Assembly: GCF_900102785.1 (NCBI RefSeq) | Contig: NZ_FNGC01000003.1 | Coordinates: 315,964-379,963 of the forward strand | Source of the DNA: Arthrobacter sp. ok362 | GTDB lineage: Bacteria > Actinomycetota > Actinomycetes > Actinomycetales > Micrococcaceae | Length of the DNA stretch: 64,000 bases | Direction of reading: 5' to 3' | Shown here: positions 1 to 64,000 of the stretch, piece by piece | Layout of the letters: each line of letters opens with the position of its first letter | Position numbering within the stretch: position 1 is the first letter of the stretch | The notes under the pieces: generated by a model | Seen by the model: the letters and a program-made list of their open reading frames with translations, nothing else | What the model was told of the DNA's origin: nothing | Database searches by the model: none | Made by a program: the position numbers and the translations under genes

Positions 1-1
1 C

Positions 2-670
2 CGGGAGAGCAAGTGCGTGGTCTTCCCCACGGACACGGTCTACGGCATTGCCGCCGACGCCTTTTCACCTCTCGCCGTGACCCTGCTGCTCGCGTCCAAG
101 GGCCGGAGCCGGAAGATGCCCCCGCCCGTGCTGATCCCCAGGCTGAATGCCCTCGACGGCCTCGCCACCGATGTTCCGGCCGAGGCACGGCGGCTGGCCG
201 AGGCGTTCTGGCCCGGCGGCCTGACCCTGATCCTGCATGCCCAGCCGTCACTGGACTGGGACCTCGGTGAGACCAGAGGGACTGTGGCCCTGCGGATCCC
301 GGCCGACGAGATCGCCCAGGACCTGCTGACGCTCACCGGGCCCCTTGCTGTCTCCTCCGCGAACCGCACCGGGCACGCAGCGGCGCAGACCGCCGCGGAC
401 GCCGAGGCCCAGCTGGCGGAATCCGTGGAGGTCTACCTTGAGGGCGGACCCCGGCCCGCCGAGGGTGCCGAGGCTCTCGCCTCGACCATCGTCGACGCGA
501 CGGCCCTGCCGTTGCGCGTAGTCCGACAGGGGGCCATCAGCCTCGAACGCCTGCGCGGCGTGGTTCCCGGGCTGCTGGACGTCGACGGCAACGCCCCCGA
601 TGCTGTGGACACTGCTCCGGACGGCGACGCCGCGCCTGAGGGCGACGCGCCTGAGCCCGGCACCGCATGA
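2..670 (+). CDS. L-threonylcarbamoyladenylate synthase (Sua5/YrdC/YwlC family), 5' end missing
   Basis: The reading frame is open to the left edge, so the first codons lie outside the window. The product makes threonylcarbamoyl-AMP from threonine, bicarbonate and ATP for the t6A modification of ANN-decoding tRNAs in the cytoplasm. The visible N-terminus carries the family signature PTDTVYGIAADAF, followed by the conserved PGGLTLIL and the SSANRTG motif; together these form the YrdC nucleotide-binding fold. The C-terminus ends in a short acidic, Ala/Pro-rich tail. The stop overlaps the next start as ATGA, indicating translational coupling to the glycosyltransferase gene. Confidence 0.9.
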   Translation, partial: RESKCVVFPTDTVYGIAADAFSPLAVTLLLASKGRSRKMPPPVLIPRLNALDGLATDVPAEARRLAEAFWPGGLTLILHAQPSLDWDLGETRGTVALRIPADEIAQDLLTLTGPLAVSSANRTGHAAAQTAADAEAQLAESVEVYLEGGPRPAEGAEALASTIVDATALPLRVVRQGAISLERLRGVVPGLLDVDGNAPDAVDTAPDGDAAPEGDAPEPGTA

Positions 671-1434
671 CGCTGGAGCGCCAGCACGTCCCCTTCCTCG
701 ATGTCGATGCGACCCCCATGACGGTGTCCGAGCTGACCGCGGTCCTCAGCACCTACGTGGCCGAGGGCCGGACCCGGATCATGGTGGGGCACAACCTGCA
801 TAGCGTGACGCTGCTGCACTCCGATCCGGCCTTCCGGTCGTTCTACGAGCGCAGCGACGTGGTGCTGATCGACGGCGCGCCGGTGCTCTGGCTCTGGGCC
901 AAGACCGGCGAAGAGGATGACGGCCGGAGACCTGTGATGGACTACCGGCTGGGGTCGACCGACTGGATTCCCGCACTGGGCAACGTTGCGGGCCTGAAGC
1001 GTATTGCGGTCATCGGCGCAGGCGCCGTGGCCAACGCCGGCGCCGTGGCCAGGCTGCGGGAGATCGTCCCCGGGGCGCGGGTCGACGGCATGCCCGGCGA
1101 AGGCTGGAACGAGGACGTTGAGGAAACCGCGGTCGAATGGCTTAACCGGCTGCGCCCGCAGCTTGTGCTCCTGGGCCTCGGGATGCCGCTGCAGGAACAG
1201 GTCCTGGTGCGCCGGCTTGCCGTGCTCCCGCCGGCCATCTACTGCGCCGTCGGCGGCGCCATCGAGCAGATTGCCGGTGTGCAGAAGTTGGCGCCGCGCT
1301 GGATCGGGCGGCTCGGGCTCGAATGGGCCTGGCGGCTCATGCTCCACCCGCAGCGGGTGGCCTACCGGGTGTTCGGGGAGCCTTGGGTGCTGCTCGGCCT
1401 GCTGCTCCGCAGACGGCTGCGCCGGCAGCCCTAG
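667..1434 (+). CDS. WecG/TagA/CpsF family glycosyltransferase
   Basis: A 255-residue enzyme of the WecG/TagA/CpsF (GT26) family, which transfers a second sugar, often N-acetylmannosamine or a related uronate, onto an undecaprenyl-diphosphate-linked GlcNAc on the cytoplasmic side of the membrane. Family features seen are the N-terminal HNLHSV segment, the catalytic-region IDGAPVLWL, a G-rich stretch with LLGLGMPLQEQ, and the C-terminal GLEWAWRL block followed by a basic tail. It starts at an ATG overlapping the previous stop. A WecA/TagO-like gene lies 1.2 kb downstream and would supply its acceptor. The actual donor sugar cannot be read from the sequence. Confidence 0.88.
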   Translation: MTLERQHVPFLDVDATPMTVSELTAVLSTYVAEGRTRIMVGHNLHSVTLLHSDPAFRSFYERSDVVLIDGAPVLWLWAKTGEEDDGRRPVMDYRLGSTDWIPALGNVAGLKRIAVIGAGAVANAGAVARLREIVPGARVDGMPGEGWNEDVEETAVEWLNRLRPQLVLLGLGMPLQEQVLVRRLAVLPPAIYCAVGGAIEQIAGVQKLAPRWIGRLGLEWAWRLMLHPQRVAYRVFGEPWVLLGLLLRRRLRRQP

Positions 1435-1467
1435 GGGCGTTAACCCTAGAGCCTGGGACGCGGACGG

Positions 1468-2364
1468 TCAGAACTTCTGGTTCTCCAGCGGACCGAAGCC
1501 CTTGCCGCGGAGCCCGGCGGAAAAGGCGCGGAACCAGTCAGCGAGCCCGCGGAAGTCGCCGCTGCGCAGGAAGTAGCCGAGGTAGCCGCCCACATCCGCG
1601 ATGAAGGACTTGACCCGGAAATGCCGGCGGATCATGTAGCCGCGGTTCCGGTAGTAAAAGTAGCGCTTGAAGGCGGAATCCGGAACAATCACGTGCCACC
1701 GCGCACCGAAGACGTGCTTGGTTTCGGCGAAGGCGTGCGGGTGCGTGATGGCAGCGGTGGTGACCGTGCCGAAACGGATCCCGGCCTTCCTGAGCCTCAG
1801 CGTGAAGTCCACTTCGTCGCCGCGGATGAACAGGCGCATGTCCGGCAGGCCGACTTTGAAGAAGACATCGGAGCGGATCAGGGCGCCGTTGAAGAAGTGT
1901 CCGTTGTCGGGCAGGAACCCGACCTTTTCCACCTCCGCACGCTCATGTGTGACCTTGCCGTTGAGCCGGAAGAAAAAGGACAGCTGGTCGGGGTGGCCGG
2001 GGGCCAGCACGAGCGGGACCACGGCGTCCAGGCCGCGTTCCTGCGCCTCGCGGAGCAGCGTGGCAAGGCAGTCGGGGTCTGCCGGCTCGGCGTCGTCGTC
2101 CATCATCCAGATCCAGTCAGCCCCGCTGGCCACGGCCTTGAGGATGGCCAGCGAGAATCCGCCGGCGCCGCCAAGGTTGGCCTCGGACCGGATGTAGTCC
2201 ACGTTGGCGTGCCGCCCGGCAACGTCCTTCGATGGCACGGTTCCGCTGTCGACGAGGCAAATGGACCGTACCGGAGCGGTCTGGTTGTTGATGGCGTCCA
2301 TCAGGACTGCCAGCTCCCTGGGACGGTTAAACGTCACGGCAGCGACTGCAACCGAGGGGGTCAT
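1468..2364 (-). CDS. Family 2 glycosyltransferase (GlfT1/rhamnosyltransferase-like)
   Basis: A 298-residue GT-A fold glycosyltransferase. The N-terminus has the beta-strand TPSVAVAAVTFNRP typical of GT2 enzymes. A DDD metal-binding motif (WMMDDDAEP) follows near residue 90, and a GDEVDFTLRLRKAG block near residue 185 is the usual acid/base region. It resembles actinobacterial galactofuranosyl or rhamnosyl transferases that build the cell-wall polysaccharide linker, but the sugar is an inference. A good ribosome binding site (GAAAGGA) precedes the ATG. It converges with the WecG-like gene, with 33 bases between them, and is transcribed away from the WecA-like gene. Confidence 0.85.
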   Translation of the reverse strand: MTPSVAVAAVTFNRPRELAVLMDAINNQTAPVRSICLVDSGTVPSKDVAGRHANVDYIRSEANLGGAGGFSLAILKAVASGADWIWMMDDDAEPADPDCLATLLREAQERGLDAVVPLVLAPGHPDQLSFFFRLNGKVTHERAEVEKVGFLPDNGHFFNGALIRSDVFFKVGLPDMRLFIRGDEVDFTLRLRKAGIRFGTVTTAAITHPHAFAETKHVFGARWHVIVPDSAFKRYFYYRNRGYMIRRHFRVKSFIADVGGYLGYFLRSGDFRGLADWFRAFSAGLRGKGFGPLENQKF

Positions 2365-2669
2365 CGCGGGGTCCTTTCAGCACGACCGTCAGTGGTTTTC
2401 CCGCCGGCGGAGGGCCGTGTGACGCGAAGACAGGTGGCCGTTGGCATTAGTATCTTGACTAGAGTCCACTGTAATACAGCCCTGTCAGGCACTACGCACT
2501 GCCTGCCCTGAGCACGGCGACGGAGAAGTTTCATTTTTCGAAAGACAGTTCCACGGCAATTGAATCCACCCCATTTCCGCAGCTCACCGGTGCGTCCGCC
2601 GCTGCGGACCGTGCTGGCGTGTGGTGCCTGCGCTGACGGCACTGACGGTACTTGGTTGGTGGTCTTCCC
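2365..2669. other. Divergent intergenic region
   Basis: About 305 bases separate the family 2 glycosyltransferase (leftward) from the WecA-like gene (rightward). The stretch is more AT-rich than its surroundings around 2440-2560. It must hold promoters for both genes, but I could not find a convincing -35/-10 pair. I see no conserved small ORF or clear repeat in it. Confidence 0.4.
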
Positions 2670-3794
2670 GTGATCATGTACCTGCTCATGATGCTGACGG
2701 CAGCGATCGTGACCTACGCGGCGACCTGGGGTGCCCGGCTTGTGGGCAACAAGCTGGAGTTGTATTCTCCGATCCGCAGCCGCGACATGCACTCCACCCC
2801 GATCTCCCGGCTCGGCGGCCTGGGCATCTTCGCGGGGGTCCTGGTGGCTTTGGTCATGGCAAGCAACTCATTTTTCGTCATGGACATCTTCCGGAACAAC
2901 ACGGCGCCGTGGGGAATCCTGGCCGGGGCCTCCGTGATCGTGCTTGTCGGTGTGGCGGACGATCTGCTGGATCTTCGGTGGTGGGTCAAGCTGATCGGCC
3001 AAAGCGCCGCAGCACTGGTCGTGGCCACTTGGGGTGTCCGGATGACGGTTATCCCGTTCATCCCGGAGCCGATCGTGATTCAGAATGAGGCCGTAAGCAT
3101 CGTGCTGACCGCCGGACTGATCGTGACCACGATGAACGCCTTCAACTTCATTGACGGACTGGACGGCCTCGCCGCGGGCGTGGCGATCATCGGGGGAGCG
3201 GCGTTCTTCCTCACGGCCTACTGGGTCCACAGGACGGCCGTCCTGCTGGATCGCTCGGACCTGGCCACCCTCCTGACCGCCATCGTGGTCGGCAGCTGCG
3301 TCGGCTTCCTGCCGCACAACTGGTTTCCCTCGAAGATCTTCATGGGCGATTCCGGGGCCATGCTGATCGGCCTGCTGATGGCCTCGGCCGGCGTCGTTTC
3401 CACCGGCCAAATCAGCTCCGGTCTCTACGACCGGGCCAACGGCATTCCCACCGTTATCCCTATCCTGTTGCCGTTCGCAGTACTGTTCCTGCCGCTGCTG
3501 GACCTGTGCCTGGCGGTTGTGCGGCGGACCGCGCTGGGCCGTTCGCCGTGGTCGGCGGACCGCGGACACCTGCACCACAAACTCCTGGACATCGGATACT
3601 CGCACCGCGGCGCCGTCGTGCTGATGTACCTGTGGACCTGCATCCTTGCCTTCGGCGGCCTCGCCTTCGCGATCTTCCCCTGGCATATAGTCCTCGCCGC
3701 CGATCTGGCCGCCGCGGCAATCATGGCCGTGGTGACTGCCTGGCCGTACCTGCGCCAGCGGGGGCCGAGACAGCTGGCCAGGACCCCCGAGTAG
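2670..3794 (+). CDS. MraY/WecA/TagO-type undecaprenyl-phosphate N-acetylhexosamine-1-phosphate transferase
   Basis: A polytopic membrane enzyme of about 374 residues that attaches a HexNAc-1-phosphate from a UDP-sugar to undecaprenyl phosphate, the first step in making wall polymers. The family motifs are clear: VGVADDLLDL with the catalytic aspartates, NAFNFIDGLDGLAAG, the GDSGAMLIG loop, and HLHHKLLDIGYSHR, the HIHH-type motif that points to WecA/TagO rather than MraY. About eleven hydrophobic segments are present. Possible starts are a TTG at 2652, a GTG at 2670 and an ATG at 2676; I chose the GTG because it lies directly before the first membrane segment. It pairs functionally with the WecG-like gene upstream. 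Confidence 0.88.
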   Translation: MIMYLLMMLTAAIVTYAATWGARLVGNKLELYSPIRSRDMHSTPISRLGGLGIFAGVLVALVMASNSFFVMDIFRNNTAPWGILAGASVIVLVGVADDLLDLRWWVKLIGQSAAALVVATWGVRMTVIPFIPEPIVIQNEAVSIVLTAGLIVTTMNAFNFIDGLDGLAAGVAIIGGAAFFLTAYWVHRTAVLLDRSDLATLLTAIVVGSCVGFLPHNWFPSKIFMGDSGAMLIGLLMASAGVVSTGQISSGLYDRANGIPTVIPILLPFAVLFLPLLDLCLAVVRRTALGRSPWSADRGHLHHKLLDIGYSHRGAVVLMYLWTCILAFGGLAFAIFPWHIVLAADLAAAAIMAVVTAWPYLRQRGPRQLARTPE

Positions 3795-3831
3795 CCTGCC
3801 CGGCATGCCGGAGGAACCTGCTCCGACGCGC

Positions 3832-3862
3832 TTTACCGGATAATTTCTATCTAATGTAGAAT
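3832..3862 (+). promoter_or_regulatory. Possible promoter of the ATP synthase operon
   Basis: An AT-rich island in otherwise GC-rich DNA, 60-90 bases before the first operon gene, contains a good -10 hexamer TAGAAT at 3857-3862. The best -35 candidate (TTTACC at 3832) is 19 bases away, which is weak, so this is tentative. Confidence 0.3.
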
Positions 3863-3923
3863 TCAGGGGCGGCACTTCGCCGCCCACCTTGACCAGCATC
3901 ACGCCAGCGACGATTGGGATCTC

Positions 3924-4409
3924 ATGACCTCCAACGCCGAACCGGGACCCGCTCCCGGCAACGGACCCGTTGGCGTCTCTGGCCCCACAAAATCGCTGTG
4001 GCTCAGACTGCTGGCCATGAGCTCCGCAGCCTCCGCCGCCGCCTTGGTGCTGACCGGCGTCGCTGCCTTCGTCGTCAACGGCGCCGTGGGGTTCTGGTCC
4101 GCGCTCTTCGGGGGAGCGCTGGTGATGGCGTTCTTCGCCATCAGCCTGGCGGTGGGCCACTTCGTCGGCCGCAACAACCCCTCCGGAGCGATCGGACTGT
4201 TCGTCGCGACATACTTCGTCAAGGTTGTCGGCTTTGCCGTGGTCCTCTTCGTCATCGGCGCTCCGGCCTGGCTGCACGGGCGCTGGTTCCTGATCGGCGC
4301 CGTCGTGACCGTGGTGTTTTGGCAGGCCGCAGAAATCTACGGTTTCAGCAAGGCGAGGCTCCAGATTTACAACGATCCCGAAACCGGAAAAGACGGCACC
4401 GATGTTTAG
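3924..4409 (+). CDS. AtpI-like membrane protein at the head of the atp operon
   Basis: A 161-residue protein with a polar N-terminal 25 residues and four predicted membrane segments (about residues 28-50, 55-78, 90-113 and 118-138), followed by a short charged cytoplasmic tail. The position directly before AtpZ and subunit a, and the four-helix plan, match the AtpI/UncI proteins that help assemble the c-ring in other bacteria. Sequence similarity is low, so the assignment rests mostly on context. Its 3' end overlaps the next gene by 8 bases, which suggests coupled translation. Confidence 0.7.
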   Translation: MTSNAEPGPAPGNGPVGVSGPTKSLWLRLLAMSSAASAAALVLTGVAAFVVNGAVGFWSALFGGALVMAFFAISLAVGHFVGRNNPSGAIGLFVATYFVKVVGFAVVLFVIGAPAWLHGRWFLIGAVVTVVFWQAAEIYGFSKARLQIYNDPETGKDGTDV

Positions 4410-4752
4410 CCGCAAAACTGGCCGCAGGCCACTTACCCGTCCAAATAACAAGCCAGCCAAAACACCCAAAACTACAGCCGGTGCCCCCGGTGTATCGACG
4501 GATGGCAGCGACGGCGGATACAACGCCGGAATCGCCGTCTTCAGCTACATTGTTGGCGGAATCATCGTCTGGAGTTTGATAGGGTGGGGACTGGATAATC
4601 TGTGGGGAACCCGCTGGATTGTGCTCGCAGGCGCCCTGCTTGGAGCTGCGGGCGGGTTCTATCTTTCTCATATGCACGGCCTCACCAGTAACAGAACTTC
4701 AGCTGGTGACGGCAATGCTGCACGTGGCCCGTCCCAGGACGAGGAACAGTAA
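4402..4752 (+). CDS. AtpZ/AtpI family protein
   Basis: A 116-residue protein with a disordered Lys/Thr/Pro-rich N-terminus of about 45 residues, then two membrane helices separated by GWGLDNLWGTRWIV. The pattern G-G-LD--GT is the hallmark of the small AtpZ/AtpI proteins encoded next to F-type ATPases, proposed in other bacteria to act in assembly or magnesium/calcium transport. The tail after the second helix is polar. It begins inside the end of the previous gene and precedes atpB by 91 bases. Confidence 0.78.
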   Translation: MFSRKTGRRPLTRPNNKPAKTPKTTAGAPGVSTDGSDGGYNAGIAVFSYIVGGIIVWSLIGWGLDNLWGTRWIVLAGALLGAAGGFYLSHMHGLTSNRTSAGDGNAARGPSQDEEQ

Positions 4753-4843
4753 TGCCAAATAATTTCACAGGGGGAGAGGCGGGCACCTATGTCGCCGGTC
4801 CCCGCCCAACGCCCAATGATGGACACAGCAGAGAGGAAACGCG

Positions 4844-5644
4844 TTGATCGCGCTTGCGCTCCCGGCCCAAGATTCAGGAACCTTCACGCCTCCTGGAATT
4901 GAAGAACTTCACCTGCCGGCTATCATCCCCTGGGGTGCAGCCGATGGATTTTCCAAGCAGATGCTGCTGGTAATCCTGTCGGTTGTCATTATCGGTACAT
5001 TTTTTGTGATCGCTGCGCGGAAGCAGCAGCTCGTTCCCGGCAAACTGCAGTTCGCAGGCGAGGCTGCCTACAGCTTCGTCCGCAACGGCATCGCCAAGGA
5101 CATCATCGGCGGCCGGGACTTCATGAAGTATGTCCCGCTGCTGTTCACCCTGTTCTTCTTCATCCTCGTGAACAACATCTACGGTGCAATCCCGCTGATC
5201 CAGCTTCCGACCTTCTCGCACGTCGGCGGGGCCTACGTGCTCGCGTTGATCGTGTACGTCACCTGGATCGGCATTGGCATCAAGAGGAACGGCCTGAAGT
5301 ACTTCAAGCTGGCAACGGTTCCCACAGGCGTGCCGTTCTACATCCTCCCGATTGTCGTCCCGATCGAAATCATCTCCAACTTCTTGGTCCGCCCGGTCAC
5401 GCACAGCCTCCGTCTGTTCGCCACCATGCTGGCCGGCCACTTGATCGTGATGATCTCGGGTGCGGGCATCGAATACCTCGTGATGCAGGAAAACGTCCTC
5501 CTCAAGGGCGCGTCCGTACTCGTCCTTGGCGGCGCGATCGCCATGTACATGCTCGAAGCGCTGATCATGGTGCTGCAGGCCTACGTCTTCACGCTGCTGA
5601 CCGCGATCTACATCGAAGGCGCGCTGCACGCCGACAGTCACTAG
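4844..5644 (+). CDS. atpB: ATP synthase Fo subunit a
   Basis: A 266-residue stator subunit that provides the two proton half-channels next to the c-ring in the membrane. The conserved arginine needed for proton transfer lies in the helix SLRLFATMLAGHLIVM, around residues 188-203, and the C-terminal helix ending in TAIYIEGALHADSH is typical. About six membrane segments are visible. The start is a TTG at 4844 preceded by a GAGAGG ribosome binding site; no ATG fits as well. It is followed by the remaining eight-subunit operon in the usual order a-c-b-delta-alpha-gamma-beta-epsilon. Confidence 0.95.
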   Translation: MIALALPAQDSGTFTPPGIEELHLPAIIPWGAADGFSKQMLLVILSVVIIGTFFVIAARKQQLVPGKLQFAGEAAYSFVRNGIAKDIIGGRDFMKYVPLLFTLFFFILVNNIYGAIPLIQLPTFSHVGGAYVLALIVYVTWIGIGIKRNGLKYFKLATVPTGVPFYILPIVVPIEIISNFLVRPVTHSLRLFATMLAGHLIVMISGAGIEYLVMQENVLLKGASVLVLGGAIAMYMLEALIMVLQAYVFTLLTAIYIEGALHADSH

Positions 5645-5769
5645 GCGAAACGCCAACAGGCGCAGCGCCTTCCGGGGCAGCGCCAGCAGGCACAACATAG
5701 TCTTCCCCTCACGGGGATGAAGCAACCCAAACAACCTGCCACATGGGTGGCATCTTGAAAGGAAGAAAA

Positions 5770-5988
5770 ATGGAAGGCTCCATCAACGGCTCCATCAACC
5801 TCGTCGGCTACGGCCTCTCCGCCATCGGCGGTGGTATCGGTGTTGGTCTCGTGTTCGCCGCTTACATCAACGGTGTTGCACGTCAGCCGGAAGCCCAGCG
5901 CGTCCTGCAGCCGATCGCATTCCTCGGCCTCGCGCTGACTGAAGCCCTCGCCATCCTGGGCCTGGTCTTCGCGTTCGTTCTCAAGTAA
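5770..5988 (+). CDS. atpE: ATP synthase Fo subunit c
   Basis: A 72-residue hairpin of two membrane helices that forms the rotating proton ring. The polar loop NGVARQPEA is the family signature for contact with the F1 stalk, and the carboxylate that carries the proton is Glu58 in [10 protein letters not shown]. An ATG at 5743 is also in frame, but the ATG at 5770 has a GAAAGGAAG ribosome binding site and gives the normal length. The Glu lies in the second helix, the standard proton-type arrangement. The loop and helix residues are also the binding region of diarylquinoline drugs in mycobacteria. Confidence 0.96.
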
Positions 5989-6036
5989 ACAGAACAACCG
6001 AACATCCAGAACCGAGTAGATAAGGACGGGTGAAAT

Positions 6037-6588
6037 ATGAATCAAGCGATCATCTCAGCCGCCACCGAAGGCGGTACTAACCCCCTCGTTCCCAATCCTT
6101 GGGAGATGCTTGTCGTCTTCGCCGGCTTTGCTGTCCTCATGTACATCGTGGTCAAGTACGTTGTCCCGATGTTTGAGAAGACCTACGCAGAGCGGGCCGA
6201 GGCCATCGAAGGTGGTATCGCCAAGGCCGAAAAGGCCCAGGCCGAGGCCTCCGCAGCACTCGAAGAGTACAAGCAGCAGCTCACGGATGCCCGCGCCGAA
6301 GGCAACCGCATCCGCGAGGAAGCACGCGCCGAAGGTGCCCAGATCCTTGCAGAACTGAAGGAGAAGGCGGCTTCCGAGTCTGCCCGCATCTCCGCACAGG
6401 CCCACGCGCAGATCGAATCCGAGCGCCAGGCGGCCGTTGTGTCGCTCCGCACGGAGGTCGGCACGCTGGCCACGACGCTGGCGAGCCGCATCGTCGGCGA
6501 GGCACTGAGCGACGATGCACGGTCAGCCCGAGTGGTGGACCGCTTCCTGGCAGATCTGGAGAACCAGAACGCGGGTGTAGCTAAGTAA
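6037..6588 (+). CDS. atpF: ATP synthase Fo subunit b
   Basis: A 183-residue peripheral stalk subunit. One N-terminal membrane helix (about residues 22-43) is followed by a long charged coiled coil rich in Ala, Glu, Lys and Arg that reaches up to the delta subunit. A ribosome binding site (AAGGACGGG) precedes the ATG. The stop TAA overlaps the next ATG by one base (TAATG), giving tight coupling with delta. Unlike in mycobacteria, b and delta are separate polypeptides here. Confidence 0.95.
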   Translation: MNQAIISAATEGGTNPLVPNPWEMLVVFAGFAVLMYIVVKYVVPMFEKTYAERAEAIEGGIAKAEKAQAEASAALEEYKQQLTDARAEGNRIREEARAEGAQILAELKEKAASESARISAQAHAQIESERQAAVVSLRTEVGTLATTLASRIVGEALSDDARSARVVDRFLADLENQNAGVAK

Positions 6589-7415
6589 TGGCAGGTGTAT
6601 CGAGCGAATCGCTGGCCGCTGCGCTGGCGGCCCTGGAAGCCAAGCTTCCCTCCGCGTCGCTGCAGTTGGCAACGGAACTCTTCGGAATCCTGGGCACGGT
6701 GGACAGCTCGGCCGGTTTGCGCCGCGCCCTGACTGACCCGTCCCGCAACGGTGACGAAAAGTCGGCGCTGGTGAAGCAGCTCTTCAGCGGAAAAGTATCC
6801 GCTGACGCTGTTGAGATCACCGCCGGACTGGCCAGCTCCCGCTGGGCATCGGCACGGGATGTCGGCGATGCACTCGAGACTCTTGCCGCTTCGGTGGTCA
6901 TCGCTGTTGCCGAGAACAAGTCGGCCGTCTCCGCCTCCGGGCTCACCGGACTGGAAGCGCTGGAGAACGATCTGTTCTCCTTCAACCAGGTCGTTGAGTC
7001 CAGCCACGAGGTCCAGCGTGCTCTGTCCGAGCCGCAGGCCAGCCCGGCCGCCAAGGTGTCCCTCGCCGAGAAGCTCGTACCCGGTGCGAGCGAGGAAGCG
7101 AAAGTCCTGATCGGACAGGCCGTCACGGCTCCGCGCGGGCTCAAGGTCACCAAGCTCGTTGGCCGTTTCGCCGAGCTTGCCGCCAAACGCCAGCAGCGCT
7201 GGATTGCAACGGTCAGTGTCACCCGTCCGCTGACGGAGGCCCAGACCAGCCGCCTGCAGGCGGGCCTCAACGCCCTCTACGGGCGCGAGCTCAAGATCAA
7301 CATGAACGTTGACCCGGCACTGATCGGTGGAATCCGGATCCAGGTTGGGGATGAAGTGGTTGACGCTTCCGTCCTGACCCGTCTGGGTGAACTCCACCGT
7401 CAGCTTGCCGGCTAG
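6588..7415 (+). CDS. atpH: ATP synthase F1 subunit delta
   Basis: A 275-residue delta subunit, longer than the roughly 180 residues of E. coli but normal for actinobacteria. The C-terminal third carries the family pattern, ending RELKINMNVDPALIGGIRIQ followed by a short helix. Delta sits on top of the alpha-beta hexamer and joins it to the b stalk. The extra N-terminal length is an alanine-rich helical region. It is coupled to atpF by a one-base overlap and followed by an 83-base gap before atpA. Confidence 0.95.
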   Translation: MAGVSSESLAAALAALEAKLPSASLQLATELFGILGTVDSSAGLRRALTDPSRNGDEKSALVKQLFSGKVSADAVEITAGLASSRWASARDVGDALETLAASVVIAVAENKSAVSASGLTGLEALENDLFSFNQVVESSHEVQRALSEPQASPAAKVSLAEKLVPGASEEAKVLIGQAVTAPRGLKVTKLVGRFAELAAKRQQRWIATVSVTRPLTEAQTSRLQAGLNALYGRELKINMNVDPALIGGIRIQVGDEVVDASVLTRLGELHRQLAG

Positions 7416-7498
7416 CCGGACAAGCACAACCTAACGACAAGAAACCCCGGTCATCGTGAGCAACGATGATCACGAAAACAGGAGAGCAGGGACTGCAG

Positions 7499-9136
7499 AT
7501 GGCCGAATTGACCATCAACGCCGACGACGTCCGTAATGCGTTGAACGAGTTCGCGGCGTCCTACGAACCCGGAAACGCTGAGCGCGTAGAGGTCGGCCGT
7601 GTAACAACCGCAGGTGACGGCATCGCCCGTGTTGAGGGCCTTCCCTCGGTCATGGCGAACGAGCTGCTTCGCTTCGAAGACGGCACTCTGGGCCTGGCCC
7701 AGAACCTTGACGTCCGCGAGATCGGTGTCATCATCCTCGGTGACTTCACCGGAATCGAAGAAGGCCAGGAAGTCCACCGGACCGGGCAGGTTCTGTCCGT
7801 GCCGGTTGGCGATGCCTTCCTCGGCCGTGTGGTTGACCCGCTGGGCCAGCCCATCGACGACCTCGGCGAGATCAAGGCCGAGGCCACCCGTGCCCTGGAA
7901 CTCCAGGCGCCCGGCGTAACCCAGCGTAAGTCGGTCCACGAGCCGATGCAGACTGGCCTGAAGGCCATCGACGCGATGATCCCGATTGGCCGCGGCCAGC
8001 GTCAGCTGATCATCGGTGACCGCCAGACCGGCAAGTCGGCGATCGCGATCGACACGATCATCAACCAGAGGGCCAACTGGGCTTCCGGCGATGTCACCAA
8101 GCAGGTTCGCTGCATCTACGTCGCCATCGGCCAGAAGGCGTCCACGATCGCGGCCGTCCGCCAGACCCTGGAGGACAACGGCGCACTGGAATACACCACG
8201 ATCGTGGCTTCCCCCGCGTCCGACCCCGCAGGCTTCAAGTACCTGGCACCGTACGCCGGTTCGGCCATCGGCCAGCACTGGATGTACGGCGGCAAGCACG
8301 TCCTCATCGTGTTCGATGACCTGTCCAAGCAGGCTGAGGCCTACCGTGCAGTGTCCCTGCTGCTCCGCCGCCCGCCGGGACGCGAAGCTTACCCGGGGGA
8401 CGTCTTCTACCTGCACTCCCGTCTGCTGGAGCGTTGTGCCAAGCTCTCCGACGAGCTCGGTGCAGGCTCGATGACCGGCCTGCCGCTGATCGAGACCAAG
8501 GCGAACGACGTTTCCGCCTACATCCCGACCAACGTGATCTCCATTACCGATGGCCAGATCTTCCTGCAGTCGGACCTCTTCAACGCCAACCAGCGTCCCG
8601 CTGTGGACGTCGGCGTGTCCGTCTCCCGCGTCGGTGGCGCCGCCCAGGTCAAGTCCATGAAGAAGGTCTCCGGTACCTTGAAACTGGAACTGGCCCAGTA
8701 CCGCGACATGCAGGCCTTCGCCATGTTTGCCTCGGACCTCGACGCAGCATCGCGCCAGCAGCTGACCCGCGGTGCACGCCTGATGGAACTGCTCAAGCAG
8801 GGCCAGTACTCGCCGTTCCCGATCGAGAACCAGGTCGTCTCCATCTGGGCCGGCACCAACGGCTACCTCGACAACGTTCCGGTTGAAGACATCAACCGCT
8901 TCGAGACCGAGTTCCTGGAGCACCTCAAGCACAAGTCCTCCATCCTGACGACGCTGGCCCAGACCAACGTCATGGACGATGACACCGCTGAAGCACTGAA
9001 GACCGCAATCGTGGACTTCAAGAAGGGCTTCTTCGGCGAGGGAGACAACCTCCTGGTCGGTGCGGGGCACGAGGAGCACGACGCCATCGGCGAGGATCAG
9101 GTCGACCAGGAAAAAATCGTCAAGCAGAAGCGCTAG
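7499..9136 (+). CDS. atpA: ATP synthase F1 subunit alpha
   Basis: A 545-residue non-catalytic nucleotide-binding subunit. The P-loop is GDRQTGKSA, around residue 170, and a conserved [15 protein letters not shown] block follows. The C-terminus has an acidic, charged tail of about 25 residues beyond the usual end, common in actinobacteria. The frame is open further upstream, but the ATG at 7499 has an AGGAGAG ribosome binding site and begins [15 protein letters not shown], the expected N-terminus. Confidence 0.96.
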
Positions 9137-9212
9137 TTTCGCTGGCAGGGACTGCCGGGACCCGCACAGGTTCCGGCAGTCCCGGCCATCGGGATCTTAG
9201 GAAAGGATAAGT

Positions 9213-11644
<2,432 letters not shown>

Positions 11645-11645
11645 T

Positions 11646-11930
11646 ATGGCTGAGCTTGAGGTTGAGATTGTCGCAGCGGATCACTTCGTGTGGTCCGGAG
11701 CGGCCAAGATGGTCAAGGCCCGCACCAGCGATGGTGAAATCGGAATCCTGCCCGGCCACTCGCCCCTGCTGGCGATCCTGGCCGAAGGTGAGCTGGCAAT
11801 CGAGCCGGTATCCGGTGACCGCATCGCTGTAGCCGTCGACGGGGGATTCTTCTCCGTTGACAACAACAGGGTGGTCATTGTTGCTGACAACGCCCAAATG
11901 GGCGAAGCGGCCACTGCGGGGATCCGCTAG
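11646..11930 (+). CDS. atpC: ATP synthase F1 subunit epsilon, short form
   Basis: A 94-residue epsilon subunit beginning at the ATG one base after the beta stop. It contains the N-terminal beta-sandwich (including GEIGILPGHSPLLAIL) that binds gamma and the c-ring. It ends right after that domain with NAQMGEAATAGIR, so the C-terminal two-helix domain that inhibits ATP hydrolysis in E. coli (about 50 residues) is absent. No ribosome binding site of its own is obvious; it is likely translated by coupling to beta. Confidence 0.93.
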   Translation: MAELEVEIVAADHFVWSGAAKMVKARTSDGEIGILPGHSPLLAILAEGELAIEPVSGDRIAVAVDGGFFSVDNNRVVIVADNAQMGEAATAGIR

Positions 11931-11940
11931 CACGACCTTG

Positions 11941-12372
11941 ATGAACAGTATTGGTTTGCCGTTCATCGTCCTGGCAACTGCGTTTGCGTTGCTGGTATTT
12001 GCACTGTGCCTCATGGGGGTGCGCCGCTTCAACCTGCGGCGCGCCCTCGGCACGGTGGACGCCTCCATCTGCACGGCTGGAAAAAGCTGGCAGATGGGGG
12101 TTTGTCGTTATCAGGACAACGACCTCGAGTGGTTCCGCCTCGTCTCACTCAGTGTCCGTCCCAAACACACCTTCCGGCGCAGCTCGCTGGAGCTGCTTGG
12201 CCGGCGCAAGCCTACCGAATCCGAGCTCCTCAAGGTCCAGCCCGACGCTGTAATCGTGGAGCTCCGCTACGAGGGCCAGCAGGTCCTTCTCGCGATGCGC
12301 TTCGATGCCTACACAGGGTTGTCATCCTGGCTTGAGGCCGGACCGGTCATCGGCGTCGGCACCTGGCGCTAG
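11941..12372 (+). CDS. DUF2550 family membrane protein
   Basis: A 143-residue protein with one N-terminal membrane helix (about residues 5-26) and a cytoplasmic domain containing CTAGKSWQMGVCRYQDNDLEWFRL. Such proteins are found behind the atp operon across actinobacteria; their function is unknown to me. The ATG at 11941 lies ten bases after atpC, so it is very likely part of the same transcript. The soluble part has alternating beta-strand and loop character. Confidence 0.8.
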   Translation: MNSIGLPFIVLATAFALLVFALCLMGVRRFNLRRALGTVDASICTAGKSWQMGVCRYQDNDLEWFRLVSLSVRPKHTFRRSSLELLGRRKPTESELLKVQPDAVIVELRYEGQQVLLAMRFDAYTGLSSWLEAGPVIGVGTWR

Positions 12373-12377
12373 CCCCG

Positions 12378-13754
12378 GTGGACTCCCTTGACGGCCTCCG
12401 CCTGGTCGACGGCCCGGTGGTGTGGCTCGCCTGGGCCGCCGGTGCGGCGGGCCTGGCGTACCTGCTCTGGCACGCCGGACTCCGGCACACGGGATTTCGG
12501 GACCCCGCTTTTCGGCAAATCAGGCGTGGCCTGGCCAGTGCGGCCGTCGTCGTGGCTGCCGTGATCCTGCTCGCCGCGGCTCTCGTCGCGGCCGTGCACT
12601 GGTTCCTGATCTACGCGATCACGGTCCTCCCAGACGAACTGCCAGGCGAGAACCTCGCTTGGTCCCTTGCCGCCGTCGGCGCCCTGCTCCTGTGGCTCAT
12701 GCGTCTGTTCGGTCTCTGGGGCCGCGGCCGCAGCCGCACCAAACGTTGGCGCTCAAGCGCTGCAGCCACGGCCGCCTTCCTGGCCGTCCTCGCGCTTTCC
12801 GCCGTCCAGATCAACATCTACTTCGGCCTGAACCGCACCGCCGGCGATCTCACTGGAACGGCAGTGAGCAGGATCCAGCCGCTCGAGGCTGGCCTGACGC
12901 GCGCGGCCGGCGGCCCGGCCGCCACCGGGCTCGCCCGCTGGCAGGCACCCGCCGACCTTCCCGACGGCGTCATCCGCAAGGCGGTCATCCCCGGCACGGT
13001 CTCCGGCTTCCAGAGCCGGGACGCCTACGTCTACCTCCCGCCGGCCTACCAGAGCTCCCCGCGGCCTGCGCTGCCGGTGCTGGTCCTCTTTTCCGGCCAG
13101 CCGGGCAGTCCCGCCGACTGGTTGACCGGCGGCGCGCTCCAGAGCCGGCTGGACGGCTTCGCCGCGCAGCACGCCGGGGTGGCGCCCGTGGCGGTGGTGG
13201 TCGATCCCAATGGCTCGCCGTCGGGAAACACGCTGTGCCAGGACAGCCGGATTGCCCAGGCGGACACTTTCCTGGCGCGCGACGTACCGGACTGGATCAA
13301 CCGCACGCTCGATGTCGACCCGAACCCGCGGAAGTGGGCCGCGGGCGGCTTCTCGTTCGGCGGCACGTGCGCCATGCAGATGGTGACGAGGCATCCCGAC
13401 GTTTACAGCGCGGCGCTGGCCTTCTCCAGCGAGGATGAGCCGGCCCTCGCGAAGGAGCGCGCCAGGACCATCGAAGCATCCTTCGGCGCCGACGCTGCGG
13501 CCTTCGACCGGCTGACCCCGCTCCGCGTCATGGCGGAAAACCACTTCGACGGCCACGGTGTGTACTTCGCCGCCGGAGACCGTGACCCGAAATTCATCGG
13601 CAACATGGACGTACTCTCCGAGGCGGCGCGCCGCGCCGGGTTCACAGTCGAAACACACCGGATCGCCCACGCGGGGCACTCCTGGGACACGGCATCCAAC
13701 GGCCTGCCCGGCGGGCTGGACTTCCTGGCCCGGCGCTGGGGGATCTCCCCATGA
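12378..13754 (+). CDS. Membrane-anchored alpha/beta hydrolase, esterase/mycolyltransferase-like
   Basis: A 458-residue protein. The first 150 residues contain about four membrane helices with an Arg-rich loop (RGRSRTKRWR). The remainder is an alpha/beta hydrolase fold of the esterase D / antigen 85 type facing outside: strand VLVLFSG, nucleophile elbow GGFSFGGTCA with the catalytic serine, and a late histidine in HRIAHAGHSWD. The substrate is unknown; related domains act on acyl esters or trehalose esters. It begins at a GTG five bases after DUF2550 and overlaps the next gene (ATGA), suggesting a two-gene envelope unit. Confidence 0.78.
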   Translation: MDSLDGLRLVDGPVVWLAWAAGAAGLAYLLWHAGLRHTGFRDPAFRQIRRGLASAAVVVAAVILLAAALVAAVHWFLIYAITVLPDELPGENLAWSLAAVGALLLWLMRLFGLWGRGRSRTKRWRSSAAATAAFLAVLALSAVQINIYFGLNRTAGDLTGTAVSRIQPLEAGLTRAAGGPAATGLARWQAPADLPDGVIRKAVIPGTVSGFQSRDAYVYLPPAYQSSPRPALPVLVLFSGQPGSPADWLTGGALQSRLDGFAAQHAGVAPVAVVVDPNGSPSGNTLCQDSRIAQADTFLARDVPDWINRTLDVDPNPRKWAAGGFSFGGTCAMQMVTRHPDVYSAALAFSSEDEPALAKERARTIEASFGADAAAFDRLTPLRVMAENHFDGHGVYFAAGDRDPKFIGNMDVLSEAARRAGFTVETHRIAHAGHSWDTASNGLPGGLDFLARRWGISP

Positions 13755-16441
13755 GCCAGGCCAACACCGGCAGCGCACGGACCTCGGCGGGGCCGGGGCC
13801 GGGGGGCCCGCCGTTGCTGGGCGTCTGGCGGCAGGGCATGCGCCGGACACTGGCGCACTTCCGTGCCGTACCGTTCACTCTGGCGGTCCTCGCGACCTTC
13901 CTGATCGTCGGTGCCGTCACGGGCAGCTTCCTGTCCGGGCCGCCGAGCGCCCTGCTGCCCATCGCCTCCGTCAACGCGCCGGGGCTGAGGGCGGGTCACT
14001 GGTGGACCCTGTTCACCTCACTGTTCTTCGCCACCAATCTGCTGGCCTACCTCGCCGCATCGCTGATGATCCTCGTGCTCCTGGGCCTGGCTGAACGGCA
14101 TCTGGGGACGCGGCGGACGGCCGTGTTCTTCTTTGCGGGCCAGTTCGCGGCTGTGACCGTGTTCCTGCTGATCACCCAGTTGGCCCGGTATATCGGCGAC
14201 GGCTGGCTCGGCCTCATGGTCAGTGCCCGGCTGATCGGCCCCTACGCCGCCGTCCTGGCCGTAGCCCTGGCCGCCAGCGGACTGCTGCCCACGCTGTGGC
14301 AGCGGCGGCTGCGGACCGCCGTCGTGTCCGTGGCCCTGCTGCTGGTGCTCTACGTCGGGCATCCGGAGACGGTAGTGGGGCTCGCCGGTGCCCTCGTCGG
14401 CCTGGCCGCGGGCTGGTGGATCCAGGGCGACCGGGGGACGCTGCACCGCCACCGTTCCACGGGACGCGAAACGCGCAACCTGCTGGCGCTCACGGTCACC
14501 ATCTTCGCGGTGGGACCGATCCTTACGGCCGCCGTCAGCAGCCCCACCGGGCCCCTGGCCTTGCTGCGCGACGTCGTGCTGAACCCGCTGCCCACGCTGA
14601 GCCAGCTGGAGCAAAACTGCGGCGGGACGGTTGACGTCAGCTGCATGGAGGCCGGCCGGGCCGGATTCGCCGGTCCGCTGGGCCTCGCGCTGGCAGTCGT
14701 CCCGGTGGTCCTGCTGCTGATCTGTGCGGACGGCATGCGGCAGGGCCGCCGCCTGGCCCTGCGGATCGCCATCATCGTCCAGCTGGGCGTGACAGCCCTG
14801 GCCGCCGTGTACCTCGCCCTGTTCGCCCGCATTCCGCACTACCCCAACCGGCCGCACACGGCCGTGATGGGTTCCGGCTTCGTCCACATCCTTCCGCTCG
14901 TGGCCGTTCCGCTGCTGCTCGCTGTGCTGCTGTGGCTTAACCGCCGGCAGTTCCGGGTGGAGACGGCACCGCGGGCCCGGCGGATGCTGGGCATTGTGGT
15001 TGGCGGGACGTGGCTGGGGCTCGCCGGCGCCTATGCGGTGGCCTGGCTGGCGGCCGGCGGGATGGACCGCGACGGGGGAGTGCTGGGCCTCGCGGCGGAA
15101 CTCGCCCGGCAGTACCTGCCGCTGCCCATTCCCGGTGCCTACAGCCGGCTCTTCCAGAACCGGTACGCCGTCGAGTCCTTTCTGTTCGCCTATGCCGGCA
15201 TCATCTTCTGGGGAGTGGCACTGGCGGCGGTCTGGCTGGTCCTGCGCCGCCGGCTGCATGGTACCGGGCTGAACAGTACCGACGTCGGCTCCGGGGACCG
15301 GGACACTGCCCGTGACCTCATCCGCCGGGGCGGAGACTCGCTGTCCTGGATGGCGCTCTGGGAACCGAACAAATACTGGTTCACGCCGGACCGTCGCGGC
15401 GGGGTGGCCTATCAGCAGCACGGCAACGTGGCCCTGACACTGGCGGGGCCCTTCGGACCCGCTGCCGTCCATGAGGAGACCGCGGCGGGTTTCATGCGCT
15501 ACTGCGCCGAGCACGCCCTGATCCCGTGTTTCTACTCCTGCACCGCCGGGCTCTGGCCGATGCTCCGCGCCCGCGGGTTCCGCCGGGTGGCCGTGGCCCA
15601 GGAAACCAGGCTCGCCGTGCGCGAACTCGAGTTCAAGGGCAAGGAATGGCAGAACGTCCGCACGGCCTTGAACCGTGCCGCGAAAACCGGTGTCCAGGCC
15701 GTGTGGGGGCGCTACAGCGAATTCCCGGCCCCGCTTCGGGCCCAGCTGAGCGAGGTCTCCGAGGAATGGGCGGCGCAAAAGCACGTGCCGGAAATGGGCT
15801 TCACGCTCGGCAGCATCGACGAGCTCGACGACGACGAGGTGCTGTGCTGCCTGGCGGTGGACGCCGACGGACGGGTGCAGGGTGTCACGAGTTGGCTGCC
15901 GGTGTTCGAGGACGGACAGCTGGTGAGCTGGACCCTGGACTTCATGCGCCGGCGCGGAGACGCCTTCCCCGGCGTCATGGAGTTCCTCATTGCCTCCGCA
16001 GTGCTGGAGCTCAAGCGCACGGTCGAGGTGATCTCCCTTTCCGGCTCGCCGCTGGCGAAGGACCGTGCCGGAGACGACGCAGCTGGTCGTGTTGACGCCG
16101 GGGATGCCCAAACAGGGGACGCTGCCGGAGAGCCTTCCGGAGACACTGCCCGAGTCGCTTCCGGAGACGCTGCCGGGGGCAGCGGTGCCGGGGGCAGCGA
16201 TGCCGGGCCGGAGGGGCTGGCGGGGATCCTGGACGTGGTGGGCAGGGCCTTGGAACCTGTCTACGGCTTCCGCTCGCTGGCCACGTTCAAGTCGCGCTTT
16301 AAACCGGACTACCGCACGCTTTACCTCTACTACCAGGATCCTTTGCAATTGCCCGCTATGGGCCGGGCCCTGAGCCGTGCGTACCTTCCCGGGTTGTCCG
16401 TCCGGCAGAGCGCACGCCTGCTGCGCACCCTGGTGCGTTAG
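13751..16441 (+). CDS. Rhomboid-like membrane domain fused to a DUF2156 (lysyl-phosphatidylglycerol synthase-like) domain
   Basis: An 896-residue fusion. Residues about 35-215 have six or so membrane helices with a rhomboid-like layout (GHWWTLFTSLFFATNL, then GLAERHLGTRRTAVF), but I do not see the catalytic GxSG serine. Further helices continue to about residue 500. The C-terminal part is a DUF2156 domain, related to MprF/LysX acyltransferases that move an aminoacyl group from tRNA to phosphatidylglycerol; it contains SWMALWEPNKYWF and the final FKSRFKPDYRTLYLYY. A Gly/Ala/Asp-rich insert of nearly 50 residues (about 773-821), made of DNA repeats, interrupts this domain. It overlaps the esterase gene by four bases. 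A role in lipid modification is likely but the substrate is inferred. Confidence 0.8.
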   Translation: MSQANTGSARTSAGPGPGGPPLLGVWRQGMRRTLAHFRAVPFTLAVLATFLIVGAVTGSFLSGPPSALLPIASVNAPGLRAGHWWTLFTSLFFATNLLAYLAASLMILVLLGLAERHLGTRRTAVFFFAGQFAAVTVFLLITQLARYIGDGWLGLMVSARLIGPYAAVLAVALAASGLLPTLWQRRLRTAVVSVALLLVLYVGHPETVVGLAGALVGLAAGWWIQGDRGTLHRHRSTGRETRNLLALTVTIFAVGPILTAAVSSPTGPLALLRDVVLNPLPTLSQLEQNCGGTVDVSCMEAGRAGFAGPLGLALAVVPVVLLLICADGMRQGRRLALRIAIIVQLGVTALAAVYLALFARIPHYPNRPHTAVMGSGFVHILPLVAVPLLLAVLLWLNRRQFRVETAPRARRMLGIVVGGTWLGLAGAYAVAWLAAGGMDRDGGVLGLAAELARQYLPLPIPGAYSRLFQNRYAVESFLFAYAGIIFWGVALAAVWLVLRRRLHGTGLNSTDVGSGDRDTARDLIRRGGDSLSWMALWEPNKYWFTPDRRGGVAYQQHGNVALTLAGPFGPAAVHEETAAGFMRYCAEHALIPCFYSCTAGLWPMLRARGFRRVAVAQETRLAVRELEFKGKEWQNVRTALNRAAKTGVQAVWGRYSEFPAPLRAQLSEVSEEWAAQKHVPEMGFTLGSIDELDDDEVLCCLAVDADGRVQGVTSWLPVFEDGQLVSWTLDFMRRRGDAFPGVMEFLIASAVLELKRTVEVISLSGSPLAKDRAGDDAAGRVDAGDAQTGDAAGEPSGDTARVASGDAAGGSGAGGSDAGPEGLAGILDVVGRALEPVYGFRSLATFKSRFKPDYRTLYLYYQDPLQLPAMGRALSRAYLPGLSVRQSARLLRTLVR
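16127..16205. repeat. Short tandem repeats inside the DUF2156 coding region
   Basis: A 24-bp unit beginning CTTCCGGAGAC is present twice and a 15-bp unit CGGGGGCAGCG-TGC twice, all divisible by three, so the frame is kept. They encode the Gly/Ala/Ser-rich insert within the conserved domain. Confidence 0.7.
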
Positions 16442-16615
16442 CCGGCAGGGTGCGGGGGGTTATTGCCCGGCGCGCCTGGCGCGGATCCCGGCTCTGCTGC
16501 AAACGCATTCGCGCGGCCCGTGCAATTCGGATGAACAATGTCTCTTGACCAAAAAGGTGTGCCCAAAAGGGGACGGACCCGAAACACTGCACCCAACACT
16601 GCACCCAACAATGCA

Positions 16616-16653
16616 CAAAAAAATGGTCCCCGGCACAATTGCCGGGGACCATT
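16616..16653 (-). terminator. Rho-independent terminator of the cold shock gene
   Basis: A perfect 14-bp inverted repeat (16622-16635 with 16640-16653) with a four-base loop. On the minus strand it is followed by a run of seven T residues, the classical intrinsic terminator, about 40 bases after the cspA stop. Just to its left, a 12-bp unit AACACTGCACCC is repeated two and a half times. Confidence 0.85.
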
Positions 16654-16694
16654 CTTGGTGCCGGAAAAGCCCTAAAGCACTTCCAGGCGGGAGA

Positions 16695-16898
16695 CTAGAC
16701 CAGCGTTACGCCGGTAGCCTGGGGGCCCTTGGCGCCCTGGCCGATCTCGAACTGAACACGCTGGTTCTCGTCGAGGGTCTTGAAGCCGCCGGTCTGGATC
16801 TCGGAGTAGTGAACGAAGACATCGCCATCGGAGTCATCCGGGGTGATGAAGCCGAAGCCCTTTTCTGCGTTGAACCACTTGACGGTTCCCTGTGCCAT
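16695..16898 (-). CDS. Cold shock protein (CspA family)
   Basis: A 67-residue single cold-shock domain that binds single-stranded RNA and DNA and melts RNA structure. RNP1 is GFGFITP and RNP2 is VFVHYSEI, with WFNAEKGFG at the start of the RNA face. The ATG at 16898 has a strong GAGGAG ribosome binding site; the frame is open a little further but MAQGTVKWF is the standard start. A promoter about 170 bases upstream gives it a long leader, as usual for cold-inducible mRNAs. Confidence 0.95.
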
Positions 16899-17067
16899 TT
16901 GTTTCTCCTCATTGTGGATCTTGAATAAGTCCGGCGCACTTCGCACCGAACTTGGTCACTCTGCGAGAAGAACCTTTGGCATCGGATCCGGATTCCCGGA
17001 CCGCGGCTGCAGGAGCTTCACGCTCGCAACATGTCTTGCGAGCATGAATAACACCTACACAAAGACT

Positions 17068-17097
17068 TGTATAAGAATTTCATGACACTTGCGTCAG
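17068..17097 (-). promoter_or_regulatory. Candidate promoter of the cold shock gene with long 5' leader
   Basis: On the minus strand CTGACG (17097-17092) and TATACA (17073-17068) are separated by 18 bases, in an AT-rich patch. Transcription from here would give a leader of about 160 bases before the cold shock start codon, which could carry cold-responsive RNA structure. Confidence 0.45.
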
Positions 17098-17187
17098 GTC
17101 AACGGGCGAACGGAAGAAATGCATAAATTTTGTGCAAAGAACCGCTTAACGCGAATCGCCGCCGCGGAAAGGCTGCCGCAGGAAGCT

Positions 17188-17883
17188 TTAGAAGAGCCTG
17201 GATTCGCTGTCGTCAACGCCGCGCATGGCGTCGTAGTCCAGGGTCACGCAGTCAATTCCGCGGTCCTTCGCGAGGACCTTGGCCTGCGGCTTGATCTGCT
17301 GGGCGGCGAAGATTCCCCGGACCGGAGCCAGCAGCGGGTCCCGGTTCAGCAGTTCCAGGTACCGGGTGAGCTGCTCGACGCCGTCGATGTCGCCGCGCCG
17401 CTTGAGCTCAATGGCCACGGTGGCGCCGTCAGCGTCCCGGGCCAGGATGTCCACGGGCCCGATCGCGGTGAAATACTCGCGGCGGATCAGCGAGAACCCA
17501 TTGCCGAGCAGTTCGATCTGGGCGGCCAGGAGCCGCTGGAGGTCCGCCTCGACGCCGTCCTTGATCAGGCCGGGGTCCTGGCCCAGTTCGTGGGAGGTGT
17601 CGTGCAGCTGCTCATGGATGTTGATAATGAGCCGGTCATCGGTCTTGGCCGACTGGACCGTCCACTGCTCGACGACGCCGACCTCGACGTCGACCTCATC
17701 CGGGGAGGAGACCCGCAAGGACGCAGGCGGGCTCATCCAGTTCAGGGGTTTGTAGGATCCGCCGTCTGAATGGACCAGGACCGAGCCATCGGCCTTGACC
17801 AGCAGCAGCCTGGTGGCCAGCGGGAGGTGGGCTTTGAGGCGGCCGACGTAATCAACGGAGCAGCGGGCTATGACTAAACGCAC
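17188..17883 (-). CDS. nucS: Endonuclease NucS/EndoMS (mismatch-specific)
   Basis: A 231-residue enzyme that cuts DNA at mismatches and replaces MutS/MutL repair in many actinobacteria. The nuclease half has the PD-(D/E)XK core: [12 protein letters not shown] followed by [13 protein letters not shown]. The last residues, SESRLF, form a short hydrophobic tail of the kind that binds the beta sliding clamp. The start is the GTG at 17883, because a TAGAGT -10 box lies seven bases before it (leaderless type) and [12 protein letters not shown] is the expected N-terminus; the longer frame is artefactual low-complexity sequence. Confidence 0.93.
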
Positions 17884-17890
17884 CCGGTCC

Positions 17891-17896
17891 ACTCTA
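17891..17896 (-). promoter_or_regulatory. -10 box (TAGAGT) of a leaderless promoter for nucS
   Basis: The hexamer ends seven bases before the GTG start codon, placing transcription start at or next to the first codon. This decides the nucS start. Confidence 0.6.
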
Positions 17897-18032
17897 CCGT
17901 CTGCGCGGGAGTCCCCGGGATGGGCAGCGGGGCGGCCGGGCTGGCGGGCAGCGGGGCAGCGGGGCGGTGGCTCGACCGGTGGCGCCGGCGGTGGCGCAAT
18001 GCGTGGCGGCCGGGCTGGGGCAGAATGGAGGC

Positions 18033-18404
18033 ATGCCCCGTTCCAACCGACCCCGCCGCGCCGGTTCTGCAAAGACAGGCTCTGGCAAGGGCGCAGCGCC
18101 CGGAAAGAGCAAAGCCCCCGGAGCCAAGCACGGCCCGGCACCGGAGCTTGATCTGGAGCGCGCCCGCTCAGGTTTCGCCCGCCGGGAAAGCGCGCCGGAC
18201 GGCGAATGGATGGTCCGCTCGATCACCGCAAGCCGTGCGGAGAAGACGTACATCTGCCCGGGCTGCTCCACGGCGGTGCTGCCGGGGATAGCCCACCTGG
18301 TGGTGTGGTCCGAGGACCACCTCTTTGGCGCCGCCGCAGGGCTCGCCGAGCGGCGCCACTGGCACACCAACTGCTGGACCTCGCGGAGCTATCGGTATCG
18401 CTAA
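18033..18404 (+). CDS. Small actinobacterial zinc-ribbon-like protein of unknown function
   Basis: A 123-residue protein. The first 45 residues are a Lys/Arg/Ala/Gly-rich disordered tail. The folded part reads [20 protein letters not shown] and ends [15 protein letters not shown], giving a C-x2-C plus H/C arrangement that could hold one metal ion. I recognise the pattern from conserved actinobacterial proteins but know no function. The ATG at 18033 is chosen over a GTG-type upstream start because a -10-like CAGAAT lies six bases before it. It is divergent from nucS, with about 150 bases between. Confidence 0.75.
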
Positions 18405-18407
18405 GCT
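18402..18407 (+). promoter_or_regulatory. -10 box (TAAGCT) of a leaderless promoter
   Basis: Lies seven bases before the ATG of the alpha/beta hydrolase gene, overlapping the end of the preceding gene (stop at 18402-18404). Confidence 0.5.
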
Positions 18408-18414
18408 GGTCAGC

Positions 18415-19212
18415 ATGAGCTTTGATCCCGCGTCGTACATCTTCACCCAGCCGTCCGCGCCAACTGCCATCCGCGCGTCCACCGTCCTTCCGGCCCACCG
18501 CGAGAACGTCGAACTCCGCACCTCGGACGGACACCGGCTGGTGGGCGAGCTCGCCCTCCCGGAATCCGGCGAGATCAAGGCAACACTCATCACGCTGCAC
18601 CCGCTGCCGACGCACGGCGGCTTCATGGATTCGCATGTCTACCGCAAGGCCTCCTACCGGCTGCCGGCCCTCGCCGGAATCGCCGTGCTGCGCTTCAACA
18701 CGCGCGGCACGTCATCGCCGCGGGGGACCAGCGGGGGAGCGTTCGCGGAAGGCATCGGCGAGCGTCTGGACGTCGAGGCCGCCGTGCAGTTCGCCGTGGA
18801 CCGGGACCTGCCGAACCGGTGGCTGGTGGGCTGGTCCTTCGGCACCGAGCTTGCCCTCATGTACGGCGCCGCTGAGCCCGTCGCCTCAGAGATCGAGGGG
18901 GCTGTCCTGCTCTCGCCTCCGCTGCACCGGGCCACGGACGTGCACCTGAAGGAGTGGGCGCAAGCGGGCAAGCCGCTCAAAGTGCTGGTCCCCGAACACG
19001 ACGACTACCTGCAGCCGGCGGCTGCGGCCACGAGGTTCGCGCTCGTACCGCAGGCGCAGGTGATTGGGGTCGACGGCGCCAAGCACCTGTGGGTGGGGGA
19101 GAAGTACGCCGGACGGGTGCTCAACGAGATCGTGGACGAGGTTATCCCCGGCAGCGCCGGAACTGTGCTTCCGCCGGAATGGGACGGGCCGGTCGCCACG
19201 GCGCACGCCTGA
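18415..19212 (+). CDS. Alpha/beta hydrolase (dienelactone hydrolase-like serine hydrolase)
   Basis: A 265-residue cytoplasmic hydrolase. Seen are the oxyanion strand LITLHPLPTHGG, RFNTRGTSSP, the nucleophile elbow GWSFGTELAL with the serine, a later LVPEHDDYLQP with the acid, and DGAKHLWVG with the catalytic histidine. This layout matches small alpha/beta hydrolases annotated as alpha/beta superfamily proteins across bacteria; the substrate is unknown. The start ATG at 18415 is supported by the TAAGCT box just before it. It converges with the AI-2E transporter gene 30 bases away. Confidence 0.82.
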   Translation: MSFDPASYIFTQPSAPTAIRASTVLPAHRENVELRTSDGHRLVGELALPESGEIKATLITLHPLPTHGGFMDSHVYRKASYRLPALAGIAVLRFNTRGTSSPRGTSGGAFAEGIGERLDVEAAVQFAVDRDLPNRWLVGWSFGTELALMYGAAEPVASEIEGAVLLSPPLHRATDVHLKEWAQAGKPLKVLVPEHDDYLQPAAAATRFALVPQAQVIGVDGAKHLWVGEKYAGRVLNEIVDEVIPGSAGTVLPPEWDGPVATAHA

Positions 19213-19242
19213 GCAACACCGCCCCGGAAAGGGAAAAACCGG

Positions 19243-20547
19243 TCAGCGGCTGTCCTGGCGGGCGATGAAGATTTCCTTGACCAGCAGCAGGATCGCCGCA
19301 GCCGTGGGGATGGCGATCAGGGCGCCGAGCACGCCGAGCAGGCTGCCGCCGGCGATCACCGAGATCACGGCGACGGCCCCGGGCACCGCCACGGCCTTCT
19401 GCATGATCCGCGGTGAGATGAAGTACGCCTCGAACTGGAGGTAGGAGAAATAGCAGATGGCAAAGACAAGCGCCGTCTGCCAGCCGGCGGTCAGTGCAAC
19501 GATCGTCACCAGGAACCCGGCAATCATGCCGCCCACAAGCGGGATGAACGCCAGCAGGGCCACCACGAACGCCAGCAGCGTGCCGAACGGCACTCCGATG
19601 ATCGACATCACGATGAAGGCGAAGGTGGCGTTCAGCAGTGCCACGGCGGCCTGGCCGATCACGTAGTTGCCCACCGACCCGGTGATTTCCTCGGACAGGG
19701 CTTGAACCCGGGGCCGGCGCGAGCGCGGGGCGAGCCGGTAGCCCCACTTCTTCATGGCGGGAAGTGCGGCGAGGAAGTACAGGCTCAGGACCAGCACGAT
19801 CAGCGCGCCAAACAGCCCGTTTGCCACGGTGGAGCCGAAGCCGACAACACCGCCGAAGATGCCGCCCATGGCCTCGGGGTTGTTGACGAACTTCTCCAGC
19901 TCCTGGCTGATGCGGTCCCGGATGCCGAACTGGCTGTCAATGCTCCGGAAGAATTCCGAGTCAATGAACTCCTGGACCCACTTGGGCGCCTGCTGCACGA
20001 TTTGCGTCACCTGCTGCACGATCGTGGGGATCAGGGTGGCGAAGAATGCGGCTACTGCCACTGCCAGGGCGGATACGGAGAGGAGGATGCCGGCGGCCCG
20101 GGGGACATTCCTGTGTTCGAGCCAGCGCACCACCGGGTCCAGCCCCAGGGTGATGAAGAGCGCCGTGATGATCCACAAGAGCAGCTGCGTCGTATTCGAA
20201 CCGATCCAGTAGACCAGGAGCGCGACGCCGACGCCCACCGTGCCCATGAAGCCCACATAGAGGGGGTGCTGGGCCGACATCCGGGGACCGGGACTGCCGA
20301 AGGGGGCCTCTGACCCGGCCTCGGCCTCATGCTCCGGCGGCATCTCGAAACGGATTCGCGGCTGGGCTCCCGGCAGGGGCTGACGCAGGCGCCGGGCCGC
20401 GGACAAAAAGACATTCGCCGCGGCAATCCGGGGGCGGGAGGTTATGGGCCGGGGGCTGGCGAGCGTTTCCTCGGGGCCGCGTTCCTGGCTGCCGGATTCC
20501 TGGGCTTCTTCTTGTCCGGCGGAGGACGAATCCGTATGTTCAGTCAC
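19243..20547 (-). CDS. AI-2E family transporter (PerM/TqsA-like)
   Basis: A 434-residue membrane protein. An N-terminal 80-residue Glu/Ser/Arg-rich cytoplasmic tail precedes about eight membrane helices. The central AVTLIPTIVQQVTQIV-like amphipathic region and the C-terminal PLVGGMIAGFLVTIVAL and GGSLLGVLGALIAIPTAAA blocks are typical of the family. Members move autoinducer-2 or act as sodium/proton antiporters, and which applies cannot be told here. I chose the GTG at 20547 (VTEHTDSSSAG) because the frame beyond it looks non-coding. It is transcribed divergently from the surface protein gene. Confidence 0.85.
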   Translation of the reverse strand: MTEHTDSSSAGQEEAQESGSQERGPEETLASPRPITSRPRIAAANVFLSAARRLRQPLPGAQPRIRFEMPPEHEAEAGSEAPFGSPGPRMSAQHPLYVGFMGTVGVGVALLVYWIGSNTTQLLLWIITALFITLGLDPVVRWLEHRNVPRAAGILLSVSALAVAVAAFFATLIPTIVQQVTQIVQQAPKWVQEFIDSEFFRSIDSQFGIRDRISQELEKFVNNPEAMGGIFGGVVGFGSTVANGLFGALIVLVLSLYFLAALPAMKKWGYRLAPRSRRPRVQALSEEITGSVGNYVIGQAAVALLNATFAFIVMSIIGVPFGTLLAFVVALLAFIPLVGGMIAGFLVTIVALTAGWQTALVFAICYFSYLQFEAYFISPRIMQKAVAVPGAVAVISVIAGGSLLGVLGALIAIPTAAAILLLVKEIFIARQDSR

Positions 20548-20691
20548 TGCGTTGAATGCCCTTATTTCTGTGCGGCGCCACAGAGGCGGCGCGGGTGTGA
20601 TGATCACCGCAAACACTATCAGCAGCCTTGTCAGCTCAAGGGTGGGGACCCGGCCCGGAAGCCGCGGGCGGGGGTGGGCCGGGCCGCCGAT

Positions 20692-20721
20692 CTGACTCGC
20701 GGGTAACAAAATGGTTACTAT
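20692..20721 (+). promoter_or_regulatory. Candidate promoter of the surface protein gene
   Basis: CTGACT (20692-20697) and TACTAT (20716-20721) with an 18-base spacer in a locally AT-rich patch. If real, it excludes the ATG at 20711 as the start of the downstream gene and favours the one at 20741. Confidence 0.35.
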
Positions 20722-20740
20722 TGAAGCTAACTGTCCGCTG

Positions 20741-22672
20741 ATGATTGGTAGTATTTTGCGTTTCAAGACTGCAGTCGCCCTGGTGCTGCTCGGCCTCCTG
20801 ACACTGCTGGCCGGAATTGGCCAGAAGACGTTTTGGGCTCCCCCGGAGACGATCACAGCCACCGCTCCGACGGGTACTGCCGCGCCGCTGACCGTCTTCG
20901 ACGCGAAGCTGAGGGCGCTGCACCCCGGGACCGTGAACATCCAAGTCAAGGGTGAGGGTGCCTTCGTGCTGGCCGCCGGGCGGCCGGACGACGTCGACGC
21001 CTGGGTGGGCAAGACGGCACACAACACTGTCGCCGGCCTCTCGGAGGACGGCAAGGCCTTGCAGCTGGCGCACACCGACGGCGACGCCACCGCACCCTCG
21101 CCCGCCGGATCGGACCTTTGGGTCAGTACCGAGAACGCCAGCGGTGAAATGAACTACTCGTGGAACGCGCCGGCCGACGGCGACTGGTCCCTCCTCCTCG
21201 CGGCGGACGGCACCAAGCCCGCACCGAGCTCCATCACGATGACGTTCCCGAACGACACCTCCACGCCCTGGGCTATTCCGTTCATGGTGCTCGGCGGCCT
21301 GCTGATCATCGCCGGCGCGGCGCTGCTGGTCCTCAAGCCGACGCCAGGCAACCGGTCAGGCAACCGGACCGGCGGCGGGGGCGGCAGCATGTTCGCCCGC
21401 CGCGCGCAGGCCAAGGCCGCGGCACGCCGCGGGGGACAGGGTTCGACGGCAAGCACGCTGCAGCCTTCAGCACCCGACACCGCAGCACCCGACACCGCAG
21501 CACCCGACACGGCACCGCAGCCGGCCACCCCGGAGGAATCACTGCCGGAGAAATCACTGCCGGAGAAGGCAGCGCCCGAGCAGAAGAAGGGCTCCGGCAC
21601 GGCGCGCCGTTCCGGCATCGCGGTGGCCCTGCTGACGGCCACCGCCGTCGGCGGAACATCGGTGGCCGCCCAGGCCAGCCAGACACCCGCGCCGTCGCCC
21701 AGTGCCTCCGTGTCCAGTGCCCCGGCCGCCACTGCCCCGGCCTCCAGCAACGCAGCCCCGGGCAGTCCCAAAGAGGACCAGGCCGGCGATGCGCCGGTGC
21801 TGCTGGACGCCCAGTTCCGCCGAGTCCTGGAGCAGGTTGCCGGCGCTGTCGATGCAGGAGATGCCGCCAAGGACGCCGCAAAGCTGGCGCCGCGCGTGGC
21901 TAAGTCCGAGCTCGAGGTGCGCACGCAGAACTACAAGATCCGCTCGCGGGTCGGCTCCTACGAGTCCCGCATGCCTGTCCGTTCCATGAAGCTGCTGACC
22001 ACGGTAGTCACCAACAAGCGCAGCTGGCCCCGCTCGGTCATGGCCGTCACGCAGGGCCAGGGCAATGTCGTCCCGCAACTGCTGACCCTGACCCAGGCCT
22101 CCCCGCGGGAGAACTACAAGCTGGTCAGCAGCACGCCGCTGCAGCCCGGTGCCACCTTCCCGGCGATCGGGCGGGCCGGCACGGAGACGATGGCGTCCGC
22201 GGACAAGTCCGGACTCCTGTACAGCGGCGACGAAGCCCTCGCCGGGCTCGGTGACCGCCTGACCACGGCCAACTCCGCCTTCAAGGACAAGCTCGTCGAG
22301 GGCCAGTCCTCCCCGTACATCGCGGACACCCTCGCCTACCAGACCGACGTCGTCAAATCAGGCGTCAACGGCACCTTCGCCTTCACGCACAAGGTGGCCC
22401 CCGAGAACACTGTCGTGTTCCGTACCGCCGACGGCGGGGCACTGGTCCTGGGACGCCTGAACTTCTCCTTCGACGGGACTCCGAAGGCCGAGGGAGACAA
22501 GCTCACGATCGGCGATGACGCGGCCGCCCTGGCCGGCGGCAAGGAGACCAGCACCGGCATGGTGCTGAAGTTCGCCGAGTCGGTGGCTGTCTATGTTCCG
22601 CCGGCCGGTTCCAAGGATCCGATGAAGCTCGTGGCCGCCACCCGGGGCCTGGTCGGGGCGAGTTTCAAGTAG
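20741..22672 (+). CDS. Exported membrane-anchored protein with DUF8094-like C-terminal domain, function unknown
   Basis: About 643 residues. An N-terminal hydrophobic segment (RFKTAVALVLLGLLTLLAG) is a signal anchor. An extracellular domain of about 160 residues follows, then a second membrane helix (WAIPFMVLGGLLIIAGAALLVL), a basic Ala-rich stretch with APDTA and LPEKS repeats, a third hydrophobic helix (GIAVALLTATAVGGTSVAA), and a large C-terminal domain of about 300 residues containing YESRMPVRSMKLLTTVVTN. I recall similar proteins from Arthrobacter relatives but know no function. The start is uncertain between ATG 20711, ATG 20741 and TTG 20756. Being next to the CnoX-like gene does not clarify its role. 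Confidence 0.65.
   Translation: MIGSILRFKTAVALVLLGLLTLLAGIGQKTFWAPPETITATAPTGTAAPLTVFDAKLRALHPGTVNIQVKGEGAFVLAAGRPDDVDAWVGKTAHNTVAGLSEDGKALQLAHTDGDATAPSPAGSDLWVSTENASGEMNYSWNAPADGDWSLLLAADGTKPAPSSITMTFPNDTSTPWAIPFMVLGGLLIIAGAALLVLKPTPGNRSGNRTGGGGGSMFARRAQAKAAARRGGQGSTASTLQPSAPDTAAPDTAAPDTAPQPATPEESLPEKSLPEKAAPEQKKGSGTARRSGIAVALLTATAVGGTSVAAQASQTPAPSPSASVSSAPAATAPASSNAAPGSPKEDQAGDAPVLLDAQFRRVLEQVAGAVDAGDAAKDAAKLAPRVAKSELEVRTQNYKIRSRVGSYESRMPVRSMKLLTTVVTNKRSWPRSVMAVTQGQGNVVPQLLTLTQASPRENYKLVSSTPLQPGATFPAIGRAGTETMASADKSGLLYSGDEALAGLGDRLTTANSAFKDKLVEGQSSPYIADTLAYQTDVVKSGVNGTFAFTHKVAPENTVVFRTADGGALVLGRLNFSFDGTPKAEGDKLTIGDDAAALAGGKETSTGMVLKFAESVAVYVPPAGSKDPMKLVAATRGLVGASFK
21470..21560. repeat. 15-bp in-frame tandem repeats in the surface protein gene
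   Basis: Three copies of a 15-bp unit encoding APDTA are followed by a second 15-bp unit encoding LPEKS. The repeats are near identical at the DNA level, so they are recent expansions in a linker next to a membrane helix. Confidence 0.7.
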
Positions 22673-22716
22673 CCTTCGCCGGCGGGGACGGTGGCGCCGG
22701 GCGGGACTTCAATGGC

Positions 22717-22722
22717 TAGAGT
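22717..22722 (+). promoter_or_regulatory. -10 box (TAGAGT) of a leaderless promoter
   Basis: Six bases before the ATG of the thioredoxin-TPR gene. Confidence 0.5.
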
Positions 22723-22728
22723 GGAGCT

Positions 22729-23754
22729 ATGACTACGCCAGCTTCCCGCCCGGTCCCGCCAGTTGCCGCCAGCCCGCTGAACCTGCGCGGCGCCGTCGAC
22801 CTTTCCGCCTTGAAACAGCGGCCGGCACCGGCCGCGCCCGGACCTGCGGGTCCGGGTCCTGCGGCCCCCGGCCCGGCCGGTTCTGCCGCAGCCCCCGCAC
22901 CGGCAGCCGGCGGCGCCGACCACGCCGGCCGGCCGCTGCGCGTGGACGTGACCGAGGGCAACTTCCAGGATCTCGTGCAGCTCTCGGCCCAGGTGCCCGT
23001 GGTGATCGCGCTCTGGGCCTCCTACTCACCGGGCTCCGACCAGCTGGTGGAGGTCCTCGAAGGCATCGTTGAGAGCTACGACGGCCGGCTGGTCCTCGGG
23101 GCCGCGGACATCGACGTCTTCCCGGAACTTGCCCAGGCCTTCCAGGTCCAGGCCGTGCCGACCGCCGTCGCCGTCGTCAAGGGCCAGCCCGTTCCGCTCT
23201 TCCAGGGCGGCGCGGACGAACAGCAGGTACGCAGCCTGTTCGACGAACTCCTCAAGGTCGCGGCCGCTAACGGCGTGACCGGACGGATTGGCGCCGGCGG
23301 TCCCGGTACCGGGGAACCGGAGGCTCCGCCGCTGCCGCCCCTGCATCAGGCGGCGTTCGACGCGATCGAGGCCGGCGACTACGCGGCCGCGGCCGCCGCC
23401 TACCGGCAGGCCCTGAACGAGATGCCCGCGGACGCAGAGGCCAAGGCCGGCCTGGCGCAGGTGGAACTCATGGAGCGCCTGCAGTCCTTCTCGGGGCCCG
23501 AGGCAGATGCCCTCCGCCGGCTCGCCGCCGACGAGCCGGACAACCTCGAAGCCCAGCTCGGCGTGGCCGACCTGGACATCGCCGGCGGCCACATCGAGGA
23601 CGGCCTCGGCCGGATCGTGACGTTCATTGGCCGGAACTTCGGCCCGGAACGGGAAACTGCCCGGGTCCGGCTGCTGGAACTCTTCGACGTCGTCGGCGCC
23701 GGTGACGAGCGTGTCGCCAAGGCCCGCCAGGGACTGGCCCGGGTGCTGTTCTAG
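22729..23754 (+). CDS. CnoX/YbbN-like co-chaperone: thioredoxin-fold plus TPR
   Basis: A 341-residue protein. After a Pro/Ala/Gly-rich linker (residues about 25-65) comes a thioredoxin fold from VTEGNFQDLVQLS, but the active-site position reads WASYSPGSD, so the CxxC pair is missing and the domain cannot reduce disulfides. The second half contains tetratricopeptide-type helices (YAAAAAAYRQALNEMPADAEAKAGLAQ region). This matches CnoX/YbbN co-chaperones, which hold oxidised proteins and pass them to DnaK and GroEL. It overlaps the next gene by one base. Confidence 0.85.
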   Translation: MTTPASRPVPPVAASPLNLRGAVDLSALKQRPAPAAPGPAGPGPAAPGPAGSAAAPAPAAGGADHAGRPLRVDVTEGNFQDLVQLSAQVPVVIALWASYSPGSDQLVEVLEGIVESYDGRLVLGAADIDVFPELAQAFQVQAVPTAVAVVKGQPVPLFQGGADEQQVRSLFDELLKVAAANGVTGRIGAGGPGTGEPEAPPLPPLHQAAFDAIEAGDYAAAAAAYRQALNEMPADAEAKAGLAQVELMERLQSFSGPEADALRRLAADEPDNLEAQLGVADLDIAGGHIEDGLGRIVTFIGRNFGPERETARVRLLELFDVVGAGDERVAKARQGLARVLF

Positions 23755-24854
23755 TGGGATCGGCACTCTTCGCGCCGCTGGACCTGAGGTCCCTGCGGCT
23801 GCAGCACCGCGGCTGGGTATCCCCGATGTGCCAGTACAGCTGCGAGCCCGGGACTGGTGAGGGCGTGCCCACCGACTGGCACCTCATGCACCTGGGCTCC
23901 TTTGCCACCGGGGGAGCTGCCCTGATCCTCACCGAGGCCAACTCCGTGAACGCCGCGGGCAGAATCAGCCCCCGCGACGCCGGCCTCTACAACGACGACC
24001 AGGCCGCGGCCTGGGAACGCATCACCTCCTTCGTGCACCGCCACGGCACCGCGGAGACCAAGATCGGCACGCAGCTGGCGCATGCCGGCCGGAAGGCGTC
24101 CTCCTACTGGCCGTTCTCCGGCAGGAAGGGCAGCGTGCCGGCGTCCGAGGGCGGCTGGGACACCGTGGGTCCCGGCACCGGCGCGTTCGACGATTACGCG
24201 CCGCCGTCGGCCATGACTGAAGCGCAGGTCGACGGCGTGATCGCCGACTTCGCCGCCGCCGCCGTGCGGGCCGTAGACGCCGGGTTCGACACGATCGAAA
24301 TCCATGGCGCCCACGGCTACCTGCTGCACCAGTTCCAGAGCCCACTGGTCAACGACCGCACAGACCGCTGGGGCGGCGACGAGACGGGCCGGAACAGGCT
24401 GACGCTTGCCGTGGTGGACGCCGTCCGCGCGGTCATCCCGGAGTCCATGCCCTTGTTGCTGCGGATCTCGGCCTCGGACTGGGCGCCGGGCGGGATCGAC
24501 GCCGAGGCCTCGGTCCGGATGGCCGGCGCCGCCGCGGAGCGCGGGGTGGACCTGGTGGACGTTTCCAGCGGCGGGGCCGTTGCCTACCAAGAGATTCCCG
24601 TGGGCCCCGGCTACCAGACCGGGTTCTCCGCCCGGATCCGGCGCGAGGCCGGAGTCAGGACCGGCACCGTGGGACTCTTGACGTCCGCCGGGCAGGCCGA
24701 GCACGCGGTGGCCACCGGCCAGGCCGACGGCGTGTTCATAGCCCGTGCCGCGCTGCGGGACCCGCACTGGTGGCTGCGGGCCGCGTTCGAGCTCGGCCAT
24801 GACCTTGCTTGGCCGCCGCAGTACGAGCGCGCCATACCTCGGCATTTGTTCTAG
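23754..24854 (+). CDS. Old yellow enzyme-type NADH:flavin oxidoreductase (YqjM/NamA-like)
   Basis: A 366-residue FMN-dependent ene-reductase with a TIM barrel. The signature PMCQYSCEPGTG near the N-terminus is of the YqjM class, with QLAHAGRKAS, the substrate-binding HGAHGYLLHQF region, and the FMN-phosphate region GVFIARAALRDPHW near the end. Such enzymes reduce activated C=C bonds or nitro compounds with NADPH; the natural substrate is unknown. The GTG start overlaps the previous stop (TAGTG), so it is translated with the co-chaperone gene, possibly linking it to oxidative stress. Confidence 0.88.
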   Translation: MGSALFAPLDLRSLRLQHRGWVSPMCQYSCEPGTGEGVPTDWHLMHLGSFATGGAALILTEANSVNAAGRISPRDAGLYNDDQAAAWERITSFVHRHGTAETKIGTQLAHAGRKASSYWPFSGRKGSVPASEGGWDTVGPGTGAFDDYAPPSAMTEAQVDGVIADFAAAAVRAVDAGFDTIEIHGAHGYLLHQFQSPLVNDRTDRWGGDETGRNRLTLAVVDAVRAVIPESMPLLLRISASDWAPGGIDAEASVRMAGAAAERGVDLVDVSSGGAVAYQEIPVGPGYQTGFSARIRREAGVRTGTVGLLTSAGQAEHAVATGQADGVFIARAALRDPHWWLRAAFELGHDLAWPPQYERAIPRHLF

Positions 24855-24932
24855 AACGCCCGGTCGCGGGGCCGGTTCCTGCGGGTGAAAACTTACGCCT
24901 TGCGGACGACCCTTTTCGCGCCGGGGGACGGT

Positions 24933-24938
24933 TAGTCT
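24933..24938 (+). promoter_or_regulatory. -10 box (TAGTCT) of a leaderless promoter
   Basis: Six bases before the ATG of the ABC transporter ATPase gene. Confidence 0.5.
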
Positions 24939-24944
24939 GGCGTC

Positions 24945-25723
<779 letters not shown>

Positions 25724-25742
<19 letters not shown>

Positions 25743-27295
25743 GGCTCAAGCTGACCTTGCTGCGCAACAGCGTCCGGCGCAGCCCCTGGCAGCTCATTGG
25801 CCTCGGGATCGGCACCCTGTATGCCCTGGGAATCGTCGGTGTTTGCGCGGCCGGGCTGTTCGTCCTGCGCGGCCAGGAGATCGAACTCGCCCAGACCGTC
25901 GTGGTCCTGGGCGGCGCAGCGGCACTCCTGGGCTGGGCCATCATCCCCGTCGCGGTCTCCGCCGCCGACATGACCCTGGACCCTGCCCGCTTCACCACCT
26001 TCGCCGTGCCCATGCCGCAGCTGCTGGCAGGGCTGGCGCTGGGCGGGCTGATCGGCATACCGGGACTCGCAACCTCGCTCGTTGCGCTCGCCACGGTGGG
26101 CACCTGGTCCCGCAGCCTGCCGGCCGCGGCCGGCGCCCTGGTGGGTGCCGCGCTGGGCGTGCTGAGCTGCGTCGTTCTCTCCAAGGTCGTGACCACGGCC
26201 ACGGCCGGCCTGGCAAGCTCCCGGCGCTTCAAGGACATCAGCGCCGTCGCCTTCCTCATCCCGCTCGTGCTCACCGGCCCCATCGTGGCGGGCATCGCCA
26301 GGGGAATCGCGGGTTCGGGCGATTTCCTGGCCGGCCTGGCCCGGACACTGTCCTGGACGCCGGCCGGGGCGGCCTTCGCGCTCGGCGGCGAGCTCGCCGC
26401 CGGCAATTACGCGGCTGCGGCCGCGAAATTCCTCATCGCCGTGGCCACACTGGCGGCCCTGGCCTTGGCGTGGAAAGTCCTGCTGCAGCGTGCCCTGGTG
26501 ACGCCGCCCTACGCCGGGACGTCCAAGCGGCGGACCGGTGGCGCGGGCCTGTTCAGGTTGCTCCCGGCGACGCCGGCCGCCGCCGTCGCCGCGAGGTCCC
26601 TGTACTACTGGCTGCGGGACCCCCGCTACGCCGGGGCGCTCGTGGTCGTTCCGCTCCTGCCCGTGCTGATGCTCTTCCAAGGCAGCCAAAGCGGCTTCTA
26701 TGGCCCGTTCCAGTTTGTGGGGCCGCTGACGGCCTTCCTCCTGGCCTGGTCCATCTCCACCGACGTCTCCTATGACAGCACCGCGTTCGCCCTGCACGTG
26801 GCCACCGGGGTGCGCGGTGCCGACGACCGGCTCGGCCGGGCACTGGCGTGCCTGAGCTTCGCGCTGCCCGTGGTGCTCATCTTCAGCGTGGGGCCGTTCT
26901 TCTTCACCGGTGACTGGGACAAGCTGCCCGCGGTCCTTGGCCTCTCGCTCGGCGTCCTCTTCACCGGCCTGGGCCTGGCCTCGGTGATCTCGGCGCGCTA
27001 CACCGTGAGCGTCCCGCTGCCGGGAGACAGCCCGTTCAAGAAACCGCCGGGCAACGTGGCCCAGACCCTCGCCGTGCAGTTCGGCGGCATGGCCGTGCTC
27101 ATGATCCTCGTGGCGCCTGAAGTGGCGCTTGTGGCCGCGCAGTTCATCACCGGCAGCACCGTGCCGGGCTGGATCACGCTGGTCCTCGGACCCGTGCTGG
27201 GCCTCGCGCTTTTCGCCACAGGCGTCCGGGCCGGCGGTGCGTGGCTGGACCGGCGGGGGCCGGAGCTGCTGGCACAACTGGCCGTCAACCGCTGA
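25724..27295 (+). CDS. ABC transporter permease
   Basis: A 523-residue polytopic protein beginning at an ATG inside the end of the ATPase gene (MVAHLLRLKLTLLRNSVRRS). About twelve hydrophobic segments can be seen, in two halves separated near residue 265 by a basic loop (TSKRRTGGAG). The basic N-terminus and the long internal duplication are typical of ABC-2-like exporters. No extracytoplasmic binding protein gene is nearby, which supports export rather than uptake. Confidence 0.85.
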
Positions 27296-27346
27296 CGGGT
27301 GCATGCTGGGAGTGCGCAGACTCGATCACCCGGCAAAGGCAGGATC

Positions 27347-28129
27347 ATGGAAGTTGTCATCCTTCCCGGCAGCAAGCAGATCGCGTCGCTTGCGGCGGAT
27401 GCGGTGGAGGCCCTTCTTCGCCGCAAGCCCGACGCCGTGCTGGGCCTGGCGGCCGGCTCCTCGCCGCTGCCGATCTACGGCGAGCTGGCCCTGCGGCACG
27501 AGCGCGACGGCCTGGACTTCAGCCAGGCCCGCGCCTTCGCCCTGGACGAGTACGTGGGCCTGCCAGCCGGCCACCCGGAGTCCTACCGCGAAGTGATCGC
27601 GCGCGAATTCACCGCACGCGTGAACATCAGCCCGGCCAACGTCCATGTGCCCGACGGCGCCGCGGCGGACATCCTGGCAGCCTGCCAGGGGTATGAAGAC
27701 GCCATCCGCGATGCCGGGGGAGTGGACCTGCAGTTCCTTGGCGTCGGAACGGACGGTCACGTCGGATTCAATGAACCAGGCTCGTCGCTGGCGTCCCGGA
27801 CCCGGATCAAGACTCTGATCGAGCAGACACGCCGGGACAACGCACGGTTTTTCGGCAGCCTGGCCGCCGTGCCGCACCACGTCCTGACCCAGGGCCTGGG
27901 CACAATCCTGGATGCCCGTCACGTCATCCTGGTCGCCACCGGTGCCCAAAAAGCCCAGGCCGTCCGGGATCTCGCCGAGGGCCCCGTCGCCGCCATCTGT
28001 GCGGCCTCCGTGCTGCAGTTGCACCCGCACGCCACCGTCCTCGTGGACGAGGCGGCGGCGTCGTCGCTGCGGCTGGCGGACTACTACCGCCACAGCTATG
28101 ACCACAAACCTGCCTGGCAGGGGCTTTAG
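27347..28129 (+). CDS. nagB: Glucosamine-6-phosphate deaminase
   Basis: A 260-residue enzyme converting glucosamine-6-phosphate to fructose-6-phosphate and ammonia. Visible are VLGLAAGSSPLPIYGEL (phosphate loop), FALDEYVGLPAGHPESY with the catalytic Asp, and the GTDGHVGFNEPGSSLASRTR region with the active-site His and Glu. The ATG at 27347 follows an AAAGGCAGG ribosome binding site. It stands alone between the exporter and the DUF3039 gene, without nagA next to it. Confidence 0.93.
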   Translation: MEVVILPGSKQIASLAADAVEALLRRKPDAVLGLAAGSSPLPIYGELALRHERDGLDFSQARAFALDEYVGLPAGHPESYREVIAREFTARVNISPANVHVPDGAAADILAACQGYEDAIRDAGGVDLQFLGVGTDGHVGFNEPGSSLASRTRIKTLIEQTRRDNARFFGSLAAVPHHVLTQGLGTILDARHVILVATGAQKAQAVRDLAEGPVAAICAASVLQLHPHATVLVDEAAASSLRLADYYRHSYDHKPAWQGL

Positions 28130-28176
28130 GCTCCGGCGCCGGCATCCCGCAGGTCCGGCGGCGGACTTCCAACGGC

Positions 28177-28182
28177 TAAGAT
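28177..28182 (+). promoter_or_regulatory. -10 box (TAAGAT) of a leaderless promoter
   Basis: Ends seven bases before the ATG at 28190 and overlaps an alternative ATG at 28181, so it decides the start of the DUF3039 gene. Confidence 0.55.
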
Positions 28183-28189
28183 GGGTGTC

Positions 28190-28507
28190 ATGACTAGCAT
28201 GACCGATCCTCTCGAAAACGATCCGATGCGCGAGCTCTCCGGAGCCGGTACGTCTACGGCCACGATCGAGCGCGAGGAACTGCGCCAGGAAGTTGAGCCC
28301 GGTGACCGGGAGCGCTTCTCGCACTACGTGCGCAAGGAAAAGATCATGGAATCCGCGCTGACCGGTGACCCTGTCATCGCGCTCTGCGGCAAGGTCTGGA
28401 CACCGGGCCGGGATCCGCAGAAGTTCCCCGTCTGCCCTGAATGCAAGGAAGTCTACGACGGCCTGCGCCCCGGGAACGACGGCGGCAAGGGCTCCGGCGA
28501 CAAGTAA
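28190..28507 (+). CDS. DUF3039 family protein
   Basis: A 105-residue actinobacterial protein. The core has HYVRKEKIMESALTG, IALCGKVWTP and FPVCPECKEVYDGL, giving Cys residues in C and CxxC arrangement that could bind zinc. Function is unknown. It sits directly before a helicase gene with a terminator between them, so the two need not be co-expressed. Start chosen by the leaderless promoter. Confidence 0.82.
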   Translation: MTSMTDPLENDPMRELSGAGTSTATIEREELRQEVEPGDRERFSHYVRKEKIMESALTGDPVIALCGKVWTPGRDPQKFPVCPECKEVYDGLRPGNDGGKGSGDK

Positions 28508-28514
28508 CGGCAAT

Positions 28515-28560
28515 TAACGGATCAATCAGGATCCGTTAGCCGTCCCTGACGGCGTTTCTC
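28515..28560 (+). terminator. Two consecutive hairpins, likely terminator
   Basis: An 8-bp stem (28515-28522 with 28531-28538, TAACGGAT/ATCCGTTA) is followed directly by a 6-bp GC stem (GCCGTC/GACGGC, 28539-28553) and then GTTTCTC. The second hairpin with its T-rich tail fits an intrinsic terminator for the DUF3039 gene. Confidence 0.45.
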
Positions 28561-28752
28561 TATGGCGGCGCGCCGGTGCGCCCCGGTTTTCTGTTCCTTT
28601 TCCGGTTCCCTGCTGTCCTGCCTGCCGGTCCATGCTGTCCGGGTACTGCCCTGTGCGGGGTTCCGCCGGGTCCATCCAAAAAAGATTGGTGTTTTTGTGC
28701 TTAATTGGGTTTCTCCGTCGGCTGCAGCCATGCGCGGGTGGAGGGCGCCTCA

Positions 28753-30540
28753 ATGACAGAGACACTTTTCGGCGGACCCACGCTTCCCCCCGCCTATCCC
28801 GAGCGGGCTGCCTGGGGCACCGCCCCCAAGCTGCGCGCCTGGCAGCAGGAGGCGCTGGACAGCTACTTCAGCATCCATCCCAAGGATTTCCTTGCTGTCG
28901 CAACCCCAGGCGCAGGTAAGACCACGTTCGCCCTGCGCGTGGCATCCATGCTCATCGAATCCGGTGTGGTGAACCGCGTGACCATCGTGGCGCCCACCGA
29001 CCACCTGAAGCGCCAGTGGGCCGACGCCGCGGCCCGGGTGGGCATCGCGATTGACCCGAACTTCAAGAACGCCGACGGCCAGCACGGCCGCGGGTTCATC
29101 GGCGTCGCGGTGACCTACGCCCAGGTGGCCAGCAAGCCCATGCTGCACCGGGCCAAGACCGAAGCCGCCCGCACGCTGGTGATCCTGGACGAAATCCACC
29201 ACGGCGGCGAGGCACTGTCCTGGGGCGACGGCCTCCGCGAGGCGTTCGATCCCGCCGCCCGCCGGCTGTCCCTGACCGGTACCCCGTTCCGCTCCGATAC
29301 CTCGCCCATCCCGTTCGTGGAGTATGCCGAGGACCGCGACGGGATCCGGCGCTCCAAGGCCGACTACACCTACGGCTACGGCAAGGCCCTGCGCGACCAT
29401 GTGGTCCGCCCGGTCATGTTCATGGCGTACTCCGGCCAAATGCGCTGGCGCACGAGCGCCGGGGACGAAATGGCGGCCTCGCTCGGAGAGTCGGCCGTCA
29501 CGAAGGACATCACCTCCCAGGCCTGGCGCACCGCGCTGAACCCGGCCGGCGAATGGATCCCCGCCGTCCTTGCCGGCGCGGACAAACGCCTCAGCGAAGT
29601 CCGGCGCAGCGTCCCGGATGCCGGGGGCCTGGTCATTGCCACCGACCACGAGGACGCCCGCGCGTACGCCGGCCAGCTGAAGAAGATCACCGGCGAATCA
29701 CCCACCGTCATCCTCTCCGACGATGCCAAGGCCTCCAGCAAGATCGAGGAATTCACCGCCAGCGAGAAGCGCTGGATGGTGGCCGTCCGGATGGTCTCCG
29801 AAGGCGTGGACGTTCCGCGGCTGTCCGTCGGCGTCTATGCCACCTCGACCTCGACTCCGCTGTTCTTCGCCCAGGCCGTGGGGCGCTTTGTGCGTGCCCG
29901 CAAGCGCGGCGAGACGGCGTCGGTCTTCCTGCCCTCGGTGCCGCAGCTGATGGCGCTGGCCAACTCGATGGAGGCCGAGCGCGACCACGCGCTGGACCGC
30001 CCGGAGAAGGAAGACAGCGACGGCCTCTTCAATCCTGAGGACTCGCTCATGGACGAGGCGAACCGCGAGGAGAAGGCCTCCGACTCCCTGATGAAGGGCA
30101 AATTCGAGGCCCTCGACTCCCAGGCGTCCTTTGACCGCGTCCTCTTCGACGGCGGCGAGTTCGGCACCGGCGGCGAGGTGGGCTCGGAGGACGAGCTCGA
30201 CTTCCTCGGAATCCCCGGTCTGCTGGACGCTGAACAGGTCGGCACGCTGTTGCGCCAGCGCCAGCACGAACAACTGAACCGGAAGAACAAGCGCTCCCCG
30301 CAGGCGGACGCCGTGCCCGCGGCGGCCCCCGCCGTGCCGGACCACCGGATGCTCATGGACCTGCGCACTGAGCTGGCCAAGAACGTCGCGGCCTGGTCAG
30401 CCCGCACCGGAACCCCGCACGGCGTCATCCACACCAAACTCCGCACCGTCTGCGGCGGCCCGGCCGTCGCGCAGGCCAATGAGGAGCAGCTGCAGACCCG
30501 TCTGCGGAAGCTCCAGGACTGGTTCATCGGCCGGAAGTAG
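28753..30540 (+). CDS. DEAD/DEAH-box (superfamily II) helicase
   Basis: A 595-residue ATP-dependent helicase. The Q-type region LRAWQQEALDSY is followed by Walker A ATPGAGKTTFALR, motif II DEIHHGGEALSWGDG, motif III LTGTPFRSD and, in the second RecA domain, motif V and VI elements (VRMVSEGVDVPRL and QAVGRFVRARKRGE). The C-terminal 200 residues are acidic and helical without a recognised domain. The order resembles UvrB/RecG-like type III restriction-helicase folds, but no nuclease is fused or adjacent. The ATG at 28753 has a GGAGGG ribosome binding site. The cellular role is unknown. Confidence 0.88.
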   Translation: MTETLFGGPTLPPAYPERAAWGTAPKLRAWQQEALDSYFSIHPKDFLAVATPGAGKTTFALRVASMLIESGVVNRVTIVAPTDHLKRQWADAAARVGIAIDPNFKNADGQHGRGFIGVAVTYAQVASKPMLHRAKTEAARTLVILDEIHHGGEALSWGDGLREAFDPAARRLSLTGTPFRSDTSPIPFVEYAEDRDGIRRSKADYTYGYGKALRDHVVRPVMFMAYSGQMRWRTSAGDEMAASLGESAVTKDITSQAWRTALNPAGEWIPAVLAGADKRLSEVRRSVPDAGGLVIATDHEDARAYAGQLKKITGESPTVILSDDAKASSKIEEFTASEKRWMVAVRMVSEGVDVPRLSVGVYATSTSTPLFFAQAVGRFVRARKRGETASVFLPSVPQLMALANSMEAERDHALDRPEKEDSDGLFNPEDSLMDEANREEKASDSLMKGKFEALDSQASFDRVLFDGGEFGTGGEVGSEDELDFLGIPGLLDAEQVGTLLRQRQHEQLNRKNKRSPQADAVPAAAPAVPDHRMLMDLRTELAKNVAAWSARTGTPHGVIHTKLRTVCGGPAVAQANEEQLQTRLRKLQDWFIGRK

Positions 30541-30586
30541 CCTCGGACAAGCAGAGGCAAAGAGCAGAGGCAAAAGCAAGGGCAAA

Positions 30587-30623
30587 AGTGGAGGGACCAG
30601 GCCGATGGCCTGGTCCCTCCACT
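30587..30623. terminator. Strong bidirectional terminator
   Basis: A perfect 17-bp inverted repeat (30587-30603 with 30607-30623) with a three-base GAT loop, located between the convergent helicase and lipoprotein genes. An AAAA run on the left gives a T run for the leftward transcript; the rightward side has GTTTAC. Confidence 0.8.
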
Positions 30624-30651
30624 GTTTACTCGGCTCTGCGGCGCGCTTCGG

Positions 30652-30999
30652 TTACTGGCCGCTGCCGCAGACCTGGCCGTAGGTCTGGCCTGCCGCGGTG
30701 TAGTCGGCCTTCATGTCCTCGAGCTTGGCGGTGTCCGGGGCGGGCTTGGCCGACTCGTCAAAGTATTCAATGATGGTCTGCAGCGGAGCCCGCAGGTCCT
30801 CGGAGGCTGCCGCCTTGATGGGCCGCAGCTGGTTGGCGACCCTGGTCATGCCGGCCTTGTCCGACGTGGCCGACTGGGCGGAGACCACGGTCTTGACCCG
30901 GGCGCAGGTTTCTTGGTTGGTCAGCTGCGGCGTGGCCGAGCAGCCGGCCGCGCCGAGCAGCGCTCCGGCGGCAATCAGAACGGTCAGGGTCTTCTTCAT
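30652..30999 (-). CDS. Small lipoprotein of unknown function
   Basis: A 115-residue secreted lipoprotein. The signal peptide MKKTLTVLIAAGALL is followed by the lipobox LGAAGC, so Cys20 should be lipidated and anchored outside the membrane. The mature part is mainly helical, with paired Cys (ETCARV and QVCGSG) that may form a disulfide. A GGAG ribosome binding site and a TATAGT -10 box at 31027-31032 lie upstream. I know no function. Confidence 0.85.
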   Translation of the reverse strand: MKKTLTVLIAAGALLGAAGCSATPQLTNQETCARVKTVVSAQSATSDKAGMTRVANQLRPIKAAASEDLRAPLQTIIEYFDESAKPAPDTAKLEDMKADYTAAGQTYGQVCGSGQ

Positions 31000-31119
31000 G
31001 GTGTACTCCGGGGTTCTACGGGTCTGACTATAGGGGTAGATTTCGAGTCTACTGCGGCGGCGGCCTTTTCCCGCCAGCCGTTAAGGCCCGCCCGGCTCCC
31101 CGGGCGCGGGCGTTGGCGC

Positions 31120-31773
31120 TCAGAGGACATCGACGCCGCCGAGCTCCATCTCGGCCACGGCGTCGTCCAGGTCTTCGGCGATTCCGGCCGTCAAACCGCG
31201 CAGCACTGTGACGGAGTAGCCGGCCTGGACGGCATCGAGGGCGGTCGCCTTGACGCAGTAGTCCGTGGCGATCCCCACCACCACGATGTCCTCGACGTCG
31301 TGGCTCTGCAGCCAGTCGTCCAGTCCGATCGCGTCCTCGTCAGCGGCGAAAGGGCTCCCGGCGGCGCCGTCGTCGGTGCCGGATACGGGCATGGCGCCGG
31401 GCTTGCGGTCCCCGGTGGGGACGTCGTCTTCAGGGGCCAGGAGCCCTTCGAAGCCGGAGTACGCGGCGGCGAACTGGCCTTTGCGGAAGTACGCCTGGAT
31501 GTGTTCGGGATCGAGATCGGGATGCAGTTCGGCCCCGCGGGTGCCCGCCACGCAGTGCGGCGGCCAGCTGTCTACGAGATCGGGCTCCTCCGAGAAATGC
31601 GACCCGGGATCGATGTGCCAGTCCTGGGTGGCCACGACATGGTCAAACTGGCCGTGGTGTGCGTCAACGTACTCGCTGATCTCCCCGGCGAGGTTCGCCC
31701 CGCCCGCGACGGGCAGGGCACCTCCCTCACAGAAATCATTTTGGACATCAACGATGATCAGGGCGCGGGACAT
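31120..31773 (-). CDS. pncA: Nicotinamidase
   Basis: A 217-residue enzyme that deamidates nicotinamide to nicotinate for NAD salvage. The catalytic triad is Asp9 (IIVDVQNDF), Lys98 (FRKGQF) and Cys173 (ATDYCVKA); the metal site is in QDWHIDPGSHF, with Asp51, His53 and His59. Between Lys98 and Cys173 there is an unusual Gly/Asp/Pro-rich stretch of about 35 residues (116-150). Its start codon follows the pncB stop without a gap, and its ribosome binding site GAGGAGG lies in the last codons of pncB. Confidence 0.93.
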   Translation of the reverse strand: MSRALIIVDVQNDFCEGGALPVAGGANLAGEISEYVDAHHGQFDHVVATQDWHIDPGSHFSEEPDLVDSWPPHCVAGTRGAELHPDLDPEHIQAYFRKGQFAAAYSGFEGLLAPEDDVPTGDRKPGAMPVSGTDDGAAGSPFAADEDAIGLDDWLQSHDVEDIVVVGIATDYCVKATALDAVQAGYSVTVLRGLTAGIAEDLDDAVAEMELGGVDVL

Positions 31774-33102
31774 TTAGTCCTCCTCGTAGATGGTGGGGAT
31801 GGCCGCCTCGCCGCGCTGCAGCCGGTTGACCACCGCGGGAAGCTCCCGCATGGTCTCCGCGTGGCGCCGGCGCGCGCGCTGGACCCCCTCGGGGCCGGTC
31901 CACCCGGGCAGGAGCTCGCCGTTCTTGACGAACTGCTCCAGCAGCGGCCGGTCGTTGCCGTCGTCTTCCGGGTGGTGGCCGACGCCGACGATTTCCGCCG
32001 TGGCGGTCCCACGCTCGTTGAGCTTGCGCAGGGCGTACTTCCGGCCGCCCTTGCTGGCTTTGTTCTTGGCGGCTTTGGCGACGGAGATGAAATCGCCGGT
32101 GTCGTCGCTGCGGCTGACGAGCTTGTAGACCATGCTCGCCGTCGGTGCCCCGGATCCGGTCACGAGCGAGGTACCCACGCCGTAGGAGTCCACCGGAGCG
32201 GACGCCAGCGCCGCGATGGCGAATTCGTCGAGGTCTGAGGTCACCACGATCTTCGTGTGGTCGTTGCCGAGCTCGTCGAGCAGCTGCCGGACCCACTGGG
32301 CTTGGGCCACGAGGTCGCCGGAGTCCAGCCGGACGGCGCCCAGCTTGTCCCCGGCGAGGTCGACGGCGGTGCGGACGGCCGTTTCGACGTCGTACGTGTC
32401 TACCAGGAGGGAAGTGTCCGGCCCGAAGGCGGCAATCTGGGCCTCGAAGGCCTCACGCTCGGTGTCATGGAGGAGGGTGAAGGAATGGGCGGCCGTGCCC
32501 ACCGTCTTCAGCCCGTAGCGCAATCCGGCCTCCAGATTGGAGGTGCTGTCGAACCCGGCAATGACGGCGGCCCGGGCCGCGGCGGCCGCCGCTTCCTCGT
32601 GCGTCCGGCGTGACCCCATCTCGATGCACGGGCGGGTTCCGGCCGCGGAGATCATCCGGGAGGCGGCCGAGGCGATCGCGCAGTCGTGGTTGAGCACGGA
32701 GAGCAGGTACGTCTCAAGGATGCAGGCCTCGGCGAACGTGGACTCCACGATCAGCACGGGGGAGTTCGGGAAGTACGCCTCACCCTCCGGGTAGCCCCAG
32801 ATATCGCCGGAAAAGCTGTAATCGGCCAGGTACTCCAGGGTCTGGTCGTTGACCACCTTGGTCCGGCGCAGGTAGTCCAGTTCCGGCTCGCCGAAGCGGA
32901 AGTTCGCGATCCCCTCCAGCAGGCGGCCGGTGCCTGCCACGATCCCGTAGCGGCGCCCGTCCGGCAGCCTCCGGGCAAAGGCCTCGAAGACCGATTTCCG
33001 GTGGGCCGCGCCGGACTGCAGAGCACCCTGCAGCATGGTCAGCTCGTAATGGTCGGTGTACAGGGACGTGCGGGGACGGTCCCAGCCAGCGGAGGTACTC
33101 AC
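31774..33102 (-). CDS. pncB: Nicotinate phosphoribosyltransferase
   Basis: A 442-residue enzyme that joins nicotinate to PRPP, giving nicotinate mononucleotide, with ATP hydrolysis. Family marks are LYTDHYELTMLQGAL at the N-terminus, GVRLDSGDL-type GAVRLDSGDLVAQ near residue 265, and YGVGTSLVTGSGAPTASMVYKL near residue 315. It is the first gene of the pncB-pncA salvage pair. The GTG start at 33102 is supported by a TAGAGT box six bases before it, so its mRNA is probably leaderless. Confidence 0.94.
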   Translation of the reverse strand: MSTSAGWDRPRTSLYTDHYELTMLQGALQSGAAHRKSVFEAFARRLPDGRRYGIVAGTGRLLEGIANFRFGEPELDYLRRTKVVNDQTLEYLADYSFSGDIWGYPEGEAYFPNSPVLIVESTFAEACILETYLLSVLNHDCAIASAASRMISAAGTRPCIEMGSRRTHEEAAAAAARAAVIAGFDSTSNLEAGLRYGLKTVGTAAHSFTLLHDTEREAFEAQIAAFGPDTSLLVDTYDVETAVRTAVDLAGDKLGAVRLDSGDLVAQAQWVRQLLDELGNDHTKIVVTSDLDEFAIAALASAPVDSYGVGTSLVTGSGAPTASMVYKLVSRSDDTGDFISVAKAAKNKASKGGRKYALRKLNERGTATAEIVGVGHHPEDDGNDRPLLEQFVKNGELLPGWTGPEGVQRARRRHAETMRELPAVVNRLQRGEAAIPTIYEED

Positions 33103-33108
33103 AAATTC

Positions 33109-33114
33109 ACTCTA
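33109..33114 (-). promoter_or_regulatory. -10 box (TAGAGT) of a leaderless promoter for pncB
   Basis: Six bases before the GTG of pncB. It is only 13 bases from the oppositely oriented -10 box of clpS, so two leaderless promoters fit within a 37-base divergent gap. Confidence 0.55.
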
Positions 33115-33127
33115 GTGTGCATCCCCA

Positions 33128-33133
33128 TAGAAT
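33128..33133 (+). promoter_or_regulatory. -10 box (TAGAAT) of a leaderless promoter for clpS
   Basis: Six bases before the clpS ATG at 33140. Confidence 0.6.
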
Positions 33134-33139
33134 GGACAG

Positions 33140-33505
33140 ATGACTCTCAGCGTTGCGCTCGGCCCCGACACACGGGAGAGCACCCAGACCGGAACAGTGA
33201 CGTCCGGCGACGTGCTGACCGCCCCGGACATCCCGTGGAACCTCGTGATCTGGAACGATCCCGTGAACCTGATGAGCTACGTGAGCTACGTGTTCCGCAG
33301 CTATTTCGGCTACTCGGAGGCCAAAGCCAACAAGCTCATGATGGAGGTCCATAAGAAGGGCCGCTCGATCGTGGCGCACGGCAGCAAGGAACAGGTGGAG
33401 CAGCACGCCGTCGCCATGCATGGCTACGGCCTCTGGGCGACGGTGGAAAAAGCCACGGGGGGCAACGCGGGCGGTTCCGGCAAAGGCAAGGGAAAACGTG
33501 GCTAA
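33140..33505 (+). CDS. clpS: ATP-dependent Clp protease adaptor ClpS
   Basis: A 121-residue adaptor that brings N-end rule substrates to ClpC/ClpA-ClpP. The core begins PWNLVIWNDPVNLMSYVSYV, which contains the N-degron-binding Asn-Asp pair, and continues YSEAKANKLMMEVHKKGRS. The C-terminus has a Gly/Lys tail. The leader before the core is about 30 residues, a normal length for actinobacteria. It overlaps the DUF2017 gene by 8 bases, a pairing widespread in actinobacteria. Confidence 0.93.
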   Translation: MTLSVALGPDTRESTQTGTVTSGDVLTAPDIPWNLVIWNDPVNLMSYVSYVFRSYFGYSEAKANKLMMEVHKKGRSIVAHGSKEQVEQHAVAMHGYGLWATVEKATGGNAGGSGKGKGKRG

Positions 33506-34064
33506 GGCATTCAAGTACGGGCTCAAGGGCATCAGGGGCTATCTTGAGCCGGCGGAGCGGGAACTGCTGCGCAGCCTTTTTGACGACGTGATCTCCATGC
33601 TTGAGCCGGAGGAGCGCGCCAACGAGGACCCGCTGGCCGCCTTGGTCGGCCTGGACACCGAAGCCCGCGAACCCACGGACCGCGCCATGCGCCGGCTGCT
33701 GCCGAACGTGATGAAGAACGACGACGACGCCTCCCTTGAGTTCCGCCGGTACACCGAGCGGTCGCTGCGCGAAAACAAGATCGGGGCGCTGAAAGCGGCC
33801 GCCCTGAGCCTGGACCGGGACGACCTCGTCCTGACCCCGGCCGACGCCCGGCACTGGGCCACCGCGCTCAACGATGTCCGGCTGGTGCTGGCCGAACGCC
33901 TCGACATCCGTGACGACGCTGACGCGGACAACGTCCACCTCATGCAGGACTGGGCCCAGGCCGAGGACGTGGAAAGCTACCTGGCCCTCGTGTACAACTT
34001 CACCACCTGGCTGCAGGAGTCGCTGGTCCAGGCGATGGTGCACTCGCTCGATGCCCGGCGCTGA
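33498..34064 (+). CDS. DUF2017 family protein
   Basis: A 188-residue, mostly helical soluble protein beginning at the GTG 33498 ([18 protein letters not shown]) inside the end of clpS. The conserved parts are [27 protein letters not shown] and [16 protein letters not shown]. Its function is unknown; the constant position between clpS and murI in actinobacteria hints at a link with protein turnover or wall synthesis, which is only inference. Confidence 0.82.
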
Positions 34065-34149
34065 GCGCGAGCGTGTGACCCATGAGACACGAGTTGCTCA
34101 CCACAATGTGATGGCCGCCCCGCAGGCGTTGTCCTATCCTCGAATAATT

Positions 34150-35187
34150 ATGACTTCAGCATCGAGTATGGACCCGGCAGTGGCTGCTGCGGACTCCCCA
34201 GCCAGCAGCACCGCAACCGGCCCCACGGGACCCGAACCGGCATCAGCACTGGGCTCACGCCCCATTGGCGTCTTCGACTCCGGCGTCGGCGGCCTCACGG
34301 TGGCCCGGTCGATCATCGACCAGCTGCCCAATGAATCCATCCTGTATGTCGGCGACACCGCGCACGGGCCCTACGGCCCCCTTCCCATCGCCGAAGTCCG
34401 GGCAAACGCCCTCGGCGTCATGGACGAGCTCGTGGATTCCGGCGTGAAGCTGCTGACCATCGCCTGCAACTCCGCGTCCGCCGCCGTGCTGCGCGACGCC
34501 CGCGAACGGTACACGGCCCGGTACGGGATTCCCGTCATCGAAGTGATCCAGCCGGCCGTGCGGCGCGCCGTCGCGGCAACCCGCACGGGCCGGGTGGGCG
34601 TGATCGGGACCTCGGCCACGGTGGGCTCGCGCGCCTACGAGGACACCTTCGCCGCGGCCCCGGACCTGTCGATCACGTCAGTGGCATGCCCGGCATTCGT
34701 GCCGTACGTGGAGGCCGGGATCACCACGGGACCGGAACTGCTGGCCGTCGCCCGCGACTACCTGGCACCGCTCAAGGCCGCCGGGGTGGACACCGTGGTG
34801 CTCGGCTGCACCCACTACCCGCTGCTCACCGGCGTGATCTCGTTCGTCCTGGGCGAGGACGTCACGCTGGTCTCCAGCGCCGAGGAAACGGCCAAGGACG
34901 TCTACCGGGCTTTGGCCTCCCGGGGCCTTGAGCGCACTGACGCCGCGGCTCCTGAGCACAATTTCATTGCCACCGGTGACGCCGCCCAGTTCGAGCACCT
35001 CGCCCGGCGCTTCCTCGGCCCCGAGGTCCTCAGTGTCCGCCACGTGGACCACGTCGCGGCGCAGTACCCCACCGGCAGCCTCGCCCGGATCACCCCGGAG
35101 ATGATCGCCGCCGCCCAGGCCGCCGCGGGCCGCCCGCGGATCTCCAACTTTGTGGGCGGATCCGCGGGCGGAGGAACACTGCTGTGA
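34150..35187 (+). CDS. murI: Glutamate racemase
   Basis: A 345-residue enzyme that provides D-glutamate for peptidoglycan. The catalytic cysteines are Cys106 (IACNSASAA) and Cys220 ([11 protein letters not shown]); the phosphate/carboxylate region is [15 protein letters not shown]. About 35 extra residues rich in Ala, Ser, Thr and Pro precede the core, so the real start might be later, but the ATG at 34150 has a TATCCT box nine bases before it. It overlaps the next gene (GTGA). Confidence 0.93.
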
Positions 35188-35981
35188 AGCTGACCATCGT
35201 GGGCTGTACCGGGTCCTTCCCGGGGCCGGGATCGCCGGCGTCGTGCTATCTGCTGACCGCCAACGACGGCGAGCGGAACTGGAAGATCGTCCTGGACCTC
35301 GGCAGCGGGGCGCTCGGCGCCATCCAGCGTTACACGGACCTGGAGGACATTGACGCGATCTTCCTCACGCACCTGCACCCGGACCACTGCATGGACCTGT
35401 GCGGGCTCCACGTCGCCGTGCGCTGGAAGCCGGGCGGCTGGGGGCGGGGCAGGATTCCGGTGTGGGGGCCCGCCGCCACGGCCGACCGGATGGCCACGGC
35501 CTACGGCCTGGACCTGGATCCGGGCATGCACGAGGAATTCGACTTCAGCAACTGGTCCGAGCGCAAGCCCGTGAGCATCGGCCCGTTCACGGTGACGCCC
35601 TACACGGTGAACCATCCGGTCGAGGAGGCCTACGCCCTCCGCGTGGAGGTCACCGAGCCTGCCAGGGCCGGCACGCCCGTGACCCGCATCCTGAGCTACT
35701 CCGGGGACACGGACTCCTGCGCGGGCCTTGAGGACGCAGCCCGCGACGCCGACCTTTTCCTGTGCGAGGCGGCGTTCGAGGAAGGCCGCGACGACGCGAT
35801 CAAGGACGTGCACCTGACCGGCAAGCGGGCGGGGGAGGCGGCCGTCGCCGCCGGAGCGCGCCGGCTGCTGCTGACGCACATCCCCGTCTGGACGTCCCCA
35901 ACCACCGTCATGGCCGAGGCCAAGAACGTCTTCGGCAAGGACGTGGCCGTCGCCGTCGCGGGTGTGCACTACACCGTCTAG
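35184..35981 (+). CDS. MBL-fold metallo-hydrolase
   Basis: A 265-residue metallo-beta-lactamase fold protein. The metal-binding motif is [11 protein letters not shown]; later ligands are likely in [18 protein letters not shown] and LLLTHIPVW. The compact size and the pattern resemble RNase Z-like or cyclic nucleotide phosphodiesterase-like MBL enzymes; together with the neighbour rph a role in RNA processing is possible but not proved. It starts at a GTG overlapping the murI stop. Confidence 0.87.
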
Positions 35982-36061
35982 CGCTATGTTGATGGCCGGC
36001 GCTGACCGCTGCGCTCACGGCGGACGCTGACCGCCGGCGCGGGCGGGGGCGGGTGAGTCGA

Positions 36062-36067
36062 TAAGCT
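36062..36067 (+). promoter_or_regulatory. -10 box (TAAGCT) of a leaderless promoter for rph
   Basis: Six bases before the rph ATG at 36074; it suggests rph-rdgB can be transcribed apart from murI. Confidence 0.5.
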
Positions 36068-36073
36068 AAAGGC

Positions 36074-36832
36074 ATGACTTCCCAAGCTCCCAGTGTCCCC
36101 GTCATCCGCGCCGACGGCCGTACTCCCGATCAGCTGCGCCCGATCAGCATCACGCGCGGCTGGTCCAAGCAGGCCGAAGGTTCGGCCCTGATCGAGTTCG
36201 GCAACACCAGGGTCCTGTGCACGGCCTCCCTGACCGAAGGCGTGCCACGCTGGCTCAAGGGCGAGGGCCGCGGCTGGGTCACCGCCGAATACGCCATGCT
36301 GCCCCGGGCCACGAACACCCGCTCCGACCGCGAGTCGGTCAAGGGCAAAATCGGCGGCCGCACCCACGAGATCTCCCGGCTGATTGGCCGCTCCCTGCGC
36401 TCCATCATCGACACCAAGGCCCTCGGCGAGATCACGATCGTGCTGGACTGCGATGTCCTGCAGGCCGACGGCGGTACCCGCACCGCGGCCATCACCGGCG
36501 CGTATGTGGCACTGGCAGACGCCATCCGGTTCGCCCGGGAGAAGAAGATGATCGCCCGCAACGCCGAGCCCCTGATCGACACGATCGCCGCGGTGTCCGT
36601 CGGCATCATCGACGGCGTCCCGATGCTCGATCTGCCCTATGTCGAAGACGTGCGCGCCGAGACCGACATGAACGTCGTGGTGACCGGCTCCGGAAAGTTC
36701 GTGGAAGTCCAGGGCACCGCCGAGGGCGCACCCTTCGACCGCGACGAGCTGAACAAGCTGCTGGACCTGGCGCTGCTGGGCACCGAGCAGCTCGCCGCCA
36801 TCCAGCGCGACACCCTGGCGGAGGCCCCGTGA
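36074..36832 (+). CDS. rph: Ribonuclease PH
   Basis: A 252-residue phosphorolytic 3'-5' exoribonuclease that trims tRNA precursors. The N-terminus [17 protein letters not shown], the central [16 protein letters not shown] and the C-terminal catalytic-region [20 protein letters not shown] are complete, with the phosphate-binding arginine in the RSLRS helix. It overlaps rdgB as GTGA, which fits the usual actinobacterial order murI, MBL hydrolase, rph, rdgB. Confidence 0.95.
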
Positions 36833-37506
36833 CGGAGACGCCGTTCGCGGGCCGGCCGGCAGCTGACGGCCCGGCCCCGCGGCTGGTCCTCGCCACCCAC
36901 AACAAAGGCAAGCTCCGGGAACTCCGCGAGCTGCTGCGCGGCCAGGTGCCCGGCCTCGACGTCGACACGCAGGTGGTGGACGCCGGCGCCGTCGGCGCCC
37001 CCGACGTCGCCGAGACCGGCGTGACCTTCGCCGAGAACTCGCTGCTGAAGGCGCGGGCCGTGGCCGAGGCCACGGGGCTCGTGGCGATCGCCGACGACTC
37101 CGGACTTTCCGTGGACGTGCTTGGCGGCGCGCCCGGGATTTTCTCGGCCCGCTGGGCCGGCCGGCACGGCGACGACGCCGCGAACCTGCAGTTGCTGCTC
37201 GCCCAGCTGGCCGACGTGCCGGATGAGTACCGCGGTGCCGCGTTTGTCTGCGCCGCGGCGCTGGCGGTGCCCGGGTCCTCGCCCGACGGCGGCCGGGAAG
37301 TCGTGGAGTACGGGCAGCTGGAAGGGACACTGCTGCGGGAGCCGCGCGGGGAGGGCGGCTTCGGCTACGACCCCGTGCTGCAGCCGAGCGGGCTGGACCG
37401 CAGCTGCGCCGAGCTCAGTTCCGAGGAGAAGAACGCCATCAGCCACCGTGGCCATGCGTTCCGGGCGCTCCTGCCGGCCATCGTCGAGGCCCTGGCCGGG
37501 AAGTAG
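36829..37506 (+). CDS. rdgB: XTP/dITP diphosphatase (RdgB/HAM1 family)
   Basis: A 225-residue house-cleaning pyrophosphatase that removes dITP, XTP and dXTP from the nucleotide pool. The motifs [46 protein letters not shown] and [11 protein letters not shown] are all present. The GTG at 36829 overlaps the rph stop; the longer upstream frame is rph read in another phase. It is followed by the convergent DedA gene with a 40-base gap. Confidence 0.94.
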
Positions 37507-37546
37507 CCGGCCCGCGTGGGCACGCCGGACGGTCCCGGGTCTTGGG

Positions 37547-38329
37547 CTACGGGGTCCTGCGCTCTTCTTCCGGCTCATGCTCTTCGATGAACTCATCCAC
37601 GACGTCCGTGCCGTACTCCTCGGACTGCCGCCTGGCGATGGCGCCCCGGATGACCTCAATGGCGATCGGGATCACGGAAACCAGCACGATGGCGATGAAG
37701 ATGATGTCCAGGTTGTCCTTGACCCACGGCACTTTGTCCCCCAGCAGGTAGCCGAGGAGCGTGACGCCGCCGCCCCACAGCACCGCACCGATCACGTTGT
37801 AGGTGAAGAACTTGCGCTTGCTCATCTGCGCGACGCCCACGATCACCGGGACGAAGGTGCGGATGATCGGAACGAACCGGGCCAGGATCAGGGCCTTGCC
37901 GCCGTGCTTTTCGAAGAAGGCGTGCGCGCTTTCCACGTTTTCACGCTTGAACAGCTTGGAATTCGGCTTGTTGAACAGGGCAGGTCCGGCCTTGGCCCCA
38001 ATGAGGTAGCCCACCTGGTTGCCGATGATTGCGGCGACGATGATGAGCGCGGTCAGGACCCAGATGTTGACCTGGATGGTGCCGGTGGCGACGAGCAGCC
38101 CGGCGGTGAACAGCATGGAGTCCCCGGGCAGGAAAAAGCCGATCAACAGCCCGGTTTCGGCAAAGATGATGCCGCAGACAAGGAGGACCACCCACGGTGC
38201 GAAGGCCGGATTCGCCAGGAAAACCTGCGGGTTGAGCCAGTCGGGCAGGAAGGAGGCCAGCTGCGGCTGGACGGGGCCGGCGCCGCCAAGGGCGGACACG
38301 GCGAGGTCGCTCATTGCTATTACGTTCAC
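37547..38329 (-). CDS. DedA family membrane protein
   Basis: A 260-residue protein with about five membrane segments. The DedA core has GIIFAETGLLIGFFLPGDS, NQVGYLIGAKAGP, ILARFVPIIRTFVPV (the conserved F/Y-x-R-x-P-x-R part) and VIGAVLWGGG. Family members are lipid scramblases or flippases, several acting on undecaprenyl phosphate. The GTG at 38329 is chosen because a TACCCT box lies six bases before it. The C-terminal 30 residues are acidic and probably cytoplasmic. Confidence 0.88.
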   Translation of the reverse strand: MNVIAMSDLAVSALGGAGPVQPQLASFLPDWLNPQVFLANPAFAPWVVLLVCGIIFAETGLLIGFFLPGDSMLFTAGLLVATGTIQVNIWVLTALIIVAAIIGNQVGYLIGAKAGPALFNKPNSKLFKRENVESAHAFFEKHGGKALILARFVPIIRTFVPVIVGVAQMSKRKFFTYNVIGAVLWGGGVTLLGYLLGDKVPWVKDNLDIIFIAIVLVSVIPIAIEVIRGAIARRQSEEYGTDVVDEFIEEHEPEEERRTP

Positions 38330-38335
38330 CCGTTA

Positions 38336-38341
38336 AGGGTA
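38336..38341 (-). promoter_or_regulatory. -10 box (TACCCT) of a leaderless promoter
   Basis: Six bases before the GTG of the DedA gene. Confidence 0.4.
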
Positions 38342-38403
38342 CTTGACGGCCGCCGGCCGGCCCCCGGGCCATTCCCGGTGCGGGAGGAGCCGCCAGCGGG
38401 CGG

Positions 38404-38409
38404 TAAAGT
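38404..38409 (+). promoter_or_regulatory. -10 box (TAAAGT) of a leaderless promoter
   Basis: Six bases before the GTG of the exonuclease gene. Confidence 0.5.
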
Positions 38410-38415
38410 TGGGCC

Positions 38416-39432
38416 GTGGCTTTGGACTTTACGGCGATCGACTTTGAGACCGCGAACGGATTCCGCGGTTCACCGTGCGCAGTGGGCCTGAGCAAGGTCC
38501 GTGGCGGCGTCGTCGTAGAGGAAGCCTCCTGGCTCATGCGGCCGCCGGAAAACCATGACGCCTTCGATCACCACAACGTCCGGATCCACGGCATCCGGCC
38601 GGACCAGGTAGCGGGACTGCCACGGTTCGGTGAGTTGTTCCCGGAGATCGGCGCGTTCATCGGCGGCGACGTGCTGGCGGCCCACAATGCAGCGTTCGAT
38701 CTCGGTGTGATCCGCTCCGGGCTGGAGGTGTCCGGGCTGGCCGGACCCGCCTACGACTACGTCTGCACGGTGATGTTGTCCCGGCGCTGCTACTCCCTGG
38801 TGTCTAATTCGCTGCCCTACGCCGCCGAGGAGGCAGGCGTCCCGCTAGTCAACCACCACGATGCCGCCGAGGACGCCCGGGCCTGCGCCGGCATCCTGAT
38901 CGACATCGCCGCCCGCAACGGGGCGGCGAGCATCCGGGAACTCTATCTGTCGCTGGGTCTGGCGGTGTCGCACCAGCCGGCGTTCGACCCCCGGCACGAC
39001 CCGCTGTCCAAGGCCACCCTGGCCGCGTTGGAGGCGCTCGCCGGGGGAAGTGCGGGCGCGCCCGTGGGCCGGCGGTTCGTGGCCGGGTGGCCGGAGGAAG
39101 GCCCCAACCCGGTGCCCAATGCCGCCGCCAGCCCAGACCATCCGCTGTTCGGCCAGACCGTCGTGTTCACCGGCGAACTGGCGATTCCCCGCCCCGTTGC
39201 CAAGGTCCGCTCCGCCGAGCTAGGTGCCAGGCCTGAAAGCCGGGTCACGGCCCGCACCACCGTCCTGGTGGTGGGCGACGGGTTTGTGGCCGCGGACCTG
39301 CGCTCCGGCCGGCTCACCGGCAAGGCGCGCCGCGTCCTGGAACTGCACGAACGCGGGCAGCGGATCGAGGTCTTGTCCGAGGGTGAATTCCTCCAGATGG
39401 TCGGCGGACACCTGGCCGCAGCAACTGCCTGA
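38416..39432 (+). CDS. DEDDh 3'-5' exonuclease with C-terminal BRCT domain
   Basis: A 338-residue protein related to the proofreading subunit of DNA polymerase III. The exonuclease domain (residues 1-160) has AIDFETAN with Asp9 and Glu11, HNAAFDLGV, and HDAAEDARA giving the later His and Asp. After a linker, residues about 240-330 form a BRCT domain starting HPLFGQTVVFTGEL, the same kind found in NAD-dependent ligase and polymerase-associated exonucleases. It probably works in repair rather than as the replicative subunit, an inference from the fusion. Confidence 0.88.
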   Translation: MALDFTAIDFETANGFRGSPCAVGLSKVRGGVVVEEASWLMRPPENHDAFDHHNVRIHGIRPDQVAGLPRFGELFPEIGAFIGGDVLAAHNAAFDLGVIRSGLEVSGLAGPAYDYVCTVMLSRRCYSLVSNSLPYAAEEAGVPLVNHHDAAEDARACAGILIDIAARNGAASIRELYLSLGLAVSHQPAFDPRHDPLSKATLAALEALAGGSAGAPVGRRFVAGWPEEGPNPVPNAAASPDHPLFGQTVVFTGELAIPRPVAKVRSAELGARPESRVTARTTVLVVGDGFVAADLRSGRLTGKARRVLELHERGQRIEVLSEGEFLQMVGGHLAAATA

Positions 39433-39498
39433 ACCGGGCCCGCCTGAACCCGCAGTCACATGGCGCAACAATCATTCGGGCCACGGCGCGCCCGCTCG

Positions 39499-39504
39499 TA
39501 GCCT
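39499..39504 (+). promoter_or_regulatory. -10 box (TAGCCT) of a leaderless promoter
   Basis: Six bases before the ATG of the DUF4395 gene. Confidence 0.45.
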
Positions 39505-39510
39505 TGGCGG

Positions 39511-40092
39511 ATGAGCAAACCCACGGATGCGCAGGCTCCCGCAGTGCCGTCGAAATCAGTGCCGTCGAAGCCAGTGCCGTCGAAATCAGTGCCGTCGACG
39601 CGCGGCATTGACTGGCGGAGGGTGTTCGCGTTCCCCAACCCGGTGAACGAATACGCCGCCCGCATCACCGCCGCCCTGGTGGTGGCGTTGTCCGCGGTGA
39701 CCCTGCTGACCGGTTTCGGCTGGGGGCTCGCCGTCATCGCGGCTGGGTTCTGGCTGCGCGTGCTGTTCGGCCCCCGGATCTCGCCCCTGGCCCAGCTCTC
39801 GGTAAAGGTCCTGACGCCCTGGCTCGGCCGGACCCGCCTCGTTCCCGGTCCGCCAAAGCGATTCGCTCAGGGCATCGGTGCCGCCGTGTCGACGGCGGCC
39901 GCGTTGCTGCTGGCTGGGGGCCTCGAGCCTGCGGCGTGGGTCCTGCTCGCCGTGCTGATAGCCGCCGCGTCCCTTGAGGCGTTCGCCGGGTTCTGCCTCG
40001 GCTGCACCATTTTCGGCTTCTTGCAGCGCCGCGGGCTCATCCCCGCGGACGTCTGCGAGGCCTGCAACAACATCTCGCTCCGGGGCGCCTAG
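39511..40092 (+). CDS. DUF4395 family membrane protein
   Basis: A 193-residue protein. The first 30 residues contain four 5-residue repeats VPSKS/VPSKP, encoded by 15-bp DNA repeats. The core has FPNPVNEYAARITAAL followed by about four membrane helices; the segment FAGFCLGCTIFGFL carries a C-x2-C pair and a later EACNN a further Cys, typical of DUF4395 proteins, which often sit by thioredoxin or rhodanese genes. None is adjacent here. Function is unknown. Its stop codon is inside a 37-bp direct repeat that recurs 853 bases downstream. Confidence 0.82.
   Translation: MSKPTDAQAPAVPSKSVPSKPVPSKSVPSTRGIDWRRVFAFPNPVNEYAARITAALVVALSAVTLLTGFGWGLAVIAAGFWLRVLFGPRISPLAQLSVKVLTPWLGRTRLVPGPPKRFAQGIGAAVSTAAALLLAGGLEPAAWVLLAVLIAAASLEAFAGFCLGCTIFGFLQRRGLIPADVCEACNNISLRGA
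39544..39603. repeat. 15-bp tandem repeat, four copies, in-frame in the DUF4395 gene
   Basis: The unit GTGCCGTCGAAATCA is repeated four times with one to three changes. The period of 15 keeps the reading frame and lengthens the N-terminal linker. Confidence 0.85.
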
Positions 40093-40120
40093 GATCCGCC
40101 GAAGCTACGCGCCGGTGACG
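40084..40120. repeat. 37-bp direct repeat, left copy
   Basis: Identical to 40937-40973. The left copy covers the stop codon of the DUF4395 gene; the right copy encodes the last residues of the ADP-ribosylglycohydrolase on the minus strand. Confidence 0.9.
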
Positions 40121-40135
40121 CTGGAACCCGGCAGG

Positions 40136-40263
40136 CCTGGGATCCGGCAGGACTGGGACCCGGCAGGCCTGGGATCCGGCAGGCCTGGGACCCGGCAGGC
40201 CTGGGACCCGGCAGGCCTGGGACCCGGCAGGCCTGGGATCCGGCAGGCCTGGGATCCTCGAAG
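40136..40263. repeat. 16-bp tandem repeat array, about eight copies
   Basis: Seven full copies and one partial copy of CCTGGGATCCGGCAGG, with T/C change in the middle and one A start; a truncated copy precedes at 40121. The unit is an imperfect palindrome with CCTG and CAGG ends. The period is not a multiple of three, so the long Pro/Gly-rich ORFs seen here are not genes. Confidence 0.9.
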
Positions 40264-40362
40264 CTCGGCGCCGGTGAGTGCCGCCAGCCTCGACGCGAGT
40301 GAGTGCCGCCAGCCTCGACGCGAATACCGCGGATGATCTCCGACGCCTGAACCGCGCCCAGC
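40250..40362. repeat. Degenerate copy of the 3' end of the ADP-ribosylglycohydrolase gene
   Basis: The stretch from GGATCCTCGAAGCT to CGCCCAGCCAG aligns with 40944-41036, the region encoding the final 25 or so residues of the neighbouring hydrolase, by my estimate with roughly three-quarters identity. Inside it, a 22-bp segment containing GCCGCCAGCCTCGACGCGA is duplicated. It has no start or open frame of its own. Confidence 0.7.
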
Positions 40363-40640
40363 CAGGGACGGACATGTCCCTCGGTGCGCTGCATGGTTGG
40401 CCGTCTTCGCGCTCCATGCCTTCACCCCGCCTCAACCGCATTCAGTCCATTCATACTCAGACTGATACCCCTGATTGGATAGCTCCTTGATTGGATAGCT
40501 CCTGGCCCTCATCTCCCACATGCCCTCCGGCGGTTCTGCCCCTGGACATGTTCTCGGGAGGCTCTGACGGCTGGACATAGTGGCAATATCTCCAGTCCTC
40601 GCCGCCGCGGATGGGCATGTACTGAGATGCGGCGGCCAGG

Positions 40641-40885
40641 GATGGACATGTCCCGCGCAGCGAGGGGGGACTGGGCATGTCCTGGTTTCGCGGCAGAGGC
40701 GGATGGACATGTTCCTCGCAGTGAGGCGCGACTGGGCATGTCTTGGTTACGAGGAAGGGGCAGATGGACATGTTCCTCGCAGCGAGGGGGGACTGGGTCT
40801 GTCCGGGGGAGCGCGGCAGCCTGGGATGGACATGCTCCTCGCAGTGAGGGGGCGGGGCATGTCCCGCGGAGAAGCCGGCCCAGGT
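40641..40885. repeat. 61-bp interspersed-type repeat, four tandem copies
   Basis: Units begin GATGGACATG at 40641, 40702, 40763 and 40825. Each unit has GGACATG, then a small palindrome such as CTCGCAGCGAG, then GGGCATGTCC or a variant; GGACATG can pair with CATGTCC to enclose the inner stem. Isolated pieces with the same words occur at 40369, 40543, 40573 and 40611. The rest of the intergenic stretch holds no supported gene. Confidence 0.75.
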
Positions 40886-40936
40886 AACGGCAGAAGGACG
40901 GTCCCGCGCTGCACGAATGCCGAAGGCCTAACGCCA

Positions 40937-40973
40937 GGCGCCTAGGATCCGCCGAAGCTACGCGCCGGTGACG
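40937..40973. repeat. 37-bp direct repeat, right copy
   Basis: Identical to 40084-40120. It includes the last codons and stop of the ADP-ribosylglycohydrolase gene. Confidence 0.9.
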
Positions 40974-42124
40974 GCCGCCAGCCTCGACGCCATGCCCCGG
41001 ATGACCTCCGGCGCCTCGAGCGCCGCCAGCCAGTCTGCCGGCAGGCACCGCTCGCCGTAGTACGCCCCCAGGATGTTCCCGGCGATCGACGCCGTCGAGT
41101 CGCTGTCCCCACTGTGGTTCACGGCCACCGCAATGGCCGCACGGAAATGCGCCCGGGCATCGGCCTCGGCAGTGCCGGCGTCCGCCGTCGCCGTCTCCGG
41201 GACGGTGGCCAGCACGGCGTACAGTGCCACGGCCAGGGCTTCCTCGGCCACCCACCCCTCGCCGAGTTCGCTGACCAGGTCCTCGGGGCTGAGCACGTTT
41301 CCGCCGCCGGGCAGGTCACCGGCCAGCCGCAGGGCCGCCTCCAGCCGTGCCACAACATCCTGATCGGGATCTTCGCCCTTGCGCAGGATGCCGCCGCGCA
41401 GGTGCCCGAGGGCCGATTCCGCCGCTTCGCGCAAGCCGTGGCCGGAGGACAGGGCATGGATGACCAGGCTGAACACTCCTGCGCTCTGCCGTGCCGCGGG
41501 GTGCCCGTGCGTCAGGGACGCGGCATCGGCGCTGAGCTTATAGACCGTTTCGGGTTCGAGGTGGGGGATCAGGCCGAACGGGGCGGAGCGCATTACGGTG
41601 CCGCAGCCCTTCGCATCTGGATTGACCGGCCGCATCACGGTGCCCATCTCGCCCGTGGCGAGTCCGCTCAGGCAGGCGTTGCCGGGAGAACGTCGGTTCT
41701 TCAGGACAGCCTGGGCATCGATCCAGCGTGGCGGCTGGAATGGGGCCGACGCCGGCACCGAGACGCCCTGGGTGCCCAGCCAGCGCAGGTACGCGAGCCA
41801 CAGGCACGCGTTGATGTCCGACGCCACGCCGTCGTTCGCCCATTCCAGCGCCTCAAGGAGGCCGTCGGCGGTGTACAGCGTCATTTGCGTGTCGTCCGAG
41901 AACGGGCTGCCGGCGTCGAGCGCGGCAAAATCCTGCAGGCCCGCGGGGCCGAACCGGGCGCGGATCGCGGAAATATCGTCGAACTCGACGGCGTAGCCCA
42001 GCGAATCACCGAGCGCACCGCCCAGCAGGCAGCCGTGGATGCGCGAGCCGTGGTTCGGGGCGGGGGAGTGCGGATCCCCGGGTGTCGGGGCGGGTGCGGG
42101 CGTGGTCCCGGGCTCGGTGCTCAT
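40958..42124 (-). CDS. ADP-ribosylglycohydrolase family protein
   Basis: A 388-residue enzyme of the DraG/ARH fold that removes ADP-ribose from proteins or other acceptors using two magnesium ions. Metal-binding motifs are GALGDSLGYAVEF, SDDTQMTLYTADGLLEAL and the C-terminal GDSDSTASIAGNILGA. The first 25 residues are Pro/Ala-rich and variable. The ATG at 42124 is chosen because a TAAATT -10 box lies seven bases before it. The gene's 3' end has been copied into the neighbouring intergenic DNA. Confidence 0.9.
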   Translation of the reverse strand: MSTEPGTTPAPAPTPGDPHSPAPNHGSRIHGCLLGGALGDSLGYAVEFDDISAIRARFGPAGLQDFAALDAGSPFSDDTQMTLYTADGLLEALEWANDGVASDINACLWLAYLRWLGTQGVSVPASAPFQPPRWIDAQAVLKNRRSPGNACLSGLATGEMGTVMRPVNPDAKGCGTVMRSAPFGLIPHLEPETVYKLSADAASLTHGHPAARQSAGVFSLVIHALSSGHGLREAAESALGHLRGGILRKGEDPDQDVVARLEAALRLAGDLPGGGNVLSPEDLVSELGEGWVAEEALAVALYAVLATVPETATADAGTAEADARAHFRAAIAVAVNHSGDSDSTASIAGNILGAYYGERCLPADWLAALEAPEVIRGMASRLAAVTGA

Positions 42125-42131
42125 GCCCTCA

Positions 42132-42137
42132 AATTTA
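42132..42137 (-). promoter_or_regulatory. -10 box (TAAATT) of a leaderless promoter
   Basis: Seven bases before the ATG of the ADP-ribosylglycohydrolase gene. Confidence 0.45.
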
Positions 42138-42310
42138 CCCGGCGCCGCCCCGCACTCTGCAATGCCGCCGACCCAACGCGGCGGACGCAATGCCGCGGAC
42201 TCAAAGGGCGGCGGCGGATGCAGAACGCCGGTAGGGTGCTGGTAGGACCCGTCCAGCGGTCAGGCGAAGCAACCGCCGGCGGCGTATCCGTCCGGCAGCG
42301 GAGGAAACGA

Positions 42311-42667
42311 ATGCGCGAACCAGCGTGGCGGAAGACCGGGACCACTCCCGACTACAGGTTCTCCCTGGCCAACGAGCGGACGTTCCTGGCCTGGATCAGG
42401 ACATCGCTGGCCCTGATTGCCGGCGCCCTGGCGATTGACCAGCTGGCCCCGGAGATCGCGCCCGGACCCGTGCGGATCGTGTTGTGCGTCATCCTCGCAT
42501 TCCTCGGCGCGGGCCTGGCGGCCCTGGCCTACCGCCGGTGGGGACTCATGGAAGCTGCCATGCGGAACAACAGGGAACTGCCGTTTTCTGCCGTGATGCT
42601 GGTGATGACGATCGGCGTCGCGGCCGCGGCCTTGGTCTTCGCCATCCTGGTCCTGGTGGCGCGGTGA
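42311..42667 (+). CDS. YidH/DUF202 family inner membrane protein
   Basis: A 118-residue protein with the DUF202 N-terminus FSLANERTFLAWIRTSLALIAGALA and three membrane helices in total (about residues 27-45, 51-70 and 92-115). Function is unknown. The ATG at 42311 has a GAGGAAA ribosome binding site. Its stop overlaps the start of a second DUF202-type gene (GTGA), so the two small proteins are made together and may form one complex. Confidence 0.85.
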   Translation: MREPAWRKTGTTPDYRFSLANERTFLAWIRTSLALIAGALAIDQLAPEIAPGPVRIVLCVILAFLGAGLAALAYRRWGLMEAAMRNNRELPFSAVMLVMTIGVAAAALVFAILVLVAR

Positions 42668-43005
42668 GCCCTGAGGCGGCCCGGGATCTCGGGCTGCAGC
42701 CCGAGCGGACATCCCTGTCTTGGCGCCGGACCCTGCTGGGCCTCATCGTGGCGGACCTGCTCATATGGCGAAGCTGGGCGCTCGCGGGGTCCAGGGGCGG
42801 CGCTCCGGGTCCCGTCGACTATCTTGGCGTCTGCGCGCTTGCCGCCATGGCCGCGACCCTGGTCCTTGGCGTGTGCGTGCTGGTCCGCGGCCGGGAGCTC
42901 CGGCGGTCCAACGCCGCGCCGCCGGCCGCGCTCCTGCGCTGGGCCGCCGCCGCCGTCGTGGCCCTGGCCGCCAGCGCCGTGGCCGCGGTGGCCCTGGGGC
43001 ACTGA
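42664..43005 (+). CDS. Second DUF202-type membrane protein
   Basis: A 113-residue protein, GTG start overlapping the previous stop. The N-terminus GLQPERTSLSWRRTLLGLIVADLL matches the DUF202 helix with the E-R-T-x-L-x-W-x-R pattern, and two further membrane helices follow. Such tandem pairs of YidH-like and YidG-like proteins occur in many bacteria without a known function. The stop codon lies inside a perfect 21-bp direct repeat. Confidence 0.83.
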   Translation: MSPEAARDLGLQPERTSLSWRRTLLGLIVADLLIWRSWALAGSRGGAPGPVDYLGVCALAAMAATLVLGVCVLVRGRELRRSNAAPPAALLRWAAAAVVALAASAVAAVALGH

Positions 43006-43040
43006 GCACTAAGCACAGGGCACTGAGCACTAAGCACAGG
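42999..43040. repeat. Perfect 21-bp direct repeat, two copies
   Basis: The unit GCACTGAGCACTAAGCACAGG occurs twice in a row; the first copy includes the stop codon of the DUF202 gene. A degenerate CACAGGCATAGGCACC follows. The remaining bases up to 43241 show no gene. Confidence 0.85.
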
Positions 43041-43241
43041 CACAGGCATAGGCACCGGGCCGGCTCACCAAGCCGGGCACTCAGCCAGGATCCAGCCAAC
43101 CTCCAGATTCCGCTGGCAGACTGCTGGCGGACCCATTCTCCGGGCGGTCGAGGCCGCACCCGGACCACCGCCCGGCGGCGGGCCAGCGACGCCGCAACTG
43201 CAGGCCCAGGGCGCGCCGCCACCAGCAAAGGAATCCTGACC

Positions 43242-44276
43242 ATGACCCTGCTTGTGCCCGCCCGGGAATCCGTTGGCGTCCAGCCGACGGCCGCCAGCGA
43301 CGTTCCGCCCCGACCCCGGCTCGTGGCCCGGCTGTCCGCTGAGGCGCTGGGGTCACTGATCGTCGTGGTCGCAGGCCTGGGCGTGCCGCTCTTCACCATT
43401 CCGCAGTCGAGCCCGCTGCCGGCCGCCTTGGCCGCCGGGCTGGCGCTGACGGCGGCGATGCTGGCCGTCGGGTACGTCTCCGGCGGCCACTTTAACCCCG
43501 CCGTCACCGTGGGCAACGTCATCGCCGGCCGGATCCGGCTGGCCGACGCCGCCGCGTACATCGGCGCCCAGCTCGTGGGTGCGGCGCTCGGGGCCGTTGC
43601 ACTGTTCGGCGTCCTGCGCACCGTGCCGACGATCAACGACAGCCAGGGCGCATTCGCCACCGTGGCGGCCGGATTCGGCGAGCACTCGATCATCCAGGTG
43701 CCCATGGCCGGCGTCCTGCTCGTGGAGGTCCTCGGCACTGCCCTGCTCGTGGCCGTCTTCCTGGCCACGACGGCCAGCCGGAATCCCGCCAGGGCGGCTG
43801 CCCCCTTCGCGGTCGGCCTGACGACGGCGATGCTCCTGCAGTTGGGCCAGGCGCTCGGCAATGTTCCGTTCAACCCGGCCCGGGCCACGGCGTCGGCCAT
43901 CTTCAGCGGCCCGGATGCGCTCGGGCAGCTGTGGCTGTTCTGGGTGGCGCCCGTGGTCGGTGCGGCCATCGCCGGGCTGGTTTTCCGCGGCTTCGCCCAG
44001 ACCACTGTTCAGCCTGCGCAGACCACTGACCCGGCCGGCGCAGCGCTCACCGATGCAGCGCTCACCGGCGCAGACTTGGATGACGCGGACTTCGGTGACG
44101 CGGACTTCGGTGACGCGGAGCTGGCCGACGGCGTGGACGATGGCCAGAGGGCCGGCACCGGGCACAGGGGCAACGGGAAGGCCGCCGCCGCTGCCGCTTC
44201 GCCCGACCGCACCGACCGCGCCCTCGCCCAGGACGACGAGGCCCGCAGCTTCTTCGACCGCAAGGGTGAAAAGTAG
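43242..44276 (+). CDS. Aquaporin/glycerol facilitator (MIP family) with acidic repeat tail
   Basis: A 344-residue channel protein. The two half-helix motifs are HFNPAVT and PFNPARA, with six membrane helices between residues about 35 and 250. Whether it passes water, glycerol or other small solutes cannot be told. After the last helix comes a tail of nearly 90 residues rich in Ala and Asp; residues about 265-300 show a five-residue period (ALTDAALTGADLDDADFGDA), resembling a short pentapeptide repeat, then a basic end. A ribosome binding site AAAGGA precedes the ATG. Confidence 0.88.
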   Translation: MTLLVPARESVGVQPTAASDVPPRPRLVARLSAEALGSLIVVVAGLGVPLFTIPQSSPLPAALAAGLALTAAMLAVGYVSGGHFNPAVTVGNVIAGRIRLADAAAYIGAQLVGAALGAVALFGVLRTVPTINDSQGAFATVAAGFGEHSIIQVPMAGVLLVEVLGTALLVAVFLATTASRNPARAAAPFAVGLTTAMLLQLGQALGNVPFNPARATASAIFSGPDALGQLWLFWVAPVVGAAIAGLVFRGFAQTTVQPAQTTDPAGAALTDAALTGADLDDADFGDADFGDAELADGVDDGQRAGTGHRGNGKAAAAAASPDRTDRALAQDDEARSFFDRKGEK

Positions 44277-44358
44277 CCACTTTCGACCACACTTAAGCTT
44301 CGTCACCCTCACGGGGTGGTGGCGCAAGAGTGTCGGTGCCAGCCGATACCGTAGGAAT

Positions 44359-45540
44359 ATGCGGTTATTGCACACCTCCGACTGGCACCTGGGCCGGTCC
44401 TTCCACGGCATCGGCATGCTGGACGCCCAGCGGGCCTTCATCGACCAGCTAGTGACCTTTGTCCGGGAAGAGAGCGTGGACGTCGTCCTCATCGCCGGGG
44501 ACGTCTACGACCGCGCACTGCCGGGAGTCGACGTCGTCGGCCTGCTGGATGACGCCCTGGTGCGCCTTACCGGTGCGGGCGCCCAAGTTGTCCTTACCAG
44601 CGGCAACCACGACTCCGCCATCAGGCTGGGGTTCGCGTCGCGGCTGCTTGAGCGCGGGGGAGTGCACCTGCGCACGCGGCTGAACGAACTGGACCAGCCC
44701 GTACTCTTTCCCCTCGGGGACGACACGGTAGACGACGCCGGGCCGGTGCTGGCCATTTACGGCATCCCCTGGCTGGAGCCCCGGCTTGTCGCCGAGCAGC
44801 TGGGCGTCGAGACCGCGAGCCACTTCGAGGTCACACGCGCCGCCACCGAACGGATCCGTGCAGACGTGAGGCACCGGAGCGGGACCCGGACCGTCCATTC
44901 GGTGGTTCTGGCGCACACCTTTGCCAGCGGAGGCATCAGCTCTGACAGCGAACGGGATCTGAGCATCGGGGGCGTCGGGGCAGTCCCGCTGGATCTCTTC
45001 GACGGCTTTGGCTACACCGCACTGGGCCACCTGCATGGCCGGCAGGAGCTCTCCCCGGCGGTGCGCTATTCCGGCTCGCCGCTGGCGTACTCCTTCTCGG
45101 AAGCGAAGCACAGGAAGGGCAGCTGGCTCGTGGAGGTCGACGCCGAGGGAATCGGCGGGGTGCGCGAGGTGCACTGGGACGCGCCCCGGGCCCTCGCCGT
45201 GCTCCGCGGGAAGCTGGATGACCTCCTCGAGTCGGAGGACTTCGCCTGGGCCGAGGCCACCTACTGCCAAATCACTCTGACGGACGCTGCGCGCCCCGCC
45301 CAAGCGATGGACCGCCTGCGGGCACGGTTCCCCGACACCTTGGTGCTCGGCTTCGATCCCGATGGCCCCGGCGCGGCGCCGAGGGCCAGTTACAGCAGCA
45401 GGCTTGCCGAAGCCGAGGACGACCTCTCCGTCTGCTGCGGATTCCTCGATCACGTCCGCGGCCGGCCCGCTTCCGACGCCGAAGCAGCCGTTCTCGCCGA
45501 GGCGCTCGATGCCGTGCGCCTGGAAGGGGTATCCCTGTGA
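44359..45540 (+). CDS. sbcD: Exonuclease SbcCD subunit D (SbcD)
   Basis: A 393-residue Mre11-type nuclease. Phosphoesterase motifs are LHTSDWHLGRSFHG, VVLIAGDVYDRALPG, LTSGNHDSAIRLG and, later, VVLAHTFASGG and LGHLHGRQ, which bind the two manganese ions. It cuts hairpins and protein-blocked DNA ends in complex with SbcC. The ATG at 44359 is preceded by a TACCGT box at six bases and a weak AGGAA. The stop overlaps the sbcC start (GTGA). Confidence 0.94.
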   Translation: MRLLHTSDWHLGRSFHGIGMLDAQRAFIDQLVTFVREESVDVVLIAGDVYDRALPGVDVVGLLDDALVRLTGAGAQVVLTSGNHDSAIRLGFASRLLERGGVHLRTRLNELDQPVLFPLGDDTVDDAGPVLAIYGIPWLEPRLVAEQLGVETASHFEVTRAATERIRADVRHRSGTRTVHSVVLAHTFASGGISSDSERDLSIGGVGAVPLDLFDGFGYTALGHLHGRQELSPAVRYSGSPLAYSFSEAKHRKGSWLVEVDAEGIGGVREVHWDAPRALAVLRGKLDDLLESEDFAWAEATYCQITLTDAARPAQAMDRLRARFPDTLVLGFDPDGPGAAPRASYSSRLAEAEDDLSVCCGFLDHVRGRPASDAEAAVLAEALDAVRLEGVSL

Positions 45541-48500
45541 GGATCCACCGCCTGGAGATTTCCGCCTTCGGCCCGTTTGCCGGCACGGAGCGGATCGACT
45601 TCGACCGGCTTAGCGCACACGGTCTGTTCCTGCTCAACGGCGCCACCGGTGCGGGGAAGACCAGCGTCCTGGACGCCATCTGCTTCGCCCTCTATGGATC
45701 GGTTCCCGGAGCCCGGCAGGACGGGAAGCGGCTGCGCAGTGACCACGCTGAGACCGCCACCGAGCCCCGCGTCACCTGCGAGTTCTCGGCCAAGGGCCGG
45801 CATTTCGAAGTCTCCAGATCGCCCGCTTGGGACAAGCCGAGCGCCCGGGGCAAGAACGGCTTCACGGTCCAGCAGGCCAACACGCTGCTGCGCGAACGCA
45901 TCGACGGCGCGTGGGTGGAGAAATCCGGCCGGAATGATGAGGCCGGGGCAGAAATCGCCGATGTCCTGGGCATGAACCGGGAACAGTTCACGCGCGTTGT
46001 CATGCTGCCGCAGGGCGACTTCGCGGCGTTCCTGCGCTCCAAGGCATCTGACCGCCTGGAACTCCTGCAGAGCCTTTTCGGCACCCAGCGCTTTGAAGCC
46101 GTGGAACAGGAACTGTCCCGGCAGGCGCAAACCGCCAAGGCGGAGGTCGCCAGCCTCAACACGAAGCTGGACCTGCTGCTGGCGCAGGCCGAGTCCGAAA
46201 CCGCGGCCCTCGAACTCGACCCCGCCGGCGGCCCCGGCAGGGACGAGCCCGATGCCCTGCTGGCCTGGCTCGACGACGCTGCGGCAACCGCCGCGGAGGA
46301 CCGGCGGAGCGCCGCCGCAGCAGCCGAGAAGCAGGCCGCTGAACATGCCTCCGCATTGGAGGCCGCAAACGCGCGGGCCAACCGCCACGCCAAACTTGCC
46401 GCCGCGGAACTGCGACGGATTGACGCCGAAGCCGCCGCCCCCGTCCTCGCGGGCAAAGCCGCCACCCTGGGACTGCACCGCCAAGCCGAAGTGCTTGGCG
46501 GCCAGCTGCGAGCCGTCGAAAGTGCCGCGGCAGCCGAGGACCTGGCAGGAGCGGCCCTGCTGGAGGCCGCGCGCCAGCTGCGGTCCGCGGCAGCGACGGA
46601 CGCGGAGCTCGCCGGGCAGGACCTCATCGACGCAGGGACTGGGGACGCCGCCGGCGACGCCGCGGGCCCGCAGGCCCCGTTGGACAGCGCAGCCGTCCGA
46701 AGCACGCTCACACGGCTGCGGTCCCTGCACGCCGTGCTCATAGAACGTCTGCCCGACGAATCCCGGCTCATCGGACTCACTGACCGCGGCCGCCGGCTGC
46801 GCCAGCAGTTGCAGGAGCTGGAGACCGGGCGGCGGACCGGTGCCGCCGCCCTGGATTCCCTGCGCTCTGAGTCGGCGGCCCTGTCCGCCGGAATCCGCCC
46901 CCTCGAGGAACTGGCCGCGGAAGTCCAACTGCGCACCAAGGAGGCCACGGCAGCTGACGAACTCGTGACCATCGTTGGCCGCTTCCTCGCCGCCGAGGCC
47001 GAATGCTCGGCAATCGTGGAAGAGCACGCCGCGGCCCGGAACGTACACCAGGACCGGCGGCAGCACTGGCTGGACGTCCGTGAGCAACGGCTCACGAACG
47101 CCGCGGCCGAGCTCGCCACCCAACTCCTGGCCGGAGACCCATGTCCCGTCTGCGGCAGCCCGGAGCACCCGGCCCCGGCCCCCGCCGCAGCTTCCGCACT
47201 GGCCGTCGCCGAGGCTGAGAAGGCCGCGCAACTCGCGAGCGACATCGCGGAAGAAGCCTTCGCTGCCCTCGGGCGCGATCTCGCCGACGCCCACCAGAAC
47301 GTCGCCGTCCTGGCGGCCCAGGGCGGCAGCACACCTCCCGGGGAAGCCCGCGCGGAGGCGGCCCTGGCCCGCGAACGGGCCGAGGACGCCAGCCGTGCCG
47401 CCACGGACCTTGCTGCCAGCCGGGCCCGGCTGGCAGAACTCGAGGCGGCCATCGCCGCCGCGGACCGGGCGCAGGCCGACGCCGCCTCCGGCATCGCCCA
47501 AACGCAATTCGCGATCGCCGAAATCGACAGACAGGCAGAGGCCCTGGAAGACGCCCTGGACAAGCTGCGCGCCGGGCACGCTACCCTCGAACAACGGACC
47601 GCCGCCCTGACGAAAACCGCAGCGGTCCTCGAGCACGCCGCCGCCGCGCAGTCGGCCCTCGAACAGGCCGCTGCACGCACTGCGGAGGCACGCCGGCAAC
47701 TTGAGCAGGCCCTGCCGGCAGCCGGTTTCGGCACTGAAACCGCGGCGCGGGACGCGCTGCTGCCGACGCCCGTGGCAACAAGTCTCGAAACGGCCATCCG
47801 GGCGGGACAGGACGAAGCCGCCAGGATCCAGGAATTGTTCGCCGGAGAAGAGCTCGCCCTGGCAGCAGCCGAGCGGGCCGCCGGGGACCTCGTCAGCGAC
47901 GCCGCCCTCGAGGAGCTCAGGACGGGGTCGGTGGCGGCCGACCGCAAGGCCCGGGAAGCCGTGCTGGCGGCCGGGCTGGCGGAAAACTCGCTCCGGACCC
48001 TCGGACGCATCGCCGGTGACTACGCGGAACTCGCCGCCGCCGGCAGGGAACCGCGGGACCGGGCCGCGCTGCTCGCCGCCGTGGCCGACGCCGCCAAGGG
48101 CGGAGGCGACAACACCTACCGCATGAGCTTGAACAGCTACGTCCTCGCCGCCCGGCTTGAGCAGGTGGCCGTCGCTGCCTCGGAACGCCTGATCGGCATG
48201 AGCGACGGCCGCTACACGCTGCAGCACACCGACGCCAAGGCCGCGCGCGGCGCAAAGTCAGGCCTCGGGCTGGAAGTCGTGGATGAGTGGACCGGCCAGC
48301 GCCGGGACACCGCCACGCTCTCAGGCGGCGAATCCTTCATGGCCTCACTGGCGCTGGCACTCGGGCTGGCAGACGTCGTGCAGCACGAGTCCGGCGGCGT
48401 GGACATCGAGACGCTCTTCGTGGACGAGGGCTTCGGCAGCCTCGACGAGCAGGCGCTGGAACAAGTCATGGACGCCCTCGAAGGCCTCCGCGACGGCGGC

Positions 48501-48620
48501 AGGGTGGTGGGGCTCGTGAGCCATGTGGCGGAAATGAAACAGCGCATTGGCACCCAGCTCCAGGTGGTCAAGGGCCGCAGCGGCTCCACCTTGCACATCA
48601 GCGACGACACCCGGGTCTGA
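45537..48620 (+). CDS. sbcC: Exonuclease SbcCD subunit C (SbcC)
   Basis: A 1027-residue Rad50-type ATPase of the SMC group. The N-terminal Walker A is LLNGATGAGKTSVLDAI, then about 840 residues of Ala/Glu-rich coiled coil with the zinc hook CPVC at residues 536-539 near the middle. The C-terminal lobe has the signature LSGGESFMASLALALG and Walker B ETLFVDEGFGSLD. The lever arm is shorter than in eukaryotic Rad50 but normal for SbcC. It forms a heterotetramer with SbcD. Confidence 0.94.
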   Translation: MRIHRLEISAFGPFAGTERIDFDRLSAHGLFLLNGATGAGKTSVLDAICFALYGSVPGARQDGKRLRSDHAETATEPRVTCEFSAKGRHFEVSRSPAWDKPSARGKNGFTVQQANTLLRERIDGAWVEKSGRNDEAGAEIADVLGMNREQFTRVVMLPQGDFAAFLRSKASDRLELLQSLFGTQRFEAVEQELSRQAQTAKAEVASLNTKLDLLLAQAESETAALELDPAGGPGRDEPDALLAWLDDAAATAAEDRRSAAAAAEKQAAEHASALEAANARANRHAKLAAAELRRIDAEAAAPVLAGKAATLGLHRQAEVLGGQLRAVESAAAAEDLAGAALLEAARQLRSAAATDAELAGQDLIDAGTGDAAGDAAGPQAPLDSAAVRSTLTRLRSLHAVLIERLPDESRLIGLTDRGRRLRQQLQELETGRRTGAAALDSLRSESAALSAGIRPLEELAAEVQLRTKEATAADELVTIVGRFLAAEAECSAIVEEHAAARNVHQDRRQHWLDVREQRLTNAAAELATQLLAGDPCPVCGSPEHPAPAPAAASALAVAEAEKAAQLASDIAEEAFAALGRDLADAHQNVAVLAAQGGSTPPGEARAEAALARERAEDASRAATDLAASRARLAELEAAIAAADRAQADAASGIAQTQFAIAEIDRQAEALEDALDKLRAGHATLEQRTAALTKTAAVLEHAAAAQSALEQAAARTAEARRQLEQALPAAGFGTETAARDALLPTPVATSLETAIRAGQDEAARIQELFAGEELALAAAERAAGDLVSDAALEELRTGSVAADRKAREAVLAAGLAENSLRTLGRIAGDYAELAAAGREPRDRAALLAAVADAAKGGGDNTYRMSLNSYVLAARLEQVAVAASERLIGMSDGRYTLQHTDAKAARGAKSGLGLEVVDEWTGQRRDTATLSGGESFMASLALALGLADVVQHESGGVDIETLFVDEGFGSLDEQALEQVMDALEGLRDGGRVVGLVSHVAEMKQRIGTQLQVVKGRSGSTLHISDDTRV

Positions 48621-48689
48621 GCCCCGTCCGGGCCGGCCGTCCCAGGCCAGCCGTCCGGGCATCAGCTATCATTGACGTGTTACCGGGTC

Positions 48690-48718
48690 GCGCGCATCGG
48701 GAGGAGGGACGATGCGCA
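48690..48718 (+). promoter_or_regulatory. Hairpin that places a strong ribosome binding site in its loop
   Basis: GCGCATC (48692-48698) can pair with GATGCGC (48711-48717). Between them lies GGGAGGAGGGAC, a strong ribosome binding site for a ten-codon ORF starting at 48712. Confidence 0.45.
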
Positions 48719-48744
48719 CTATTGAGCGAACCCGGAAACCATGA
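48712..48744 (+). CDS. Putative ten-residue leader peptide (MRTIERTRKP)
   Basis: A very short ORF with the best ribosome binding site in the region (GGAGGAGGG, eight bases upstream). It reads MRTIERTRKP and its stop TGA overlaps the MFS start codon as ATGA. The MFS gene lacks a good ribosome binding site of its own at the right distance, so its translation may depend on ribosomes finishing the leader. This could let ribosome stalling control transporter synthesis. No experimental or database support is available to me. Confidence 0.45.
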   Translation: MRTIERTRKP

Positions 48745-50165
48745 ACCCTTCACCGTCTTCTCCGGCGTCTACTCTTGACGCCCCAATTTCGGCCGACGCC
48801 CTAATTTCGACTGCCGTCCTGCCGGCCCCCGCGCCGGCCAAGGGCGGCCGTTTCGCGCGGCTGCCGCAGCTCGCCGGCCGGAGCTTCATCCCGCTGGGGC
48901 TCTTCGCCCGCCTGCCGCTGGCCATGCTCACCGTCGGCGCCCTGACGCTCGTCACCTCCGTGACGGGCTCCTACGCCGTGGGTGGCGCCGCGGCCGGCGC
49001 CGTCGGCATCGGTTCCGCGCTGGGTGCTCCCGTCTTGGGCGTCCTCGCAGACCGGCTCGGCCAGCGCGGGGTGCTGCTCGTGTCCGCCATTGCCAACACC
49101 GTGGCCATCGTTGCCCTGATTCTCGCGGCTTACCTTATTGCCGGGGCGCAGGACCTTGCCGCCGCCGTCCCCGCGCTGACCGCGGCCTTCGTGGCCGGGG
49201 CAAGCTGCCCGCAGGTTGGTCCGCTGGCCCGGGTCCGCTGGATGGCGCTGACCTCCCGTACGTCCGGGCGCGGGGCGGCCGCGAACTCCGCGGACCTGGA
49301 CACCGCGCTTTCCTATGAGAGCACCGCGGACGAGCTCACGTTCGTGCTCGGCCCGGCACTCGTTGGTATCCTCGCGAGCCTGCTCGCGCCGTGGCTGCCG
49401 CTGGCCCTGGCCGCGGCACTGACGGTTGTGCTCGTACCCGCCTTCGCCGTCCACCCCACGCACCACGCGGTGATCCGCACTGTACGGCGTCGGACCGCCG
49501 GACCGGCAGCCGGGCCGTCAGCCGGTTCGGCTCCCGCAGCGACGGGGGACCGGCGCCCGGACGCCCGCACGGTAGCCCAGCGGGCCGGAACCCTCACCGC
49601 CGTCGCCCTGCCCGTGCTGGCGATGGTGTGCATGGGCACGTTCTTCGGCTCCACCCAGGCATCCCTGAGTTCCTTCTCCGCCAGCTTCGCCACATCCGAG
49701 CTCGCCGGCCTGCTTTACGCTGCCATGGGACTGAGCTCTGCGGCTGCCGCCCTCTCGGTTGCATACTGGCCGCGCCGCCTCACGGTGAATGTCCGCTGGA
49801 TTGCGTGCGCGGGGCTCATGGCCGGGCTCGCATCACTGCTGTTGCTGCCCACGACGGCGCTGCCCATGGTCCTTGTGCTGCTGGTCCTGGGCCTGCCCGT
49901 TGGCCCGCTCATGGTCACTGTTTTCGCCATCGGCGGCCTCGTGGCTCCGGCCGGAAAGCTCGGTACGGTCATGACGGCCCTGGCCAGCGGCATTGTCGCC
50001 GGCACGGCGCTCGGATCCTCCATCGCCGGACAGCTGGCCCAGAACTTCGGGTATTCGACGGCGTTCCTGGTTCCGGTGTGCGCCGCTGCGGCGCTGTTCC
50101 TGCTGGGAACGGCCGCCGCCGTCGTACTCCGGCAACGCGGAAGGACGACGGCGCCGGCCGCCTAA
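48741..50165 (+). CDS. Major facilitator superfamily transporter
   Basis: A 474-residue membrane protein with about twelve membrane helices. A polar N-terminus of 50 residues precedes the first helix. Between helices 2 and 3 the MFS loop is present as GVLADRLGQRGVLL, and a basic, Pro/Ala-rich central loop (residues about 245-285) separates the halves. The class and substrate are unclear; the general plan is that of drug or sugar efflux proteins. It is preceded by a putative leader peptide and stands apart from sbcC by 120 bases. Confidence 0.82.
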   Translation: MNPSPSSPASTLDAPISADALISTAVLPAPAPAKGGRFARLPQLAGRSFIPLGLFARLPLAMLTVGALTLVTSVTGSYAVGGAAAGAVGIGSALGAPVLGVLADRLGQRGVLLVSAIANTVAIVALILAAYLIAGAQDLAAAVPALTAAFVAGASCPQVGPLARVRWMALTSRTSGRGAAANSADLDTALSYESTADELTFVLGPALVGILASLLAPWLPLALAAALTVVLVPAFAVHPTHHAVIRTVRRRTAGPAAGPSAGSAPAATGDRRPDARTVAQRAGTLTAVALPVLAMVCMGTFFGSTQASLSSFSASFATSELAGLLYAAMGLSSAAAALSVAYWPRRLTVNVRWIACAGLMAGLASLLLLPTTALPMVLVLLVLGLPVGPLMVTVFAIGGLVAPAGKLGTVMTALASGIVAGTALGSSIAGQLAQNFGYSTAFLVPVCAAAALFLLGTAAAVVLRQRGRTTAPAA

Positions 50166-50214
50166 GCCCGCTCGCGGCAGGACGACGGCGCCGCGGGATA
50201 GGTGGGACACGCGC

Positions 50215-50940
50215 TTAGCCCAGCTGTGCCTCGATGCGCCGGGCCGCCTGCGTCAGGGCCCCGGCGACCTCGCCCGGATCCTGTGCGGCGCGGATATAGA
50301 CGACGGCGAGGGCGGCCGGCCGGCCGCCCGGCACGCGCAGCGGCACCGCAATGGAGGTCACGCCCGGGATCACCTCGTCATGGCTGGCGGCAAAGCCGCG
50401 GCGCCGGGCCTCGGCCGCTTCGGCCCGGTACGGGATGCCCGGGACCAAGGCCCCCCACTCCTGTTCCGGGAAGGCGGACTGGATGGCGATGCCCGGGGCC
50501 CCGGCGCTGATGGGATGCCGCGACCCCGGGTGTTGCACCACCGCGGCGCCGCTGTGCCGCGGATCCACCGTCACCAACGTCACGCACTCTTCCCGGTCCC
50601 AGACCGCCACAAAGGCGCTCATGGTCAGGGTGTTGGCCAGCAGGGTCAGTTCCGGCAGGGCCGCCGACTGCAGGTTGCGGGAGACCCCGCGGGCCAGGAC
50701 AGCGAGGCCCGGGCCGGGCTGGACGCGGCCGCCGTCGTCGCGCACCAGCAGCGAATGGTCCTCCAGGGTGCGCAGGATCCGGTAGGCCACGGAACGGTGG
50801 ACGCCCAGGGCATCGGCGAGTTCGGCAATGGTGAGCGGCTGCTGCGCCTCGGCCAGGATCTCCAACGCCCTGATGCCGCGGGACAGCGTCTGGGACGGGG
50901 AAGCCTGGGCGGTGCCGGCGTTCGGGGTCATGGGGTCCAT
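50215..50940 (-). CDS. IclR family transcriptional regulator
   Basis: A 241-residue regulator. The N-terminal winged helix-turn-helix begins SRGIRALEILAEAQQPLTIA with recognition helix HRSVAYRILRTLEDH; the C-terminal two-thirds is the IclR effector domain with PISAGAPGIAIQSAF and GVTSIAVPLRVPGG. It is divergent from the flavin monooxygenase operon and most likely controls it, responding to an aromatic substrate or intermediate. The gap between them contains several GTTC-N5-7-GAAC sites of the kind bound by IclR proteins. Confidence 0.88.
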   Translation of the reverse strand: MDPMTPNAGTAQASPSQTLSRGIRALEILAEAQQPLTIAELADALGVHRSVAYRILRTLEDHSLLVRDDGGRVQPGPGLAVLARGVSRNLQSAALPELTLLANTLTMSAFVAVWDREECVTLVTVDPRHSGAAVVQHPGSRHPISAGAPGIAIQSAFPEQEWGALVPGIPYRAEAAEARRRGFAASHDEVIPGVTSIAVPLRVPGGRPAALAVVYIRAAQDPGEVAGALTQAARRIEAQLG

Positions 50941-51010
50941 CCTAGGTGCGGGGTCGCTGGACGCCGGGCGTGCCGGGCAACCCTTGTGTTCCGGCTCACG
51001 GTCAGCTAGC

Positions 51011-51125
51011 GTTCTATATGGGAACTACTTGTTCGATTATAGAACACGTTCTGTCTCGAACACAGCCTGTCTCGAACGCAGTCTGTCGAGAATATAGCCG
51101 GTCCAGAACATAGCCCGTCCAGAAC
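51011..51125. promoter_or_regulatory. IclR-type operator array with 16-bp phasing
   Basis: Three palindromic sites, GTTCTATATGGGAAC (51011-51025), GTTCGATTATAGAAC (51031-51045) and GTTCTGTCTCGAAC (51048-51061), are followed by further boxes. GAAC (once GAAT) occurs at 51042, 51058, 51074, 51090, 51106 and 51122, exactly 16 bases apart. The second site resembles known IclR-family operators of the GTTCGAT type. The array lies between the IclR gene and the hpaC-like start. Confidence 0.7.
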
Positions 51126-51180
51126 GCAGGTCACCCAAACCATAGCTGAGGAAGACCGCAACGAACGCAAGGGTTCAGTG

Positions 51181-51720
51181 ATGATTGCCAAGCCACACGA
51201 CCACGCCGGGGGTGTCCAGGGCCACGGCCCGCTGTCTGCCCCGCGGGCCAGCCACTTCCGGGGCAGCCTCGGCAGGTTTGCCACCGGCGTCGCGATCGTG
51301 ACCTTCGACGGGGTAACCAAGCGCCACGGCATCACCGTCAACTCCTTCACCTCGGTCTCGATGGACCCGCCGCTGGTGCTGGTGAGCATCGCCCGCACTG
51401 CCAAGGCCCACGATGAACTCGCCGGCCGGCCCTTCACCGTGAATATCCTCGGCGCCGAGCAGCGGCACCTGGCCATGCACTTCGCCGGCCGTCCCGGCCC
51501 CGAGCCGCTGTGGGTGGAGGGGGACACCGCGCCGCGGCTGTCCAATGTCCTCGCCTATTTCGAATGCAAGCCCTGGGCGGCGTACGACGGCGGCGACCAC
51601 ACCCTGTATATCGGCGAGGTGGTGGACTTCAACTACCGCAACGGCGATGCCCTGGCCTTCGCCAACAGCACGTTCACCACCATCCCGGAAAGCCAGCTGG
51701 GAATGGAGGACCTGCTCTAG
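51181..51720 (+). CDS. Flavin reductase (HpaC-like) component of a two-component monooxygenase
   Basis: A 179-residue short-chain flavin reductase that uses NAD(P)H to make reduced flavin. The fold begins ASHFRGSLGRFATGVAIVTF, with the flavin-binding ITVNSFTSVSMDPPLVLVSI and later RPFTVNILG, then a C-terminal ALAFANSTFTTIP strand. It would feed FADH2 to the HpaB-type oxygenase 56 bases downstream. GTG 51178 or ATG 51181 can start it; the ATG is taken with CAAGGG as ribosome binding site. Confidence 0.9.
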   Translation: MIAKPHDHAGGVQGHGPLSAPRASHFRGSLGRFATGVAIVTFDGVTKRHGITVNSFTSVSMDPPLVLVSIARTAKAHDELAGRPFTVNILGAEQRHLAMHFAGRPGPEPLWVEGDTAPRLSNVLAYFECKPWAAYDGGDHTLYIGEVVDFNYRNGDALAFANSTFTTIPESQLGMEDLL

Positions 51721-51776
51721 CGCCGCGCCGCATCCAATCAAGACAGCTCAGCTCAACGACGACTGGAGGAAGACCA

Positions 51777-53231
51777 ATGGGTATCCGTACCGGACGGCAG
51801 TACCTGGACAAGCTCAACGCCATGACCCCGCACGTGGTGATCGACGGCGAGGTGGTCAGCGAGAAGATCGCCGAGCACCCCGCTTTCCGCAACGTGGCCC
51901 GCTCCTACGCCGGGCTCTTCGACATGCAGCACGACCCGAAGTACCAGGAGGCGCTCACCTACACCTCGCCCAGCACCGGGGACCTGGTCAACGCCTCCTT
52001 CCTTGTGCCCACGACCATGGAGGACCTCCAGCGGCGCCGGCGCGCCATCTCCACCTGGGCCGAGTCCTCCAACGGCTTCCTTGGCCGCTCCGGGGACTAC
52101 ATGAACTCCGCGCTCACGGCACTGAGCACGGCCGGGAAATGGTTCGCGCAGGCGGATCCGAAGTTCGGCGAGAACATCCGCAACTACTACGAGTGGGCCC
52201 GCGAAAACGACGTCCTCGCCACGCACACCCTCATCCCGCCGCAGGTTAACCGCTCGGTCTCCGGCTCGGAGCAGCTCGGTGGCCAGCTCTCAGCGCGGAT
52301 CGTGGAGGAGCGCGAGGACGGGATCGTCATCCAGGGCGCCCGCATGCTCGCCACCATCGCCCCGATCGCTGACGAGCTCCTCGTGTTCCCGTCCACCGTC
52401 CTGCGGGGCACCCCGGAAGACGCGCCCTATTCCTATGCGTTCGCCATCCCCAACGATGCCCCGGGCCTGCGCTACCTGTGCCGTACCTCGCTGTACAACG
52501 GCGGCAGCACCCACGACGAGCCGCTGGCCTCCCGCTATGAGGAAATGGACGCCGTCGCGGTCTTTGACCATGTCTTCGTGCCCAGCGAGCGAATCTTCAT
52601 GCTCGGCAACCCGCAACTGTGCAACAGCTTCTACACCGAAACCGGCGCCGGCGCGCTCATGACCCACCAGGTGGTCACCCGCACCATCGCGAAGAGCGAG
52701 TTCTTCCTCGGCCTGGCGTCGGAACTGGCCGAGTCGATCGGCATCGACGGGTTCCAGCATATCCAGGAGGACATCGCCGAGCTGATCATCGACGTCGAAA
52801 TCGGCAAGGCGCTGGTCCGCGCCTCCGAGGCAGACGCCGGGCTCAACGACGCCGGCGTCATGCTGCCGAAGTGGTCCACGCTGAACGCCGCCCGCAACTG
52901 GTACCCGAAGATCGCCCAGCGCTTCCCGCAGATCATCCGGAAGTTCTCGGCGTCGGGCCTCATGGCCCTGCCGGGCGAGGCGGACGTCAACAGCGAGGCC
53001 CGGGCGGACATCGAGCTGTACCTGCAGGGCAAAACCTTGACCGGCCCCGAGCGCGTCCGGCTGTTCAAGCTGGCCTTCGACGCCTCGATTTCCGGGTTCG
53101 CCGGACGCCAGTCGCTCTACGAGTACTTCTTCTTCGGGGACCCGGTCCGCATGGCCGGCGCCCTGGTCAACACCTACGACCGCGGACCGGTCCGGGCCAG
53201 GGTCCGCGAGCTGCTCAACCGGCACGACTGA
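51777..53231 (+). CDS. 4-hydroxyphenylacetate 3-monooxygenase-type oxygenase (HpaB family)
   Basis: A 484-residue group D flavin monooxygenase, hydroxylating a phenolic ring ortho to the hydroxyl with reduced FAD and oxygen. The N-terminus RTGRQYLDKLNAMTPHVVIDGE is the family hallmark, with GFLGRSGDYMNSALTA, the flavin-binding TLIPPQVNRS and GARMLATIAPIADELLV regions, and the C-terminal GLMALPGEADVNSE and YEYFFFGDP. The substrate may be 4-hydroxyphenylacetate, but relatives act on chlorophenols and heteroaromatic acids, and no ring-cleavage genes are in the window. Confidence 0.9.
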   Translation: MGIRTGRQYLDKLNAMTPHVVIDGEVVSEKIAEHPAFRNVARSYAGLFDMQHDPKYQEALTYTSPSTGDLVNASFLVPTTMEDLQRRRRAISTWAESSNGFLGRSGDYMNSALTALSTAGKWFAQADPKFGENIRNYYEWARENDVLATHTLIPPQVNRSVSGSEQLGGQLSARIVEEREDGIVIQGARMLATIAPIADELLVFPSTVLRGTPEDAPYSYAFAIPNDAPGLRYLCRTSLYNGGSTHDEPLASRYEEMDAVAVFDHVFVPSERIFMLGNPQLCNSFYTETGAGALMTHQVVTRTIAKSEFFLGLASELAESIGIDGFQHIQEDIAELIIDVEIGKALVRASEADAGLNDAGVMLPKWSTLNAARNWYPKIAQRFPQIIRKFSASGLMALPGEADVNSEARADIELYLQGKTLTGPERVRLFKLAFDASISGFAGRQSLYEYFFFGDPVRMAGALVNTYDRGPVRARVRELLNRHD

Positions 53232-53250
53232 TCCGCCGAAGACACTCCCC

Positions 53251-53278
53251 GGAATATGTGTGCCCTATCACATATTCC
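53251..53278. promoter_or_regulatory. Perfect inverted repeat after the monooxygenase gene
   Basis: Ten-base arms GGAATATGTG and CACATATTCC with an eight-base spacer, 20 bases after the stop. The AT-rich arms and lack of a T run suggest an operator as much as a terminator. About 28 bases on, GTTCGATCAGTAAT (53306-53319) resembles the GTTCGAT half of the upstream operator sites. Confidence 0.5.
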
Positions 53279-53420
53279 ATAGTAGTATTTGGATACTAAC
53301 TGACCGTTCGATCAGTAATTGGAGTGCTCCGCAACAACGGCGGCCAGCATTCAAGAGGCACCAGCTAGTCACTTCGCACCCACTTTGGGCAGTACCTCTG
53401 CCCCCAGCAACGGAGTTCCA

Positions 53421-54755
53421 ATGACCGTAACTTCATCCGTAGATTCCGAGGCGGGTCCCAGCAGCAAACATGAGGAACGAAAGGTCCTCGCCGGGACGCT
53501 GGTCGGCACCACCATCGAGTGGTACGACTTCTTCATTTTTGCCCAGCTGACAGCAACGCTGCTGTCGCCGTTGTTCCTCGCCCCGCTGAACGCATCCAAC
53601 CCGGGCCTGGCGCAGATCCTGTCCTTCGCCCTCATCGGCATCAGCTTCCTGTTCCGCCCGCTCGGCGCGATCATCGCCGGCCACCTGGGCGACCGCCTCG
53701 GTCGCAAGGCCATGCTGGTCTTCACGCTGGTCATGATGGGTGCCGCCACCGCGTTGATCGGCGTGCTGCCCACCTACGCGCAGATCGGCGTCTGGGCCCC
53801 GATCCTGCTCATCACCCTCCGCGTCATCCAGGGCTTCTCCGCCGGCGGTGAATGGGGCGGCGCTGCCCTGATGGCCGTCGAGCACGCACCCATGAGCAAG
53901 CGTGGCCTGTTCGGCGCCTACCCGCAGATCGGCGTTCCGGTCGGCATGATCCTCGCCACGGGCCTGCTGTACTTCCTCAACACGTCCATGTCCAAGGAAG
54001 ACTTCGCGTCCTGGGGCTGGCGTGTGCCGTTCCTGCTCTCGATCGTGCTGATCGTCGTCGGCTACCTGATCCGCCGCGCCGTTTCCGAGAGCCCCGTCTT
54101 CAAGGAGATGGCTGCCCGCAAGGAAGAGAGCAAGGCGCCGCTGGGCGAGCTCATCCGCAAGCACAAGAAGGCAGTCCTCTACTCGACCATGATCTTCATC
54201 GGCAACAACGCTGCCGGCTACCTGTTGATCGCGTTCTTCATCTCCTACGCCACCAAGACCCTCAAGATGCCCACCCCGCAGATCCTGCTGGCCACCACGC
54301 TGGCTTCCTTCGGCTGGCTCATCTTCACGCTGGCCGGCGGCTGGCTCTCGGACAAGATCGGCCGCGTCAAGACCTTCCTGATCGGCTACGGAATTGTCTT
54401 TGCCTGGATGATCCCGATGTTCGCCCTCATCGACACCAAGGACATCGTGCTCTACGGCGTCGCGCTGTTCGTCCTGACCATCGGCCTGGGCCTGTCCTAC
54501 GGCCCGATGTCCGCCATGTACGCCGAGATGTTCCCGGCGAACGTGCGCTACTCGGGCATCTCGATCGGCTACGCCTTCGGCGCCATCCTCGGCGGCGCGT
54601 TTGCGGCCACCATCGCGGAAACCCTGCTGCAGGGCACCCACTGGACCGGTTCGGTCGGCATCTACATCATGGTCCTCTGCGTCATCTCCGCCATCGGCGT
54701 CCTCCTGGCCGGGGAAACGAAGGGCCGCCCGCTCGGCGTCAGCAGCCACCACTAG
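53421..54755 (+). CDS. MHS-family MFS transporter (metabolite:proton symporter)
   Basis: A 444-residue transporter with twelve membrane helices. The family motifs are GTTIEWYDFFIFAQL in helix 1, GHLGDRLGRKAMLVF in loop 2-3 and GFSAGGEWGGAALMAVEHAP in helix 5, as in ShiA, ProP and aromatic acid permeases. It probably takes up the substrate of the upstream monooxygenase, an inference from proximity and direction. The ATG at 53421 has a GGAG ribosome binding site; an upstream ATG at 53319 is less likely. Confidence 0.88.
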   Translation: MTVTSSVDSEAGPSSKHEERKVLAGTLVGTTIEWYDFFIFAQLTATLLSPLFLAPLNASNPGLAQILSFALIGISFLFRPLGAIIAGHLGDRLGRKAMLVFTLVMMGAATALIGVLPTYAQIGVWAPILLITLRVIQGFSAGGEWGGAALMAVEHAPMSKRGLFGAYPQIGVPVGMILATGLLYFLNTSMSKEDFASWGWRVPFLLSIVLIVVGYLIRRAVSESPVFKEMAARKEESKAPLGELIRKHKKAVLYSTMIFIGNNAAGYLLIAFFISYATKTLKMPTPQILLATTLASFGWLIFTLAGGWLSDKIGRVKTFLIGYGIVFAWMIPMFALIDTKDIVLYGVALFVLTIGLGLSYGPMSAMYAEMFPANVRYSGISIGYAFGAILGGAFAATIAETLLQGTHWTGSVGIYIMVLCVISAIGVLLAGETKGRPLGVSSHH

Positions 54756-54778
54756 GCTGGGCTTGCCGGTAGGCAAAG

Positions 54779-54828
54779 CAAGACACAAAAGAGGCACGGA
54801 CCACGGTCCGTGCCTCTTTTGTGTCTTG
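54779..54828. terminator. Bidirectional terminator with 24-bp perfect stem
   Basis: Arms 54779-54802 and 54805-54828 are exact inverted repeats with only two bases between. Runs of AAAA and TTTT inside the stem provide tails in both directions. It lies between the convergent MHS transporter and the alpha/beta hydrolase genes. Confidence 0.85.
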
Positions 54829-54844
54829 TTGCGGCTTCCTCGGC

Positions 54845-55672
54845 TTAGACGCCCAGGAAGCTGATGGCACCCTGCTTGAAGGCCCGGCTGGTGATGGCGT
54901 TGGTGTGGTTGCGGCCCGGCAGCACCAGTTGCTCGACCATGCCGCCGGCCTTGGCGCCGAGGGCGGCGAGCTCCGGCATGGAGGCGGCACGGTCGTCCTT
55001 TTCCCCCGCCACGAGGAGCATCGGCATGTGCGGGACGGCTTCGGCGGGGTCGTACGGCTCGGTCTTGATCGCCTCAATCAGGGACAGCAGCGCGAAGATG
55101 TTGTTGCTGGGCAGCAGCATGGCCATCTTCAGCAGCCCCGCGGTTGATTCGTCCGCGATCGGGGTGCCGTCGGCCAGGTACCGCTGCGCGGCGATCAGGT
55201 CGAAGTCTGCCAGCGGGTCGGCGACGTTGGGGCCGCCCAGGACCAGCCGGTGCACCAGCTCGTGCTGGGTGGCGCCGAACTCCCAGGCGAGCCGGGATCC
55301 CAGCGAATAGCCGATCACGTCGAGCCCGCTGGAGGGGTCGCCGTCGCGCAGGGGACGCACGCCGGCGTCGAACACTATCTGCAGCAGGTCCGCGCGGATC
55401 CGGCTGGGGGAGTAGGAGTCCATGTCCTCGGGGGCGCCGCTGCGGCCGTGGCCGGGCAGGTCCACGGTGATGACGCGCCGGCCGGCCTCCAGGAGCGCGC
55501 CGAGCCAGCCGGTGTCCTCCCAGTTGAGCTTGGAGGAGGAGGAGAAGCCGTGCAGCAGCAGGACCGGACGGAGCCCGGCGTCGTTCTGGGGCTCATGCAC
55601 CTGCACGTACAGCTGGGGGTCGGTGCCCTCCACGGTGTGGGAATGCAGTTCGCCGGTGTGTCTGCCGCTCAT
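54845..55672 (-). CDS. Alpha/beta hydrolase, resembles the catalytic half of AcoC-type E2
   Basis: A 275-residue alpha/beta hydrolase. Motifs: oxyanion HGF in VLLLHGFSSSSKLNW, DLPGHGRSGAP, the nucleophile elbow VIGYSLGSRLAWEF with the serine, and a late GRNHTNAITS with the histidine. AcoC-type acetoin dehydrogenase E2 proteins carry an N-terminal lipoyl domain joined to just such a hydrolase fold. Here the lipoyl part is a separate ORF in another frame ending five bases before this start. The ATG at 55672 has GAGGA nine bases before it; TTG 55690 and ATG 55687 are alternatives. Confidence 0.8.
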   Translation of the reverse strand: MSGRHTGELHSHTVEGTDPQLYVQVHEPQNDAGLRPVLLLHGFSSSSKLNWEDTGWLGALLEAGRRVITVDLPGHGRSGAPEDMDSYSPSRIRADLLQIVFDAGVRPLRDGDPSSGLDVIGYSLGSRLAWEFGATQHELVHRLVLGGPNVADPLADFDLIAAQRYLADGTPIADESTAGLLKMAMLLPSNNIFALLSLIEAIKTEPYDPAEAVPHMPMLLVAGEKDDRAASMPELAALGAKAGGMVEQLVLPGRNHTNAITSRAFKQGAISFLGV

Positions 55673-55676
55673 GCTC

Positions 55677-56006
55677 TCAGTCCTCATCAAGTACGGCGCT
55701 CAGGCGGACCCGGCGCTTTGGTGCCTCTTCCTTCGGGACCGTGCCCACGATGCCGGCGGTGTTGTCCGGCACCTCAAACACAATCAGGGGCTCGCCGACA
55801 TTGATCTTGTCACCGGGCCCGCCGTAGGTACGCACTACCTTACCTGCCTGCGGGCTGGGCAATTCAACGGCCGACTTGGTGGTTTCGACCTCCACGAGCG
55901 GCTGGTTGCGCTCCACCTGCTCGCCCGGGGAAACCAGCCATTCCAGCACGGTGGCCTCGATCAGGCCCTCGCCGAGATCGGGGAGCGGGAAGGAAATTTC
56001 AGCCAC
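55677..56006 (-). CDS. Stand-alone lipoyl-domain protein (truncated E2)
   Basis: A 109-residue protein consisting of one lipoyl domain, with FPLPDLGEGLIEATVLEWLV and the lipoylated lysine in VEVETTKSAVELPSP, and a short basic tail (KRRVRLSAVLDED). It lacks the E1/E3-binding domain and the chloramphenicol-acetyltransferase-like core of a normal E2. The GTG at 56006 overlaps the E1 beta stop by 8 bases. It would carry the acyl group made by the adjacent E1. The acyltransferase may be the hydrolase-fold protein downstream or a full E2 encoded elsewhere. Confidence 0.85.
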   Translation of the reverse strand: MAEISFPLPDLGEGLIEATVLEWLVSPGEQVERNQPLVEVETTKSAVELPSPQAGKVVRTYGGPGDKINVGEPLIVFEVPDNTAGIVGTVPKEEAPKRRVRLSAVLDED

Positions 56007-57084
56007 GTTTGTACTCCAATACTCGCTGGATGCCGAAGAGGATCCGGTCAATGTTCGGGATGTATTCATCTTCGAGGTCGCCCGAGGGGTACGGGACGTC
56101 GAAGCCGGTGACGCGCTCCACCGGTGCTTTGAGGGTGTCGAAGCAGCTCTGCGTGATCAGCTGCGCCACCTCGGCGCCGAGGCCGGAGGTCAGCGGCGCT
56201 TCGTGGACGACGACGGCGCGGCGCGTCTTGCGCACGGAAGCGGCCAGCGCCTCGGCGTCGATGGGCTTGAGCCAGCGCAGGTCCAGGACCTCGATGTCGA
56301 TCCCGTCCTCGGCGGCGAGCTCGGCCACCTGCAGGCAGCGGGAAACCATGGCGCCCCACGCGACGAGCGTCAGATGGCGGCCTTCGCGCATCACCTTGGC
56401 GCCGGTGGGGGAGCCGCCGCCTGCATCGTGCCTGGCGGTGTCCACCTCACCCTTTTGCCAGTACCGCGACTTCGGTTCCATGAAGATCACCGGGTCCGGC
56501 CGGGTGGCGGCGTACTTGAGCAGGTGGTAGGCCTCATGCGGGTTCGACGGCGAGACCACCTTCAGGCCCGGCACGTGGGCGAAGAGTGCCTCCAGGCTTT
56601 CGCCGTGGTGTTCGGGGGCGCGGATGCCGCCGAAGCTGGGCACGCGCAGGGTGATGGGCATCGGCATGGTGCCCCGGCTGCGGTAGTTCATCCGGGCGAT
56701 CTGGCAGACGATCTGGTTGATCGCCGGGTAGGCGAAGCCGTCGAACTGGACCTCCGGAATGGGATGGAACCCGGCCATCGCCAGGCCCACGGACATGCCC
56801 AGGATGCCGGATTCCGCCAGCGGGGTGTCAAAGACGCGCTGCGCGCCGTGCTTGGCCTGCAGCCCGTCGGTGATGCGGAAGACGCCGCCGAGCCGGCCGC
56901 AGTCCTCGCCGAAGATGACGGCCTTGGGGTTGTCCGCGAGGACCTCATCGAGGGCGCGGTTAAGCGCCTGCTGCATCGACATCACGGTGGTTGATGCGGG
57001 GCTGTCTGCGGCCGTGTTGGTGACAGTGTCGTCGGCAGTGCTTTCGCCTGCGGCGTCTCTGCCCTCGAGAATCGAGTTAGACAT
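55999..57084 (-). CDS. 2-oxo acid dehydrogenase E1 beta subunit
   Basis: A 361-residue transketolase-like subunit that forms the thiamin diphosphate site with E1 alpha. After 30 variable residues come MSMQQALNRALDEVLADNPK, IFGEDCGRLGGVFRIT, the GLAMAGFHPIPEVQFDGFA block and RTRRAVVVHEAP with RVTGFDVPYP near the end. The whole matches E1 beta of pyruvate, branched-chain or acetoin dehydrogenases. It overlaps E1 alpha by 8 bases upstream and the lipoyl gene by 8 bases downstream. Confidence 0.92.
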   Translation of the reverse strand: MSNSILEGRDAAGESTADDTVTNTAADSPASTTVMSMQQALNRALDEVLADNPKAVIFGEDCGRLGGVFRITDGLQAKHGAQRVFDTPLAESGILGMSVGLAMAGFHPIPEVQFDGFAYPAINQIVCQIARMNYRSRGTMPMPITLRVPSFGGIRAPEHHGESLEALFAHVPGLKVVSPSNPHEAYHLLKYAATRPDPVIFMEPKSRYWQKGEVDTARHDAGGGSPTGAKVMREGRHLTLVAWGAMVSRCLQVAELAAEDGIDIEVLDLRWLKPIDAEALAASVRKTRRAVVVHEAPLTSGLGAEVAQLITQSCFDTLKAPVERVTGFDVPYPSGDLEDEYIPNIDRILFGIQRVLEYKRG

Positions 57085-58114
57085 GTTCGGACTCCTCGCG
57101 CCAGTTGGCGGCCTGGGCCTTCAGGGCCGGGGTGGTTTCCTGGAAGACCAGGTCAAACATTTCCGTTCCGGGACGGGAGCCGAGAGCCTGGATGCCGGTG
57201 CGGATCTGCTCCTCTTCGGCCTTGGCCGCGGCCAGCGCCTCGGCGAAGAACGCCTCGTCCGCGATTCCATCGGCCAGCAGCCGCTGCCGGAGCCGCTCGA
57301 GCGGGTCGGTGCCGGCGCCGTCGCGTTCCTCGTCCAGGGAGCGGTAGCGGCCGGGATCATCGGAGGTGGAGTGCGGGCCGCGGCGGTAGGTCATGGCCTC
57401 GATGAGCACCGGGCCGTTGCCGGAGCGGGCATGCGCGAAGGCGCGGCGGGTCGCATCGAGGACCGCGACGACGTCGTCGCCGTCGATCTTCACCGCCGGG
57501 ATCCCGTAGCCCGCGGCGCGGGCCGCGACGGAGCCGCCGGCCACCTGCCGTTCGGTGGGGACCGAGATGGCCCAGCCGTTGTTCTGGACGAAGAACACCA
57601 CCGGCGCCTTCATCACGGCGGCGAAGTTCATCGCCTCGTGCACGTCGCCCTGCGAGGAGGCGCCGTCGCCGAAGTAGGTCAGGGCGACGCCGTCTTGTCG
57701 ATCGAGTGTCTGGCCGTGGGCCCAGCCGACGGCGTGCAGGACGGACCCGGCGACGACCGCCTGGATCGGGGCCAGCCGGGATTCCATCGGGTTGTACAGG
57801 CCGCCGTGCCACGTGGCCTTGTGGGTGGACATATAGGCCACCATGTCCACGCCCATGGTCCGGGCGACGCCCATCTCGCGGTACGTGGGGAAGACGAAGT
57901 CCCGGGTGGTGTCCACGGCGTAGCCGCTGCCCACCTGGGCTGCTTCCTGGCCGAGCTCGGGGGCGTAGCCGGGGATGATGCCCTGCCGTTGCCAGGCGAT
58001 GGCCGAGGTGTCGAGGTGCCGGACGGCCACCATCAGTGAATAGAGCTCTCGGAGCTCGTCGGAGGTGGGCGGCCCGGCAGCGCCGCCGGAAGCTACGGGG
58101 AGAAGTGTGTCCAT
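57077..58114 (-). CDS. 2-oxo acid dehydrogenase E1 alpha subunit
   Basis: A 345-residue subunit that decarboxylates a 2-oxo acid or acetoin on thiamin diphosphate. The ThDP motif is GDGASSQGDVHEAMNFAAVMK to VQNNGWAIS (GDG-x-NN); the phosphorylation-loop-like region RRGPHSTSDDPGRYRS is conserved. The ATG at 58114 is supported by a TAGGGT box seven bases before. The substrate is uncertain: the amino acid permease and Lrp neighbours suggest branched-chain 2-oxo acids; the split E2 suggests acetoin. Confidence 0.92.
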   Translation of the reverse strand: MDTLLPVASGGAAGPPTSDELRELYSLMVAVRHLDTSAIAWQRQGIIPGYAPELGQEAAQVGSGYAVDTTRDFVFPTYREMGVARTMGVDMVAYMSTHKATWHGGLYNPMESRLAPIQAVVAGSVLHAVGWAHGQTLDRQDGVALTYFGDGASSQGDVHEAMNFAAVMKAPVVFFVQNNGWAISVPTERQVAGGSVAARAAGYGIPAVKIDGDDVVAVLDATRRAFAHARSGNGPVLIEAMTYRRGPHSTSDDPGRYRSLDEERDGAGTDPLERLRQRLLADGIADEAFFAEALAAAKAEEEQIRTGIQALGSRPGTEMFDLVFQETTPALKAQAANWREESEHV

Positions 58115-58121
58115 GCCTGTG

Positions 58122-58127
58122 ACCCTA
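58122..58127 (-). promoter_or_regulatory. -10 box (TAGGGT) of a leaderless promoter for the E1 alpha operon
   Basis: Seven bases before the E1 alpha ATG. All four genes downstream overlap or nearly touch, so this is probably the promoter of the whole unit. Confidence 0.5.
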
Positions 58128-58247
58128 GTCACCGGCGGCGGGGTGGGCAATCAGCCTAGGCTGGGATGCCCAGACTGCACACTTCTTCCGCCCCTGCCGC
58201 CGGTGAGCTTGGCAATTTGTCTAGCGCCTGTGTTGTCGGCCAGGCGG

Positions 58248-59648
58248 CTAGTCGGCCTCTACGCTGGCGCGGCGGTTGCGGGTCACCCGGGCGCCGATCC
58301 AGCACGCCGCGGCGATGCCGGCCACCAGCGCCAGGGTGCTGAACAGCTGCTTGCTGCTGTCCGGGCTGCTGAAGCCGACGGCGAAGATCAGCGCCAGGAG
58401 CACGAGGCCGAAGACCGTCAGCCCGGGGAAGCCCTTCATCCGCAGCGGCAACGCGGTTCCGTCGCGGTCCGCCCGGCGGCGCAGGATCAGCTGGGACACC
58501 AGGGCCGAGCCCCACACCACAAGGCACGTGGAGCCGACCAGCTGGAAGAGGGCCGGCAGAATCTGGTCCGGGAAGAGCAGTTCCAGCACGGCGGCCAGGA
58601 AGCCGAAGGCGACGGAGACGCTGACGGCCATCACCGGGACCCGGGCCGGGCTGAGCTTCGAGAGGAACCGCGGGGCTTCGCCGCGCTCGGAGAGCGAGTA
58701 CACCATGCGGGATGCGCCGTAGAGGTTGGCGTTGAGTGCGGACAGCAGCGCGACGACGGCGACCAGGGTGATCGCGGCGCCGGCGCCGGGGATGCGGGCG
58801 GCGTCGAGGACGCCCGCGAACGGGGACTTCAGGGCCGCCGAGGTTGAGGGCAGGACGGCGGCGATGACAAACACCGAGCCGATGTAGAACACGAGGATCC
58901 GCCACACCACGGTGCGGATTGCCTGGCCGACGCTGCGCTCCGGGTTCTCCGTCTCGGCCGCGGCGACGCTGACAATCTCGGTGCCACCGAAGGCGAAGAT
59001 CACGACGAAGAGTGCGGTAGCGATGCCGCCCAGGCCCGCCGGGGCGAAGTCGGAGGTGAAGTTGCTCAGCCCCGGGGACGGGACGTCCGGCAGCCAGCCC
59101 AGCAGCAGGGCCGCGCCGATGGCCAGGAACAGCAGGATGGCGGTCACCTTGAGGATGGCGAACCAGAACTCGAACTCGCCAAAGTTCTTCACGCCGGCCA
59201 GGTTGACCGCCGTGAACAGGGCCATGAAGATCAGCGACAGGGCCCAGACGGGAATCACCGGCCAAACGGTGAACAGCAGTGCGGCTGCGCCCAGGGCTTC
59301 GGCCGCGATGACCACCACCAGCTGCAGCCACCAGAGCCAGCCGACGGTCGCGCCGGCGGTCTTGCCCATGGCTTTTTGGGCGTAGACGGAGAATGCGCCG
59401 CTGTTGGGGTTGGCTGCGGCCATCTCGCCAAGCGCCCACATCACCAGGATGATCAGGGTTCCGGCGACGAGGTAGGAGATCAGCACGGCCGGGCCCGCGG
59501 CCTGGATTCCGGCCCCTGAGCCGAGGAACAGGCCGGCGCCGATCGCGCTGCCCAGTCCCATCATGGTCAGCTGGCGTGGCTTCATGCTGTGCCCCAGGCT
59601 CGGGGTGGGGGCCGCGGTGGGTAGCGTCGCGGTGGACTTCATTGTCAT
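58248..59648 (-). CDS. Amino acid permease (APC superfamily)
   Basis: A 466-residue transporter with twelve membrane helices. The amino acid-binding helix 1 reads MMGLGSAIGAGLFLGSGAGI and the conserved FAFGGTEIVSVAAAETENPER follows in helix 6, as in the AnsP/GabP/CycA group. It imports an amino acid with protons; the particular one is not evident. It is transcribed divergently from the Lrp-type regulator, which probably controls it. Confidence 0.88.
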   Translation of the reverse strand: MTMKSTATLPTAAPTPSLGHSMKPRQLTMMGLGSAIGAGLFLGSGAGIQAAGPAVLISYLVAGTLIILVMWALGEMAAANPNSGAFSVYAQKAMGKTAGATVGWLWWLQLVVVIAAEALGAAALLFTVWPVIPVWALSLIFMALFTAVNLAGVKNFGEFEFWFAILKVTAILLFLAIGAALLLGWLPDVPSPGLSNFTSDFAPAGLGGIATALFVVIFAFGGTEIVSVAAAETENPERSVGQAIRTVVWRILVFYIGSVFVIAAVLPSTSAALKSPFAGVLDAARIPGAGAAITLVAVVALLSALNANLYGASRMVYSLSERGEAPRFLSKLSPARVPVMAVSVSVAFGFLAAVLELLFPDQILPALFQLVGSTCLVVWGSALVSQLILRRRADRDGTALPLRMKGFPGLTVFGLVLLALIFAVGFSSPDSSKQLFSTLALVAGIAAACWIGARVTRNRRASVEAD

Positions 59649-59831
59649 GGCGAACCTTCGTGTGGTTTGGATCTGTGCGTCCTTATGGGACCTATTGAAT
59701 TTACCGTCTTTGAGCCGCCCTTACGGATCGCCCGGGCGCCCCCGCCGTGAGAGCATGGTGGCAGTTTGCTAACTGAATCGGGATATGGGCGGCGGTTTGC
59801 CCCACCTGGGCCGCTGGGGAAGGAAGAATCC

Positions 59832-60305
59832 ATGGACGTTGATCCGCTGGATGCAAAGATTGTCCGATTTTTCACGGATTCGCCCAGGGCCTCCGTCCTG
59901 GAAGCCTCCCGGGTGCTCAAGGTGGCCCGCGCCACCGTACAGTCGCGGCTGGACCGGATGCAGGACGCCGGCGTGATCGGCTCATGGGTGCCGCACCCCG
60001 ATCCGGCGCACTTCGGCTTCCCGGTGGTGGCGTTCTGTTCCCTCACGATCAACCAGGACCTCGGGCACGACGCCGTCGTGGAGGCCCTGGCGCGGATCCC
60101 CGAACTGATTGAAATCCACACCGTCTCCGGGAGTTCGGATCTCATGGCCCGGATCGCCGCACGCTCCAATTCGGACCTCCAGCGCGTCCTCGATGCCATG
60201 ATCGCCACCAGGACCATCCTGCGTTCCTCCTCCGTGATCGTCCTCAACACCCATTTCCAGGGGCGCACCCTGCCGTTGCTGGAAGCCGCGGCCGCCAGCA
60301 AGTGA
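59832..60305 (+). CDS. Lrp/AsnC family transcriptional regulator
   Basis: A 157-residue regulator. The N-terminal helix-turn-helix LDAKIVRFFTDSPRASVLEASRVLKVARATVQSRLDRMQDAG lies within residues 5-50, and the C-terminal RAM domain (IHTVSGSSDLMARIAARSN) would bind an amino acid. The ATG at 59832 has a GGAAGGA ribosome binding site. Its divergent neighbour is an amino acid permease; together with the oxo acid dehydrogenase genes this looks like an amino acid catabolism switch. Confidence 0.9.
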   Translation: MDVDPLDAKIVRFFTDSPRASVLEASRVLKVARATVQSRLDRMQDAGVIGSWVPHPDPAHFGFPVVAFCSLTINQDLGHDAVVEALARIPELIEIHTVSGSSDLMARIAARSNSDLQRVLDAMIATRTILRSSSVIVLNTHFQGRTLPLLEAAAASK

Positions 60306-60361
60306 CAGGCCAGGCCGCTGAGCCGGCCCGGCAGCCCGGGGATGGTAGGCCGCGCCGTGGG

Positions 60362-61006
60362 CTAGACGACGCTCAGGTTTCGGGGCAGCCCGGTCCGGCC
60401 GGTGAGCAGGAGCAGCAGCTCACCGGCGGACGGCAGCCGGGAGCCGATGGCTCCGGCGAGTTCCAGGGAGGCCGCGACCGCCGGAGTCAGGGAGGCGGGC
60501 GGCGGGAGTCGCAGGGCGCGCGCCAGGTCCAGGGTGTGCACGGCCAGCTCGAAGGTCCGGGTCGGCAGGTAGTCGATGAGGGTCATTACCCCGGCAGGGG
60601 TGGCCACCAGGGCATCGTCCGGCGTGTTCCTGACGAGGTCCGTGACGCGTTGGACAAGCTCCCGCACGGCGGCGGCCGGGTCCTCGCCCAGGGCTTCCCC
60701 GGTTTCCTTGCCTCGCTGCGCGATCGCGTCCGGCGAGGTGGCGCCCCGGACGGCCAGGAAGTATTCCACCGGACCCGCCACCCGCTTCCCGGTGGCCGGG
60801 GTGGCGAGGTAGGTCTCCACGGTTGTCAGGGCGCGGCTCGTGTGGCCGGTCAGTGCCCGGACATCCCATTCACCCAGTGCCGGCCGCGACCACCCCTGGT
60901 GCGGTACCTGTCCGGCGAGCTCCAGGAATGCCTGGGCCGCTCCCGCGTAACGGGCCCTGACTGCTTCTGCGTCCATACCCTCCGGGTCCATATCTTCTCC
61001 GTCCAT
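60362..61006 (-). CDS. Maleylpyruvate isomerase-type (mycothiol-dependent, DinB-fold) protein
   Basis: A 214-residue protein of the DinB/MDMPI fold. The start MDGEDMDPEGMDAEAVRARYAG at ATG 61006 leads into the four-helix bundle with GEWDVRALTGHTSRAL (metal-binding His) and FELAVHTLDLARAL (second His). Such proteins use mycothiol, the main thiol of actinobacteria, as cofactor. The particular reaction cannot be told. It lies alone between the Lrp gene and the nad operon. Confidence 0.8.
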   Translation of the reverse strand: MDGEDMDPEGMDAEAVRARYAGAAQAFLELAGQVPHQGWSRPALGEWDVRALTGHTSRALTTVETYLATPATGKRVAGPVEYFLAVRGATSPDAIAQRGKETGEALGEDPAAAVRELVQRVTDLVRNTPDDALVATPAGVMTLIDYLPTRTFELAVHTLDLARALRLPPPASLTPAVAASLELAGAIGSRLPSAGELLLLLTGRTGLPRNLSVV

Positions 61007-61125
61007 AGCCCCGATTAATACAGTTGCCGGCGCCCGCGGACAAGCCTGGACCGAACGCCCGGGGCCGCCTCCGGGGCCAAGCATGTGACCTGAAACATTT
61101 TGCGTCCGGACGGTGCGGCCGTATC

Positions 61126-61156
61126 ATTAGTTCTAGTCAATATGACTATAACTAAT
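61126..61156. promoter_or_regulatory. 31-bp palindrome, candidate NrtR operator
   Basis: Arms ATTAGTTCTAGTCAA and ATGACTATAACTAAT match in 13 of 15 positions around a central T. The palindrome sits in an AT-rich patch right before the nrtR-nadA-nadB operon and contains the ATG at 61142, so a bound regulator would block transcription start. Confidence 0.65.
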
Positions 61157-61283
61157 CCGGCGGTCGGGCCGGATCCGTCCGGGCAGTCCATCGCTGGACC
61201 GGACCGGAACCCCAGAGGGCGGGTGGATCACCGTTTACACGACAGCAGCCAACGTCTCGGAGCGCCAGACCGCTCCGCCGTCG
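61142..61283 (+). other. Out-of-frame probable N-terminal coding part of the NrtR gene
   Basis: An ATG at 61142 begins a frame reading MTITNPAVGPDPSGQ. It is out of phase with the Nudix part. If one C of the CC at 61204-61205 is left out, the frame continues as AGPDGTPEGGWITVYTTAAN directly into the regulator. The doubled CCGGA at this point suggests a one-base insertion, either a real mutation or a sequencing error. Confidence 0.55.
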
Positions 61284-61943
61284 TTGGCCATTTCCACCGT
61301 GATCTTTGCGCTGCGCCCCAGCGAGAAGTCCGGACGGCCCACGCTGTGGATCCCGCTGGTGCGCCGGATCCGCGAACCGTTCAAGGGCCTCTGGGCCCTG
61401 CCCGGCGGCCCGCTCACGCACTCCGAATCCCTCCAGGACGCCGCCTCGCGGAACCTGCGCGAGACCACGGGGCTGGCCCCGAACTACCTCGAACAGCTCT
61501 ACGCCTTTGGCGGGCTGCACCGCTCGCCCACCCAGCGCGTCGTTTCGATTGTGTACTGGGCGCTCGTCCAGCCCACGGAGGCCGCGCTCGCCGACGAATC
61601 GGAGAACGTGCGCTGGTTCCGCGCCGACCGGCTCGGCGAACTGGCTTTCGACCACAACGCGATCATCGACTACGCCCTGTGGCGGCTTCGCAACAAGATG
61701 GCCTACGGATCAATCGCCTACCACCTGCTGGGCGAGTACTTCACCCTCGCCCAGGTCCGGGAAGTCTACGAGGCCGTCCTGGACCGCGAACTCGATCCCG
61801 CCAACTTCCGCCGGCAGGTCAAAGCCACGCCGGAAATCGAAGAAACCGATCACTACCTGCAGGGCGGCAAGCACCGCCCGCCACGCCTCTACCGCTTTAC
61901 CGGCCGCCCAGGCCTTGACCCAGACAACAGGAGCACACCATGA
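61284..61943 (+). CDS. nrtR: NrtR-type regulator (Nudix-like domain plus winged helix)
   Basis: At least 219 residues in the intact frame, with TTG 61284 the only in-frame start; the true protein probably begins at 61142 (see the out-of-frame entry). The Nudix-like domain includes PFKGLWALPGGPLTHSESLQDAASRNLRETTGL-type spacing, but two of the catalytic Nudix residues are changed (REL to RNL, EE to ET), as expected for an ADP-ribose sensor. The C-terminal winged helix (IIDYALWRLRNKMAYG to NFRRQVKATPEIEETDHY) is that of NrtR, the NAD repressor. Its stop overlaps nadA (ATGA), so it is the first gene of the operon it likely represses. Confidence 0.82.
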   Translation: MAISTVIFALRPSEKSGRPTLWIPLVRRIREPFKGLWALPGGPLTHSESLQDAASRNLRETTGLAPNYLEQLYAFGGLHRSPTQRVVSIVYWALVQPTEAALADESENVRWFRADRLGELAFDHNAIIDYALWRLRNKMAYGSIAYHLLGEYFTLAQVREVYEAVLDRELDPANFRRQVKATPEIEETDHYLQGGKHRPPRLYRFTGRPGLDPDNRSTP

Positions 61944-63247
61944 GCAGCGTCAACACGGCAATCCAGCTGATCACACGCGAGCAGGCCACCACCATGGCGG
62001 GGGGCGCGGCCGCCTCCACCTGCAGCCCCGCGCTGGCCCGCGGGCCCTGGGACTACGACCTCGCCGAGGCCCTCGCCGGCGTGCCCGCCTACGGACCGGG
62101 CGCCTCCTCCGCCGACGCCGCACCGGCCTCGACTCCCCGGCAGGGCCAGCTCCCGGAGGAGTACAAGCTCGCCAGTGACGCCGAACTCGACGCCCGGATC
62201 CGCGCGGCCAAAGCGGCGCTGGGGGACCGCGCCGTCGTGCTGGGGCACTTCTACCAGCGCGACGAAGTGATCGAATATGCCGACTTCGTGGGCGATTCCT
62301 TCCAGCTCGCCAATGCGGCCCTGACCCGGCCGGACGCGGAAGCCATCATCTTCTGCGGCGTGCATTTCATGGCCGAGACGGCGGACATCCTGTCCCGGCC
62401 GGACCAGGCCGTGATCCTGCCCAACCTCGCCGCGGGCTGCTCCATGGCGGACATGGCGGACATCGACTCCGTCACCGAGTGCTGGGAGCAGCTTGAGGAA
62501 GTCTTCGGCACGGAGCCCGACGCCGAGGGCCGGGTCCCGGTCATCCCGGTCACCTACATGAACTCCTCCGCAGCCCTGAAGGGCTTCTGCGGCCAGCGCG
62601 GCGGGATCGTCTGCACGTCCTCGAACGCCGCGACCGTGCTGGAGTGGGCGTTTGAGCGTGGCCAGCGGGTGCTGTTCTTCCCGGACCAGCACCTGGGCCG
62701 CAACACCGCCAAGGCCATGGGGGTGCCGCTGGAGCAGATGCCGATGTGGAACCCGCGCAAGGACCTCGGCGGCAACGACGAACAGCGCCTGCTCGATTCC
62801 CGGGTGATCCTCTGGCACGGCTTCTGCTCGGTCCACAAGCGCTTCAACGTGGGCCAGATCGAGAAGGCCCGCGCCGAGTTCCCCGGAGTGCAGGTGATCG
62901 TGCACCCGGAATGCCCCATGGAGGTAGTGGACGCCGCCGATTCCGCCGGGTCCACCGACTTCATCAAGAAAGCCATCGCCGCGGCCACGGAACCCACCAC
63001 GTTTGCGATCGGCACCGAGATCAACATGGTGAACCGGCTCGCGGCGGAGTACCCGCAGCACACCATCTTCTGCCTGGACCCGGTGATCTGCCCCTGCTCC
63101 ACCATGTACCGTATCCACCCCGGCTACCTTGCCTGGGTCCTGGAAGCGCTCGTCCGGGGCGAGGTGATCAACCGCATCACCGTGCAAGAGGACGTCGCCG
63201 CCCCGGCAAAGGTGGCGCTGGAACGCATGCTGGCGGCGCGGCCGTGA
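61940..63247 (+). CDS. nadA: Quinolinate synthase
   Basis: A 435-residue 4Fe-4S enzyme that condenses iminoaspartate with dihydroxyacetone phosphate to quinolinate in NAD synthesis. The N-terminal 70 residues are a variable leader. Core motifs are LGHFYQRDEVIEYADFVGDS, FCGVHFMAETADIL, NLAAGCSMADMA, WHGFCSVHKRF and VICPCSTMYR; cysteines at about 139, 167, 296, 325, 384 and 386 include the cluster ligands. The ATG has an AGGAG ribosome binding site and overlaps the NrtR stop; nadB follows by a GTGA overlap. Confidence 0.95.
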   Translation: MSSVNTAIQLITREQATTMAGGAAASTCSPALARGPWDYDLAEALAGVPAYGPGASSADAAPASTPRQGQLPEEYKLASDAELDARIRAAKAALGDRAVVLGHFYQRDEVIEYADFVGDSFQLANAALTRPDAEAIIFCGVHFMAETADILSRPDQAVILPNLAAGCSMADMADIDSVTECWEQLEEVFGTEPDAEGRVPVIPVTYMNSSAALKGFCGQRGGIVCTSSNAATVLEWAFERGQRVLFFPDQHLGRNTAKAMGVPLEQMPMWNPRKDLGGNDEQRLLDSRVILWHGFCSVHKRFNVGQIEKARAEFPGVQVIVHPECPMEVVDAADSAGSTDFIKKAIAAATEPTTFAIGTEINMVNRLAAEYPQHTIFCLDPVICPCSTMYRIHPGYLAWVLEALVRGEVINRITVQEDVAAPAKVALERMLAARP

Positions 63248-64000
63248 CCAGGCGGCTCGTGATTGTCGGCAGCGGGGTTGCGGGGCTCTATGCCGCGCTG
63301 CTCGCGACCGACGCCGCCACCGGCAGCGGCCGTGACATCGAGGTGGTCCTCCTGAGCAAGGGGACGCTGGAGCAGAGCAACACCTTCTACGCCCAGGGCG
63401 GCATCTCCGCCGTGCTGGCCCCGGAGGATGCCGCCCCCGGGGACTCCGTGGCGGCGCACGTCGCGGACACGCTCGCCGCCGGTGCCGGGCTGAACGACGC
63501 CGAGGCAGTCCGCGTCCTGTGCACCGAGGCGGTCCGGGACATCGCCGGTCTGGGCCGCTACGGGGTGCATTTCGACGCAGGTCCCGACGGCGGACCGGCC
63601 CTGGGCCTGGAAGCGGCACACTCGGCACCGCGTATCCTGCACGCCGGCGGGGACGCGACGGGTGCCTGCATCGCCCGCGGGCTCGTCTCCGCCGTCCTGG
63701 AGCGCGCCGTTCTGGATCGTGCTGTCCACGGCCGGCTCCGGGTGGAGACCAGCGCGTTCGTCACCGACCTCCTGACCGAACCGGAAGCCCTGTCGGAAGC
63801 CCTGTCACAGCCCGGCAGCACGCCCCCGGTACCTGCCCGGGTTACCGGCGTGGCCTATCTGGCCGGCGGCCGGCCCCAGCAGCTGGCGGCCGACGCCGTC
63901 CTGCTCGCCACCGGCGGTGCCGGGCGGCTGTTTGCCCGCACCAGTAATCCCTCCGTCGCCACCGCCGACGGGCTGGCCCTGGCCTGGCGTGCCGGTGCCG
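63244..64000 (+). CDS. nadB: L-aspartate oxidase, 3' end missing
   Basis: The frame is open to the right edge, giving the first 252 residues. The FAD-binding N-terminus is LVIVGSGVAGLYAALLA (GxGxxG), followed by SNTFYAQGGISAVL, the active-site region HFDAGPDGGPALGLEAAHS and VLLATGGAGRLFARTSNP. The enzyme oxidises aspartate to iminoaspartate, the substrate of NadA. It starts at a GTG overlapping the nadA stop, so the order nrtR-nadA-nadB, probably followed by nadC, forms one operon. Confidence 0.94.
   Translation, partial: MTRRLVIVGSGVAGLYAALLATDAATGSGRDIEVVLLSKGTLEQSNTFYAQGGISAVLAPEDAAPGDSVAAHVADTLAAGAGLNDAEAVRVLCTEAVRDIAGLGRYGVHFDAGPDGGPALGLEAAHSAPRILHAGGDATGACIARGLVSAVLERAVLDRAVHGRLRVETSAFVTDLLTEPEALSEALSQPGSTPPVPARVTGVAYLAGGRPQQLAADAVLLATGGAGRLFARTSNPSVATADGLALAWRAGA

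Follow-up and report, generated by a model that had tools for sequence, protein, structure and literature searches.

A conserved, putative tandem IclR-type operator and an adjoining, probably minisatellite-like 16-bp repeat array upstream of hpaC-hpaB in Arthrobacter sp. ok362

The window analysed here is a 64,000-nucleotide stretch of the Arthrobacter sp. ok362 genome (contig NZ_FNGC01000003.1, positions 315,964 to 379,963 of the forward strand), within which an iclR-family regulator gene on the minus strand (50215-50940, 241 amino acids) diverges from an hpaC-hpaB operon on the plus strand. The regulator matches both IclR domains in Pfam (HTH_IclR, 54.1 bits against a cut-off of 22; IclR_C, 27 against 24) and is among 13 IclR-like matches in its own genome; membership of the PcaR/PcaU/PobR subfamily was considered and rejected, since the protein scores 65.9 bits with TIGR02431 (pcaR_pcaU), below the cut-off of 284.75. 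The first gene of the operon encodes an hpaC-like flavin reductase (51181-51720; Pfam Flavin_Reduct, 123.3 bits), which stays below the cut-off of every HpaC equivalog model. It begins at ATG 51181 or, alternatively, at GTG 51178, and its start, ATGATTGCC, recurs in many relatives. Next come an hpaB-like oxygenase gene (51771-53231; TIGR02309, HpaB-1, 575.3 bits, cut-off 480.2) and a gene for an MFS metabolite/H+ symporter, which scores 395.3 bits with TIGR00883, below the cut-off of 443.45. Ahead of the MFS gene, at 53255-53320, lie TGTGTGCCCTATCACA—which we take to be a CRP-like motif—and then CATAGTAGTAT and CTAACTGACCGTTCGATCAGTAA; this palindromic stretch recurs in many relatives and looks like a second regulated promoter.

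Between iclR and hpaC there are two unstranded palindromes of the exact form GTTC-N7-GAAC: O1 (GTTCTATATGGGAAC, 51011-51025) and O2 (GTTCGATTATAGAAC, 51031-51045), spaced 20 bp from centre to centre. With an operator matrix built from the sites of relatives, O1 and O2 score 20.9 and 23.7, and they are the only 15-mers in the 64-kb window that score at least 8. We followed the region through the genus, in which an IclR relative (E <= 1e-40) was found in 205 of 206 genomes, one genome per species; among 35 named loci, 26 from Arthrobacter or Pseudarthrobacter shared at least 64% identity and nine from other genera at most 35%. The comparison set comprised 111 loci—our own, the 29 best-scoring, 80 chosen among the matches listed, and the named contig L067—after the named duplicates L060, L062, L063, and L065 had been dropped. 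The O1-O2 core, including its 20-bp spacing, is retained in 90 of these 111 loci at 22 or more of 28 positions; the other 21, some of which retain O2 alone, are excluded from all 90-locus counts. Over the 90 loci, mean information falls from 1.71 bits per column in O2 to 0.14 in the next 16 columns. A sequence pattern, which misses some such loci, marks 39 as hpaC-facing; in these, O1 averages 1.68 bits per column and O2 1.79, as against 0.21 for the 16 columns that come next and 0.18 for a second block of 16, with leaders stacked ungapped. The shortest leaders that such patterns yield (8 and 13 nt) are probably false matches. Conservation is lost one base past O2. The preliminary description had placed an IclR operator here, and that placement is borne out by the retention of both palindromes and their spacing across the genus. 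With GTTC/GAAC-like arms, a spacing within the 18-22 nt range, and an adjacent IclR gene that accompanies the site in relatives, O1 and O2 together are best read as a putative standard IclR-family tandem-palindrome operator.

Two further observations concern this operator. First, in many relatives (L028, L031, L036, L105, and others), the iclR operator leads on to the sequence that in the window stands ahead of the MFS gene, so hpaCB seems to be missing there and to have been gained or lost as a block. Second, a scan of the ok362 genome for the tandem operator, allowing up to two mismatches, returned four places, our own site among them. One, at C25:253288-253322 (1501-1535 of L126), consists of TTTCGATTATCGAAC and ATTCGATTATCGAAC at 20-bp spacing, between genes that by eye resemble a fumarylacetoacetate hydrolase and a flavin-dependent hydroxylase; no GAAC string occurs in its inspected flank, and the pair may belong to another IclR protein. 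The remaining two matches (C29:49932 and C30:62471) have two mismatches each.

A scan of 50900-51250 found no sigma-70 consensus promoters or terminators, and promoter elements are therefore proposed from conservation. In all 39 hpaC-facing loci, TTGT beginning 27 bases before O1 and TA beginning 4 bases before it are invariant, within the pattern TTGTGN-17 bp-TAGCGT. In ok362 these correspond to a putative -35 (TTGTGT, 50984-50989, plus strand) and, 17 bp further on, a putative -10 (TAGCGT, 51007-51012, plus strand) that overlaps the start of O1 and whose T, A, and final T are invariant in 39 of 39 loci. We infer that this is the hpaC promoter and that transcription would start inside O1, at about 51018-51020. 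On the minus strand, a TATAAT within O2 (51036-51041), with its first T, A, and last T retained in 80, 88, and 90 of the 90 loci, is likely the -10 of iclR. At the L065/L165 locus the hpaC ATG stands 18 nt past O2, so the promoter there must be in or upstream of O1-O2 and not in the region that the array occupies in ok362.

The boxes of this array keep an exact 16-bp spacing: five are GAAC, at 51042, 51058, 51074, 51106, and 51122, and one, at 51090, is GAAT. Both the boxes and the two palindromes stand where the preliminary description had reported them. The right arm of O2 is the first box (GAAC 51042) and the only one that belongs to a palindrome, and the array proper adds five more, one in each of five full 16-bp units (51053-51132, plus strand). 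A sixth, roughly in-phase unit without GAAC, ACCCAAACCATAGCTG (51133-51148, plus strand), is the one most like the nearest sister's sequence, which has GGTGACCCAAAACATAGG, matched by eye. Tandem Repeats Finder (TRF) assigns a period of 16 with 4.3 copies and 77% matches, and a repeat finder gives the same 16-bp unit; self-identity at lag 16 is 0.75 over 51046-51129, and not one of 2000 dinucleotide shuffles matched this value, whichever lag between 8 and 40 was taken. The unit is approximately GTCNNGAAYNYAGNC, in which GTC, GAA, and AG are each present in all five copies and the C of GAAC in four. Because GTC and AG are as invariant as GAA, what is repeated is a 16-bp segment of DNA rather than a lone GAAC box. 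The array is thus a degenerate 16-bp tandem repeat with non-random periodicity.

We next ask which, if any, of its boxes may derive from operator sites, given that an extra site beside O2 evidently does arise in the genus. A third palindrome follows O2 in 11 of the 90 loci (L097, L098, L123, L129, L136, L137, L141, L143, L145, L166, and L167), against 0.94 expected by shuffling, at +16 bp in seven, +17 in three, and +18 in one. It apparently arose by local duplication of O2, and would make a small case of operator evolution by that route. Likewise, 11 of 90 loci, the focal one included, have their first GAAC/T after O2 at +16, which makes this a non-random position for a box; both counts are inflated by shared ancestry. 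On these grounds box 51058, which has a GTTC at 51048, may be a decayed third site, which would leave only the boxes from 51074 to 51122 neutral and is compatible with regarding those as repeat DNA. We nevertheless think it unlikely: the spacer is N6 rather than N7, the in-register matrix score is -23.7, the site is missing in six close sisters, and a rough tree of unassessed support places the carriers of third palindromes, by leaf order, outside the focal clade. The boxes from 51074 onward have no third-site support.

A broader possibility is that the whole string works as an extended operator, with IclR dimers spreading cooperatively from O1-O2 to the five further half-sites and so either making repression stronger or letting copy number tune it; the preliminary description had similarly envisaged six half-sites binding several dimers. 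The exact 16-bp phase with O2, the GAA in every unit, and the third palindromes at +16 to +18 elsewhere are in keeping with this, as are the PcaU, PobR, and HmgR motifs, which carry an extra external direct half-site according to PMC8222616. The boxes themselves, however, do not resemble binding sites. None beyond 51042 has a GTTC partner at N7, and the array 15-mers score between -23.5 and -35.1, no better than random GAAC sites (median -23.1 for plus-strand GAAC/GAAT 15-mers in the window). Scored as half-sites, box 51042 is top at 13.5 and boxes 2-6 reach 2.2 to -0.7, which places them between the 68th and 80th percentiles of the 776 GAAC/T sites of the two strands, somewhat above the middle and far from a real arm. 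Their spacing of 16 bp, about 1.5 helical turns, also differs from the 18-22 nt between IclR tandem sites given in PMC8222616.

Nor is the string found elsewhere. No run of four or more equally spaced GAAC/T boxes (spacing 8-30, from O2 to +150 nt) occurs in the 89 other core-bearing loci: across the 90, a series of six is confined to the focal strain, five loci have three, and four or five never occur, while the 21 loci outside the core set have no series longer than two. The string is absent even from the nearest sister, whose IclR is 98% identical—a result that, provided the regulation is kept there, goes against the string as a functional unit by the preliminary description's own reckoning—and binding along it now appears quite improbable. 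The other possibility in that description, a repeat expansion, does fit. In all 111 pieces the sole other series of four, at 15-bp spacing in L039, lies outside the post-O2 stretch scanned and is a repeated CCCCGGAACACCGCA in the 5' end of hpaC. The close sisters L016 and L017 have GAAC boxes after O2 at 13-bp spacing (CGATTATAGAACA repeated in L016), evidently another local duplication of the right arm of O2. A bolder version, in which the iclR-hpaC promoter repeatedly gains IclR boxes about 1.5 turns from O2, dimers line the DNA on its two faces, and the number of boxes tunes the response, would amount to an evolving operator adjustable by copy number; we hold it to be decidedly doubtful.

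The leaders of close relatives bear on whether the array has some role apart from IclR, whether through translation or mRNA stability as part of the hpaC leader, or as DNA lying upstream of the iclR promoter. The nearest sister, Arthrobacter sp. Bi26 (L014/L043), lacks the GAAC string in its leader, yet self-identity there peaks at lag 16 (a level reached by 0 of 1000 shuffles at that lag and by 11 of 1000 when all lags are counted), with units like AAAGCACAGGTGACCC. Altogether the lag test was run on 19 leaders besides the focal one. A peak falls at lag 15 in L018 and L019 (7 and 21 of 1000 shuffles over lags) and in L022 (25 of 1000), and at lag 16 in L020 (49 of 1000); taken over lags, the peaks of L015, L016, L017, and L023 do not reach significance. 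When the 70 nt that follow O2 are compared, 8 of the 10 loci of the focal clade, a set of our own choosing, have 15 or 16 as their best lag, versus 6 of 80 others, with a shuffling mean of about 6.9 of 90; the iclR coding-side stretch likewise peaks at lag 15 (28 of 57), and lag 15 is thus not unique to the leader. As judged from these leaders, the degenerate 15-16-bp period appears to be clade-wide and its GAAC version the focal strain's own among the loci examined.

Within the clade, then, the period persists where the sequence has changed, which could be explained by shared ancestry or by constraint. This recurrence in altered sequence would suit a role apart from IclR, as would the position of the array: it separates the putative hpaC start site from the ATG and, seen from iclR, is upstream of the TATAAT that O2 carries on the minus strand. 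Against this, the sequence and length of the leader vary across the genus, several relatives having fewer than 40 nt, and the period is at chance level outside the clade; we regard such a role as very unlikely. RNA structure of the leader can be set aside as an explanation, the fold being unremarkable (z 0.72, with 152 of 200 shuffles folding equally well). An alignment of seven close leaders is identical through O2 and near the start codon and disordered between. The array consists of head-to-tail degenerate copies that differ between relatives, as expected of a lineage-specific tandem repeat.

Searches of the wider genus and of the focal genome point to how commonly such strings occur. A string of five GAAY spaced 16 bp apart is present in 15 of the 206 genomes of the genus; the reversed pattern, used as a control, is present in 9 of 206. 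Of the 14 genomes other than our own, the 13 with IclR coordinates to compare (all except G162) carry the string away from that locus, either on a different contig or at a large distance on the same one. Within 791,784 bases of the ok362 genome, four or five GAAY form a series in three further places, at spacings of 11-15 bp. Since they turn up at other loci and spacings, such strings can be by-products of tandem repetition. The genome has no preference for a 16-bp period in the 791,784 of 4,713,489 bases covered by TRF, window included, where arrays of at least 2.5 copies number 4 at period 16, 8 at period 14, and 27 at period 15. The window holds another 16-bp tandem repeat at 40121-40254 (8.4 copies of CTGGGACCCGGCAGGC, 93% matches); near it, at 40640-40864, are 61/122-bp repeats, and GCGCCTAGGATCCGCCGAAGCTACGCGCCGGTGACG flanks both sides (~40085 and ~40938).

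Taken together, because O1 and O2 are conserved (90 of 111 loci) while the string is absent from the other 89 core-bearing loci, we favour the reading, at a probability of roughly 0.75, that O1-O2 is a standard IclR operator and that the 16-bp array is minisatellite-like leader DNA, mostly spacer rather than a string of IclR sites. O1 and O2 cover the putative -10 and start region of hpaC together with the putative iclR -10, and an IclR dimer pair or tetramer seated on them would be expected to keep both hpaCB and iclR repressed until it binds an aromatic ligand. The array after O2 would be a tandem repeat within the hpaC leader, similar to those that form elsewhere in genomes of the genus, with a unit that here happens to contain GAAC. 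An eye-catching, regularly spaced motif beside a regulator is in this way sorted by comparison into a conserved palindrome pair and a phased string, in all likelihood repeat DNA.

Bacterial minisatellite-like intergenic tandem repeats have a short unit and degenerate copies and vary between near relatives. The array resembles them in its short degenerate units, in differing among near relatives, and in having similar arrays at unrelated loci; it differs in abutting an operator and in a unit that contains GAAC. Judging by titles and abstracts, we found no literature on this operator or on a phased array of IclR half-sites. IclR-family tandem palindromic operators have 18-22 nt between centres according to PMC8222616, and O1-O2 is like them in its two GTTC/GAAC palindromes, its 20-bp spacing, and its position between a divergent iclR and an aromatic catabolic operon, resembling the group 1 motif given there. 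Nothing essential differs in O1-O2 itself; the downstream array is extra, and its GAAC string was found only here. With the three-box sites of PcaU, PobR, and HmgR, as that paper presents them, the locus shares a palindrome plus an outside direct half-site, but here the extra boxes number five, lie 16 bp apart, have no partner arm, and are not conserved. Set beside these accounts in PMC8222616, the array fits neither the tandem-palindrome nor the three-box description, whereas O1-O2 fits the tandem-palindrome one.
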